DNA of 64,000 nucleotides from Acorus gramineus (Eukaryota > Streptophyta > Magnoliopsida > Acorales > Acoraceae): contig CM060847.1 in the NCBI GenBank assembly GCA_030737835.1, forward strand, positions 22,260,579-22,324,578. The letters are read 5' to 3'. Positions within the stretch are counted from its first letter, which is position 1. Each line of letters begins with the position of its first letter. This document shows positions 1 through 64,000 of the stretch, piece after piece. The translations under genes and the position numbers were made by a program. The notes beneath the pieces were generated by a model. That model searched no databases and was not told the origin of the DNA. It saw nothing but the letters and a program-made list of their open reading frames with translations.

Positions 1-926
1 CCACGTCTGTAATTTAGTATTACATTTCTGTAATTGGTCATTACATTTCTATAATTTATATGTTTTTAGTTTAGTTCCATATATGATATTACATATCTGT
101 TATGTAAATTATAGTTTTTGTAATTTTTGTTGTAATTGTTATAAGAATGATAGGTGGTATTACATTTCTATTATGTAAATGGCAGATTATGTCATTGGGC
201 ATTATATTGGTAGTTTTTGTTGTGGTTGTTATATAAATGTTAATTTCTGTAATTGTTAAATACATGGATCAAGAAGTAATTCTACTAAAATATTACAATT
301 GTTCATAAATTTTTAGTTCAGATTCATGATATTACTAATTTTGTTCATATTGCTAAATGAAAATTTATTTAGGTGTTTGACTAATTGTTGTATTTTTTAT
401 GTAGCTTAGAAAGCACGCTCTTCGTTATGAAGTACATTGAATGTCTAGTTCGATGGCCTTTTAGTGGGTTTCATTTCACCCAAGAGGACATAAAGAGGAT
501 TAAGGGGGAGACAACAACTAATCATTAAGATATAAGAAAACGTCGTAATTCAAACAATTGATGTATCTATTTTCTCAAAACTTTAAGATTGTATTTATAA
601 CAATTTTGTGTACGCTGAATGTACTTACATATGATAATGTAATAACAATGAAATGTGTATATGACTATTTTGTGTTTAAACATCTTCACGTACTTTATTA
701 TTTTTTGTAGATAATTATTAAATATTATAATTATGTGTATAATTTCTATATGTATCACATTATATTTCTGTATTTCTATAACTCTGTCTATAAAGGGTAG
801 TTCAGGTATTATGAAAAGTTAGGGGCATAAAAAAAAGATTTCAGGGGTAAATAAAAAATAAAATAAAAATCCAAGGGTAGAAAAAAAAATTATACCTTTG
901 GTCAAGGGCATTTCAACAATTCACCC
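1..926 (+). mobile_element. Right part of a Ulp1-carrying Mutator-like element (left end outside window)
   Basis: The final 150 bases (about 780-926) match, in inverted orientation, the end of the complete element at 34,237-35,313. The reverse complement begins GGGTGAATTGTTGAAATGCC, against GGGAGAATTGTTCAAATACT there. The AT-rich interior with repeated TTACATTTCTGTAAT-like motifs is shared too. The left end and target-site duplication lie before base 1. The element carries a Ulp1-like terminal exon at about 409-528. It is non-autonomous as far as visible: no transposase is present. Confidence 0.7.
409..528 (+). pseudogene. Ulp1/SENP-type cysteine protease C-terminal exon fragment
   Basis: An open frame reads LFVMKYIECLVRWPF, then FHFTQEDIKRIKGE, then a TAA stop at 526-528. 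This matches the C-terminal end of Ulp1 (C48) SUMO-type proteases, where the segment follows the catalytic Asp-Cys-Gly and contains the F.Q.DM helix. The Cys-containing triplet just upstream is not recognisable: the frame reads Glu-Ser-Thr where Asp-Cys-Gly is expected. Either the exon starts after it or it has mutated. His and Asp catalytic exons are not seen. Ulp1-like cargo is known in plant MULEs (Kaonashi and CUMULE types). This copy is a fragment and not a functional protease. Confidence 0.55.
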
Positions 927-1566
927 TTGAATTTTTTTTAAGTGCCCTTTTGATAGTATTTAATGTAGCAATTATGGCATACCCCAAACATGGTTATTTT
1001 TTTTGTTTTATGTTCTCAGTCATTAAACCCTTTCCCAATCTCTCTTTCAATAATCATTTTTCATCTTCCACCAAGAAGCAAGAGGCCCTCCTTGTCCTTC
1101 ACTATTCCCTTAAATCTCATCCCCCCTCCACTACACTTCCAATCTCGTCTACCCTTATCTCACAACATATTCATTTCATATTCCCACAACAAGAGTTTTT
1201 AATATTCCCAAAACATATTTTTTTACTGTTATAAGATTATACTGTTATAAAACTGGGAGTCTTCATTTCATCTCAAGTGAAGAGGGATACACACACACAT
1301 AGCAGAAAACTCTCTGTTTGGATATCTCTCTACAATCAAATTTGAAATATGATTGGATCTCCCATTTTATTTTAAAATAATATTTATGTACTAAATTTGC
1401 ATAAACAAATTTCACTAAATAAATGTAATTATTAAGGGATAATCCCTAAAGAAATTTCTTAAAATTTAAAAATAGCTAAATTCTTTTTTTGTTCCAAAAA
1501 TCTTAAACTACGTCTGTGGTTGTGGTCATATCTGCATATTTCTTGGCATCTCTTTAGTGCTCACGC
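927..1566. other. AT-rich intergenic stretch, nothing recognised
   Basis: This stretch has homopolymer tracts and a short pyrimidine-rich part (1,020-1,200). Open frames overlap in several phases without domain similarity. No gene, RNA or terminal repeat was identified. Confidence 0.5.
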
Positions 1567-3175
1567 ATAGGTATTTCTTTTTTGCTTGATAATAAAGCCT
1601 TTTCATTCAATTAACTATAACTATACAAAAAGTACATCAACTCATACAAAATGTGATGGAGGCCATTTAAAAAATGGCCTTCATTCAATTATCTTCAGAC
1701 AACAGAGATTGGATTTCGTTGTTTAACTGATCCGGCCTGAAGTGTGTGATTCCAATGGCTGATTGCCATTTGCCAAGCTGCTAGTGCATCCACAACTCTA
1801 TTTCCTTCTCGGAAGATATGAGAAATCCTCCATTCCTTCATCTGAGACACTAGAAAATGGATTTCACGTATATCACGGAGAGAGCATTCCAAGGGATGAC
1901 TCCCTTCTCTTGGGCCCAAGCAACTGCCGTGGTAGAATCTGATTCGGACCACACATTCAAGCTTAGACCTTTGCACATCCTTAACCCAGCCAGAATGCCA
2001 CGGAGCTCCAAGATATTGATAGAGGCAGCGCATGATCTTTCCGCCATGGCTTTGATACAATCCCCTGATGAATTTCTGACTACTGCACCAATCCCAAATC
2101 TGTCATCAGTCAATGATCCATCCGAGTTGGCCTTCAACCACCCAGATGAGGGAAGAGACCAAATCACTTGCAAAGAAGAAATGGATTTCTTCACTAAGAT
2201 TACGCCAAACAGATTTTTAAATGCAAAGGACAGAGAAGATCCATTGTCCTCTATTTGAAGGCCATAAAATCTTGATTTAGCGTTTGAGAGAATATGTCGG
2301 ATTAGAGTTGCTCTGACAGGGGGTTCTTGGTTGAAGAGTAATTCATTTCAAGCTTTTCAGAGAGTCCAAATTGTGAAGGATAAGATGAATTGAAGGATAT
2401 TTCTTTCGTCTTCCGAAGATGCACACTTGATGAACCAAATAAAGAAGTTACCCAATTCAGAAATCCTCTCTATTCTGATTTGGAGAGACCTTAGAATTAC
2501 CTCCCATACATGAGTTGACACAGGACATTGCAAGAAAAGATGGTTAGAAGTCTCTTCATTGGAATTACAAATTATACATGCATTAGATCTGATCCCCCAT
2601 TTCCACATACGGTCATGGGTTGGAAGCTTATGAAGAGCAGCCTGCCAACATGCATTTCGTCTAGGGGGTTGAATAGGATTCCAAATGCATTTCGTCCAAT
2701 CAAGAATGGGTTGTGAGCACCAAATCCGGTTCCAAGCAGAGGAGCAAGACACCTGACCATTTTTACTTCCTGTCCATACAAGAATATCTAGACCATATCC
2801 TCTAATCTCTAGCTAGCTGTTCAATAACATCCCAGACATTATCAAATTCTGAAGGCTATCTAATCGGTTTACACCACTTCCCATCAACAATGAGGTTCGC
2901 CACTGAAGCATTCCATGGGGGACCCCAATGGAGAAGAGAAAGATTGTTGAAATAATGCTTAAGCCCAAATCCATTGATCCATGGGTCATCCCATAGATTT
3001 TAGGACTTACCATCAATGATGATGAAATTGGTGTTGTCCCTTAGCCAAGATATGGAGTGCAAGAACTTTCGCAAGAGAGAAGAGGAAGATTGAGTGGCTT
3101 CAATACTCCAAACTGATCTGTTCTTGCAATATCTAGCCTTTATTCTAGTTCAGTGGCTGATCAAGAACCAGTAAG
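1567..3175 (-). mobile_element. Decayed LINE (L1-type non-LTR retrotransposon) 3' region
   Basis: Read on the minus strand, the order is an RT zinc-binding domain and then RNase H, as in plant L1 ORF2. The zf-RVT part (about 2,357-2,781) has WNPIQPPRRNACWQAALH, then a C..C motif, then NHLFLQCP. The RNase H part (about 1,695-2,194) shows the acidic set: Asp in KANSDGSLTD, Glu in NILELRG, Asp in SESDSTTA and the terminal REGNRVVDALAAW. The frame breaks near 1,900 and again between the zf-RVT and RNase H blocks. The reverse transcriptase core is absent. The unit is a 5'-truncated, inactive copy. Its 3' end lies near 1,567-1,600, where the plus strand reads TTGCTTGATAATAAAG. Confidence 0.75.
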
Positions 3176-3390
3176 GTTGATCACGGCTGTCCTAGTTCCA
3201 AGTGCAATGGCCCTAATACAATCACCTGAAGATCTTCTAAATGACTCGGTCATCAGAGACTGAGCCTTCACGTCTATTTTTAAACATGCACTCCTCGCGT
3301 CTGATGGAAGGGAAAGAAATTTGGACATTTCATGAGCCATCAGAATATTATGCCACCTTGGGCTTAGACCTATGGGTATGTCAGTCAACT
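3161..3390 (-). pseudogene. Second LINE RNase H fragment
   Basis: The minus-strand reading SSGDCIRAIALGTRTAVI parallels NSSGDCIKAMAERSCAASI in the RNase H domain of the neighbouring LINE. A second, differently truncated copy therefore abuts the first. No further domain is present. Confidence 0.45.
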
Positions 3391-3490
3391 AGTCGGGTTC
3401 GATCAGATCAGGGCGAACCCGGATCCGACCTGGCATTTGGATCCGCTGGACTGAGGAGAAGACCCGCCGAACCACGACAACACTGCCCAG

Positions 3491-4225
3491 GGTCTGGATT
3501 ATAGGACAAACCCAAGAAGGAGCTAGTGGGGGTGGTGGCCCCCACTAGATTTATAAATAAAAAAATACAATGACAATCCCATCAATAACTTTGATAGCGG
3601 AAGAAAATTATAAAGAATAGAGACAATTATGTACCAAGTAAAGGGTTAAGGGTTTTAATCTTTTAAGTAGTTGGAATAGTTAAGGATCTAAAACATTAAA
3701 TGATCGATATGATATCAAGTGTCTTCATTGTGTTGGATAATGTTACGTACAACTCCTTTTTCAGCTCCAATTCTAGTTTAAAAATGTTTTAATTTTTTAA
3801 AAAACAATACTTTTATGAAAATTGAAGCATTTGTTTCAAGAAATTGCATTGATACATTTATAGAACATGTGAAAATTTTTTATCGATGCATATACCTCGT
3901 TAATATGAGTATAATTCGATAATTTTCTATCAACGCATATAAGACTGAATTAAAGCTGAAAAATGTGTTTAACGTATTGTGTTATTAAAATTTTAGAATT
4001 TTGTTACGTATTATCTTTTCCTGTTCTAATTCTAGTCACATATATTTCATTAGCATGATATGCTAACATTAATGAGGTATATGTCTCTTTAGAAATGTTT
4101 TACATTTTTTTAAAAGCATATACCTCATTAGATGGGGTATAATATTTTTTAAAAATTCAAAACACCTTTAGACTATAATTGGGATTGAAAAAAATATTGT
4201 ACATAATATTATCTTTTATGTTTAT
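3491..4225. repeat. AT-rich dispersed repeat (family A)
   Basis: The segment from about 3,736 begins GGATAATGTTACGTACAA. It contains GCATTGATACATTTATAGAA and CCTCGTTAATATGAGT-type motifs, and resembles 25,640-25,905 and in part 52,850-54,130. No coding content was seen. A short inverted motif, GTGGGGGTGGTGGCCCCCAC, lies at about 3,523. Confidence 0.4.
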
Positions 4226-5170
4226 TTATTAGTGATAGCCCCCACTAAAACAGATCATGAATACACTACTGTCTTGATCCGTTGGACTCGGATCGACCCG
4301 TCCCAACAATGATGTGAAACCATGAGAGAGGGTGAGAGCTTGAGATGAAAAAAATGGAGAGAGGAGGGGGGGAGGGAAAGAGGGAGAGAGCAATGGTGGG
4401 ATAGGGATAGGGAGGGAGAGAGCGAGAGAGAGGAGCATCAAATTGAGGCTGCGACAGACTGGAGATGTGATCGAGAGATGAGAAGGGGGTGGCGGTTGAT
4501 GTTAGGGGGACACTTGTCCCTCTCACATGGGGACAAGCCCTTTCCTATTTTTAAATGGAAGAGGGACACCTGTCCCACCCCTTTTATTCTAAATGGGAGA
4601 GGGGCCCCCTTGCGTGGCCTCTCTTGGGCCCATGACCGGGCCTGTGGACAGTCCTACGGGCCCGGCCCGACTAAAAAACAAGCTTACCGGAGAACGGAAG
4701 GTGGTCGACCAAAGCATGGTTCATACGATGTGGATAATGCTTTTTGTATTTTCAAAGGAACATAAAATTTCTGTGTATATGTAACGATTCGTATGGACGA
4801 TTGGAACCTTGAATCCTCTGAACGACCGTCTGGAACAATCAAACCGTGAATAACAAATATTTCCATTTCTCAATGCCATCAGTAAATACATCATTGTTGA
4901 TTTATGTAATCATCTATTCTCGTCTTTCAGAAACATTTGAATCTATAATGATTTGTATGGATGAGTGGAACCATGATTCCTCATAACGACCAACTGGAAC
5001 CAATTGCATGTATGCTTAGGGAAATGTAATATATACAGATGTTAATTATTTGTTGATGTATTTTGATTTTTCTTCTTTCTTTTTTTCCCCTACTGACAGG
5101 ACGGACACCTTTTCTTTGAGTTTGTGTAGAATGATGAAATGCATTGACGTTTGTTGTTGTTTTTTGCGCA
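4226..5170. other. Mixed intergenic region with a diverged 60-bp repeat pair
   Basis: A purine-rich block lies at 4,320-4,440. Two diverged direct copies of about 60 bp at 4,786-4,846 and 4,949-5,005 share TGGAACC..GA..CCTC..AACGACC. A GC-richer stretch (4,500-4,700) has open frames in several phases but no recognisable protein. No gene is called. Confidence 0.35.
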
Positions 5171-5531
5171 TTGTTAGGGTGAAGGAAGTAACAATGCAAT
5201 TTTGACGTTGGGCCAGACGTTTTCTAGGTACTTTGATGCTTCATGCCAAGGGTTGAGTCGCAATGGTTTTTCCCCTTTCACTAAGGTTGTATTCGATGAG
5301 TTAACTCGTATGGTATCAGCTGATCATCCTACATGGGCAAACATTGTCGCTGTTTCATGCTATTTTGTGTCATTCACCGCCAGCATAGTACGAGAACCAC
5401 CATCAGCACCGCATCAGGACAACCAACCAGCTGCACCCGTGGACAACCAACCACCATTCTTTCTGGGGCTTTCCGTGGTGTTTTTCTTCCTGGCCCTTAT
5501 TTTCAAAGTTGTGGCATATATCTTTGGCTGA
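5171..5531 (+). CDS. Hypothetical exon-like ORF with a C-terminal hydrophobic segment
   Basis: The frame runs from an AG at about 5,177 to a TGA at 5,529-5,531 and reads about 118 codons without a credible ATG, so it would have to be an internal or terminal exon. The protein is not recognised. It has a Phe/Tyr-rich N-terminal part (FSRYFDASCQGLSRNGFS), a Pro/Gln linker (REPPSAPHQDNQPAAPVD) and a strongly hydrophobic tail (PPFFLGLSVVFFFLALIFKV) of one membrane-span length. The last 60 bp are imperfectly repeated directly downstream (about 5,549-5,615). The setting is repeat-rich, and a captured gene fragment is as likely as a gene. Confidence 0.25.
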
Positions 5532-5640
5532 TCATCCTACATGGAAAAACAAAGCCGTGGTGTTTTTTTTACTGCACCTTATTTTCAGGGTTGCGGACTA
5601 TATCTTAGGCTGATCCGCGGACCCTTCAACGTGTGCTAAT

Positions 5641-7250
5641 GGTGATTTTGATGCAAGATTGGATGTAACGCGTACATATATCACTTTTGAAACCTGGAAC
5701 TGTACTGAAGATTAAAAATTTGTTTTTTTACTCGGTAATTGTGATTTTTTTGTACTGCTATACTTTGAACAAAATTTATAAAGCTGGTATCAAAAAATAA
5801 TTCTCATCTTTAGTGAGATTCCAAAAAGGAAAAGGAAAAAGGAGTCCGAAAAAGGAAAACAAAATTTGTTTTCTTTTGGGTGCTCGTTTTGGCGCCAAAA
5901 GCTTTGGTGTTCTACTCTCTGGCGATTGTCACCGGCGACATGGAGTTGTCACTACTCACTAGACCCTCCTGATATCCCTCCCCCCCTCTCATCCTCCCCT
6001 AGCTCAATCCCCCTCCTCCCCTTCCCCCTCTCCAGCCCCTTCTGAATGAACACAATTCTCATACACAAAGTAGTTGGTGGGCTACTCCACCTAAGGAATG
6101 GGAGAAATAAAAGTCTTATGTCTTTATCTAACATTGGGGACAGATGAGGAGAGGTTTGTTGGTCGCGCGTCAGGTCGACCCATATACAGAAGTCTGATAT
6201 ATCTTTATCTAACATTTGATTTTTGGAATATAGATCAATATCGATCGAAAGACATTTGTCTACCTTCATAAATAAATAACACCAAGGCCTACTATGGATC
6301 TCTTCTACGATTGATATGATGGAGAACGGGTGACCGACGCGTTTATGAAGTAATGGGATCACCAAAAGATCCAATCATCAATCCATTGCTAACTTTACAA
6401 CTTTGTATATTTCAATAATTTTAGCAATACAAATGTTTACCAAGTGAGGGAAAAAAAAGTCTAATAAATAAATTATGAAAATATCAGCTAGTAGAAATTA
6501 AGAGCCCCGATTTTAGAATCACACGAAATTTTTCGTGAAGATAGATTTTAAAGAAATCTTTCGGATTAGTTGTTATGCCACTACCTTCCATCTACCAGAC
6601 CCTAACGCGCCTTCCTTCCTCTACCTCCGATCCACCTCCTCCAACCCAACACCTAGTTCCCTTGACCCCGCTGCACCTCTCAAACATAGGGATGGTAGGG
6701 GGAGAGGGGGTGGACTTAGTGTGTAAAACGTAAGATAGATATGGGGTGAACTAATTAAATGGTATTTGAAAAAGATTGGGGTCAAATTAAAAATGGGGTG
6801 GGAACAGTAGTTGGAGTGGATGTAACGATGCATTTAGGAGCCATTTGGGTTGTAGAATATGGGAAGAATATGAGGTAATAGGGGGAGAATAAGCTTAAAA
6901 AGGAGTTTGGGTGGAATGAATCAATGGATATAGGCAATGGATGCCAAAATATGTGGAATAAGCTGATATTTGTATTCCAAACTTCCTCTTGAAATTGTGT
7001 TATTCCACTCAATCTATTCCACAAGTATTAGCGAGACCCATATTTTCATAAATTAGGGGGTTCACATGTCAAATCTTTTTTTATTTATTATAAATTTTAA
7101 TTTACGTTTTACTCACATTTTATAAATCCTTATCTGCTAACTTGATCGTAGATCAAAAGCAAACCATGGGAAGCTATATAATCCAACCTCATCATATTCG
7201 GCCTGACCTTCCAAGAGACTCTTGACAATGACAAGCAAGACACGAACACG
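5641..7250. other. Intergenic, no gene recognised
   Basis: Pyrimidine-rich runs (5,970-6,050) and an open minus-strand frame at 5,952-6,374 show no domain similarity or splice context. About 6,800-7,025 is rich in GGAATA/TATTCC motifs like those of the MITEs near 30 kb, and may be a diverged relative. Nothing else is supportable. Confidence 0.35.
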
Positions 7251-7299
7251 TACGTTAGATGCCATGAATTAATTTATAAAAATATCAACTTGTAATGAC

Positions 7300-7625
7300 T
7301 AGGGGATGCAACTTAGAGCCCATTTGGGACCACGCTCTCAACCTCCGCGTTGGATAAAGTGGCCGGCGGTACCAAATCATTTTTTTCGAGGTATCCCCTA
7401 TGGATGCAAGTTTTTCATGATGAAGGCAAATGCGGGTTTTTCATCTGGGATGATGCTCTCAATCTCCACATTGAATAAAGGGGCCGGCGGTACCAAATCG
7501 TTCTTTTCCGGGTGTCCCCTATAGATGCAAGTTTTTTTGTGATGAAGGCAAACGCGGGCTTTTCATTTGAATATGGGGTGGCGTTCCAAGGCGTTCCCCA
7601 TCTCAGAATCTGCCACTGTAGATTT
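7300..7625. repeat. Imperfect tandem repeat of about 130 bp
   Basis: Two copies share GGCCGGCGGTACCAAATC, then a CCCCTATGGATGCAAGTTTTT-like stretch, then GATGAAGGCAAA.GCGGG. They start near 7,360 and 7,482. The left flank AGAGCCCATTTGGGACC looks like the terminus of a hAT-type MITE, but the matching right end is not clear. Confidence 0.45.
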
Positions 7626-7640
7626 GATTTTCTTTCCATA

Positions 7641-8225
7641 TATATTTAATGGTAGACCGAAGGCTGTTTCAAATTTGCACGCTCCAGCATATATATCGTT
7701 TTAGATTGTTTACAAGCAACAATATCACTTCAGACTAGGCTCAAAAGGCATACACGACCGTGAATAAAGTTGCATGTGAAATTGAAAGGGAGATCAGCTC
7801 ATACCTTATTGTTGACTTTCGCTTTATGCATGCATGGACGTTGCTACCGTTGGTTCTTCATGCAAATTGCAGAAAACCGAAGAAACACAAATTTGGATGG
7901 CAGAAATGCAGAAGATAACGTATGAAGACAATTTCCTATAAAAAGAAAAATAATCAAACTGGCCTACACATTTATTAGAAAATCCCGCCCGTCCATGCTG
8001 TCATTGAATAACAACTATTTAAAACAAATGTTTCTGTCACCATAAGAAAAGCCGTCTTTTGGGGCTGGTTTTTTTTTTATATTATTATTATTATTCATCA
8101 GAAAAGCCGTCGCATACAACTACTGTTTTTGCGATTTGTTATTTACAGCGGATGGTAAATAACAGATAGTTATCGTGTGTAGTAAAAAAAAATAAAAAAA
8201 AAATAAAATACACCAAACCCTAGTT
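7641..8225. other. AT-rich intergenic stretch
   Basis: A TTA microsatellite lies at about 8,082-8,096. A short repeated GAAAAGCCGTC motif occurs at 8,045 and 8,101. No gene or RNA was seen. Confidence 0.4.
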
Positions 8226-8700
8226 AATTTCTCCTCCACAGCTGGAATGTCAGCCATCGGCCCATCGCTTCTCCTCCCCGAAGGAGCCTTGACGGAGGCT
8301 TCGATGGCGGATCAGATCGGACTCAGTGGCGGATCGTCCTTGGTCGCGGATCGTTCCTCTCCTCCACGACAGCTAAGGCGGAGAAGACGTTTAATGTCTC
8401 GGCAAGCCGGAGGTCATCAACATTCAGTTGAACGAGAGTGGAGCGGCTAATCTCACAACCTCAATTCGGTTCATCGATTTTGTCCCCTCCAACTTGACGA
8501 CGTATGTGGGAAACACACGCGAAAGCCAAACTCACGATCATGCCTCCCATAAAAATTCATCCGATTGCGGCTACCCCAGAAAACCCGACGACGACGAACT
8601 GTTCGTCTCAGTCCAGCACTACATCTGAGACGTGCCGTGCTGCCCGATCCTCCGCCCCGGCAACACTCATCAGCCGAATCACTCCTCGCATCAGTAATTC
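8226..8700 (+). other. GC-richer stretch, possible captured exon fragment
   Basis: This island of higher GC in AT-rich DNA is open in two overlapping frames. One starts at 8,247 and reads MSAIGPSLLLPEG. A second runs 8,504-8,734. Neither matches a family I recognise, and neither has clear splice sites. It may be a gene fragment or a 5' leader captured by a transposon. It is followed by a short direct duplication (8,701-8,732 and 8,758-8,790). Confidence 0.25.
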
Positions 8701-8884
8701 AATTTCCAATTATTTTATGATTTTACAATACTAATACAACGCTCAAAATCATAAAAAATTTCCAATTATTTTATGATTTTAAAATAGTAAATTCTGCATT
8801 TGGGCTGGTGGGTGATAAAAAAAAAATGCCTTAATATAATGCATACTTTAATCGTTTTTAATTGTATTATAATATACTTGTCTT

Positions 8885-9105
8885 GGTCACTTGCTTGTTA
8901 ACCATTCAAACGTAGTCACGTAGATCTCAAGACACCTCCGTTAGAAAATATAAAAATGCAATGTTGACTAATAAACCAAATTAAGGTTCTCCACCCCGCC
9001 CTCCTCTATTGGCCATTTGCTTGTCAACTAATCAAACGTAGAGCTGATCAAGATACCTTCGTTAGAAAATAAAATGCCATGTTGACTAATTAATAAAATC
9101 AAAGG
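8885..9105. repeat. Imperfect direct duplication of about 110 bp
   Basis: Copies at about 8,885-8,990 and 9,012-9,100 share CACTTGCTTGTTAACC.., AATCAAACGTAG, CCGTTAGAAAATA and ATGTTGACTAAT. They lie directly before the 5' LTR of the copia element. Confidence 0.5.
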
Positions 9106-9221
9106 TTTAATTTTATGTGATAGTGTATTACACGTGTAATCTTATGTGTACCTGTATATAAGGGATTGAACCCTAAAGTGCAATACAAGGATTCTCATTA
9201 TTTTATTATCCGTTTCTATCA
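9090..9221 (+). repeat. 5' LTR of copia element (left end eroded)
   Basis: It is similar to the 3' LTR through GTATTACACGTGTAA, a TATATAA-type TATA motif near 9,155 and the end TTTTATTATCCGTTTCTATCA. The outer boundary is uncertain. Good similarity begins about 9,116. Confidence 0.7.
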
Positions 9222-9233
9222 TGGTATCAGAGC

Positions 9234-10059
9234 CACAGCATGGCATCCTTCATGTCGTCGCCGTCGCCGTCGTCGTCGTCGCCGTCGCCATCGCCGTCGT
9301 CGTCGTCATCGTCACTGTCAACGTCGTCGCCGCCGCCGTGCCACCTGCTCGCGCTGCCCCTGCCGCTGTGTGTGCAGCCCTCCGCTGCTCGTGCCGCCCC
9401 TTGCAGCGCTGTGCGGCACCCTGCCCTACCGCGCGCCCTGCCTCACCCAGCCCTGTCGCGCGCCCTGCCCTACCGAGCGCCCTGTTGCGCCCTGCCCAGT
9501 CACGTGCCCTGCACCGCGCCCTGCCCTGTCGCGCGCCCTGCCGTGTCGTGCCCTGCTGTGCGACTGAACCTACCCCGATTACCCAGGATCTGTCGCGCTT
9601 GAGAAATCTGCCCGGGCACCGATCCGCTGATTCTGCCCAGATTTCCCGGGATCTGCTGGGACAGCTCGTGCTAGCCTGTATCGAGCGTTCTAGATCATCT
9701 CGCGCGCCCGACCCAGCACCCGACCCGAGTCCACCCAACATCCAACCCAGACCATGCCCAGCGACCCGAATCTGTGAACCCAGCCCAGCATTCGACCCGG
9801 ACCCAACCCTGATCCGCGAACCCGACCTGAGTCTGCCCTCAGGTCACCTCCGGCCGCCCTCCGGCTCCTCTGGCCGCCCTCTGCCGCCACCGGCCGCTCT
9901 CCGCAGCATCTGGCACCTCCTTGAGACTTCGAATCACTAAATTGGTCATAACTTCCTCTCCGGAAGTTCGATTAAGGTGATCCAGGAGTCCATTTTGCTC
10001 GATTTTTCATGCTCTACGTCCTCGTCTGCTTCTGATCCTCATCCGAGTGGTTCTGCACA
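9234..10059 (+). other. Copia leader with GC-rich low-complexity tracts
   Basis: Between the primer-binding site and gag there is a (GCC/GTC)n trinucleotide tract (about 9,255-9,345). A degenerate GCCCTGCC/GCGCGCCCTG repeat (9,410-9,560) and a CCCGACCC-rich block (9,700-9,830) follow. Long open frames exist on both strands because the composition avoids stops. Their Arg/Pro/Ala-rich products look artefactual. This block is far more GC-rich than the rest of the element. Confidence 0.6.
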
Positions 10060-11150
10060 ATGTCAGAAACCAACGATGACCATACTCTTCCGTTACCAAC
10101 TTCGAAGGTTTCTGATCTCCCTCAAGCTGCTGTGGTATCTGATCTCTCTCCGGCTGCTACTCTCTCTCAGATGGCATGTTTTGAGAATTTTTGGGACAAT
10201 CTTCCGAACTCGACGGATTTTCCTCTCAGTTCTGCCGACGATTGGTCACCCTGGCACATTACGGTATAGAGCTCTCGATCGTTGTCATCTTGTCGGTTAT
10301 ATTGATGGTTCTATTGTGCAACCGTCTGATCGAGACCCGACATATATCACCTGGCGCACACGGGACAGACGCGTACTCTCCTATTTGATCAACTCTGTTG
10401 ATCGTTCGATCCGTGCAGATCTCACTGGTTTTCCATCGTCCGCCGCACTATGGACTCATCTTTGTGATCGCTTTGTAGAGAAAAGCGGTGCTCGTGAATA
10501 TCAACTTCTGATCGACACTCAGACTGCTACTCAAGGTGATCTATCTGCCCAGACTCTATATGGCCGCATGAGGGCGAACTTCAGGGAGCTTCGTGCGCTT
10601 GAGCCTGGACCGATGGCCACTCCCGCTGAGCGAGAAGCTTTTCGTGATCGTCGCGAGTTGTATCAGTATCTGATGGCTCTTCGTCCAGAGTTTTCCGCAT
10701 TGGCCGGTCAACTCATACATCGGGATCCACTTCCTCGACTGGAATCCGCTGTCACTGAGGTTGTTGCTGAGGAGACTCGTCTTCGCACCATTGCATTGCG
10801 CCAGTCCACTCCATCTTCCACTTATGAGGGTGTCTTGGCAGCTACTCCTCCTACGACTCTCACAGGCTCCTCTCGAAAGAATACATTTGTGCTCACTGCA
10901 AGAGGACTGGACATCCGATCGCCGACTGTTGGAAGCTTCATCCTGAAAAGCGCTTTGGACCAAAAGGAAGAGGACAACATCGCCCCACTGCTCCCTATAC
11001 TTCTGTTTCTGTTGGGTCTTCCTACACAGATCAGCTTGGGCGTATCTGAGAGAGCCTCGATCAACTGATCATACAGCAACCTCCTCCTGGTTCTTCTACT
11101 CCCTCTGCTTTCTCTACTACTTCGGGTACTCCTGTTCATTGGATTTTTGA
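10060..11150 (+). pseudogene. gag: Copia gag (broken)
   Basis: The probable start is ATG 10,060 (MSETNDDHTLPLP). The frame shifts near 10,265 to continue with YIDGSIVQPSDRD and the UBN2/gag-type core WTHLCDRFVEKS. It shifts back before a CCHC zinc knuckle, C..C....H....C, at 10,888-10,929 (CAHCKRTGHPIADC). An in-frame TGA at 11,047-11,049 follows. The knuckle is intact. Capsid assembly is the normal family role, but this copy cannot make a full product. Confidence 0.8.
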
Positions 11151-14150
11151 TTCAGGTGCTTCACATCACATGACACCGGACAGTTCTGTCCTCACTGCAT
11201 GCTCACCGGCACCTTCACACCTGCCCACGATTCATACTGCAGATGGCTCCCCTTTAGTCATCACGCAGTGTGGATCGATCACTACCACCTCTGACCCTAC
11301 AGGACGCATTTCATTACCATTTGTTTTGCATGCCCCTGACCTTTGCATGAATCTTATATCTATTAGCCGATTGTGTGATTCTGGTCTCACTGTTACCTTT
11401 ACCACCTCTGGTTGTCTTGTGCAGGATCCACGATCAGGGCAGAGGATTGGCGTTGGACGTAGGCTTGGCGGACTTTATTACGTGGAGTATCTTCGTCTTC
11501 CCGTTCCTGATCCATCTGTCTTCTGTGGTAGCGTCACTTCTGATGTCGATTTGTGGCATCGAAGGTTAGGTCATGTGTCTGAGTCTCGTCTCAAAGAACT
11601 ATTTCAATCTGGTGTCTTAGGTCGTATTTCTTTTTCTCCACTTTCTGTTTGCGAGGGCTGTAAATTAGCCAAACCTGTGGCTACTCCTTTTAGTCCTAGT
11701 AATAATCAGTCCTCTAGTCCATTTGAGCTTGTTCATTCTGACATTTGGGGCCCATCTCATGTAACCTCAAAGAGTGGTTTCTTATTATATTAGTTTTATT
11801 GATGATTACTCTCGTTTTACTTGGATTTATTTATTGCGTCAACGTTCTGAGGTTCCCAAAATTTATGAGATTTTTACCAATATGATTTATACCCAATTTC
11901 AAGCTCGTATCAAAACTTTTAGGTCTGATTGTGCTCGAGAATACATCTCTTCTACGATGCGTTCTCTTCTTCATTCTCATGGCACCCTTTTTCAGCAATC
12001 ATGCCCCTACACTCATGAGCAAAATGGGGTTGCTGAACGTAAACATCGTCATATTCTTGAGACGACTCGTGCTCTCTTACTTTCCTCTTCAGTCCCCAGT
12101 ATGTTCTGGGCTGAAGCTGCTCTTCTCGTCCATCTTATCAATATCACCCCCTCCTCTGTCCTCTCCGGTATGACTCCTCATGAGCGTCTTTATTCTTCTC
12201 ACCCTGATTATAGCAGACTTCGCACATTTGGATGTACGTGTTTTGTGCTTCTCCCTCCTCATCAACGCACCAAGTTGGCCGCTCGGTCAGTAAAGTGTGT
12301 ATTCTTGGGGATTAGCTTCGAACACAAGGGTTATCGCTGCTATGATCCTGTTGGAGATCGATTTTGGATCGCTCGTCATGTGTCCTTTGTCGAGGATGTT
12401 CCCTATTTTTCTTCTTCACCACTCTATCCTCTCCTCCTGTGCATTCTCTCGTTCAGGTCTCTCCTGTGCATTCTCCTGTTCAGGTCTCTCCTACTACGTC
12501 TCTTACTTTTCTGGCCTATCTATTGCACTAGAGTTGTTCCTACCCCTGCGTCTCAACCTGACACTCCTGCAGATAACCCACCCTCTCCTCCCAGTGTGTC
12601 TTCTATTGCCCCTACTGAAGATACTTCCGCTGGTCCTCCGACTCCCACGCCTAACGCGCCTATTCTTGCCGTGGATTATCATCTTTTGCCTCATTATCCT
12701 CAGCGTGCACGTCACCCCCCTTCCCGATTCAGTTACGACTTGGGACCACCTGACCAGTTGCAAGTGGATTTTCAAGATCAAACATCGCCCTGATGGTTCC
12801 ATTGAACGCCATAAGGCTCGTCTTGTTGCCAGAGGTTTCACTCAGGAGTATGGGATTGACTATGAGGAGACTTTTGCTCCTGTTGCTCAGATGACTACTG
12901 TTCGCACCCTTCTCGCCGTTGCTGCTGTTTGTCGCTGATCTCTCTTTCAGATGGACGTGAAGAATGCTTTTCTTCATGGTGATTTATCTGAGGTTGTTTA
13001 TATGCAACCACCTCCAGGTCTCAGCACTCCTCCTCAGCATGTTTGTCGTCTTCGGCGGGCTATATACGGACTGAAACAAGCTCCTCGTGCCTGGTTTGAG
13101 CGTTTTCGCAGTGTTATTCTGACAGCTGGTTTTGTTGAGAGCCACCAGGACCACTCTATGTTTGTGTGATCCTCATCGCAGGGGCGGGTAATCCTTCTTC
13201 TGTATGTTGACGACATGATTATAACTGGCGATAACTCCGCTGGTATTACTCGGGTCAAGAATCACCTCAGTTGACAGTTTCAAATGAAAGATTTTGGTAC
13301 TCTTCGCTACTTCCTTGGTCTCGAAATTGCACAGAGTGATCGTGGGATTCTGCTTTCTCAACAAAAGTATACAGCTGACATTTTAGAGCGTGCTGCCCTC
13401 TCCGATACCCGCAGTGCGGATACTCCTCTTGAGCTTAATGTGAAGCTTCGTCCTACGGATGGTGAGCTCCTCTCAGATCCTACTCAATACAGACAGATCG
13501 TGGGTCAGCTTGTGTATCTCTGCATCACTAGACCTGACATTGCTCATGCCGTCAGTATTGTTAGTCAGTTTGTCTCGGCTCCTCGATCAGTGCATTATGG
13601 TGCTCTTATGCGAATTCTTAGATATTTGCGTGGTACTATCACTAGATCGATCTATATGTCATCCTCTTCGACTCTGGTTCTCAGGGCTTACACTGATGCT
13701 GATTGGGCTGGAGACCCAACGACTAGACGCTCCACCACTGGTTTCTGCATATTTCTCGGAGATTCTATCATCTCTTGGCGCAGCAAGAAACAGGAGGTTG
13801 TTTCTCTTTCCAGCACTGAGGCTGAGTATCGAGCCATGGCCATCACCACCAAGGAGATTGTTCATCTCAGACGTCTCTTGGTGGATCTAGGAGTTACTAT
13901 GACTGGTCCTACTCCTCTTCACTGTGATAATCAGTCTGCTATTCAGATTGCTAGCAATCCGGTCTTTCATGAGAGGACCAAACACATTGAGATCGATTGT
14001 CACTTCGTTCGTCAGCACTTTCTTGCAGAGACATTATCACTTCCGCATATCTCCTCTGCTGAGCAGCTTGCTGATTTCTTTACGAAGTCACATCCAGTTC
14101 CTCGATTTCAGTTTCTTCTTCGCAAACTCACTTTGTATGATCCACCGTGA
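11149..14150 (+). pseudogene. pol: Copia pol: protease, integrase, RT, RNase H (broken)
   Basis: The protease active site DSGASHHMT starts at 11,149. The integrase has an HHCC N-terminal finger (LWHRRLGH ... CEGCKLAK) and a catalytic core with DIWGPS, RSDCAREY and EQNGVAERKH. An extra T near 11,780 breaks the frame inside the integrase. The RT first block is missing: the sequence jumps from a linker to [23 protein letters not shown] is intact at 13,203-13,214. In-frame TGA codons occur near 12,938, 13,168 and 13,272. RNase H (TDADWAGD, SSTEAEYRA, HCDNQSAI) runs open to the stop at 14,148-14,150. All domains are recognisable, but the polyprotein is not translatable. Confidence 0.9.
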
Positions 14151-14163
14151 GTTTGAGGAGGGC

Positions 14164-14297
14164 TGTTAGATTATATGTGTTATCTTATAATGTGTGTACT
14201 GTATTACACGTGTAACTCTTAGACATTTGTATATATAAAGAGACTAACCCCTAAGTGGAATTTAGGGATTCCATTATTTTATTCTCTGTTTCTAACA
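14164..14297 (+). repeat. 3' LTR of copia element (134 bp)
   Basis: It starts TGTTAGATTATATG directly after the polypurine tract and ends CTGTTTCTAACA. TG/CA termini are present and it contains a TATATATAAAG TATA-like motif. Confidence 0.85.
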
Positions 14298-14392
14298 AGC
14301 GAAAAACACATAATTTTTTTTTCTAATCCTAAAATCTTAGTTCCGAGAATTTGTCTAATTAGTCTTTGAAAATCTTATTATATTAAGTTATA

Positions 14393-14735
14393 ATGTCAAA
14401 TCATCATCAATCATTTAAGAAAGAAAAATTTATTTTTTGATTCTTTAAAAGAAGAGACGATGATGATAAATCAAGAGATGAGAATTCTTCTGCATCTAAT
14501 GATGATACTTTAATTACTGATGAACAATCTCCTTCTAAATGTCCAAGGGTCGAACCTAAAGAGTTTGATGCTACTTCTTTCGAACGAGATCCAGGATTTG
14601 CATGAAAATGAATGATGATTTGTTTGCAAATTTCATGATCGTCTACATTGAAAAAGAATTTACTGTAAATATTGACTCAGATTCGATAATAGATGATTTA
14701 TATTTTCTAAAAGATCATCGGACAAAACTTATGTG
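14393..14735 (+). pseudogene. hAT transposase (TTF-type/zf-MYM1-like) N- and C-terminal ends joined by deletion
   Basis: Starting at ATG 14,393 the frame reads the typical N-terminus: FFKRRDDDDK after an in-frame stop, then an acidic Ser-rich stretch ending FDATSFERDPG, the family hallmark. It breaks and continues at about 14,605 with MNDDLFANFMIVYIEKEF and DDLYFLKDHRT. That matches the extreme C-terminus of the hAT dimerisation region (NDCLVTYIER-type). The TTF zinc finger, RNase-H-like core and most of the protein, normally 600-800 residues, are missing. This is an internal-deletion derivative. Terminal repeats could not be fixed. Confidence 0.5.
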
Positions 14736-15330
14736 GAAGACAGATTTTGGTCTTATATCAAAACCAGCATATCTTGAGTGGGCAAAACCATCTTGTTGGA
14801 TCAACTGGAGTGGGCAAAATCATTTTTTGTTGGATCAACTGAAGTGGGCAAGATGGTATGAATTGTGCTACCTTTTTTTTTATGTCACTAAACATCCCTT
14901 CGGTTTCTCTCATGTTTTAGATTGCCATATGAAGCCTTCATGTGGCTTTCCTTGCTAATTAAGGTAATTGATATCAAGTGTTGGTTTATTTTATTTTCTA
15001 AATGAGTTGTGATAGGGAAAACAATTTTCACTTGTAAATTCAGTTGTTTTTCTTTGACTTATAGTTATATATGTGAACCAATAAAAAAAATGTACTAAAT
15101 GGATCAAACAAGAAGAGAACGGACAAGGTGGCGAGAGGTAAAACACACCCACCTGTACAAAAGGAATATTCATGAGAACTGTGGGATTACATAAACCAAA
15201 GGGATATGCAGGGGAGTCCAAACAGGAAGGTTCAGTGCCTCAAAAGTGATTTTGCCACCTTTATCATCATGGATGATTTAGACCAGATCAGACCAAAGAG
15301 AGGCTGGTTCATATACAGTGCATATCATAC
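14736..15330. other. Intergenic with short direct repeat
   Basis: A 45-bp unit, GAGTGGGCAAAA.CATCTTGTTGG.., occurs at about 14,776 and 14,808. Otherwise the stretch is AT-rich and no gene was seen. Confidence 0.35.
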
Positions 15331-15334
15331 CCCA

Positions 15335-16010
15335 TAGGAGACCGGGCCGCCGCTACAAAGTCAGCCACCTAGTTTCCTTCTCTGAAGACATGAGTGACTT
15401 TCCATTCGGTGAGGAGGGAAGATGACATGTTAATATGTTTAATATGTACAGTGTCAGCCACCTAGTCCAAAGTCAGCCACACACGGGGAGTTCCAATGGA
15501 GCAGCAAAGTTGTAATCCCTCTACCTGACCTTTCAACTTTAATATGTTTTTTTTTTTTTAATAAAGGTAGAAATTTGCTATCCACATTTCTGATTTCGAA
15601 TTATAAACTCTGAAAGTAAGGGGGGGGGGGTGGGGGGGAGGGGGGGAGATCATAGAACCGGAGAACGAGAGTCTTCCATAAGACCTTAGTTCGAAGAGCT
15701 ATTTAGCCAATGCCTGCCCCCTGTGGCTATGCACCTAACACCATTATCCCGGTGCTATTCAACTTTGATATGTTGATTGAAGCACCCTTGCAGCGAGTTT
15801 CCTTGCTTTTAAGCAGTTTCCTTGGTGATCCTTTACAATGGCACCATAGCCAAAAATATGTCCTCTGCCCGTGAGCCATCTGAATTGGCCTTCCTGTCCT
15901 GTTTCACCTCTCAACAATGTTGATACCAAAGAGACTTGACATGGAGAGGGTGGAGTCAGTATCTTCAAAAGTCCTATGTGATTCTCAAACAACATCTAAC
16001 CAGACTTCGT
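15335..16010 (-). pseudogene. LINE RNase H relic
   Basis: The minus strand reads an N-terminal RNase H part (FGYGAIVKDHQGNCLKARKL, about 15,759-15,870). After a G-rich insertion near 15,620-15,650 comes the C-terminal signature EWKVTHVFREGN, a stop codon, then VADFVAAA (about 15,345-15,410). Order and strand match the LINE at 1.6 kb. It is broken by stops and frameshifts. Confidence 0.6.
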
Positions 16011-16887
16011 GGAATCAATCACAAAAATAACACCACCAAGTGAAAAATAAAACATTGAATAAAAACATAGTTTTATTGTTGGACATGGACATCCCACCCA
16101 ACCTCCCCTTTTGTTGAATAAAAAAATAGATTTTTTTAAAAAAAAAATGTATAAAAAATTATATGAGCTTCAAACACTATCCACATAGTTGATTACAAAT
16201 TAAATTTAACCACAAAAAACCACCATCTTAATTAATAACATCAAAGTAAGCCAATCAACATTGCATATGTATCAGATTTTCTTATATCCATCTGAACTGA
16301 ATATATAAAAAAATATATGCATCATGGATTTTCAAAAAAATTATCTGATCCAAAAATTAGGATTCAGATTCAGATTATTATCCGAAATATTTGAAACATC
16401 TAAATGGATATGGATATGATTCAAAACATCCGAAGGATTAATATCTAAAATTAAAAATTATGTATATGATATTATGTATCCAAAAATAATATTTTGGATA
16501 TATATATTTTTTGAATCAGATATCATCATATCCGCATCCAATTTCGGATAAGATACGGATTTTTGGATATCGAATAATTTTTAGATTTTCAAATACGAAT
16601 TTGGATCAAATATTTTTCGGATGATTTTAAAAAAATCCCTCAAACCTTAACATTTTTACAAGAGTCTCCAAGATCCCAATAGATGAAATAAAACCAATAA
16701 AATAGATTAATACCTTTCTCGTAATTTATTAGTTCTAGCCTTCTCGGTCTCAATAACCTTATGCAAAGATGAAAATAAACTTATACCTAAAATTCAAAAC
16801 TTAAACCAATAACAAGAAATTAACACATTCACATTACTCTATGAAATCCCAATAGATGAAATAATCTCTTCTATATATTCTTTTTTT
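16011..16887. other. AT-rich stretch with dispersed GGATATCCGAAT-type motifs
   Basis: From 16,260 to 16,640, runs of GGATATGGATA, CATCCGAAGG and TTTCGGATAAG motifs in both orientations resemble the interior of a hAT-type MITE. No clean terminal repeats and no coding sequence were found. Confidence 0.35.
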
Positions 16888-17378
16888 TGTTGGGATTATG
16901 TCTCGATCCGGTGTATCAACATCGGATGGCAATGATGAAACCATATTAGGGTGGGCACCTAATTAGTAATTAATTAAGATTTAATCTTAATTAAGATATA
17001 AAGTGAATCTCCTATAATCAAGGAAACAGATTTGTTTGTTACATATTTATTTGTTAGGAGATTACTTAGAGAGGAAGTTATTTATTCATATAAATATCCT
17101 CTAGGATTTCAGGATAAAACTTGGCTTGGCACATACAGATGAAATGTAGAGATCCATATGAGAGAGGTTGAGAGGGTTCAAGAGAGCGTAACTTTATCTG
17201 AAAGAGAGTTTGTAAGGCTTTTTAGTATTTTAATTATTATAGTGGATTCTCACATTTCATCCCGTGGATGTAGGCCTAGGCCGAACCACGTATATTTGTG
17301 TTCTTCGTGTGATGGTGTTCCGTTCTTGTATTCAATCTTGTGTTTTATCGACGGCTTCCATGTATACATTTCCCAACA
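16888..17378 (+). repeat. 5' LTR of non-coding LTR element
   Basis: TG...CA ends, ATATAAATAT-type TATA motif near 17,090, and the primer-binding site 3 bp downstream. Confidence 0.85.
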
Positions 17379-18240
17379 ACCGGTATCAGAGCTTCAGATT
17401 ACAACCTAGGAGGACGAGATCTAAAGAACAACGAAAGGAAGAAAGCCGGCAGGGTGGTGTCGGGTTCCATACGAAGAAGAAAAAAAATACACGAGGAGCC
17501 GTGTATTGATGAAAAAAAAATGTTCATGCAATTGGTATGCATGGACGTGACGTCCCTGGTTGCATGGGAGGTGTTTGTGCACGTGAGGCCCGTGTAGGCA
17601 CCCATGAGTCCATGACGATAGCTATGCAGAGACAGCTGAGGCACGGGTACTAGTGTGGGACCGTGGGTGTGAGTCGACGTGCAGGGAAGACGCGAGATGC
17701 AAGGCGGCATCCGACGACGAGAGTGAAATGACCTACGCGAGGCATGTGATGTGGATGCTCAGTTCGTGCAGAAGAAGAAGATGGAACAATGCAACACAGA
17801 CAAGATGTTCTGAATCCAGGTGACGTCCCAGGTGGTTCAGATAAAAAACGAGTCCAGATATTCAGAGCTCGCGAGCGCATGATGTAGCTTGTTCAAAATG
17901 GAGTCCAGATCCTTCTTCACAGACAACACACAGAAGGCATTCTGAACCATGGTGGCATCCCAGGTGGTTCAGGTAAAAAGCGAGTCCAGGTATTCGGAGC
18001 TCGCGAGCGGGTGGTGTAGCTTGTTTAAAGTGGAGTCCAGACGATCCTTCTTCAGAAATGCCAATAGAGCATGCGACAGATTCACATGATTACTAAGTCA
18101 AGATACTGACTTAGAGATGCAGCAGTGCAGACTTTCGGAAGAAAAAAAGTTCTTTAGCTAGGTGGAGTTTGTAGAGCGAGGTGGAGACATCAAAGGTTCG
18201 TGGAAGTCAGAGTTTATCGAATTCAAGCTAAGGTGGTGAT

Positions 18241-18682
18241 TGTTGGGATTATATCTCGATCTGGTGTATCAACATCGGATGGCCATGATGAAACCATATT
18301 AGGGTGGGCACCTAATTAGTAATTAATTAAGATTTGATCTTAATTAAGATATAAAAATGAATCTCCTAAAATCAGGGAAACAGATTTGTTTGTTACAGAT
18401 TTGTTTGTTAGGAGATTACACTTAGAGAATAAGTTATTTATTCATATAAATATCCTTTAGTTTTTCAGGATAAAACTTGAATTTCAAGAGAGGGTAACTC
18501 CATGAAAGAGAGTTTGTAAAGTTTTTTTGTATCTCAACTATTATAGTGGATTCTTAGTTTTCGTCCTGTGGATGTAGGCCTAGACTGAACCACGTATTTT
18601 TGTATTCTTCGTGTGATGGTATTTCGTTCCTGTATTCGATCTCGTGTTTTATCAATGACTTCCACGTATACATTTTTCAACA
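18241..18682 (+). repeat. 3' LTR of non-coding LTR element
   Basis: It is clearly similar over its whole length to 16,888-17,378, with one internal deletion after AGGATAAAACTTG. It ends TTTTTCAACA. Confidence 0.85.
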
Positions 18683-19439
18683 TTTCTCCCATTTAATTTG
18701 TTGAACCTTTCCCCATGCGCTCAAAAGACATGCACGTTTTCCCCCTTCTAATCTCTAATTTAGGTGAGGAGATGTGATTTTTTTTTTTTTTTTAATTCAG
18801 AGGTGTGACTTGTAGTTGTTTTTAATAGTATGCAAGGATTTCAATGCAATTTTTTAATAGTGTACGGAAATGTTGATCTCAATTCCCAAAAAACTACGGT
18901 TCCTTCTGGATCTTTCTTAATCACCGACAAATGCAACATTGTCGTTATATATCGTATTATCATACCAACTTTTCACATGTAAGTGCAGAGACAACTCTTT
19001 AATCCCACGTATCATCAGTTAAAAGAATGTAACTCATTAGCATGTTATTTTTCACTAAATAAAATACCAGAGTTATGGACTAAAAAATCAAGAAAAAAAT
19101 AGTGGATATTATTATTTTGGTGGAAGCATAAATATTTTATATGTTCCTCTTAATTTTTCAGTTTGATTTTTTTATTTATTTTTCATTCAATTTATCAAAA
19201 AAAATTCACTCATTCAGAGGCTATGCATTCCATTTTCACAAGCTATGCATTCCATTTGCCAAAGAGTTATTTTTTGCTTGGTAAATAATTTCAGTGCTAA
19301 AGAGTAATTGTAACTAAACATGTGTTTTGATGTAATACCGTAATATATACTCAACTACTTTTGTAGTTTTATCACATCCAGGGATGTACGAAAATATATA
19401 ATATTTACAATTGGACGTTTTTCCAAAAAAAAAAAATTC
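18683..19439. other. AT-rich intergenic stretch
   Basis: Poly-T and poly-A tracts. No gene or repeat end was identified. Confidence 0.4.
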
Positions 19440-19900
19440 TCTTGGTAAGTTTTTCCAATTTTTGTTTAAAGAAAATGAAGAATTGATTATTCACCAATCT
19501 TTATATCAATTAGACATGTGACATATAGTTCATAAAAAACTTCATTGTAAAATAATCTAGATAAATTCACGCATTTCAATATTTTATCGAAGTGATGATC
19601 ATCTTGATAAAAACATACATTTCACGTTTATAATCATTGTATTATCATTTGTGCTTATTTTATTTACATACATTCTATATTGTGAAACAAGTTTTTTGTG
19701 ACCCTTTAATTACAATCCACAAGAAGTTACATGCGCGCACACATAAATTAATTTCTTATATACTTCTTTCTTATTTCCATCTCCCATCCTGTTTTACTAG
19801 TATAATATACAATTATTTTTCATTAAGATGAGTGCTAACATCTATATTTAATAATATAAGACATTGGAGCAAATTAATTATTTTTATTCTTCACTATGGA
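19440..19900. repeat. Dispersed repeat (family B), unoccupied copy
   Basis: It is co-linear with 26,235-26,436 plus 28,906-29,130. Shared stretches include ACGCATTTC.AATATTTTAT, CATTGTATTATCATTT and GACATTGGAGCAAATT. It contains a single TATCATTT where the other copy is split by the PMD-carrying MULE, so it is a natural empty site. Confidence 0.65.
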
Positions 19901-19989
19901 CTTATATATACATATATACGGCGGATGTGATTTAAAATAAAATATGAGAGGTAATTATGAGAGGTGGGGAAGTAATATAGTGAGACACT

Positions 19990-20935
19990 AGAGAGGGTTT
20001 ATTGCATATATACCCCTCTTAAAATCCATTTTTGTGGAATTATCCCTCTTAAATCCTTGATGGCAAAAATAACACTGTAATATTTAAAAATAGTGCAATG
20101 ATGCCCCTGTGGTTAGTTTCCGTGAGTTTGATTAGAAAAAATCTGTTAGTCATCATTAGATTCACGTGAAATGTTCAAAATACCCTTCTAGAGGCCTTAC
20201 ATATATACCCCTGCTACATTCATTTTTATCAAAACACCCTTGTAAATAACATCCTTGCGTAAATACCCCTCAATTTTTCATAAGTTGTGCATCAATGCCC
20301 CTGCAATCAACTTTCATGAGCTGGGTTTAAATCTTACTGTTAAAATCTCATTTGCACCCCTTAAGAACGGCTGAAAAGTCAATAATACCCCTATTTCTCA
20401 ACGCCCAAAATAATATATTGTACATGGTGATTCGTGATTTAGGGCAAGAGAGAGATGTATCTGACTTAGAATTGATTTATCTGGTTTAAATTGGGAAAGA
20501 GAGATAAAAAAATATCTGATTTAGGATAATGGTTAATGAGTAAATGCACGCACTAGGGTTACCCAAGTAATCTTGGTTGGGTAATCAACGTTGACATCAT
20601 ATAATGGAGGGGCACCGATGCACAATTTATTAAATTTTGAGGGGTATTTCTGCAATGATGACTTTTATAGGGGAATTTTGACAAAAAGGAAATATAACAA
20701 GGGGTATATATGCAAAAAATAATTTTTAAGAGATTTGAGAGGAGGGTAAATAAGTAATTTTATATGATAGGGTTAAGAAACTGACCATGGTTTATTCTGG
20801 GTTTTAAATGGTGACTAATGGAGTGGTATATTTGCACTATTCTTAAATATTACAAGGGTATTTTTGTCGGATATAAGAGAAGGAATTCCACAAAAATGGA
20901 TTTTAAAAGGGGGTATTAACTTGTTTGCACTATAT
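19990..20935. mobile_element. Fold-back / long terminal-inverted-repeat element
   Basis: The left arm (from about 19,995: GCATATATACCCCTCTTAAA, then ATCCATTTTTGTGGAATT) is the inverted counterpart of the right arm (AATTCCACAAAAATGGATTT then TAAAAGGGGGTATTAA, ending about 20,930). Complementarity continues inward: TTGTGCATC.ATGCCCCTG near 20,285 against GGGGCACCGATGCACAA near 20,608. The whole element could fold as one hairpin with a short loop. There is no coding sequence. Exact ends and duplication are uncertain. Confidence 0.6.
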
Positions 20936-21092
20936 TAATTTATTATAAAAAAAAAAAAAACTTAGATATGTTCATTGTATTGATATTTCCATTAGAAAAT
21001 GTTAATGAACACTTGACAAAGTAAGTGTATGTAGGGTGCTTAATTACTTTCTATTTCTCTTATCATTTATTCTTATAGTATAATGATTTATA

Positions 21093-22325
21093 ACTATAAG
21101 TCCCTACTAAAATTGGAACAGACGTACGAGTCCTTAAAAATTAAGAAAAATCAATTATCATCTCTAAGTTAAATTTCTATCCAAACTTAATATAATATTC
21201 TCATAATATTCTATCACATATAATTGTATAGACATTGAAGTTCTTATAAACAGCCATAAAGATAAATTAGTCCCTATAAAAGACAAAATTGCCCCTGAAA
21301 GATTTTTACATTAAATTGTGTACACATTGCAATCCCTATAAACAATCATAAAGACAAATTAGTCCTTCCAAAAGATAAAATTACCCCTGAAAGATTATTA
21401 CATTTAATTGGATATACATTACATTCCTTATAAATAATCGTAAAGACAAATTAATCCCTCTAAAAGACAAAAATACCCCTGAACGATTTTTACATTTAAT
21501 TGTGTAGACATTGCAGTTATTATTTATTTATAAACAATCATAAAGACAAATAATATAATTTATTTATTTATTTTTTCATCTTTTATCCTATTGTTCATAC
21601 TCCACCTAAACAAGTAATGAATAATGCTATTTTTTTTTAAGGTTTTACTTGCTTTGAAATACCTATACATGATTTTTCACAAAATTTGTTTATTTACATT
21701 CTTAGTAGAGAGAATTTTAATAAACTCATGCCACTTTTTTTACTTCCCTACAAACAAAAAGGTAAAAAGATGCATTCTACTGGTTAAAATATTTTTTTTA
21801 CATCCAAATTGAGATCTTGAGGTGGAGTGTGAGCGATAGGATAGAATATGAAAAAATAAATAAATAATTATATTATTTGTTTTTATGATTGTTTATAAAA
21901 ACTGTAATGTCTACACAATTAAATGTAAAATTCTTTAGGGGTATTTATGTCTTTTACAGGAACCAATTTGTCTTTACGATTGTTTATAAGGACTGTAATG
22001 TCTATCCAATTAAATGTAAAAGTCTTTCAGGGGCAATTTTATCTTTTGCGGGAACTAATTTGTCTTTATGATCATTTATAGTCTCTGCAATATGTTCATA
22101 ACTTAATGTAAAAGTCTTTTAGGGGTAATTTTGTCTTTTCTAGGGACTAATTTGTCTTTATGACTGTTTATAAGAATTTTAATGTCTACACAATTATATG
22201 TGATGGAATATTCTAAGAATATTCCATTAAGTTTATATAGAAATTTAACTCAGGGATGATAATTGGGTTTTTCTGAGTTTTCAGGAACTCGTATGTCTAT
22301 CCTAATTTTAATAGGGACTTATATG
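21093..22325. mobile_element. Fold-back element with minisatellite arms
   Basis: The outer arms are inverted copies: 21,093 ACTATAAGTCCCTACTAAAA against 22,325 reading inward ATAAGTCCCTATTAAAATTA, continuing through CAATTATCATC and ATAATTGT.TAGACATT. Inside each arm lie about three tandem copies of a 90-bp unit (AAAGACAAATTAGTCC.., TACCCCTGAAAGATT..) at 21,228-21,530 and inverted at 21,895-22,190. The central loop is about 21,610-21,820. No protein is encoded. Confidence 0.7.
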
Positions 22326-23480
22326 TGTTTTTTCATGTTTGTAGGGATTTAGATGTCTTTAACCTAAAAAAATTATTAGCAGGAAAATATGCATAATTTT
22401 TCAAATTCTTATTGAAAAAGTTTGGGTTGTGCAGTCAATAATGGGGATGCACGCCTAAACAATTTGTTAGTGCCAATTATTTGACTTCATCACATAAGTA
22501 ATTCAAAATATTCATCAAGATTCAAGAATATTAGTCAGAATAATTGTCTTATCTTTAAGTAAAGAATAATGAAGGGCAAATTAATTTCAAATAGTTACTA
22601 TTAAATCTATTATGTTTTAGCATTACCAAGATATTCCCACGTTAGCAGTTACTTACTTTTCAAGTCGTTCTGTCCAACATTGTCTGAAAGAGATATAATA
22701 ACGTGCATAAGGTACGTAATGATATAACATACTGAGAATGGGTAAAAATGTATAACAAGTGCATAACAATACACAAAAGGTATTTCACGATGTAAGCGTT
22801 GTAGAAGGAGACTGAAATACCTAAAAATATAACGGCTAACGTGAAATACCTAAAAAATACCTTTAAAAAGTCTAAAAGGCCTAAGAAAATATAGGTTGAA
22901 AACAAATTTGGAATAAATTTTCCCAAAAAAATAGAAAAAATAATAAATGGACCTATTGAATATAAGTTTGTATAAAAATAGATAAAAGTGTTTTCTCCAT
23001 GAATGCAATTACGAGATTTGGAATACACAAGAAATTGCAGTCACTCCATGTGAAATTTTCATTATTAATCCGTATATTATAAGTGGCATAAATAAATAAA
23101 AAATACCAATAACTGGGATTATAATCTTACCAAAAAAAAAAAAAAAAACTAGGACTAAAAAATGAGATATACTGCCATTGTATGAAGTTTTTTCAGCTCC
23201 ATTTACAATCCACACGTTTTGATTTTTTTTTTTTTAACTCTTATCTAATGAAGTAGATTTCAGATGCTATTATTAAAAATAAAATATATATTTTAATAAA
23301 TTGCATGTTCATTTATAGAAAATATAAAACATTTCTTAAAGAGATATATAACTTATTGATGTGAATATAAACGCTAACGAAGTATTCGATACTAGAGAAA
23401 AAAATTGTATAACAATGTTATTTAAAAAAAAAAAAAAACAAATGGATGCACATGTTCATAGCAAATGTTTTTTTATTTAT
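22326..23480. other. AT-rich intergenic stretch
   Basis: Homopolymer runs and short open minus-strand frames rich in Ile/Phe/Tyr, as expected from AT-rich DNA. Nothing was recognised. Confidence 0.4.
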
Positions 23481-23485
23481 TTTTT

Positions 23486-23622
23486 ATATGAAAGGCTCTT
23501 TATACAAATCATTAGCCAAAAAGATCTTAATGGACTACTTATATGGTATTTATTTATTTTTGGTATGAAAGGCTCTTTATACGAATCATTAGCCAAAAAG
23601 ATCTTAATGGACTACTTATATC
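23486..23622. repeat. Tandem duplication of about 76 bp
   Basis: ATGAAAGGCTCTTTATAC.AA, then TCATTAGCCAAAAAGATCTT and AATGGACTACTTATAT occur twice with very few differences, so the duplication is young. Confidence 0.75.
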
Positions 23623-24425
23623 GTAGCTACTATATGAGAGTTGGGCCAACGGCCCGTGAACAAACCCAAAGTGGTAACCTAGTTTCAAAGACTCGGACTC
23701 AAGAGCAAAAACAAAGACCCATGAAATTCAACACACCAGAAGTGGCTTAACCCAATTTCTTCACATCCTGGGGGCAGTGTCCCATCCACATAGCATATTA
23801 TATTAGAAAAATAATATGTCAAGCTCGTTGTGCAGTCTCAATTACAGCTCATATCGATTTTTTTTTTAACAAAAAAAAAAAAAAAAAAAATACACTCTCC
23901 ATAGTGAGTACATACTAAGATAAAATACTAAATTTTTTTACTTTAAAATTTTTAAAAAAATTCGCCATATGATAGCGCAGTATAGTATATGGGGCTGCAG
24001 CCAGGGCTGCAAACTAGACCGAGTGCATCAATGCTATATTTTATTTGTTTCTGGTTTTAATCCAAGTTGAGCATTATCGGTTCAGATCCTCTAATTGGCA
24101 ATCACATAAACTTATCATTTCACATGAAAAAAATAATTATATGAAAATGTCATTATTTGTAATATTATTTACAAAAAAAACTATACTTTAATTTCTTTTG
24201 AATCATTTGTGTGGCACTCATTGGTTGGCTAACACACAGGATCTGAGCATTACTACATAGAGCATTGTACTTTCACAAAACTTAAGTTTTACTTTCCAGT
24301 TGTACAAATAACAAAAAAAAAAAAAAAAACCTATAAAAAAAATTATTTATTTATTTATTAAATGAAAAGGATGGACACTTCCAAGTTTCAACCTCAAATT
24401 AAAAAAAAAAAGAAAAAAAAAAAGA
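23623..24425. other. Intergenic, low complexity
   Basis: Poly-A tracts (23,869-23,890, 24,310-24,330, 24,400-24,425). No gene was recognised. Confidence 0.4.
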
Positions 24426-24429
24426 ATAC

Positions 24430-24810
24430 GAGCAGCTAGAAGATCCGCTGGAGCATTGCCTTCGCGATGAATGTGGAGGATTTTCAATCATCAGTCAATG
24501 AAGAGTAGAGAGTGGACTTTCCTCAGCAATCTAATGGTTGTCCAAGGGAAATTAAGTTACTCTCCCATTTAACAAGCTGAACTCCATGAACAATGCCTCT
24601 GCAATTCAAGTAAATTTATGGATGGCAAAAGGGATCGGCCAGCAAGTCCATGAACAAAATCTAAAGAATCACGATCATCCCCCAAAGAATTATCTGAGTT
24701 CAATTTATGCCAATTAAATCTGGAGGCCTCCAATGAATAACCATAGAGACATTAATGCCGGCTTCATCTATTTGAATGCACAACCTTTCCTTAATTTTTA
24801 AAATTTGAGG
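24430..24810 (-). pseudogene. LINE RNase H relic
   Basis: The minus strand reads WHKLNSDNSLGDDRDS (first catalytic Asp motif, near 24,700). A SINLLELQ-like Glu motif follows, and in another frame the terminal signature KILHIHREGNAPADLLAA (about 24,432-24,490). Stops and shifts separate them. Same domain, strand and degree of decay as the relics at 1.7 and 15.4 kb. Confidence 0.55.
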
Positions 24811-25635
24811 AGAGTAGACATCCCGTAATTTAACTGACTGAACCCTATTGCAGTACTGTTTTCACATCAAGGAATGTCTAGAAATATAATATTCGCTGTA
24901 CGTTTATACATTGTTGTTATAAGTGTGACTTTTTTATTAGACAACTTAGACAATTGCCTAAGGCCCCCGATGCACAAAGACTCCTAAATGTTTTTTTTAT
25001 TTATAAGTATATTCAGATATTGACCAATAATAACTTAACACATTATAAAAAAAATATTTATTTCTCAAAACAATTAATAGTCATTTTGATATGGTTAAAA
25101 AGTAACCAAGAAAAAATTTACAATATTTTAAGATACTTAAAAGTAGCAAAAAAAAATTTACATGACCGATAGAATTTAAAAGCTTTTTTGAAACCCAAAA
25201 AAATGGGAATATGAAACGGCAAGGCATAAAAAAAATGTCGTTATTGTTTTTTACACTCTCTTCTTTTATTCTTTTCAATCTATTTCTTCTTTATTTCAAA
25301 AAAAAAACCCTTCTTCTCACTCTATTTATTTTTTATATAAAAAAAAAAAAATTCTCTAGTCTTTCTGTTTGCTATAGACGAAAAAAAATTCTGTTGTGTA
25401 GACAACAAAGAACAAGGTCTTCCTTTATTTGAATCAAATAAAACCTACATATAAAAACTTAATTAATAATTTTGAATCCCAAAAAACTAAAAGAATGATT
25501 TTTGAGTAAAGATCTAATAATTTAAAATTTAAATAAATATTATTTAATCGCCTTAAGCCTCATAATATATCGAGCGGGTCCTGGTTGTTATGAGAAAATC
25601 ACGAATTAATTATCCACCAACCTTTAAACCAAGGA
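24811..25635. other. AT-rich intergenic stretch
   Basis: Poly-A/poly-T rich and no gene recognised. It contains the motif GCCTAAGGCCCCCGATGCAC, seen in degenerate transposon remnants, but no domain. Confidence 0.35.
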
Positions 25636-25639
25636 TAAT

Positions 25640-25905
25640 GTTACATCCGGCCCCATTTTCAGTCTCAATTTCAGTTTACATGTGTTTTTAATTTTTTAAA
25701 AATAGTATACTTCATCTAATGAGGTAAATGTTTTTATAAAAAATGAAGCATATACTCTAATAAATTGCATGGATACATTTATAGAAAATGTAAAAAAAAA
25801 TCTTTCAAAACATATGCCTTGTTAATATGAGTTTATGCGTCGTTAATTTTTAATCGATGCTTTTAGGGTAGGAATTGAGGCTGGAAACGGATCTGGTTGT
25901 AACAG
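25640..25905. repeat. Dispersed repeat family A, inserted in family B
   Basis: It matches the layout of 3,736-4,000 (GGATAATGTTAC, GCATGGATACATTTATAGAA, TTAATATGAGT). It interrupts the region that is co-linear with 19.5 kb. Confidence 0.4.
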
Positions 25906-25945
25906 CGACGTTAAACCAATTGGTCACGTAAGATGTTCATATTTT

Positions 25946-26235
25946 AAAAAAGGGATTTTTGCGTATCTACTCCAAAAAAAATCTTATATTGTCATAATAC
26001 CCTTTGAAACTTTATTATCATCAATACCCCAAAAAAAAAAATTAAAATTTGTACCCATGCCTTTGCACAATATAAATATTTTAAATTTTACAACAACCCC
26101 CCTAAAAAGGGCATTTATGCATAATTTAAACCATTTTTTAGCAGAATTTCTGAAAATAATATTTTATCAGGAGTATTTTTAAACAAAATGACATTATTTT
26201 AGGGGTATATATATACAAAAACCTTTAAAAAAATT
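25946..26235. repeat. Small inverted-terminal-repeat element (MITE-like)
   Basis: The ends GGGATTTTTGCGTATCTACT and (reading inward from 26,235) AGGTTTTTGTATATATATAC face each other. The interior consists of imperfect CCCC/GGGG-flanked A-rich blocks. No coding sequence. Confidence 0.35.
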
Positions 26236-26436
26236 AGTTGTAAAATAATATTAATAAAAACACGCATTTCTAATATTTTATGTGGAAAAGAAATGCCAAA
26301 TAAATGCTTATTCAATATGAAACTGTTAATGTAGCAGTTTTGTTTCATCATAATGTCATATCGCTCCTCCAACTTTTTTGCCATTTAGTTGATAAAACCA
26401 CACATTTCACATTTATAGTCATTGTATTATCATTTA

Positions 26437-26522
26437 GGGAAATTTTCAAAAAATACCCCTCTAAAAAAAAAATTCAAATCTGACCCCCGACCCAAAGTAT
26501 TAGCAAAACTGACCCTGGGGGT
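26437..26522. repeat. Left terminal inverted repeat of PMD MULE
   Basis: It pairs with 28,812-28,896. The match is near-perfect over CTGACCCCCGACCCAAAGTA and TTAGCAAAA.TGACC. Confidence 0.88.
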
Positions 26523-26716
26523 CACTTTTGACTGGTCAGCACCTAAAAAGCGTGCTGAACTGGCGGAAAAGTGATGTCACGTTTCCTTCAAAAAAGCGCC
26601 CAGGCACCTTGTGTGCCTGGGCGGGATACACTCTCCCTGTGGGAGACGTGATCCGCGAACACGTCTCCAGTGGAGATGTGATCAGCTAACATATCCGCTA
26701 ACGGGTAATAAGGTCC

Positions 26717-28363
26717 ATGCATGTTATCTACTTCTTCCGAGATTTTGATGAAGCTAGCAGTTATTCATGGGGATCAGCTGCATTGGCGCACCTCTATCGA
26801 GCCTTGTCTAGGGGATATATGCAGGTAACATGCTTTAACTTATTAAATTATTTGACTTTGTTTATATACATATAAGTTTTTATTATTCTCAGAGATATGG
26901 TCATGGGAGAGACAGCATGTTGGTAGACCTAGCTTACCGAGTATCGAATTTGTGTTTGGTGACAGACCATTAGGGGCTAGGTAGCTAATATTTAATGACC
27001 ACACTAATTATTACTATTCACATCTGATACATGGTAGCACTAATATTAATTTCATCTTAGATGGGGCCGTGAAGAAGCATTTCTATGAGTCACCATCGCA
27101 TGTGTTAATAAATTGTAAGGCACAACTGGATTATCAGCACGAGACACGGGTTTGTAGTTGTATATTTATAAAACATAATTGAATATCGTGATATGATATA
27201 ATCTAATAGCATGTTAACTATGTTTCTACAGATTTTATGGATGCCCTATGTGGATAGATATCAGAAGGTTCCACCAACATGCATGGCCGACTTCAATTTG
27301 TGGACGGTTAGGGTCCCTTTGATATGCTTTGACATTGTGGAAATGCATTGTCCTGACAGAGTTGCACGCCAGTTCGGTTATGAACAGACCATCCCAGTTG
27401 ACGTGGAACGAATCAATAGAGGTAACAGACGTGGTCGAAAGAAGGTCAATTGGGCTGTTTTGCATAAGGATTACATCGATCGATGGAATGCGCGACTTGA
27501 TCACATCCACATTTGTCCACAATCTATGACATCTTCGAGGTATATGGAGTGATATTGGGAGCGCACAGTCAGATATCTCACCCCACCTATCCCTCCATGT
27601 CCAGTTCCAATGCGGTATCATCCACGCGGATACGTCGCTGAGGTCATGGTGAGTTACATAGTACATGTGATATAGAATATAAATGTAATTACTTCATCGA
27701 TATTTTAATGAAGATTTAAAATAAACACAGGGCGCAGCCGTGATGAGTATCAATCAAGTATTAAATGAGGGATTGTCATTATATCCTGGATATGACAAGA
27801 TGGTTCGTATAGCAGCTGTGGCACGAGATCAGACAACTGCTCTACTTCAGCAGTTACCGTTATCTCAGATTCCCAGGTCTTTTGTTCCATCACCGGACTG
27901 GCATCCAGATCCACCTGTTGACGATAGAGGGGATGATGTGGATCAGAGTGAGTATCACACTGATCATCTTTTTACTATGAATGATTTTAACTTTCAGACA
28001 GCCGTGCGACTGGGAGATGATGCAAATGAACATCTAATATATAAAGCATATGACCTTTCTGATCATCCATTCCAAGGTCATGCTCAGTTACAAGAGGATC
28101 CTAAACAGAGACAAGAGGATCAAGAAGAGCCACATCACGATCACTTGGATACACGACCACTCCATGAGCAATTGCCTGTACCATCTTTTCCAATTTATTA
28201 CACTCGGACTCGTAGACGTGCCGGTATTGCTTCTACTGCACCCACACATTCAATTGGATCTGCGGGATTTACAACACCTGCTCAGCCGATAGGATCATCT
28301 TCAGCACCATCAGATATGCCTTCTTCTTCAGCACCTTCTGCACCTATTAAGAAAAAGAAATGA
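26717..28363 (+). pseudogene. Plant mobile domain (PMD/MAIN-like) gene, C-terminal half, broken
   Basis: Five exons with GT-AG introns: 26,717-26,824, 26,895-26,980, 27,061-27,149, 27,232-27,648 and 27,731-28,363. Readings typical of the PMD family: SYSWGSAALAHLYRAL, IWSWERQHVGRP, ILWMPYVDRYQKVP and WNARLDHI. The family's N-terminal half is missing. Exons 2 and 3 do not join in frame, requiring a one-base shift near 27,065. A TGA at 27,550-27,552 replaces the expected Trp of a YMEWYW motif. The last exon is open for 207 codons, is Gln/Asp-rich, and ends in a basic KKKK tail. PMD proteins occur both as silencing factors and as transposon cargo. This copy belongs to the second class and is probably non-functional. 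Confidence 0.7.
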
Positions 28364-28561
28364 TGGGGACGGTTTTTAGGATGACTGTATATATAATAAA
28401 CAACTTATTATAGTTATGACTATGTATAAAAGTGTTAAGACTTGATTTTTGTTTTATTTTTTACTTTAGGATTGTAGATTTTTCAGTAATTTTCTAAGTT
28501 TACAACACCAGCTTACAGGTTTTTTACAACACCAGCTTACAGGTTTTTTTTTGTGAATGGG

Positions 28562-28800
28562 GCAGGAGGAGACGTGATCACGGATCACGCCTCCGAGGGA
28601 AAACCCCCGCGGTGCGCATACCGCGTGCGCCAGGGCTGCAGAGGGAGATCACGTCTCCTTGGAGGCATGATCTATGACCACGCCTCCAAGGGAAAACCAC
28701 CACTGCGCATACCGCGCGCACCGGGCCGCAGACGGAGACGTGATTATGGATCACGTCTCCGTCGCGGCACCTTTGCTTCCCGTCTGCGCGCCAGCGTGGC
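28562..28800. repeat. GC-rich subterminal repeats of the PMD MULE
   Basis: About three degenerate units contain GAGACGTGAT..GGATCACG and GAAAACC.C..GCGCATACCG, in tandem with some inverted halves. A shorter related block, GGAGACGTGATCCGCGAACA, lies just inside the left end (about 26,642). Placement inside both ends suits transposase-binding or structural repeats (inference). Confidence 0.65.
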
Positions 28801-28811
28801 GCGCTGATCGG

Positions 28812-28896
28812 GGTCAAAGGTCACTTTTGCTAATACTTTGGGTCGGGGGTCAGATTTGAAATTTTTTTTTTAAGGGGTTATTTTCAAAATTTTCCC
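28812..28896. repeat. Right terminal inverted repeat of PMD MULE
   Basis: Reverse complement of 26,437-26,522 with few differences. It is followed at once by the second TATCATTTA. Confidence 0.88.
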
Positions 28897-28905
28897 TATC
28901 ATTTA

Positions 28906-29130
28906 TTCTTTTATGCTTATAGCAGTTTTTTATGACCATCTAATTACACATGGCATGATATACATGTTATTCTTCTCTGTATATATATATACCTAGACAC
29001 TCTTTCTCAATCTCTAATCTCATCCCATTTTTATTGGAGTAATCTAATAATACTTTACAAAATAGAAAATTATAAGATATTGGAGCAAATTGATGACTAT
29101 TATTTTTTATTGTTGATATTGAATTATATA
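28906..29130. repeat. Dispersed repeat family B, right part
   Basis: It continues the similarity to about 19,650-19,890 after interruption by the MULE. The left part is 26,235-26,436. Confidence 0.55.
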
Positions 29131-29935
29131 TTCATTGTAACATGATATACATGGATTTATGGTTCAACACAATATTACTGTCTTTATACAGTGGATAAGA
29201 ATTCTCTCACAATGAAATATTAAATATTTAAATTTTCCGTTCAATGTCATATTATATTGAAAATATATTGTAATGAAAAAAAATAATATGAAATTTTAGA
29301 GATTAATCATATCAAAAATGGATTGTGTTATTTGCATCTTTAAATATATCTTTTGATGAGCTGAGTTTCAAAATAATAAATTTATGTTTAATTAATTACA
29401 AATATATATAATTGCATACATAACAGTTTTTTTAATTCTTTCAACTTACTTTTTTAATAAGTAATTTGTGAAATAGAGTATAATTGGTAGACCCCACCTT
29501 TTTAAAAAAAAATCCCTTATAGATTGATAACTATATCGCTCATATGGACGTCGTTGGGCAGAAAGACTTGAAAAATATAACTCTCTGACATAGGTGTTTT
29601 AGTATATAAAAAAAATTGAGGGACCTAAAAAAAAGAGAAAAAAATTTTCTCTCCAAAAACACTTATTATATATTTAACATAACAAAACTTTTAAAATCCA
29701 TATGATTTGTTTCTCTCATCTAAATAAAGAAGTCAAAAGGGTCCAAGCCTCATATGACCTACCCCAATTCATATAATACAATGTGACCATTTTTTTTTTG
29801 TTAAAATTTAATTTCATATCAACGTTACAATGCATATTTAGAGTTTTCTCAGTTAAAATTCACTCCACTCACGTAATGTCATGTGAAATCATTATAGCGA
29901 TTTTATTCATGTTTCACAAGTTGGATCCTATTTTA
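29131..29935. other. AT-rich intergenic stretch
   Basis: No open frame of note, no repeat ends, nothing recognised. Confidence 0.4.
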
Positions 29936-30640
29936 TTAGGTCTAGTTTGACATGAGGATAAGAGATTCAGATAAAGAAAAAATTAGGTTAAATCATTTGT
30001 TATCCCATATGGCATAAAAAAAATAAGATAAAGTATGGATAATTGTCCACATTTTGAGATAAAAAATAGGGATAGTTTATTCTAGGTAAACGGTGGAATA
30101 TGCTTTGTCCCAATTTTTTATCCCTCTTTTGTAAAATTAGGATAAATTTATGACTACCCTTCCAAAAAAAAACAAAAAACAAAGAAAAAATTAGGTTAAA
30201 TCATTTGTTATCCCATATGGCATAAAAAAAATAGGATAAAGTATGGATACTTGTCCACATTTTGAGATAAAAAATAGGAATAGTTTATTCTAGGTAAACG
30301 GTGGAATATGCTTTGTCCCAATTTTTTATTCCTCTTTTGTAAAATTGGGATAACTTTATGACTACCCTTCCAAAAAAAAACAAAAAACAAAAAAAAAAAG
30401 AATGTGTTCCACTAAACAATATTAATGCCTCATTAATAGGAGGGTAGATTTGGTATTTTTTAAAAAAATTAAAATTATTTCATATTTGATCCAAATGCAA
30501 GATTCAGGATAAGAACACAAAAAATGAGGATAATAAAAAGCATTAACAAATGTAAATCTGGATAAAAATAGTGGATTTTTTATCCTCATAAATTAGGCTA
30601 ACTTATCCTAGAAATTTATCCCTTTACCAAACTAGGCCTT
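29936..30640. repeat. MITE-like element with a 208-bp internal tandem duplication
   Basis: The outer ends AGGTCTAGTTTGACATGAGG and, inverted, AAGGCCTAGTTTGGTAAAGG are imperfect terminal repeats. Inside, 29,973-30,180 and 30,181-30,388 are nearly identical tandem copies (shared CCCATATGGCATAAAAAAAA, GGTAAACGGTGGAATATGCT). An end fragment of the same family sits at 44,640-44,705. Confidence 0.6.
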
Positions 30641-30649
30641 AATCATTAT

Positions 30650-31102
30650 GCCCCCGTTTGGACCCCGTTTGGAATGGGAATAAGCCCCCGGATAACCTCG
30701 GATAAAGGAAAATAAGGGATAAAGGGTGTTTGAAAACATAGAATAACTAGGGATAAAATATGCCATATTAAACTGGTATAAAGTGGTATATAGATTCTAA
30801 CTAACCTCTGGAATTAAATTTATCCTAGGTTATTCCACCCAAAGAATATATGGGCCCACTGTCAAATCAATTATCATCACCTCTTATAAATCACATGTCA
30901 AATCAACTATTATTATTTTTTCACCTTTTATAAATCTTTATCCATACTTTATTCACATTTTACTCAAACAACAAAACATTATTCTTACATTTACCAAAGA
31001 GAATAATTCAAACACAACCAAACACAAAATCACTTTATCCTCGTTTATGCCGGAATAAATGTATACCCAAGAATAAGTCCTATTCCCGTTCCAAACGGGG
31101 GC
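30650..31102. repeat. MITE 1 (intact inverted repeats)
   Basis: The terminal inverted repeat is GCCCCCGTTTGGA...TTCCAAACGGGGGC. The interior has GGATAA/TTATCC motifs and no coding sequence. A second copy lies adjacent in the opposite orientation. Confidence 0.65.
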
Positions 31103-31255
31103 GGTATACAGTTATACGGGCATAAGTGGGTATAAATAAGGATAAAGTGACTTTGTGTTTGGTTGTGTTTTTAATTATTCTCGTTGAGAAACATAATAAT
31201 AATGTTTTTGTTGTTTGAGTAAAATGTAAATAAAGTGTGGATAAGGATTTATAAA

Positions 31256-33601
31256 GGGAAATGAATGACAAGCCCCAATTCGTAGGCTCCAAATAAGCCC
31301 CATGACATGGCATGGGTTGAATTTCCAGTTATACCCTTAATTGTGATTTATAACCTCTTAAACGAAATTAATGCAGTTGGTTATTATTTCCTTCATTGGA
31401 ACCGCAGGTGTGGAGCATTAAATAGCGTTTGTTTGTTTGTTTCTTTTTTAACTTTCTTACTTTTGAATTGCTCACATTTGAGTTGTTCTTAATCATTTTA
31501 CGCGGTGAATTTGCAAAAAAAAAAAAATTTGAGACTGCAGTGTGATTTGATTGTTTGGAGGACTTTTAAAGCGTCTAATCTTATTGAAAAAAAATTTGAA
31601 CATTTTGGCTATCATTGAAATGTCTGCCAATTCATGTGTGATGTTTGTTTATATTGTATGTTGTATGTTTTTCAATTGTTTCATTTTTTTCTTTTATTTT
31701 TTTAATGCTAATTTGGTTGTTTACGTTGTCAAATGTGATTTTTAATACGGCATATTTGTTGTTTGGCATGTAAATCTCAATGACATATGCGTACCATGTT
31801 ACAGGGAATGTAACTAACTATTATATTGGTGTTTTGGATTTTTTTCGTAACTAGCTTCATCGATTTGTGAATGTAACTAGCTTATTATATGGATTTTGTA
31901 TTAAAATCCAAGTTACATTTACAATGTAACTACCTTTGTAACTTCAATTAATTATCATTGCTATTTTTTTAAATTTGTAGGAAATATAGGGGACTCAGTT
32001 ACATGTTCCTTGGAAGGCAGTCCGGAGAAGAATTTAATTGTTTGATTTGAGCAGCAATATTCAGAAGCAATTGTGACAAGTGTTGGAATGATTTAGATGA
32101 ATGTTGATATACGAGTCATATGACTTGAGTTGATAGACGAGTCATATCTTATGTTTATCTGAATGTTGCCGAGGCTGCTGTTGTTTCTCATGAAAAACTC
32201 GAGTTTTGTAAAAAGTATCTTGATTCCTTGCATGCTTCTCTCATCAATTTGTCCAATGAAAATCCTAGCTGTGATATTATTGGCGAAGAACCACTGCCAT
32301 ATTTAAATGTTCGTTCTCCTATCAAGATTCGAAGTGAAGGACGTTATTCATCGAAAATGAAGGCACATAAGGTTTTCAAGCCAATGAGAAAGCAAGTGAA
32401 AAATTATCAATGTTGTAACATGCAGAATGATGGTGAAGATGTTGGATATGCTACCTCTTGATTTCTTGTTTTATCCTTTATCTGTTTTTATGTTTATCGT
32501 TTCCATAGACATGATCTTGTAAGCTTGTCTATTTGAATCGTGAACTTTCTTTGCAATGTGATATTCAGTTACATTTATTTTTTTTAGTTACATTATCCTT
32601 GTACTGAGTTATATATTTTCTGAATGTTGGTTACATTTATTACTTGAACTAAGTTACATATATCTGAATGAATGAATATGCTTGGTCTTCCTCGATATTG
32701 TACAATCTGATGAATTAAACAAACTGATAAAAAATTTACATGACCAATACATTGTCATAGTTAGTTACATTTGCTGATCACTTATATATACCACCAACTA
32801 CTTAAAGTGAGTTGCGTTGGTTACATGTTTACATTGCCCATATCAACTACTAAGTAAAAATGGAAATACATGTAACTGAAATCTGATTACAATAATCCTT
32901 TTTGTCAACTACATTTTAATAACAAACATAAACAAAAGTTAATCATACATTTTAGTTTTTTGTATAAAAAAATTAGTTACATTTTGTATCTATTCAAATT
33001 AAAAACAAAAAAAAACCTAGAAAAAAAAAATTTAATCACGGGATCTTCAAAAACAACATAGTCGTTTTCAGAAATACCAAAAAAGAGTTGCATAAAAAAA
33101 ATCAGGTACATTTTGTATCTATTAGAATTAAAAACCAAAAAAACCATAGAAAAAAAAATTAATCACAGGATTTTCGAAAACAACATAGTCGTTTTCAGAA
33201 ATACCAATAAAAAGGTAGCATACCCATTTTTTTGTTGTAGTTGAAACCACTAGAAGAACTCTTTTGTTTTTAGATCGTTTCTTAAAGGAAATATCAGGAT
33301 TTGTTCGTCATTTTAAACAAAAGGGGTTTTTTTGGGGGGGTTCTGAATTTTGATTCAAATTATTTTTTCAAAACCCTAATTTAGATGGAATGTATTTGAA
33401 TGGGTGAGAGAGAAAGTTGAGTGGGAAAAAAAATGGAAAAAGAGGTGAAACGCGAAAAGAGGGGTGGGTTTTAATTAGAGGTAATAAGGTATTTAGCTAT
33501 TTTGCTCTTTTTAAAAAATGGCCTACACAACCAATTAGATTTTGACACATCAAGGGGCCTGTGGGAGGGGCCTATTTGCTGGGGTCTGTGTAGCAAAGCT
33601 C
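31256..33601. mobile_element. MULE-like insertion with FAR1-like remnant and 9-bp duplication
   Basis: It is flanked by exact ATTTATAAA copies (31,247-31,255 and 33,602-33,610). The ends GGGAAATGAATGACAAGCCC and, reverse-complemented, GAGCTTTGCTACACAGACCC are only weakly similar, so terminal repeats are eroded or nearly absent. The length (2,346 bp), 9-bp duplication and a FAR1-related fragment point to Mutator ancestry. Two tandem 118-bp copies lie at about 32,970-33,205. Confidence 0.6.
32138..32461 (+). pseudogene. FAR1/FRS-like C-terminal fragment
   Basis: The frame is open from about 32,138 to a TGA at 32,459-32,461. It reads SYVYLNVAEAAVVSHEK, then VRSPIKIRSEGRYSSKMKAH and KQVKNYQCCNMQND. 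FAR1-related proteins and their MULE transposase ancestors end with a helical stretch, a P..(V/I)R.KGR motif and a CCHC knuckle. The first two are present, but the knuckle is not conserved (only Cys-Cys). The SWIM and transposase domains are absent. The assignment rests on weak, short similarity. Confidence 0.4.
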
Positions 33602-33876
33602 ATTTATAAAAGGTGAAAAAATAATGATAGTTGATTTGATAGGTGATTTATAAGAGGTGATGACAGTTGATTTGACAGTGGGCCCACATATTCTTTGGGT
33701 GAAATAACCTGGAATAATTTTAATTCCACGTGTTTCATGGAATGACTATCCATTTTTATGACAAGTTATTCAAGCATAGATTATCCTTTAGGTATCCAAC
33801 CTTTCCAAACAACCAAAATCAGTTATTCTGTTTTATTCCAAGATATCCACACCCTTATTCTACATCCAAACAGGGG

Positions 33877-34227
33877 AAGAAAATAAAAAAATACTATAAA
33901 TTAAAAATATAATTAGGTAAAAGAAGGTTGGAGATCTTATTATTTTTAATATTACTAACTTCATCATTGAAAAATCTACATCAATGCACTATTGCCTTCT
34001 CCAATTGAAGAAAATTCAATGAGTAGAAGGTAATGAAAATTCAGATCATAGTCAATGCGATTGCTTCTACTTGGATTGAGTAAGTTGGCTGTTTCACGCA
34101 ATTCCCGAGTTAAGTCGTGATAGTCGTTTGTAAACGCGAAAGATGAAGGCGACCATAGGTGACTCAAGGCACCACCAATTACATTTAATACTTAAATTAA
34201 ATGCAATTTCTAAAAGTTAAAGAAGAA
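33877..34227. other. Intergenic, nothing recognised
   Basis: AT-rich. A segment (33,926-34,020) recurs at about 35,336-35,430, sharing GGTTGGAGAT.TTATTATTTT and ACTTCATCATTGAA on both sides of the MULE at 34,237-35,313. Confidence 0.4.
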
Positions 34228-34236
34228 AAAATACAA

Positions 34237-35313
34237 GGGAGAATTGTTCAAATACTCCTTGACTAAGCGTTAAATTTTTTTTTTACCACTGGACTTTTTT
34301 TTATTTTTTATTTACCCGTGAAATCTGGTCCTTTTTTTTTTTTTTGCCCCTGAAATTTCATAATACCCGAACTATCCCTTACAGACAGAGTTACAGAAAT
34401 ACAGAAATATAATGTGAGACATACATAAATTATACACATAGTTCCAAATATTTAATAGTTATCTACAAAAATATTAAAGTACGCAAAGATGTTTATGCAC
34501 AAAATGGTCATATATACATTCTCAATGTCATAACATTATCATCTTTAAATGCATTCAGTGTACACAAAATTGTTATAGATACAATATCAACATTTCGTTA
34601 AAATAGATACATCAATTGTTTGAATTACGATGTTTTCTTCAAATCTTAATGATTAATTGTTATCTCCCCCTTAATCATCTTCATCTCCTCTTGGGTAAAA
34701 TGAAACAAGATTATCGAACTAGACATTCAAAATACTTCATAACGAAAAACGGGTTTTTCAAGCTATATCAAAAATACAACAATCAAACACTTAAATAAAT
34801 TTTTATTTAGTAATATGAACAAAATTAGTAATAGCATGAATCTGAACTGAAAATTTAACAATTGTAATATTTTAATAAAATTACTTCTTGATCCATATAC
34901 TTAACAATTACTAAAATTAACATTTATATAACAACTATAACAAAAACTACCACTGTGATGCCCAATGACATGATCTAGTATTTACATAATAGAAATGTAA
35001 TATTTTCTATTATTTTTATAACAATTACAACAGAAATTATAAAAAACTATAATTTTCACAACAAACATGTAATATCATACATAGAACTAAACTAAGGATA
35101 TGTAAATTATAGAAATGTAATAACTGCTTACAGAAATGTAATATTAATTTACAGATGGGGGTGGTTTAGGTATAACAAAAGAGGTGGCACAGGTCTTGGG
35201 GCAAAAAAAAAATAAGACCAGATTTCAGGGGTAAATAAATAAATAAATAAAAAGTCCGCAGGTAGAAAAAAAAAATTAGACCCTTGATCAAGGGGTATTT
35301 GAACAATTTCCTC
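34237..35313 (-). mobile_element. Non-autonomous MULE carrying a Ulp1-like exon, with 9-bp duplication
   Basis: Exact 9-bp duplications AAAATACAA lie at 34,228-34,236 and 35,314-35,322. Terminal inverted repeats of about 150 bp begin GGGAGAATTGTTCAAATACT (left) and GAGGAAATTGTTCAAATACC (right, reverse complement). The same family as 1-926, in the opposite orientation. Interior: a Ulp1-like C-terminal exon on the minus strand (34,646-34,757) and AT-rich filler. No transposase. Confidence 0.88.
34646..34757 (-). pseudogene. Ulp1-like protease C-terminal exon fragment (broken)
   Basis: The minus strand reads FFVMKYFECLVR followed by a stop. After a frame change it reads FHFTQEEMKMIKGE and TINH plus TAA. 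It corresponds residue by residue to the copy at 409-528. One stop and one frameshift make it inactive. Confidence 0.55.
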
Positions 35314-36660
35314 AAAATACAATAAATGGAATAAAAATAGGTAAAATCAGGTTGGAGATTTTATTATTTTTAATATTACTAACTTGATCATTGAAGTCTT
35401 CATCAACTACACTGTTGCCTTTTCCAATTGGAGCAAATTCAAATACAATACACGTAACTTTGTATGGAAGTAGACATCACTAATTCCATTTAATATTTAA
35501 AATGCAATTTGTGAAAAATTGAAGTACTAGACCTCGAAAATATTTTATTTTTTTTTAAATGATATTGATGGATCTGTCATTTCTTTGTTTAATAAAAAGA
35601 GTACATTTCCTAAATCCAAAGAAGAAAAAAATTTCAAAGTAAAACAACTAGAACGCAAGGCAACGGAGGTCTACGGAAAGCTTACTTAGAAGATCTAAAC
35701 AAGGCTTGTGGAGAACCTTTGAACCGAACATCTACTACTCAATGCTCAGCAGATTCCTCTCCACACTAATGATGTGGGCTCCTGCGCAAAAGCCTACTAG
35801 ACCTACAAAATATAAAAGATAGATTTCAATATAACGGATTAAGTTACATTCTACATTTTTATAGCAAAGTTGTATTTTTTTTTCTATTGTTATTAATTGA
35901 ATTTTCCTGTTAATTACAATTATCTTTGAAATTTTAATATTTACTGAAGGAGATCATCATTTTTAATAATGGCAGAAAATCAATTCGCCCCAATAACCTA
36001 TTTTTCCCTTTAATTTTACATCTCATTAATAACAAAAAAAAATATTATCATCTCTAACTTATTCAATGAATAACAATAAAGATAAGCAAGAGAGGAAAAA
36101 CCTATGACTTATTCAAATCATGGAATATGTCAAGTGCTCAATAAATATATTTGATTTATAGAAAGGATGTGCTCAAGCACATCAAGTGTGCATGGGACCT
36201 TCATTTAGAACTTGTTTAGTGTTCATTCTCATTCTCATTCTGTTGAAACACAAAAAAAAAAAATTATATTTGAAATTCTCTATTAATTATCAATTTTTCT
36301 TTTCACATATTCTATCATAATTAAATTCATAGGAAGGAATAATTCTAAATCTTAACTAAAGTTATCAAATTGACATTTAATCTTGAGCATTTTTTCTATT
36401 AACTTATTCAAGAATAACCCATAGATACCAGACCCAAAGGTGGTTAAACAGAGTAAAAAAAATTATATCGAATTTTCAAGGGGGTGTTTCTTCCAAACAT
36501 TTTTGTATTCTATTGTCACGAAGGGCTACCTAAATTCAACTAACAGTCCTCCATCCATTCATGCATTTTTTTCAAACTTCTTTTAAAAGATCAATGAGGG
36601 CACTAAAAGTTCCAAAGCATATATCAATTATTAAACTGATTTGTCAGCATAAAACGTACT
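35314..36660. other. Intergenic region upstream of the MATE gene
   Basis: AT-rich. About 35,560-35,830 has a GC-moderate stretch after TTTGTTTAATAAAAAGAG that resembles a LINE 3' end, but no RNase H motif is readable. Nothing else was recognised. Confidence 0.35.
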
Positions 36661-36666
36661 CCACCT

Positions 36667-36682
36667 CACTATATATACTATA
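36667..36682 (+). promoter_or_regulatory. Candidate TATA box of the MATE gene
   Basis: CACTATATATACTATACC lies about 270 bp upstream of the start codon. It is the best TATA-like match near the gene, but AT-rich DNA makes chance matches common. Confidence 0.35.
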
Positions 36683-36947
36683 CCTTCTCATTTCATTATT
36701 ATAATTAAAGCTTTCATTCATACAAGCCTTCAACAACTAAAGTTGGTCCTACAAACAAAAATTGTGAATGCTCAACCAAACCTATTAGTACTTCCAAGTT
36801 CCAAACAAATCTTCTCTCAAGAATGGTAGATATCATATATTCCTTCACATACATATATATGTATGTAACATGGTATTTAATTTGAAGATAGCAACCACTG
36901 ATATTGCTATCACACACTCACTAAAACACATCACACTAATCACAGTC

Positions 36948-39900
36948 ATGGGAGACCACGGCAGCCACCGGTCGGACGAGCCACTCCTCTCCGGGGCGCC
37001 TCTCGGGGTCCTAGACATCGACGAGACGTCAAGGGAGGCCGAGGAGACGCTCGGGAGCGGTCCGGTCACGGTCAAGGTGTTCTGGCGGGTGGTGTGGTGG
37101 GAGTCGAAGAACCTATGGAGGCTCTCATGGGCGTCGATCGTCATCTCGGTCTTCAATTTCTTGCTAAGCTTGGCCACACAGATGTTCCTCGGCCACCTTG
37201 GCGCGCTAGAGCTCGCCGGAGCGTCCATCGCCAATGTTGGCATCCAGGGCCTCGCGTACGGTATAATGGTATGTTAAATGAACATTATTGATGTAATGTT
37301 TGTGGATCCCTAGTCTCAAAAATTTTCATATAATTTCAATATCTTCATACTCCACCTGATTTTGCACGTATTTTCATTAAAAGAATGAAACTCTTATCGA
37401 ATATCAGTCATACACGAATTTTATTATTACGTCCTGACACGCCCGGTCGCACAACTATGGCACAACCAACATCCAATTTTGCACGTATTTTCATTAGAAA
37501 AATGAAGTTTTTATGAAATATTTGTCATACACGAACTTTGTTACCAAATCCTGACCCGCCTGGTCACGCAGCTAGGGATGGCCACAGCCGTGCAAACGGT
37601 GTGCGGCCAGGCGTACGGCGCAAAGAAGTACCGCGCCATGGGCGTGGTGTGCCAGAAGGCGATGATCCTCCACCTATGCGCGGTGGTGCCCCTCGCGCTC
37701 CTCTACTGGTACTCGGGCCCGTTCCTGCGCGCGATCGGGCAGGCGGACGACATCGCCTCGTCGGGCCAATCCTACGCGCGGGGGCTCCTCCCGCAGCTCG
37801 TCGCGTTCGCGCTCTACCTCCCGATGCAGCGGTTCCTCCAGGCGCAGAACATCGTGAACCCGGTCGCCGCGCTGTCGGTCGCCGTGTTCGGGCTTCACGT
37901 GCTGATGACGTGGGCGGCGGTGTATAAGCTCCGGCTGGGGTTGGTGGGGGCGGCGCTCACGCTGAGCCTGTCGTGGTGGTTGCTGACGGTGGCGACGTGG
38001 GTTTATATTTTGCGGAGCGCGTCGTGCGGGGAGACGTGGACGGGGCTCTCACGCAAGGCGTTTAAGGGGCTCTGGCCATATTTCAAGCTCACTTTGGCGT
38101 CCGCGGTCATGCTTTGGTGAGTGTTTGGGTTTTGTATATGTGTCTGGATCCAGTCATGACTTGTTTTGGTCAATCCTATATTGAACCGTACAATCTATGA
38201 ATCGAACTGCACAGTCAATTGTTGAGTAAGTATTCACTCTTCTATTGGATATTGATGATGCTTAGAAATCCATATTTTATCTAATAGCTGACTAGATCCA
38301 ATAAGAGAGTGAAACATGTATCAAATAATTGGTTGTGCAGTTCGATTTATAGGCTGTATAGTTCGATTAATGGATTGTGTAGTTTAAATTAATCGAATCC
38401 AGTCCGGACCAATCCGGACTCTTTGTATATGTTATGATTATGATGAGATTGTGATTTATGTGAAGCTTGGAGGTTTGGTACAATCAGGGGCTTGTGCTCA
38501 TATCCGGACTGCTGTCGAACCCCGAAATCTCTCTCGATGCCATTTCTATATGGTAAGTTTTTTTTTTTTTTTTTTTTTTTTAGAAGATTCAATCTTTTTT
38601 ATTGTCATACATGCAGTTTTATATACTTCGTTAGTCTTATGATCTTATCTGCTCATTTTATTGAGATATTTACATTGTTAGAAAAAGAAAAATTCACATT
38701 TTATATAAATAATATCATTCAATTAATTAAAGTATATATTTCACATTTTATAAAAATATATATATTTTATTAAATGATGTATATAATTTCTAAAAAAAAA
38801 AAGGAAAACATGTATGATATGTGTTTTGGACTGTAAAATGGATTGCGTGTAACATTTTTCTTCTCAGAATGAGTGTTTCGCTTAGTTCCATTTGAGGTGT
38901 CCACCATCCGGACGCGGTCCCCCGGTTGAGTATGCACTTCATTAGTGGAGGATATGCTTGTTTAATTTTTTTTCATTTTTTATGAAAATATAAAAATAAG
39001 TATTTGTTTATCAAAACATATATTGAACTTTTCACAGTATTATGTTTTACTCGGCAAGCGTATACTTAAAAAAAAAAAAGAATTAAAACGGCTGTAGACA
39101 AGGCTGCAAATGGGATTAGACATATCAGTTTTCTTTCATAGTAATGCCAAATGCAGTTTGATTATATGTATGTACTTGATAATATGAATTTTTTAAAGAA
39201 ATTGAAAAAAAAATGCTCAAATAATTCCAATTTTTTTGAAAAAAATTATATTTAATCAAACAAGATATATAGATTCACAAAAAAAACAACTACAAAATTC
39301 TAACTTATAAAGCATTTGCTACCAATCGACACGTGTAATAATAAAACAATGATTTTGAAAGCATCATATTAACATTTGTAAAAAATTTAAAAATTGACTA
39401 GGTAGGAAGATTCAACACCACTCTAACAATTAAGGTCATTGGCTCAAATTAAGTCTTGTTTTCTAAGAACAATAAATCTGCTTCCCCTTCTAAAACTTGT
39501 TTACATATGTAATATGTTTAGTATAGCTAGTTGTTCATGATATCTACATATGGATAGTGGAAGCATTTCAAAAGTTTGGTGGAAAAATCTCTCTTATTTG
39601 ATGATGTTTAGCTCAAAATTTATGTAATATGAAGCTCTATGTATGTATCCTTTCTGACCAAACTATATATTATTGTTTCTCCATTGCTTTGGGCAGTGCC
39701 AACTACTTGAGTATGGACATGATGGTCATGCTAGGCATCAGCAATGCAGCGAGGTTTGTTTCTTTACATTTAATTGATTATTATGATATTCATTGGAGGT
39801 AGAATTGGAATTCTAATCTGAAAATGTCAGCATGCATGAGACTCTCATGCATTATATACATACAGCATCCTGAGAAGATATTCTCCCATGATAGTAATTA

Positions 39901-39990
39901 TACCAAGATAAGAAATAATATATACATAATAAATAATTTTTTGTCTGATTTTTTTTTTTTTTTTTTTTTTGTTATTCACATTGAAAAAAC

Positions 39991-40069
<79 letters not shown>

Positions 40070-41855
40070 TGGCAAAGAAAGATAACAAAATGTACGTAAC
40101 TTTCTATATGATGATTTTATCATTATATTAGTTTTTTTTAAAATATACCGAGAGATGTGTACGAGAAATATGACTGATGACATGTTTTGGGACGTGTATA
40201 AGAGTGGCGAGTAAGGGATGATTATTTTTAGTAAAAAAAAATCAACATAAAACAGTATAGAGCATTTTAAATATACTTCCAAGCACATACTTGTTTGAGC
40301 AATAGGTAAAACACCTGCAAAAATAAAAATAATATGGATAAATCATATGATATGTTAAATAGAATAAAATAAGTGGACCCTGCCCGCATCTGCAAGTCTA
40401 TAACAGGAATGAGATAGAATTGGTCTCCATCTTTTTATGCAGTTTATGAATGAATCGCTTTTAGTTAGTAATATAGATAGATATGATTTTGATTGCTCTC
40501 AGCATTCGAGTGGGGAACGAGCTAGGGGCGGCGCACCCGAGGGTGGCGAGGTTCGCGGTGATCGTGGTGGTGAGCACGTGTATCGTCATCAGCATCATCT
40601 TGAGCGGCATAGTTCTCGTGTTTCGGGAGCCGTTGAGCAAACTCTACACGAGCAGCCAAGACGTCATCGATATGGTCGTCAAGCTCATGCCTTTGCTCGC
40701 CATCTCCGTCTTTTTGAATGGCATTCAGCCCATCCTTTCTGGTAACAGACGCTCATTTGAGACTGTATTTAGGACGTAAAAAAAACTGAGTGTAACAGCA
40801 CTTAGTGTGAAGTGTTAAGACGTGGGCAACACTTTTTTTTTATCTAGATGCAACCATCATCTAAGTCTGATTAAATGGATTTTCATCGGACGATGAAAAA
40901 AAAAAAAAACATAAACATCTTATGAGCCATATCTCTTTCTCTAACTCTTCAATCTCTCTTTTTTTCTCTTCACATGAAATCGCCCTCTCTTTTAAAAATA
41001 TTAAGTGTTTATTAACCATCTCATCATCGTCTGATTGAATGGATCGCAATCGGACGGTGATTAATAGATGATTCACACATAAAAAAAAAAAGGGTGTATC
41101 ATTAAGTTTAAATAATGTTTCATCAAATCACTTGTTAAGATCAGGTTGACAAGAATTCCTCACTCTTTACTCAAGAATTATGTGTTTGAATTTTATTCAT
41201 GTTGATAAGATAATATATTTATAGAAATGGATGGTGAGAAAATAAGAATCCAAAGACTTTTGGAATGAGAGTGATATATGAAATGTCAAATGCAGGTGTG
41301 GCTATTGGGAGTGGATGGCAGGCAATTGTGGCTTATGTTAATGTGGGTGCCTATTACTTCATTGGTCTCACTGTGGCTTGTGTTCTTGGCTTCAAAACCA
41401 GCCTTGGTGTCTATGTGAGAACTCTCTCTCTCTCTCTCATATAAATATATACAAATATATATTTGTGTTTGGTGTGAGTCATCTGAAGATTATGATTTAC
41501 TATATATTGTGTTACAGGGGCTATGGTGGGGTCTAATTCTTGGAGTGTTTGTTCAGACAATTGTGCTCATTGTCATAACAGCTAGAACAAACTGGAACAA
41601 ACAGGTATATTTGATTTGATTTTATTTTTTGTTATTTTTTTATTAAAAAATCTAATATTAGTTTTAAAAATCTTGAATATTATACATATATCACTCACAA
41701 ATCCTGTGCATTAAATCTAAAAAATCAATCTTGACTTAACTAAATTTCATTTTATTTTAATAATTGTCGTTATTGTACAGGTTGACAATGCCGCTGACCG
41801 GTTAAAGAAAGAAGCCACAGACGAAGGTCCATCTCTCTTGATCGACGACGTCTGA
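36948..41855 (+). CDS. DTX: MATE / DETOXIFICATION multidrug efflux transporter, 8 exons
   Basis: Exons: 36,948-37,268; 37,572-38,116; 38,466-38,552; 39,697-39,753; 40,503-40,741; 41,296-41,414; 41,518-41,604; 41,781-41,855. They join in frame to 509 aa, the usual length for plant MATE proteins, which export metabolites, xenobiotics or metal chelates from the cytosol across 12 membrane helices. Family hallmarks: GIMLGMATAVQTVCGQAYGA across the exon 1/2 junction, PMQRFLQAQNIVNP, CLEVWYNQGLVLISGLL and SIRVGNELGAAHPR. The CLEVWYNQG and NYLSMDM stretches resemble the DTX33-40 group, but the substrate cannot be told. The start was chosen as MGDHGSHRSDEPLL, a typical N-terminus; an in-frame ATG lies 78 bp upstream. 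Exons 1, 2 and 5 are very GC-rich and the introns AT-rich. Confidence 0.93.
37361..37577 (+). repeat. 117-bp tandem duplication spanning the MATE intron 1 / exon 2 boundary
   Basis: The unit TTTGCACGTATTTTCATTA...GTCATACACGAA...CCTGAC.CGCC.GGTC is repeated with period 117. The second copy ends in the true acceptor CACGCAG and the first bases of exon 2 (CTAGGG). In the first copy the same place reads CGCACAACTATGG, where the AG is lost. Confidence 0.75.
38150..38420. repeat. Inverted-repeat MITE in MATE intron 2
   Basis: Facing arms include GAATCGAACTGCACAGTCAA / TTGGTTGTGCAGTTCGATTT and ACTCTTCTATTGGAT / ATCCAATAAGAGAGT. Outer ends: GGATCCAGTC and GAATCCAGTCCGGACC. No coding. Confidence 0.5.
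39994..40060. repeat. (TA)n microsatellite in MATE intron 4
   Basis: About 33 uninterrupted TA dinucleotides follow a poly-T run. Likely to vary in length between individuals. Confidence 0.9.
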
Positions 41856-43846
41856 GAGACTCTTTGAGATGTGTGGTTGATGTGACATACAAATTTTTAA
41901 TGAGAGATCATTAGGTGGTAATAACCCCTGAACCTCCATCAAACACTATGATTTTGTTTTTTTTTCTAAGTAAATGTATTGGAGAGATTATAATTATCAG
42001 ATGAATGTGTGATGTGGTTACCACGTCACGACCTTTTTTTACACTCATTTTGTTCGTAGTCCGTTGCTTTTCAGGACAGTCCCAAGTTGTCACATATACA
42101 CTCAAACTCATAAAAGGCTTAGACACAGTCTCACATAGTCTACATATGTTTTCATTTTTTTTAAATACTTTTTTTATTTTATAAATTTATAAATATTCTT
42201 GAATATTGTATTACATACTTCGCAGGTAAATATCTAGCTAAATGACTATCAAGATATGTGAACGGTACATTAATATCCCCACAGACTACGTGTAATAGCG
42301 CTCTTTATAGAAACTTTTCAACAACTAAAGTTGGTCCGCAGTCAGCTACATATGTATTTTAACTCAAAAATCTCCACCCATTAAAACCTGCTGGTCTTTC
42401 CAAACATTCTTAATTGAAGAAAGGCAGATATCAGATGCTCCTTTATTCAAATCCAACAATCTTCATAAGTTTACATATGCATGAGCATGAGTTATTTATT
42501 GCTGCTATTTCTACTCCTATAGTCACAAAATACTCTAAAACCGTCCTAGCTGGTAATTGGATACCTCCTGGACCCATCAGCAAAACATGTTTTTGTACAT
42601 ACTAATAATCAGAGTACATCTAAAAAATAGTTTTAATTCATACTTGTACTGTACTTTTTTCATATGATTTATGAATGTACATGTAATAAAAAAACAAGAC
42701 TTAATTCCCTTTTAATATACTAATGACCTTCATCATTCAAGTTGACGAAGGTCCAGCACACTTACAGAATTCTCAGTGAAGTGTTCATGTACAGTCACCA
42801 CAACTTCTCCCAAATCATTTGTTTGTAATGATTACTACAGTAGGGATTGAACCCCAGTGATTGACAAAAAAAAATTACAAACCAAGGAGTCCTGGGTTTG
42901 AGTTCCAATAACATTTTTTCTTCCCCCTTTTTCTTGTTGAAAGCTACAAATAACATGTGCCAATGAATGTTTTGTTTCCAGATTTCACACTACCTATAAA
43001 TAACCATTCCTTCAATTCATCTGGCCTTCACCCTCCTCTCTCGCTTTTCTCATCTTCTTCACTGCCGGTGAGAATGATCAAATGGGCGCTCTTACACACA
43101 GTCTCGTTTACAATCACACCTGCAGTCCCATGTATCTTAATAGTTGTCCAACAAGCTATATATCTGCTCAGACGAGTTACATACCCAGTTAGAAATTTTT
43201 CACACTTTCTATAACCGAGTACATAAAATTCGTTAAGAGTATATACTTTGATGAGGTATAGTAATTTTAAAAAAATAAAATCAAAACATATACAAACTGC
43301 AGATGATGCTGTAAATGGATGTCTAACATTTTCTAATAAAAGCTGCTTCAGATTTGTCAATGGTATAGTTAAAAGAAAAATGGAATGACTGAAAGACCTT
43401 TGACAGTGGTATATGGCTGATTGATAATGGCATACAGATTTTAATATCATTTGAAAACAATGACATTGGTAACATCTCAGGCATTAGAATACTGTTTTTA
43501 TCCTTAAACATTGGTTTAACTAGCCCGTCTGGATGGAATAGAATTTATATCATTTTTCCATCCCTTCATCCACTAGTACAGATAAAGTATATACCATTAC
43601 ATGAAGTACTGATTTTAAAAGAAATAGTAGCATCAATCACCAATTAACCCTCTCTTATTACCACACGTTTTCACTTTAGTGTAGATCCGTTCAGATAAAA
43701 ATGGGTTGCATTCATGGATGTTACAATACTCTATATTACATATATTTAGCCAAAAAAATCTTAACCCACTGCCAAAGGGACCCAAAAGAAAAGGCTTCAT
43801 GCTCAAATTTATTTTCCAGGATCACAAAATACATTCAAAAAGAGTT
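41856..43846. other. Intergenic between MATE and RH1 genes
   Basis: No gene. It contains a partial copy of the MATE upstream region at 42,315-42,432 (see separate entry). The remainder is AT-rich with open frames in unrelated phases only. Confidence 0.4.
42315..42432 (+). repeat. Relic copy of the MATE 5' flanking sequence
   Basis: TTCAACAACTAAAGTTGGTC is shared exactly with 36,729-36,748. CTTTCCAAACA..CTTAATTGAAGAA.GGCAGATATCA then parallels CTTCCAAGTTCCAAACAAATC... and AATGGTAGATATCA, in the same order and spacing (36,790-36,836). No coding exon follows. Confidence 0.55.
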
Positions 43847-44012
43847 AAATGCATATAACCCCCTCACCAATTTGCGATATCCATATTAACCCCTTACAAA
43901 TCAGTATGAATCAATAATTTAATGACAAAGTAAATTCAATGGATATATTAATTTATAAGGGGCTTATATGGATATCATGAAATTACGAGGGGGTTATATA
44001 CATTTAATAAAT
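43847..44012. repeat. Small MITE with about 55-bp inverted repeats
   Basis: AAATGCATATAACCCCCTCA...GATATCCATATTAACCCCTTA faces TAAGGGGCTTATATGGATATC...CGAGGGGGTTATATACATTT. The CCCC-containing ends resemble those of the larger elements near 20 and 26 kb. Confidence 0.65.
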
Positions 44013-44302
44013 TTGTGATTTCTGTGTATGAATTTTGTTTTTCAACAAAGAAAACAATGTCTGTGTGCTTAATGAGTGCACCTTGTAATGTTCTCCCAGG
44101 ATGCATTGTAACTGAGCCTGTGAGGCATAATTCTATTACTCATAGGTTCCTCGAAAGGATACTATCAAACAGACAGATAAGAATTCTAAATGCAACTTCT
44201 TTTTTCTTCTTTTTTTTCCTTTTTAAATCTATGTTAAATAAACAAGAAGAATTCATGTGCGCTTATCACATCAGATGAAGAATGCTATAAGACTTACAGT
44301 CT

Positions 44303-47300
44303 CTATTGCTTTGCTGAGTTGATGCTGGTCTTCCTTTTTCTGTCTTTATCGAATTTCGAACCTGTCTTGTGCCGCTTTGGCGTTCTCGACTCCATCAACT
44401 CTTGTAGTTTCTCCAAAGCTTCAAAATTTACCCCACACAAAAAGTTATGACAACAATAAACTTGAAGGATTCAGCTGGATAAGTGGTTGAAGAACAATTT
44501 ATCATGTTCGCTAAAAAAAGATTGGGATAAAACACAGACAATTATCTTAATTTGAATAGAAAATGGGTTCTTTTTTGTGGGGGTTCGCTTACTAGAATAC
44601 CATTGTGTTGCCCCACACATATGAATAGGAACACAACTAGTAGACTTTTTGTTCCACAAAATAGGATAACTTATCCTCAAATCTTATCCCCTTGCCAAAC
44701 AAGGCCAAAGTGCTGGAGTATAATTCAAAAGGACTATCTAAATGCATTGTAAATACTAGCACGGCAACAATCTTCATGCAACATAAGCCAGGACAGATCT
44801 AATTTAACATGCCAATATACGAGCATGGTTGTTTAGCTATTTCTCAAAAAATGAAACATACAACTCAAAATCTCAATCAATGAAAAGACAGAAGATAGAA
44901 CATGTTTACCAGAAGAATAAATAGGTCGAAGGCGTTCCACTGCATCAGCAGGTATGCTGTGAACACTGCAAGTGTCAATGCCAACCTTCTGTAAAAGCTT
45001 CTTGAAAGGTTTAACCTACAGAAAAAACAGCATCATCAAATCAAAGATGTGGTAAACTCAAATCAAGGTTCACTGTCTCTCTCCAATTTCATATAAAAGC
45101 AGATTGTTCATCCCAATTAGTCTTCAAAGGATCATTCCAGTACCGTTCTCAATGTTATTGTGCTCTGATAGTCTAATCTTTTCCATTTTCCAAAAATTGA
45201 TGAAACTATATTATCATATGCATTCTCTAGCTCGGCAGAGATGGATTAGGATAAAAAAATAATAATAACTTATCCACCCAGATCCACATTATGCCCATTG
45301 ACATTCAAAACCAAAAAGATACAGCTCCGCTCCTATGATATTTAAAATCTTGTAAATATCTATAAATTTTTCTATTTGCTCATATTTTTACCTATCTTAA
45401 ATTAACAAACCTTCCTAAATTTCCCACATCTTCACCTAACTCATGGGAAATCAAACACAGCAGGGAAACCACATGTTCATATTAACATGCATATCTGAAA
45501 AGGCATATGCTCTGCGTTGCTTATAGATAAGCATATTCAACAAAGCAACCTTGCATTAAATCAAATGACAAGGTAATGGCTTCTCTCAATGCTTATCATT
45601 ACATTAAACTGCTGTAGACATGAAAGGAGAGCCCAGGAATGAAATAATGGATCGAATGACAAGCAGGTCAAGAAGTTTTTCAATTTTAGATCGAATTGTA
45701 TTTAGTCAAACTAATAATGGGTCATAAAAATATCTAACTAACTGGAGCAAGGCATTCGACGTATTAAGGGCTAAATCTATGTTATGCGACACAAAGACAG
45801 TGTGCCCCATTATTTTCTTGCATCAGAATTATCCCCAATAAAAATTATATTTACCTGATCATTTCGAAGCAAGGTGAAGCAACGCCCACCCTGACCAGCC
45901 CTTGCAGTGCGACCAGCTCGATGAATATATTTCTTGATGAAAACTGGCATATCATAATTGACAACATTCCTCACCCCTTCAACATCCATCCCACGAGTCA
46001 TTGCATCTGTAGCAACAAGCACTTGTATTTTTCCTTCTCTAAATCCCTTCAACATCTTGCTGCAGAACAAATATATTTTCAGCAGTATACCATGCAACAA
46101 TTTATACAAAAGCACATAGTATACATGAGATTTGAAGGGTATAAACAAAGATATGAAATGATTTTAAAAAGAAAAGGATCAGAGCATTCTTATTAATACA
46201 AGATAGAAATAACACGCCTTGATATACAGATATGAGGGATCTCCAAAATTAAAAAAGAAAGCTAACAAAAAATCAAAAAGATAAAGAAACACAACCTCAG
46301 GATAGAAACACCCCACAGTGGCCCATACAAGGGAATAAAATGATTTATTCACATCTTCTGGTTCAAAAACATGTGTATATAAATTATGAAAAATGAAATG
46401 TTTAGCATGGAGATCTATTTATTTACTTTCCAAATAAAGCCCATGAAATGCAGAAAGCACAAAGTCTATCATTTACCTTCGAACTGATTGGGGCTGTCTA
46501 CCTGAATATTCACTTATTTTAAATGGCAACCCAAATAGATTCAACACGGTGCTGAGTCTATGAGTTGAGTCAACAGATGAGGTAAACACAATGCACTTCT
46601 CCCCTTGCAATCCTTCCAGAAGAGCAACCAAATACAGGGGTTTAAGCTTAGATTCACAAATCTGCACAAGAGGCCAAATAGTGTGAGTTATGAATCGCTC
46701 TAAAAAAATAACAGTCATGGCTAGTGAGAGGAACATTTTTTAAAGGAATTTTTTTAATTTAATTCATTCGAGTCTTCCGAAAACTGACATAGAAGTAAAT
46801 CAAATCAAAGTTTCAAAGTATTTGATGCCATCATTAGTCACGGAGGCTCTTAGCAAAATGTTTAAATGGAAGCTCACAAAGATATACCAATTTGTAGGAT
46901 TCAAGTTTCTCAGGCAGCTTATATCGTGTTTCACCAGTGGTCAAAAATAAAGGGTGATGCAGATCAAGTTGGAAGAGCTTGCTCGGATCCTGTGTCAGCG
47001 TGGCAGATACAATCATCTTCACGAGCCTTGGGAATACTTTATCCTTGAAACCCCTTTCTACACCACTGCAACGTATTGAGATTAAATATAATTAACATGA
47101 TTAAATGATATGTACAAAACAAAAAGGAGCATCATTGTCAATAGAAATTATGTCAAATTGGGGCTTCATGATAGCCACATCTTACTCGGTGCATTCAATA
47201 AATATAATAAAAAGTTGATTCACAGAGTTAATCAGAAGTTAATAAAACAATTACGAAATGAAAAGTGGTAAGAACAGAATGCAGTGGGAGCAACAGAGAA

Positions 47301-50300
47301 ATAGACAAACAAACAGAGAATTTGGAGCCATTGAAAGATTGAACTTAAATTAGGTTTGAGCAATGATGATATTGAAATGGAACTATGTTACACCAGCTTG
47401 GAATATGGAATATGTTATACCAGTTTGGAATATGGACAATGGGTAGGCAATTTTTAAAAAAATGTATTGTGGGATTTACCATCTCCTTATGGTAGTTAAG
47501 GAATCCAGCGGAGTAAGTACAGGAGCTTTTGCATATGCAATCATGCTTTGTGCATTTAAACTGGTTAGTCGAAGCACCATTGGCAACCAGGACTGATAAG
47601 CCTCCCTAAGCAATCGATCTGTCTCATCAACTACCTGAAATCATCACCAGTTAAGTAGTTGCAAAAAAATTACTGAAGCATGCAATGAGTATGCATAATG
47701 ATTTCAGGGCAATAGAGTAACATTATATCCTACCAACCAGGGACAACATTAAGCAGCCCCACTTCTCATAGAGTAAAAATTTGTAACACAAAAGCCATGC
47801 AAACATGATAATTGCATGGACAAAATTCAAATCATATTACAGACTGATGACTGTTCATATCTGGATATAACCCGAGCATTTACGTTCATGAAAATTCTAG
47901 ACAATTAACAGGTATATAAACGAAGTTCAACTAATTGGAAATTTGTGTGCATTGATAAGATGACATAATGACTTGTCAAATAAGAGCCCTGATGGACCAA
48001 ACTATTACAATAATGGTATACAAGCTTCAGATCAACTAAATCTTAACCATGAGAGCATATAAATGGCTAAAACATAAACTGTTCTACAGTATCAATAGCG
48101 TCAACAATATGGACACTTGAGGATGCTTCAAGTTTATGACCACAGGAAAATATAGGTTCCATCTGCCAATATGGAGATATTACTTTAAAAAAAAAATTAT
48201 TTTTATTTATTTATTATTTATTATTTATTATTTTGAATGGAAGTTGGGACTCCCCTGATTACATTACATTAAATAAAATGAAAGTCCCTCAAACAATGAA
48301 GATGAGGGATCTCCATACATTGAAACAAAGAAAAACAAAATAACAAAAAAAGGATAACAAACAAAAGAGGCTCCAATTACTGAGAATGACAAAGCACTGT
48401 ACACCCACTTCTAATCCTCTCCCATAATGCTAGGGAACTGGTCCAACCCCAAAATAAACTTCACTCCATCTTGCATTAAAGAGATGATGCTCACCCAAAT
48501 TTTCTCAATGTACACCATTTTACCCCTTGATGCTACACTCATTATGCATCAGCAATATACTCCTCCAGACCATGTGTGGGACAAAAGCTAGAAATTTAAC
48601 TTTTTCACTTTGATCCCCTTTTTCCCTCTTCTTCAAACCACTTCCACATTGTATCACCAACCTCAATGTCATCACGTGTATTCAAAGCTGATAACCATGT
48701 CCCCAATATGAAGATATTATTTATTAATTTATTTTGAATGAAAATTGGTACTCCCCTGATAAAACAAATCAAATAGAAGGTCATTCCAGTTTTACCTGGG
48801 AACCAGATAGCTACCAGGAATAGCTATCCTGTTTTGCACCAGGAATAGGATGACTATTCCTCTTTGCAACAGCACCACTTAACCTGAGCTGTAAGCATTG
48901 AATACCCAAGGATATGTTGTGTTTGTGATGCCCTACATGCTTATATTTGGCTCTTTTTGAAACAAACTACCATGAATAAGAGCACAATAGTTAGCCGCCA
49001 AACATGAAATTCCAACTGCTAATTCCAGCCCAATCATTTTATTTAAGACTTGGGATTTGAACCCCTTTCATTTCTTCAATCATTGGCATTAATGGGTACA
49101 GGAAAGAACAGTACACTAGCACTAAATGAGAGAATATTTACTTCCATATAACCTCTTTTTTTATATCTATTGATCATATAGAACGACTGTAAAAGATCTA
49201 ACAGTACTAATCAATTGGGTATGTAATGGTAATCATTATATAGAAATTAATATAAAGTAGTAGTATTTTTATTTTTATTTAGATTCAATTAAGAGTTCAA
49301 TGTCACCTCATCGCTGTTTACTGTATCTAGGTTGTTAGATTCCCATGACTTAAATTTCTTTCGAGTACTCTTCCTACAGGCTTCCAGTATTCATAAGGTT
49401 GTTGTATTTGTAAAACCCTATTTAAAGCAAGATGTTGGTGGTCTTCTGGACTAGCATATCATAACCCATGAAAAACATAAGATTTACTGCTATTATGCTG
49501 GAAAAGTAGCAACCAGGGAGTACACATAAGATAATGGATCTCAGCATTCCTGGGTCTCAATAACCATAAAATTGAAAAATAATATTAAATGCAACAATTA
49601 GATCATATTTTCATACAAGATGAAGACTAAAAATCTGATGCAAAAGAACAAGGAAAAAGAAATGATGGTAGCGGATCAATATAATGCCAAAGGAAAAGAG
49701 GCAAATACTCATTAAAGATAACATGACACACTTAAACTTGGAGGAGACGTTAAATTAACAAATCGTAATCAAATTTATCAAACTGAATGAACAGAAAACG
49801 AAATAGTTTCACAACAAAAAGAAACTACCATACTATACCACCTTACCAGATAACAAAGATGCTCGAGAGTAAAACCCTTAGTAGTATTAATATGATCCAT
49901 CAACCTCCCAGGCGTCGCCACTAGTATGTCCACAGAACTTTGAAACTCAAATGCCCTATCTTCCGGATCACTAGGCACACGCATTTCAAGATACGGCCTC
50001 TTAATCAGCTCCGAAATTTCATCTGCTATTGAAGACTGGCCGACTGCCAAACCTACACGCAATCCCACTGCAGGTGCAATAGCAGCAAAGACTTCCTTAA
50101 CCTGAACTGAAGTATCGTAAATATTTGAACAAATAGAAAAAGGATCCATTACCGCATCGAATAGGTAAAATTATGCAGAAATTTACATCGTTTAAAATGT
50201 TGTGGAATCACTTTACCCTTCTTTGTTTTCAATTTGCTGGTGTTGATCTTGCATATTATATATAGAAAGAACATCCAAATACCTAGGCTCATTTAAAGGA

Positions 50301-52362
50301 CAAATAAAACTAAACTAAATTATGAATACAATATTGGACTATCAAAATTTTCTGATTTTAGAACAACCACAACTGTCAGGGCGGTCACCTAGCCAACTTT
50401 GGACGCTCAAAATCTTCTGACTTTACAACAAAACAAAAGAACTATTGGACTCGTGTGAGCAAAGGAGAAAAATCTAATGATTGAAAACTGACCTGCAATG
50501 CCAGATCACGGGTGGGAAGAACCACTAGAGCACGGAGACATCTTATTTTACGAGTCGAGAGAGCTTGAACAATCGGCAACGCATAAGACAGAGTCTTCCC
50601 GCTTCCCGTAGGTGAGTTTATGCAGAGATCTCGTTCAAAACCTCCGGGACCAATTGTCTCTTGCCACACGGCTAATTGCACCGGGAAAAGCGAACTCACG
50701 CCCATCTTTTGCAGAGCCTCCTCTATTCTAAACAAAATAACCAGACAATGTACTCTTTCAGCTGAATGTCCATTCATAGAACAACAGGATAAAGCCACTC
50801 AGTGATATCATAAATTTTGCAATGAAAATAAAACACCTTTGTTCATGAGAGTCATTCTGATAGCAAAAAAGTTTGAACTAAGTAACCACTCATTAAATGG
50901 CTATAACAAAAATAACAGATCATATAAAATTTTATCTTTAGTTTAATAAAAACACACCCTATTAGAAAGCAAACACTACTCTGGACTCAAGAAGAGTCTA
51001 GGGGCGTAGCTAGGATTTTAGTTAAGCAGGGGCTTCTAGTTAAGGGGGGGTTCGAATGTACTATTGTCATTATTTCCTTATTTTATTCAATACTACTTTA
51101 CTTTATCTATTTCAAAACAATCAAAAATAGGTGTGCAACTTGGGCGGGATGAACCCAACCCAACCCGACATTTGAGCGGGTTTAGGTTGGGGTTTTAGCG
51201 TTCGGGTTTCTCTTGAACCCAAACCCAAGCAATCCGAACCTAATTGAGATTGGGTTTGGGTTGAGAATTCGGGTAACCCACACCCAACCCGAACTTGAGA
51301 TAGGGAGTGATACATTTATAAGTTCTAATTTTAATTTTTAATTTGTGAGATAAAATTTGAATTGCTGAATTTATCACTTTTATAATTTCATTTCTTTATT
51401 TTCTAAATAAAAAAGTTCTTCATTTTCATCTTTCTTATTTTTATTTGTGCGGAGCATTGACTCTTGCAGAGTTTTACTTGTTTAAAATGACACATTTTTT
51501 AACTCAAACCCAACCCAAGTTGAAGCAACCCCGAATCCAACTAGAACATGAACCAAACCCAATGGGTTGGGTTCAGGTTGAGATCCTGGGGTTTAAAAGT
51601 TGGATTGGGCGGGATTGTGTTTGGGTTGGGTTCCTCAAACTTTAGGTTGGGTTCGGGTTTACGAGTTGCACCCCTAAACGAAAACATGTAATCAATTTTT
51701 TAAAATATATATTGCTTGAAAAGATGATTAAGAAACGTCATTCAAATTAGATTTTATTTTATTTTTTTGTTGTGACTTGTCCGAGAAAGCTGAGTTCTAT
51801 AGGAGAAGAGATAAGTCTTTGTCCTTAGCTGAGAATTCTGAAACTTTGGACACTAGGAATTACATAGAGAATCTAGGAGATTAAAAAAACATAAAATATA
51901 AAAAAAAAACAGTTATGTATATAGTAACTAGGTATTAAACTACTACTAACATTATTCAACCACACCCTTTTTTTGTTAAAAAATTCAAGCCGGGGCTTGA
52001 GCCCCCCTTGCTTCTTATCGCCTCCGCCCCTTAAAGAACCTCCTCTCCTCTCACCTTTCCCTTCAAAACCTCCCTAATCTCACATAAAACCCCAACGAAA
52101 AACAGAGGTCTTGAATCCCTTCCGTTTGACCACCATCTCCCCAATTCGGAACAGATTCAAATAACCACCGATCCCCATCTAATCAACATTCCTCTATCAC
52201 CAACAACATCCATTCAATTTTGAGAGAGAGAGAGAGAGAGAGGGACCTGGGATCGAGAGATGGGAGGAGAGAGAGGGGGCATTCATCGAATTCGTCGACG
52301 TCGACGGGGCTCCTCATCCATGGCAGTATCGGCACGTTCTTCTTCCCCTTCGATTCCGCCAT
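44303..52362 (-). CDS. RH1: DEAD-box ATP-dependent RNA helicase 1-like (DDX51/Dbp6 type), 9 exons
   Basis: Exons, 5' to 3' on the minus strand: 52,362-52,247; 50,727-50,493; 50,101-49,847; 47,634-47,480; 47,065-46,888; 46,661-46,477; 46,059-45,855; 45,015-44,910; 44,418-44,303. They join in frame to 516 aa, close to plant RH1. Motifs: Walker A PTGSGKT (78-84), Ia PTRDLA (110-115), Ib TPGR (180-183), II DETD (205-208), III SAT (274-276), V ATDAMTRGMD (391-400), VI HRAGRTARAG (421-430). Motif II reads DETD rather than DEAD, and the usual Q-motif is weak (FPVQLAVWQ), both as expected for RH1. The basic Lys/Arg-rich tail fits a nucleolar protein. Yeast Dbp6 acts in 60S ribosome assembly; the same role here is inference. 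N-terminus MAESKGKKNVPILPWMRSPV matches the family start. Confidence 0.94.
48190..48780 (-). repeat. Probable LINE fragment in RH1 intron 3
   Basis: The minus strand gives short LINE-like pieces (GDTMWKWFEEE, WCTLRKF) separated by stops. The stretch is flanked by similar TTTATTTATTTATTATTT / TTATTTATTAATTTATTTTG tracts followed by TGAATG.AA.TTGG.ACTCCC. No complete domain. Confidence 0.3.
50998..52035. repeat. TIR element in RH1 intron 1, with a nested hAT-type MITE
   Basis: The outer ends TAGGGGCGTAGCTAGGATTT and, inverted, TAAGGGGCGGAGGCGATAAG are imperfect terminal repeats. Inside, 51,127-51,676 is a second element with ends TAGGTGTGCAACTTGGGCGG / TAGGGGTGCAACTCGTAAAC and repeated GGGTTGGGTT/AACCCAACCC motifs in both orientations. 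Neither encodes a protein. Confidence 0.5.
52223..52241. repeat. (GA)n microsatellite just inside RH1 intron 1
   Basis: Nine GA repeats; on the gene strand this is a CT tract starting 6 bp after the 5' splice site (CAG|GTCCCTCTCTCT). Confidence 0.8.
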
Positions 52363-54690
52363 TTTTTCTCCTGTTTTGTTTGGAGGAGAGGGAGGGTTCC
52401 GTAGGGTTTTATGGGGCCTTTATTTCCACCCCTTAAGGCTTAAGCTATTCTACCCACCCTTTAAAAATTCAGAATTCTAATTTTATCATGGAGAGGAACC
52501 TACCCTATTAACCAATATTAAAAATTAAACTGTTGTTATATCATTAATATTTATTAAAAAAAATAAATACACTAATTTATATTTTAAATTCTAACCTTTT
52601 AATGTATAGTTATAAACCAACCCAAAAAAAAACAACCCAATTGACAGGAAGAAACAAAAAATTGGGTATGTATATGTTTATCTTTTAACATTTTGGATTA
52701 AAATTTAATTCAATTTGAGTTCAAAAAATTGAATCAAACCGATTAAATTGTACCCCTAATGTAGACTCCCTTATAATAATGTGCTGGGAGAGACTTGCAA
52801 AAAAGAAAAGCAAGTGTAAATAAAGACTTTTTTTTTTGTGTTACATTTTATCATTTTTACAATCTAAAATATAGTCTCATATGCATCATTAAAAATTCAA
52901 TGAAGCATATGCATAATTAGACGATGTATATATACCTTTTGTTTTAAAAAAAATTACATTATTAAAAATGGATTTATTTAACTCAAAATATAATGATATA
53001 CATTTTCATCAAAGCATATACCTCATTAGCTGATGTTTACTATTTAAAAAAATATATATGTTGTCTGTATTTTAGACTGTAAAAATAACCGAGTCTTTCT
53101 TTTTTTTCTATTTAGACAGCGTATTAGAGTGTGAAGTGAGCAAGCGTTACACTCATTCAATTTTACAATCTTATTTGTAGTCTCATATACATTATTAGTC
53201 ACATGCACTTACTATGTTACACTCAACACATTTTATCACGTAAGGGTTTCACGGGATCTTCAAGAATGCTATTATGTGCACCCCAGTTGTTAATATGTAT
53301 ACTCCTCTACAATAATGTGTTGGTTTCATTGGAGGGGCGTGCAAAAAAAGTATCAGGGGAGCAAATAAGAAAACCCCAATTATTTTTGTTGTTGTTGTTG
53401 TTGTTGAGCATTGTATTAAGTGAGGGAGCATGTTACACTCAGCTCATTTTATAATCTCATATGTTTTGATAGTCCCTTGCACTATATAGTTCGTCAATTT
53501 TTTTTTACAAATTTTATAATGAGTCATAATTCATTGGTATATAAATTTTATTTTTTATATAAAAATACATATTTCATTAAATGAGATATATTATTTTTAA
53601 AAAAAATCATTTTCCTAAAATAAAAACCTCACATACCTCGTGAGCAATTACACTCATTGTAATGAGATATATATCTTAATAGAAATGTTTTTACACGTTC
53701 TCATTGGAATATATACATCTTTTTTACAAAAATACATACTCCATTAAATGAGGACTGCATTTAGGATGGAAACAGAGTTGAGTTTAATATTTTCTAAAAG
53801 AAGCCTCATATACCTCATTAGCAATTACATTCACTGTAATGTGATATATATCTCGTTAGAAATTTTTTTACACATTCCAATCAGAATATATATATCATTT
53901 TTTTATTTCATGAGTTAGATGGGGTATATTATTTTTAGAAAAATCAGAAAATGTTAGATAGAGCCTTTTTTACAGTTTGGTGTGCAGTCTATACCCATTT
54001 TGAATTTATTTAAATAATGTATTTCATATAATAAGGTGTGATTTTTTTTTAATAGATGATGTATATATAAACCACAAAATTTTATGAGCTTAATTTCAAA
54101 AAATATAAAAACTATCAACGATATATATACCTCACTGGAAAGCAATTGAGATATGTGGAACTGCAGACGGATTATAAGGGGGACAAGAAAAAGAGCAATT
54201 GAAATTTATACTTTGATACAATTAGTGGAGAGGCCTAACAAGGTATTGCGATTGCATTTTGATACTGTAAAAGAAACTGCGTGCAACAATGCTCATTATT
54301 TATTTAAAGAAACAGGGAAGGGGAAAAAGTTGGTTGGTTGCTTTGAACAGCAGCAGCAAAGCAAGGAAGAAGGAAAGTGTTCTTCTGCATGTTATTTGAA
54401 AATTTCAAAATGAAAAGATTTAAAGATATTATTATTGTTAAGGAATCATGTATTTCTTATTCATATTATATATCATTTTTATTTTTTTGGCAAGACTTAG
54501 AGATGAACACTGTTGTCATTATATTTTAATATAGTGTATTATTGTTAGTTTGCCTAGTGTTTTTACAATTAATCAAAGCAATACAAACACAACATGATAA
54601 TGCTTAAGACTCATTATATCAAATGATAGACGTGTCACATGTCATCATCAAAGTTTTGCCTCCATCCAGAAAGAAAAAAATCAATTAATT
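52363..54690. repeat. AT-rich repeat region upstream of RH1
   Basis: No gene. Many copies of CATATACCTCATTAG/TTAAATGAGGTATA-type motifs in both orientations (52,880-54,130). They include an imperfect tandem duplication of about 225 bp (about 53,560-53,760 and 53,790-53,950, sharing ACCTCATTAGCAATTACATT-like and TTACACATTC.AAT.GGAATATATA). A TTG repeat lies at 53,388-53,405. Related to dispersed family A at 3.7 kb. Confidence 0.45.
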
Positions 54691-54699
54691 TGATGACCG

Positions 54700-56270
54700 A
54701 AGAGCTTATCCAACCACACACTCTAAAAATTTCTTACACTTAATAGCCAATAAAAATAAGAGGTCATTTAGGGAGTATATTTTTCAACCTTGCTCTCTCA
54801 ATGACTCCCTACATAATTTTTTATTAATAAAGTGTGATGTAGAGCCCACTGTGGATCCACCAAAAAAGTTGTTGTAAACATTTAATTCATAAAGTGTGAT
54901 GTGAGGCCCACACAACAGGGTGTCAAATTTCACTCCTAAATGTGGGGAGATTTCATCATTGGAGAATGTTAAATGTTAAATGTGTGTGGGGGAGATTTCA
55001 TCATTGGAGAATGTTAAATGTTAAATGTAGAGAGCTTATTAGAGCTCATTTTTTTACTTTCTCCCCAAATTTGACTTAGGAGCCTCCAACTCCGGTAACA
55101 TTAGAGATGTTCTAAGTTTATGTATATCAATCACAAAAACGACAACACATGTACTAGAAAAATAATAAGATGATAAGTCATAATCTAAATTACTAAATCA
55201 ATCATTTATTTGGCACTAGGTTAGAACCACACTCAAAATAAAAAATATGGAGAAATTTGAATATCACTAAAATAAAATCCATGTGGATTCTTTTAATTGA
55301 TTTTTTTAGGAAAATGTCACAAACAGTCCTTTTTTCAATCTCATCTTTGTTGTTTCTGCGTTTGCCCCGAGTTTGTGCGGTTAGTGTGTATTTGTTGCTC
55401 GCTTCCCCAACGCCTCAAAACATAGATTTTCTAACGCACCTACGCTTCCGTCGATGCAATGTCCCCAGACGTCTTGCCAAACAGAGCCAATATTGTCTAT
55501 AAATAAAGCTTCTCATGTATCTTTCAATTCATCTCCAACATTCCAAATAGAAATGGAGCCTTCAAAATTTTCTTTGATCACTTCATTTTCATCTTTCTCT
55601 TCTTCTTCTTCGGATGAGGAGAATAAAGAAATAGCATCTCATATGGCTATTTATGAGATGTATAATATCACAATGATGGAAAATCTTGTCTATTTCAACA
55701 GCTCCACTTTGTTACCTCATTTAATTTGTACTTGCTCAAAAAACCCACAAAATTTATTTATTGACTTTCGAATCAAAGCCCAACGATGAGACAAAGAAAT
55801 GTTGGTTGCCTGGTTCTACTTGTGGAACATTAAATAAGTTCAAACACAATCTCAAAATATCGTCATTGTTTGAGTATTACCCGAAATTGGATCTTGAGAC
55901 ACAGCCGAAATTGGATCTTGAGTATTACCCGAAATTGTTTGAGCATTTTGAGAAATAATTTCTATCCCATGAGTATCTTCTAATCTTGGAGAATTTTCAA
56001 TAAAATCATAAGCATCCATTTTTAAAGAAAAAAAAAATTAAAAAAGGTACAAACAAGAAGTTAAAAATAAAGATGAAGAGTGAAGAAAGATGACCGAAAT
56101 TTAGAGAAGTAAAAAAAGAGCCATTGGAGATTTAGGTAAACATTTGAGTCTTCCTTGATTTGGATAAAGATTTAAGTAAAAATGTAATTTGGTTGGAGAG
56201 ATTTTTTTAGTGATTTTTACTTAAATTTAAATTTGAATAAAAATTTAAATATAAGATGAAAGATGATTTA
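54700..56270. mobile_element. Possible PIF/Harbinger deletion derivative with two facing N-terminal fragments
   Basis: A plus-strand open frame (ATG 55,553) reads MEPSKF, then a Ser-rich stretch and SSDEENKEIASHMAIY, stopping at 55,789. A minus-strand frame (ATG at about 56,020) reads MDAYDFIENSPRLEDTHGIE and becomes a Gln/Thr/Ser repeat. The two converge. PIF/Harbinger elements carry two proteins with such acidic or Ser-rich starts, and CATTGGAGATTTAG-like motifs near both sides resemble their termini. No DDE domain, MYB domain or clean inverted repeats could be shown. A 39-bp tandem duplication lies at 54,950-55,030. Confidence 0.35.
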
Positions 56271-56928
56271 ACAGTGCATATATGTTCTTTGCAAAGAATA
56301 ATAGCAGATCCAAGCATATAGGTGCTATTCATGATAACAACATCAACCATTCACTTTGTATCAAATCATTCGAACTTTTTGTCACCCACATTGTAACATT
56401 AACAATGATAATAAGACAATAAAATAATATACAACAAAACACTTTTACTAACCTTACTTTAAGCCCCTATCTATGATGTGGAATAAGAATCCAATATTTT
56501 GATAGGATAGAAATAATCAAATAAAATCTGCTAACATAAATCTGGATTATAATATCAAATAAGCATTCAATAACATATCCATATCTTATCACTAAAAAGT
56601 ATATCAAAGACAGAAATAGTAATGACATACTTTGTATCAAAAGACAAGCTAACATAAATTTTATTGGTCTTAAGACACATTGAAAATAACATGTCCACAT
56701 TTTATACATCCAAACCAAAAATACAATAAATCTAATAATAATAATAATTACATAATACAAAACTAGAATCGAATGATAATTGTCTTCACAGATATCAATC
56801 TCATAATACTAATTTGTCTCTAATAAAGCCAACCCAAACGTGGACTACAAGTCATAAAAAACCAACTCACTCTTCTTGTCTTATTAGGCCCCCCCCCACC
56901 CGTCGCATCTGGACCGTCCGATCCAGAT
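56271..56928. other. AT-rich intergenic stretch
   Basis: No gene recognised. An ATA microsatellite lies at about 56,730-56,748. Confidence 0.4.
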
Positions 56929-57360
56929 CTAACGGCACCCACCGCTCGACGACCCCAACCTCGCCTCCCGTCCCTTCCCCCACCGTCGGTCCCCGACCGC
57001 GTACACCACCGCCGCCGCCACCGCCACCGCGACCCCGGCGACCCCGCACGCCACTCCGGCGACGAGCAGTCCGAACCTCGCCCGATCCCAACTGTCCACG
57101 TGTCCCCGGCCCGATCCGGTGGCGTTCCTCGCCTCCGGCATCCCCACCACGACGGAGGCGGCGGCGGCGGCGGCGGCTGTGGCCGTCTTCGTCGTCTCCC
57201 CCTTGAAGAACCTCTCCGTCGAAGCCGAGGAGGTGATCGGGTTCTTCTCGAACGCGAGTCCGTGATCCGACGGTGTCAGGTCACGGGATTCGGATCGGAC
57301 GGTCCAGATCGAGAGGAGGCACAGCGCCGTCGCCCAGATCGGGACACCACCATTCTTCAT
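56929..57360 (-). CDS. Small hypothetical membrane protein, 143 aa, single exon
   Basis: It is a complete minus-strand frame from ATG 57,360 to a stop at 56,929-56,931. Residues 1-23 (MKNGGVPIWATALCLLSIWT) look like a signal peptide or N-terminal anchor. Residues 96-120 (FGLLVAGVACGVAGVAVAVA) form one clear membrane span, with a basic Arg-rich C-terminal tail and an Ala run at 62-68. The middle (24-95) is polar and probably luminal or extracellular. I do not recognise the family. The gene is very GC-rich in AT-rich surroundings, like the first exons of the other genes here. A competing plus-strand frame is Pro/Arg-rich and looks like a composition artefact. Confidence 0.6.
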   Translation of the reverse strand: MKNGGVPIWATALCLLSIWTVRSESRDLTPSDHGLAFEKNPITSSASTERFFKGETTKTATAAAAAAASVVVGMPEARNATGSGRGHVDSWDRARFGLLVAGVACGVAGVAVAVAAAVVYAVGDRRWGKGREARLGSSSGGCR

Positions 57361-59034
57361 CGTGAGTCCCTCCTAATTTTCCAAACTCACAATTCACTCC
57401 TCAATTTCTTTTTACACGTTTTTTTTAAAGGACTCGTAAGCAAACAAAAGCATAAAAAAGAGAGGTCTCACTCACCCTTGAATATAATATTCTTTTTTTT
57501 TTTTCTTCGGAACTGTCTCCGCGTCTCTCTTTCAATCTCTTTCAGTGGTTCTTTCTTCTGCTCATCAAAAAGTGCATCCCATCGTCTTCAAATCCCTCTC
57601 TCTCTCTCTCTCTCTCTCTCTTTATTTTGCTGTTCATGAATTGATGATTGGATGTACCATAGACCTATCTGTCGGTTCGCTGACAATTTGTCTGAAATGT
57701 CCCTTGCAAATAATTCTTTTATTCTTCATGGGGGGAAAAAATGTCCAAGTCACGAAATATCTGTTGTCATGTAATTGAGGTGGGAAGCTTTTACCCAAAA
57801 TACTGATTTAATCAAAACATGATTCGTATTTGGTTTAAAAATTAATTCAAAGTATTTACTGAGGTACCTAATTTTTTTTTTTGCATATAAAAAGTTAAAA
57901 ACACAGTTGCTATAGATGTTAGTATATATACATACATATATATATTTTTTTTTAGTATTTTCATCCCCAACACTATCCATATGTACAAGTTAGTTAACAA
58001 TACATGAGGGATGATAATAATGTAAGGGAATAACAATATGCACTATGTACATAACAATGTACATGCATTTCACATGGTAAACAACGAAAAGATAAGGAAA
58101 GGCCTAGAAAAATGCAAGTATTAACTTAAAAGGTGTTTTATGCTATAAAAAAAAAATACAAAGATCTAAACAAGAGGTTGAAAAAGGGTGTTGATACACT
58201 TTTACATCCTCGAGCAAAAGTCAAAATGATTGAAAAATATGTATCATTTTATCTGTATATATAATTCACTTTTGATAATGATATAAGATGAGCATATATT
58301 TAAAAAAAAAATCAAAATGATTGAAAAATACAAACAAGACTACACGTAAGGTTGAATGTATCAGTGTTGAAAAATACTTTGAATTAATTTTTCCAAATAC
58401 AATTGATACTTGGAATTAATTTTTCCAAATATAATCGATTCATGATAAGGGGGTTGGTACAATTTTTATTTGTAGCCATGCGTAGTCCCATATCAAAAGG
58501 GGTACATGCCTTGTATGAATTATGTAAATTCTCATCTTCTCAAGAAAGAGACCTTGAAAGATTTTCAATTAAGAGTGTATTTGGTTGCACAATTACATAA
58601 ATGATTCTGCAGGAATCTTGAGTTTTAAAACTGATTTTGTAAAAAAACTCATCCTCCCTAACTTTTGAAAATCACATCTTTTGAACACTATTTACCTAAA
58701 TCTGTTTACAAAAGCTACTACAGTAAAATCGTTTGATTGCACGGTTGCGAAAACAGTTTTTGCAAACGCAAAAACTGCGTAATCGCATAACCTAATAGGC
58801 TTCTACTCAGAAATGGAGGAATGACTAATTATAACATTTTCCCAGTTTTTATAGTGAACAGATAATGCAGTGGCAAAGAAATCGTTGGTTTTTTTTTTTT
58901 TTTTCTCTCATGATAGAGGATGAAAAAAGAATTACCTTGGTCCAGTTACAAGCAAGTGCCTTTCTTATTTTTCCTTGCCTTCCTCTCTTCTTCCATCCCT
59001 CCCAAAACAAATTATGCCATTTGATCGTCTGCAT
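57361..59034. other. Intergenic between small membrane protein and J-protein genes
   Basis: A CT tract at 57,597-57,620 (GA on the gene strand) lies about 240 bp upstream of the 56.9-57.4 kb gene, in its likely 5' region. From 57,780 it is AT-rich. 58,570-58,800 (TTTGGTTGCACAATTAC...TTGCAAACGCAAAAACTGCG) is MITE-like but without defined ends. No gene was seen. Confidence 0.4.
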
Positions 59035-62000
59035 TCATGGGGACCTCCACCTATGTTTATAGGATTTCATCTGGGTTAACTTGAAGGGGCTCCAACTCTT
59101 CCGGCGATGTTTGGTCGCATCAGAGAAGTAGTAGCCTGAGGCGATGAGCTGCTGAAACCACACCTCCGAATTGTCTTCCTTTTCTTCCTCCATCATCTGC
59201 GCTTTCAGTTCCCATGCAAATCTTGAGGCACCGGACCTCTGCGTGTTCTCCCCCAGACTCACCCTGCTTACTTTGAAGGTTGGCCGGTGGGCGTTCAGCT
59301 TGCATGTCATGTCCTTCATGAGAGAAAAATGTGACATAGATGTACATAATACAATGTCAGAATGACTGATACAGCTATGATTCAATGGGTTCAGATCCAC
59401 CAATTTGGGGGCAAAAAAAAAATTTGAGCATACAAACAGGACTGATGTAAACACACCTGACAAATCACCCATTCAGAAACATCGAAGATCATTTTCTCTG
59501 CACAAACAAAGGCCCGCGGTATGGCCACCTGAAAGATATTTGAGGATCATCAACATTCAGAGAGAACAATTAACAAATCCCAAAACAATTATCATATTTT
59601 TCCAAACAAAAAAATGTAAGATATATAACATTCATCTATAAAAAATACCTTCTCAGATGCAAAGAAGCCGATGAGGAACCAATTTCAACCCAGCCATCTC
59701 CATCTGTGGCGTGGTGAAATTGACAGCAATCCTGAATCCACAAATTGATTGTCATGTCTTCATAAGATTTTACAGCAAGTGTACATTTATCAATAATCCA
59801 GTAATTAGTATCCAAGTAGACTAACCTGACACCACCTAGCATTCGCTCTAGTTCTCTTGGTGCATATCCATATATGTGAATTGCCACATTTTGTACACTC
59901 TATTATCCGGGATTCATCAGAACGATAACCCAGTCCATCCTGATGGATGTAGAAGAGCAAATCAGACAGACTAAAGACCCTCCACAACATATCCGGTTCA
60001 GAAGACAGAGCAATGTTAGAGCTGGCACATGAATCTACTTCTCAAAATTTAACAAAGTAAGATCACACAGACTCAAACAGTGAACTACATCAAGAAAAAA
60101 AATTAGTATTTCTAAGGCCCTGTTTGTTTCACGAATAAGGTGGATGAGGGAAGAACAGGATTAATCCTAGTATATTTGAACGTGGATAAACTGTAATGCC
60201 CTGATAGCATAGAATAAACCAAAATAGCTATGCCTAGGGAAGGTGGGTATAGTTTATTCCTGTTTATGCATCCATAACTACAACAATCTTATAACAAGAC
60301 AAACAAAGACAAAAATTTAATCAAACAGAAAATATAGCAACCAAATAGAAAATCATGCAATTCCTCATCCATCCCTGCAGAACTATTTGAATAAGCTATA
60401 AGCGAACCAAATGGGTCTAGAAGAATGAACGATTCCAATCTTTAAAAACTTTACAATTTACATTTTGATTGCAGGAAGTAAAACCAGAATGATGGACAAA
60501 AGAACATATAAAAACTAAAAGGAAGACCATGATAAATTTCAACAATCAAATGCACACTATACCTGTTGAGAACTACTGCTAGAATTCCGGCTAAGAATTT
60601 TCGATTCTTCCTTCCTTAACTGCTCATCATAATTTCTTTTCTTTATTGGATCTGAAAGAATCTAAAATCATATAATCACCCATTAAAATAATGCAGATAT
60701 AATAATATTACCGATGAAAATAACCTTGATCCATACAGATAAATCAATGTCTTGTTTACTGCTATATTATATATAGATGGTCAGCAGATATAGATGATAA
60801 ACTTGCCTCGTATGCACACTGAAGCCTCTTAAAGGATTCACTAGCTAGTGGATTTCCCATATTCTTGTCAGGATGCAGAAGCATGGCCTGGGTTTAAAAA
60901 AGAAAAAGAAAAGGCAAAGTGAGTATGCTGAGGACAACAAAAAAAAAAGAAGTTTGAACATGGAGTGTTTATTGGGCATTCTCTGAACTGATACATAATA
61001 GAATTTCACACACCTTTTTGTAGTATTCCTTTCTTAGTACTGTCACATCAATGTTATTTTCTTGTAGGAAACCTAGTGCTTCATAATGATTTTTACTGTC
61101 CATGATCCTCTTCATCTCATCCAACGAACTCGAATCATCTTTGACCACCTTGTTCCCAGAAGTGTTATTCTGCACATTCACAATATTTGGCACGCTAGAA
61201 GTATTACAGAATGATTCGCTTGGTGAAGTATTCTCAGCTTCTGTGATGGAGATGAGCCACAATCTCTCGAAAAGTCTTCTACAAATGATTCTGATTTCAT
61301 AGGCTCCTCAGAGTGCCTCTCTTCACTCACCCCATCATATCGTTCCATGAAGTGGTTCAAAAGATCATTTGAAAAGAATGAGAGATTTATTGATAAGAAA
61401 ACCCCAACCCATCCTACATGTGCCTTGACACAATATACAGCATATGTGGTTGCCATGAGGATCAACGGTCTTGCATGATTTAGGGAAAACAAATAACCTG
61501 CATGGTAAGAGTTTAAAAGTAAATATTACAGTGCTAACCTTGAGCATCGGATAGAAAATAAAATCATACAATATGAGATACCAAATAATGAAGGGCATAG
61601 TGTATGCTAAGGATAGAGTAAGAAATGTCACAATTTGAACTTAATGGGCAAAAAGGGGACAGTACCTGCAACTACAAACAGTGTTCCAGTTATCCAAAAA
61701 TTTCCATACATCCACAAAATCAAAATTGCAAATAGGCCGACGATGAAAAGTCCAGGGGTGTAACCCAAGTAATGGATGGTAGCCCCAGCAGCTCCCTGCA
61801 ACAAGGATCAAAATATTAGTTGCATTAACTTCATTGACCAATGTACAAAATACCACAACTCTATTTCCTAGTCTGCTTGTCTGTCTGTCCGTCTGTTTTA
61901 TGTAAATTTGGTCAAAGGAATTCACATTCATGCAGCAACTTCTTAAGAGTACAAGAGATTTCTTCCCATATTGTGTCATCAAAGGCACCACAACCTCTTA

Positions 62001-63609
62001 ACTGATCAAACAAATGTGTTTGTGACTGTGTTGTTCGCAACGTTAGTGAAAAACAAAGTCTTGTGATGTCCTGTATGAGTCATCAAAATGTAAAAGTCTA
62101 GTAGTTCTTAGGATTAAGTGAAGATGAAGATGAAGAACTACGCATCAAAGCTCCTCAACAATGATTAAGTGAAGATGAAGATGAACTACACATCAAAATC
62201 ACGGTCACGCGTGCAAAATCAGTGGGATCCGTAAGATTCTCGTGTGATCCACAGATTGTGTCATTGAACGGAGGAACACGCGCGGACATAAAACAGTGAT
62301 GCGTGCACATGATGCTTGATGAGTGCGCAATGGTGCATATGTGTGTGTAGGATTGATATGGTGTGGTCACCATACCTCCAACTTTACATGCTGTCACCAT
62401 CTCATCACCATTCGATTAAAACCCGTTGAATCAAACGGTGAGGAAATGATTCATAAAAAATAACAGGAGAAAAAAGGCGAAATCATGTTGAGACAAGGGG
62501 TATCACGTTTCATGAAAGATATGTGGTTCACTGGGTGGGTTTATTTTAACCGTTTGTTGAAAATCCATTGACTCGAATGGTGATGAGATGGTGACCACAC
62601 ATAAGTATAGGGAGTATGGTGACTGCATCTTATCATTTCACTACATATATATATATAGGTTGTTCAACCCCCAATGAAACCAGGCAGCAGTACTGAATCT
62701 TACTTTCAACCAATCTTACGTCTTCCATGATAGACGTATTTTCAACACTTCATAGTTGCAGGGTCAAACGGTCAGTCAACTGAGCTACCGGGCGGTCATC
62801 TGCTTTTATGCTTTATGTTAAAGTGATACATGACAACAATCTACACTGACCCAATGAAGAACTTGATGCAAGAATCATGTGAGTGTGTTGGTTTTCTGCT
62901 ACACCCAATTCAGATGCAAATCACATAAACCATCTAAAACACAAATTGAGAGGGGGCCATTAAAATTAGATTTCCACGAAGCACATTTTTGTTAGATACC
63001 AGGGAAGCGCTCTTTCAATTCTATAACTAAAACCTGTTTTACTCTTCTTAAGAATATATGAATACTTGGGAAGTTTGGAAACACATTTGGAAAGTCAATT
63101 CCTACAAAAGCAGAATCAACCAAACGCATTTTCAAACACTACCAAACATGTTCAATGTCAATTGATTCATGAAAATATTAAGCATTGACCCAATGGAGAA
63201 CTTGACATATAAATCATTTGATGGACCCATCAAAACAATCATCAATTTATCACTCACTAAATCACATTAAACCACAAAAAAAACACAGATTGAGAGGATG
63301 CCTTTCTCTCACCAGAACCAGAAGCACATACACCAGGCACGACATCGATGTCAAGCTCAACAAACAACTCCACATAACAAGAAACAACGCGACCGGACCA
63401 AATCGCACCAGAGACCCGACCCCACGCGCGGCGCAGTCCCTCCACCGCACCATCACCGCCACCACCAACCACCTCCCAAGCCCGACAGCGCCGTCGCGCG
63501 CCACCGGAAAGTACGGCGTCGCCCGGTCCCTCCCTCGACGGAACGCGCCGTGGGTCCCCGTCAGCGCCCACCGCGCACGCGACCGGAGCCGGAGCCACGC
63601 GTCCTCCAT
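59035..63609 (-). CDS. Membrane J-protein, DNAJC14/Jiv-like, 9 exons, two apparent one-base deletions
   Basis: Exons on the minus strand: 63,609-63,313; 61,795-61,666; 61,497-61,014; 60,887-60,807; 60,661-60,563; 59,939-59,826; 59,731-59,649; 59,528-59,457; 59,313-59,035. With one base restored in exon 3 and one in exon 7 the length fits 546 aa. Three or more hydrophobic spans occupy exons 1-3. The J domain spans exons 3-5 (NHYEALGF, LLHPDKN, SFKRLQCAYE, ILSDPIKKRNYDEQL). A Jiv-type zinc region follows (ECTKCGNSHIW, ARWCQDCCQFHHA, DGDGWVE, IPRAFVCAE). The C-terminus is RRKSWSPFKL. Such proteins recruit Hsp70 at the ER membrane. Exon 4 ends in a GC donor (GAG|GCAAGT). The two frame breaks mean either a pseudogene or assembly errors. 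Confidence 0.8.
60115..60425. repeat. MITE-like insertion in J-protein intron 5
   Basis: The ends GGCCCTGTTTGTTTCACGAA and, inverted, AGACCCATTTGGTTCGCTTA are imperfect terminal repeats of hAT-like type. Non-coding. Confidence 0.45.
62390..62615. repeat. Inverted-repeat element in J-protein intron 1
   Basis: CACCATCTCATCACCATTCGA...CGTTGAATCAAACGGT faces ACCGTTTGTTGAAAATCCATTG...CGAATGGTGATGAGATGGTG. A direct duplication of AGTGAAGATGAAGATGAA..AACTAC lies just upstream (62,117 and 62,166). Confidence 0.6.
62645..62805 (-). repeat. Possible tRNA-derived SINE
   Basis: The minus strand reads GCCCGGTAGCTCAGTTGACT, close to a tRNA 5' half with A box (TAGCTCAGTTGA). A possible weak B box is GGGGTTGAACAACC further on. 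It does not fold into a complete tRNA, so a SINE head is more likely than a tRNA gene. Confidence 0.35.
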
Positions 63610-64000
63610 GAGAGACGGGAAGGGCCCGCTTGGATTTGGGAATCACGGGATCCGATGAGAGGAGAGGTTCGGTGAGTGGGGAGAGTTGGAGGAGGAAATC
63701 ATTATGGAAACCCTAAAAAAAAGGGGGGATGAGAGAGTGTTTGGAGGAAATGAAGCTCGTGAAGCAGAAGCAAATGAAGTGAGAGGAAGGGATGGCTTTG
63801 AAAGTGAAAGGAACAGTTTGTCGTTGTTTATTCATGGAACTTGACAGAGCATGTTTCTCTTTACTGAGATTTTTTTATACGAACACCTATTAGTTTTCTA
63901 AATTTGTTATAAACCCCTGATTATTAATTATAAACAATCTCAGGTCCCTGATAATTGTTTACCTTTTCTAAATGCAGGACCATGCAATTCTTTTACAGAA
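63610..64000. other. Upstream region of the J-protein gene
   Basis: Immediately upstream of the ATG the sequence stays GC-rich (to about 63,660), as expected for a 5' leader, then becomes purine-rich (63,660-63,800) and AT-rich. No TATA box stands out. Confidence 0.4.

Follow-up and report, generated by a model that had tools for sequence, protein, structure and literature searches.

We conclude, with a probability of roughly 0.94, that the 2,460-bp element at 26437-28896 of the window (the whole 64,000-nucleotide stretch of Acorus gramineus DNA analyzed here, C1:22260579-22324578) is a non-autonomous, decayed copy of a TIR-type MULE that was internally deleted, inserted once, and segmentally duplicated. 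It has the terminal structure of a MULE, belongs to a family whose longer members keep what it has lost, sits in a repeat whose element-free relatives are still present, and shares its target-site duplication (TSD) with two further copies. It also carries subterminal GGAGACG-N13/14-CGTCTCC dyads, common to its own family and to a sister pair of elements (L055 and L056) with different cores and ends, which are new here.

Ends of the element and its empty sites

The element is bounded as follows:
26428..26436, target-site duplication, left copy, TATCATTTA, exact match to the right copy
26437..26514, plus strand, left terminal inverted repeat (TIR), from sequence alignment
28819..28896, minus strand, right terminal inverted repeat, from sequence alignment
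28897..28905, target-site duplication, right copy, TATCATTTA, exact

The TIRs are 89.7% identical over a 78-nt alignment and are of the long kind that marks TIR-type MULEs. The initial annotation was correct in seeing inverted repeats here, but their length in alignment is 78 bp rather than about 85 bp. The exact 9-bp duplication that it reported, TATCATTTA on both sides, is the second mark of a TIR-type MULE, and its assignment to the MULEs holds on the strength of this TSD, the TIRs, and the MuDR-type transposase in longer relatives. A chance inverted repeat was considered as a reading of the ends and rejected.

A stretch without the element lies in the same window:
19440..19900, plus strand, related empty site, with TATCATTTG at about 19647

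The flanks of the element align with this stretch. The left flank matches 19604-19650 with 91% identity over the 47 nt ending at the junction, with a further block at 84% over 56 nt, while the right flank matches with 76% identity over 66 nt. Joined, the two flanks score 238 against the empty site, compared with 158 or less in 100 mononucleotide shuffles. Over longer alignments (114/214 positions on the left, 107/174 on the right), strong similarity is confined to the junction region and to separate blocks. Given this modest long-range similarity, we regard the 19.4- to 19.9-kb stretch as a related rather than an identical site. The 9-mer placed earlier at about 19,647 does occur there in one copy only, but as TATCATTTG, which agrees with the TSD TATCATTTA in 8/9 bases.

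Searching the genome (398.6 Mb in 137 contigs) with 19440-19900 returned, besides the query itself and the element's own flanks, two places: C1:22510013, which is 98% identical to the query, and C1:22211438, 87% identical over query positions 170-294, with the insertion point spanned. Since the former duplicates the window's empty site, the independent relatives number two, not three. All three element-free stretches read TATCATTTG where the element sits between two copies of TATCATTTA, and each holds TATCATTT once, so that the 9-mer is single, not already doubled, where the element is absent. The proposal of an empty site in the same window is thus confirmed, and two further genomic places agree with it.

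A family of longer elements and the internal deletion

The 85-base end has 38 matches in the genome, the window's own two included. Among 20 further stretches fetched, 15 had both ends, 1.2 to 6.4 kb apart, and five had one end only (L029, L030, L032, L033, and L036). An exact TSD of 8 to 9 bp flanks 12 of the 15 two-ended copies when the ends are allowed to shift by up to 4; L027 has a 9-bp TSD with one mismatch, and L024 and L034 have none that is convincing. The longer members (4.8 to 6.4 kb) encode a MuDR-type transposase followed by an intron-bearing PMD (plant mobile domain) gene on the same strand. The MULE domain and DBD_Tnp_Mut (PF10551 and PF03108) were matched in L023 (2.8e-11 and 1.2e-8) and L027 (4e-8 and 1.5e-12), and a transposase was found by alignment over >60% of the reference in L024, L025, L026, L031, and L032 as well. 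Positions 1-137 of the PMD were matched in L024 (4.9e-36). PMD exons 4/5 are present in 11 of the 15 two-ended copies and in one-ended L032; among the two-ended copies, they were not found in L028, L037, L038, and L040. The longer copies are all damaged to some degree, and of the copies read, L021 alone has both exons 4 and 5 free of stops and frame changes, and it too is a deletion copy.

In alignments with L023, L024, and L027, the window copy matches the outer part on each side but has no counterpart of the middle, and the PMD is colinear to the element end; this identifies the window copy as a deletion derivative. The join is located as follows:
26691..26700, junction of the internal deletion (26682-26700 in the alignments to L023, L024, and L027); the match with the left part of L023 runs as far as 26691, and the next match starts at 26700, equivalent to L023 element position 3697

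For L025 and L026, the join is slightly shifted relative to that in the L023, L024, and L027 alignments. Relative to L023, an internal deletion of about 3.45 kb took away the transposase together with the first portion of the PMD; what remains is the two ends, the subterminal palindromes, and the C-terminal PMD exons. The deletion probably preceded insertion, the alternative being that it took place after insertion and before segmental duplication. The transposases of MULEs work on the element ends and are able to mobilize deletion derivatives in trans; that of a relative may have moved the window element in this way. The element would then have inserted once into a local repeat, duplicating TATCATTTA. 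Segmental duplication of the region would have multiplied it, and its frame decayed.

The window copy could also be read as a Pack-MULE, in which a non-autonomous element would have picked up part of a host PMD (silencing) gene on its own. A passage of PMC4583175 describes Pack-MULEs as common in plants, and the window copy both lacks the transposase region, judged by alignment to the longer copies, and holds a gene fragment with introns. However, longer members of the family have a transposase and the same PMD, colinear to the element end, and the PMD tail is common to a second PMD-MULE family. The PMD thus belongs to the longer members rather than being newly captured host cargo, and we give the Pack-MULE reading very little credence. 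Nor does the view of the element as a lone gene capture survive, as larger members carry both the transposase and the missing PMD parts.

A broken PMD gene

The coding remnants and an adjoining repeat are as follows:
26700..26824, plus strand, remnant of PMD exon 1, with a frame change at about 26725-26735
26893..26980, plus strand, PMD exon 2, identified by its position and by copies in other elements
27061..27149, plus strand, PMD exon 3, with a frame change near its start
27232..27648, plus strand, PMD exon 4, matching PF10536 positions 240-331, with an in-frame stop at 27550-27552
27731..28363, plus strand, last exon, with 210 open codons, acidic with a basic end
28499..28549, plus strand, exact 24-bp tandem duplication beyond the PMD stop, in 3' non-coding sequence

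We compared the exon pieces with Pfam by hmmscan, with a gathering cutoff of 34.9 bits for PF10536. The exon 4 piece matches positions 240-331 of 347 (8.7e-22, 78.2 bits), well above the cutoff, so the profile search supports the PMD identification made from the letters alone. The exon 1 piece matches positions 133-163 (1e-6, 28.7 bits), by itself under the cutoff. Together, these matches agree with the description of the fragment as the C-terminal half of a PMD. Taken one by one, the pieces of exons 2, 3, and 5 had no match in Pfam, but other copies of the family contain their sequences in the same order. Exons have 44 to 47% GC and introns 19 to 28%. For exon 4, there was no PDB match at E values up to 10, and a search of viral contigs was likewise without a match.

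The gene is broken in the window copy by frame changes in exons 1 and 3 and by the stop in exon 4, an exon that is stop-free in the near-identical copy L021. The exon 1 remnant is missing about 39 nt before the intron that are present in L024 (our own count from a comparison of translations), and its alignment to L022 has 42 gap columns before the intron. PMD-like sequence, TGNKVHACYLLL, lies just upstream of the ATG first taken as the start, in another frame; because the PMD continues upstream in this way, that ATG is not the gene start. Of the five exons originally proposed, the first does not begin the gene, and the frame is broken.

The open last exon had raised the possibility of a retained short product. 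If it were kept for such a function, for example as a decoy of host PMD complexes, then its 210 open codons would be accounted for, and only 1/5,000 Markov sequences of that composition is open. However, the exon is present in 13/13 copies read and free of stops and frame changes in 4/13 (the window copy, L021, and L022, which represent one insertion, and L024), and a counterpart of its tail exists in a second family (32% identity over 215 residues, E value of 8e-20 in a single-subject comparison). That the exon is open in the window copy therefore calls for no particular explanation. All three lesions of the PMD body lie upstream of exon 5, an arrangement expected by chance in ~15% of cases if lesions were evenly spread (our own estimate, from 234/444 codons), and the pooled pN/pS of exon 5 (0.75, bootstrap interval of 0.57 to 1.11) is much like that of the transposase (0.78). 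Moreover, the exon itself ends early: it stops after KKKK, 7 residues short of where L024 and L025 end, a stop common to L021. With this early end, the frame changes, and the exon 4 stop, a retained product is not borne out, and we think its maintenance highly improbable.

We asked whether the PMD shows selection across the family. Leaving out the near-duplicates L021, L026, and L039, pooled pN/pS was 0.79 for exon 4 and 0.62 for the N-terminal part of the PMD (four copies), and the bootstrap intervals of these two values, like those for exon 5 and the transposase, include 1. Over nine independent insertions, nonsynonymous and synonymous changes in the PMD numbered 12:10 when shared and 81:25 when singletons (one-sided P = 0.037), compared with 6:1 and 31:9 for exon 4 alone (P = 0.84) and 4:4 and 74:20 for the transposase (P = 0.086). 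Taken together, these values are weak evidence for selection on the family PMD.

A probable single insertion, multiplied by segmental duplication

The TSD TATCATTTA also flanks two other copies, L021 (C1:22517147-22519619) and L022 (contig C98). Their 830-bp flanks differ from those of the window by 2.4% and 0.5% (C1 copy) and by 2.5% and 3.9% (C98 copy), and flank identity across the three places is 96.1 to 99.5%; a separate alignment of the right flank of L022 has 8 mismatches and 150 gap columns. The elements themselves differ from the window element at 22/2,459 aligned bases (C1 copy) and at 128/2,401, with 119 gaps (L022). Given the same TSD, the similar flanks, and the repetition nearby of both the empty site and a MATE transporter exon, the three places would most simply represent a single insertion that was multiplied along with the DNA around it. 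L022 may have undergone some gene conversion or decayed faster: among 110 L022-only differences in the 3' part, 37 look L022 derived, 35 look derived in the window copy and L021, and 38 have both states in other copies. Further groups with the same TSD (L025/L026, L035/L039, and L037/L038) show that duplication is common in this family.

The MATE exon (37506-38120 of the window) has two 99% copies, at C1:22534031 and C1:22604904, and the neighborhood thus holds a gene-containing segmental duplication. Elsewhere in the window, we observed the coding region of a Copia-type LTR retrotransposon (9941-14150, matching gag, integrase, and reverse transcriptase), minus-strand pieces of DEAD-box helicase (45810-50798), a long inverted repeat pair (1-890 and 34275-35160, 79 to 93% alike in blocks and about 34 kb apart), and a large inverted repeat at 21131-22286 (360-nt arms that are 85% alike, with 436 nt between them), overlapped by 92-nt direct repeats.

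Sister elements with their own PMD

A PMD profile search of the genome gave at least 163 matches (117 of 1,380 candidates scored), among them two PMD-MULE loci, L055 and L056, with inverted repeats of their own. These two are related to each other, with ends 74 to 79% alike and PMDs 90% alike (L042 versus L045). Their PMD pieces are 57 to 73% identical to those of the window family, and the L056 transposase is 63% identical to that of L023 over 331 residues. Between the ends of the window family and those of L055/L056, we found only one borderline match (L024 versus L056, 70% over 101 nt, E value of 0.002). A transposase search with L056 gave at least 92 matches (87 of 1,062 candidates scored), and the best eight matches listed, L056 included, are 99 to 100% identical and have no internal stop. 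With such near-identical open copies, the sister family looks recently active. PMD loci of the L048/L049 type, 38 to 39% identical to L024, may represent another class.

Subterminal palindromes

When the window was scanned for matches to a dyad consensus of 27 bp, five sites were found:
26642..26668, subterminal palindrome, 23/24 to consensus
26672..26698, degenerate subterminal palindrome, 17/24, a score of at least 17 being reached in 7/300 random sequences
28568..28594, subterminal palindrome, 23/24
28661..28687, subterminal palindrome, 20/24
28734..28760, subterminal palindrome, 23/24

All five lie inside the element, the rest of the window scored below 16, and the best score in 300 Markov sequences of element length was 19. 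A generic dyad scan counted 9 in the window element, 9 in L055, 10 in L056, 4 in L023, and 1 in L040, against a background of 1.3 on average and 4 at most in 35 window pieces. The dyads of L055 and L056 have the outer arms of the window family around AT-rich cores, with two core types mixed within single arrays.

Across 18 elements (67.9 kb), several of which are duplicates of each other, GGAGACG-(8 to 18)-CGTCTCC with at most one mismatch occurs 49 times in 17 elements (with one L034 site counted double), compared with 3 times in the 135 kb around them; exact sites number 20, in 10/18 elements, and 3 outside. In three arm-shuffled controls, we counted 1 to 2 sites with one mismatch allowed; allowing two gave 2, 5, and 7, versus 77 real sites. 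All 49 one-mismatch sites lie within 345 bp of an element end, and in 44 of them the spacing is 13 or 14. The dyads are kept in L028, L037, and L038, all without a PMD; L040 has no site at up to one mismatch. Since dyads persist in elements without the genes, they would, if they act, act in cis.

Genome-wide, the pattern GGAGACGN{10,16}CGTCTCC has 807 sites, versus 4 for the reversed control. We examined the first 50, which form 14 clusters on C1 up to 22,289,338. Among the matches listed for that part of C1, sites within 8 kb bracket 6/6 sister-family transposases and 4/6 PMD places, three of these four sharing elements with the transposases, while C1:18573656 and C1:22051998 are PMD places without sites. 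None of the three other MULE-domain matches in the same region, a small comparison group, is bracketed, and neither are random places except for 0.2%. For 5 of the 14 clusters, the matches listed include neither a PMD nor a transposase. Sites whose core does not begin with G and end with C number 43 (control, 4), of which 34 are 27 nt long and 17 lie within 1.5 kb of a match to the 85-base end. Comparing the 27 distinct sites of 27 nt, we found positions 9, 11, and 19, all left free by the pattern, to be invariant and positions 17 and 18 to be nearly so (26/27 and 24/27); positions 8 (T) and 20 (A), where the pattern is free only in part, are likewise kept, and the central five bases vary, as they would in a dyad operator. 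Because sites that share descent are non-independent, we take this as a pattern of constraint rather than as a formal test.

Such fixed arms and free center fit a dimeric protein, and the dyads look like candidate binding sites for one, possibly encoded by the elements. The transposase would be the simplest candidate partner and the PMD protein a bolder one. As a whole, we put forward only tentatively, and consider it rather unlikely, the idea that the dyads, which lie about 100 to 345 bp from the ends and in the window family have the form GGAGACGTG(A/T)T-N5-A(T/A)CACGTCTCC, are a dedicated cis-target for an element-encoded dimer and, in its boldest form, that the PMD protein binds them and protects the element against host silencing. 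Perfect dyads could also fold, and PMC6446971 associates siRNAs with long MULE TIRs, so the palindromes might instead be RNA hairpins or siRNA sources made by repeat expansion. Given the operator-like conservation of the arm positions and the narrow range of spacing, and with the caveat that sites of common descent are non-independent, we judge this to be unlikely too.

Relation to known systems

PMD-MULEs are already known, and the window element, a new and defective example, is itself ordinary. PMC5418596 (Ikeda et al. 2017) credits earlier work on a rice MULE with the first description of the PMD. According to excerpts of that paper, PMD proteins act in transposon silencing in Arabidopsis, and an anti-silencing role has been speculated for MULE-borne PMDs; the grass and Amborella MULEs with captured PMD-C genes reported there have a PMD beside a MULE transposase, as do the longer members here. 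Table 1 of PMC6446971 lists the PMD in members of several plant MULE groups. As described in parts of that paper, groups 46 to 50 (MuDR-9_OS, MULE-Monocots, MDR, MUDRAVI2, and MUDR) are PMD-bearing MULEs of angiosperms that resemble the window family in their MuDR-type transposase, TIRs of tens to hundreds of base pairs, PMD as an extra frame, and, where stated, 9-bp TSD. The window copy differs from them in having lost the transposase and half of the PMD, and its family has the PMD in sense whereas several of those groups have it in antisense.

The dyads invite comparison with VANDAL21, a MULE with an extra protein, VANC, and repeated family-specific non-coding motifs; VANC21 binds YAGTATTAY (excerpts of PMC5735166). 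In contrast, the motif here is a subterminal palindrome whose arms are kept across two element groups. En/Spm (CACTA) elements have several short subterminal TnpA sites, recognized by a protein that the element encodes and that also acts against methylation, but they belong to a different superfamily, and the dyad here is 27 to 28 bp. The PMD is not known to be related to VANC. Among titles and abstract openings, and in portions of PMC3276141 and PMC8616336, we found no description of the dyad; the CCGTCTCC strings in PMC3276141 are primers.

The excerpts of PMC5418596 offer no target sequence for MULE-borne PMDs. A conserved dyad tied to PMD-MULEs makes the anti-silencing idea directly testable. 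If the idea is true in its boldest form, host MAIN/MAIL-type factors and element PMDs would be opposing users of one domain.
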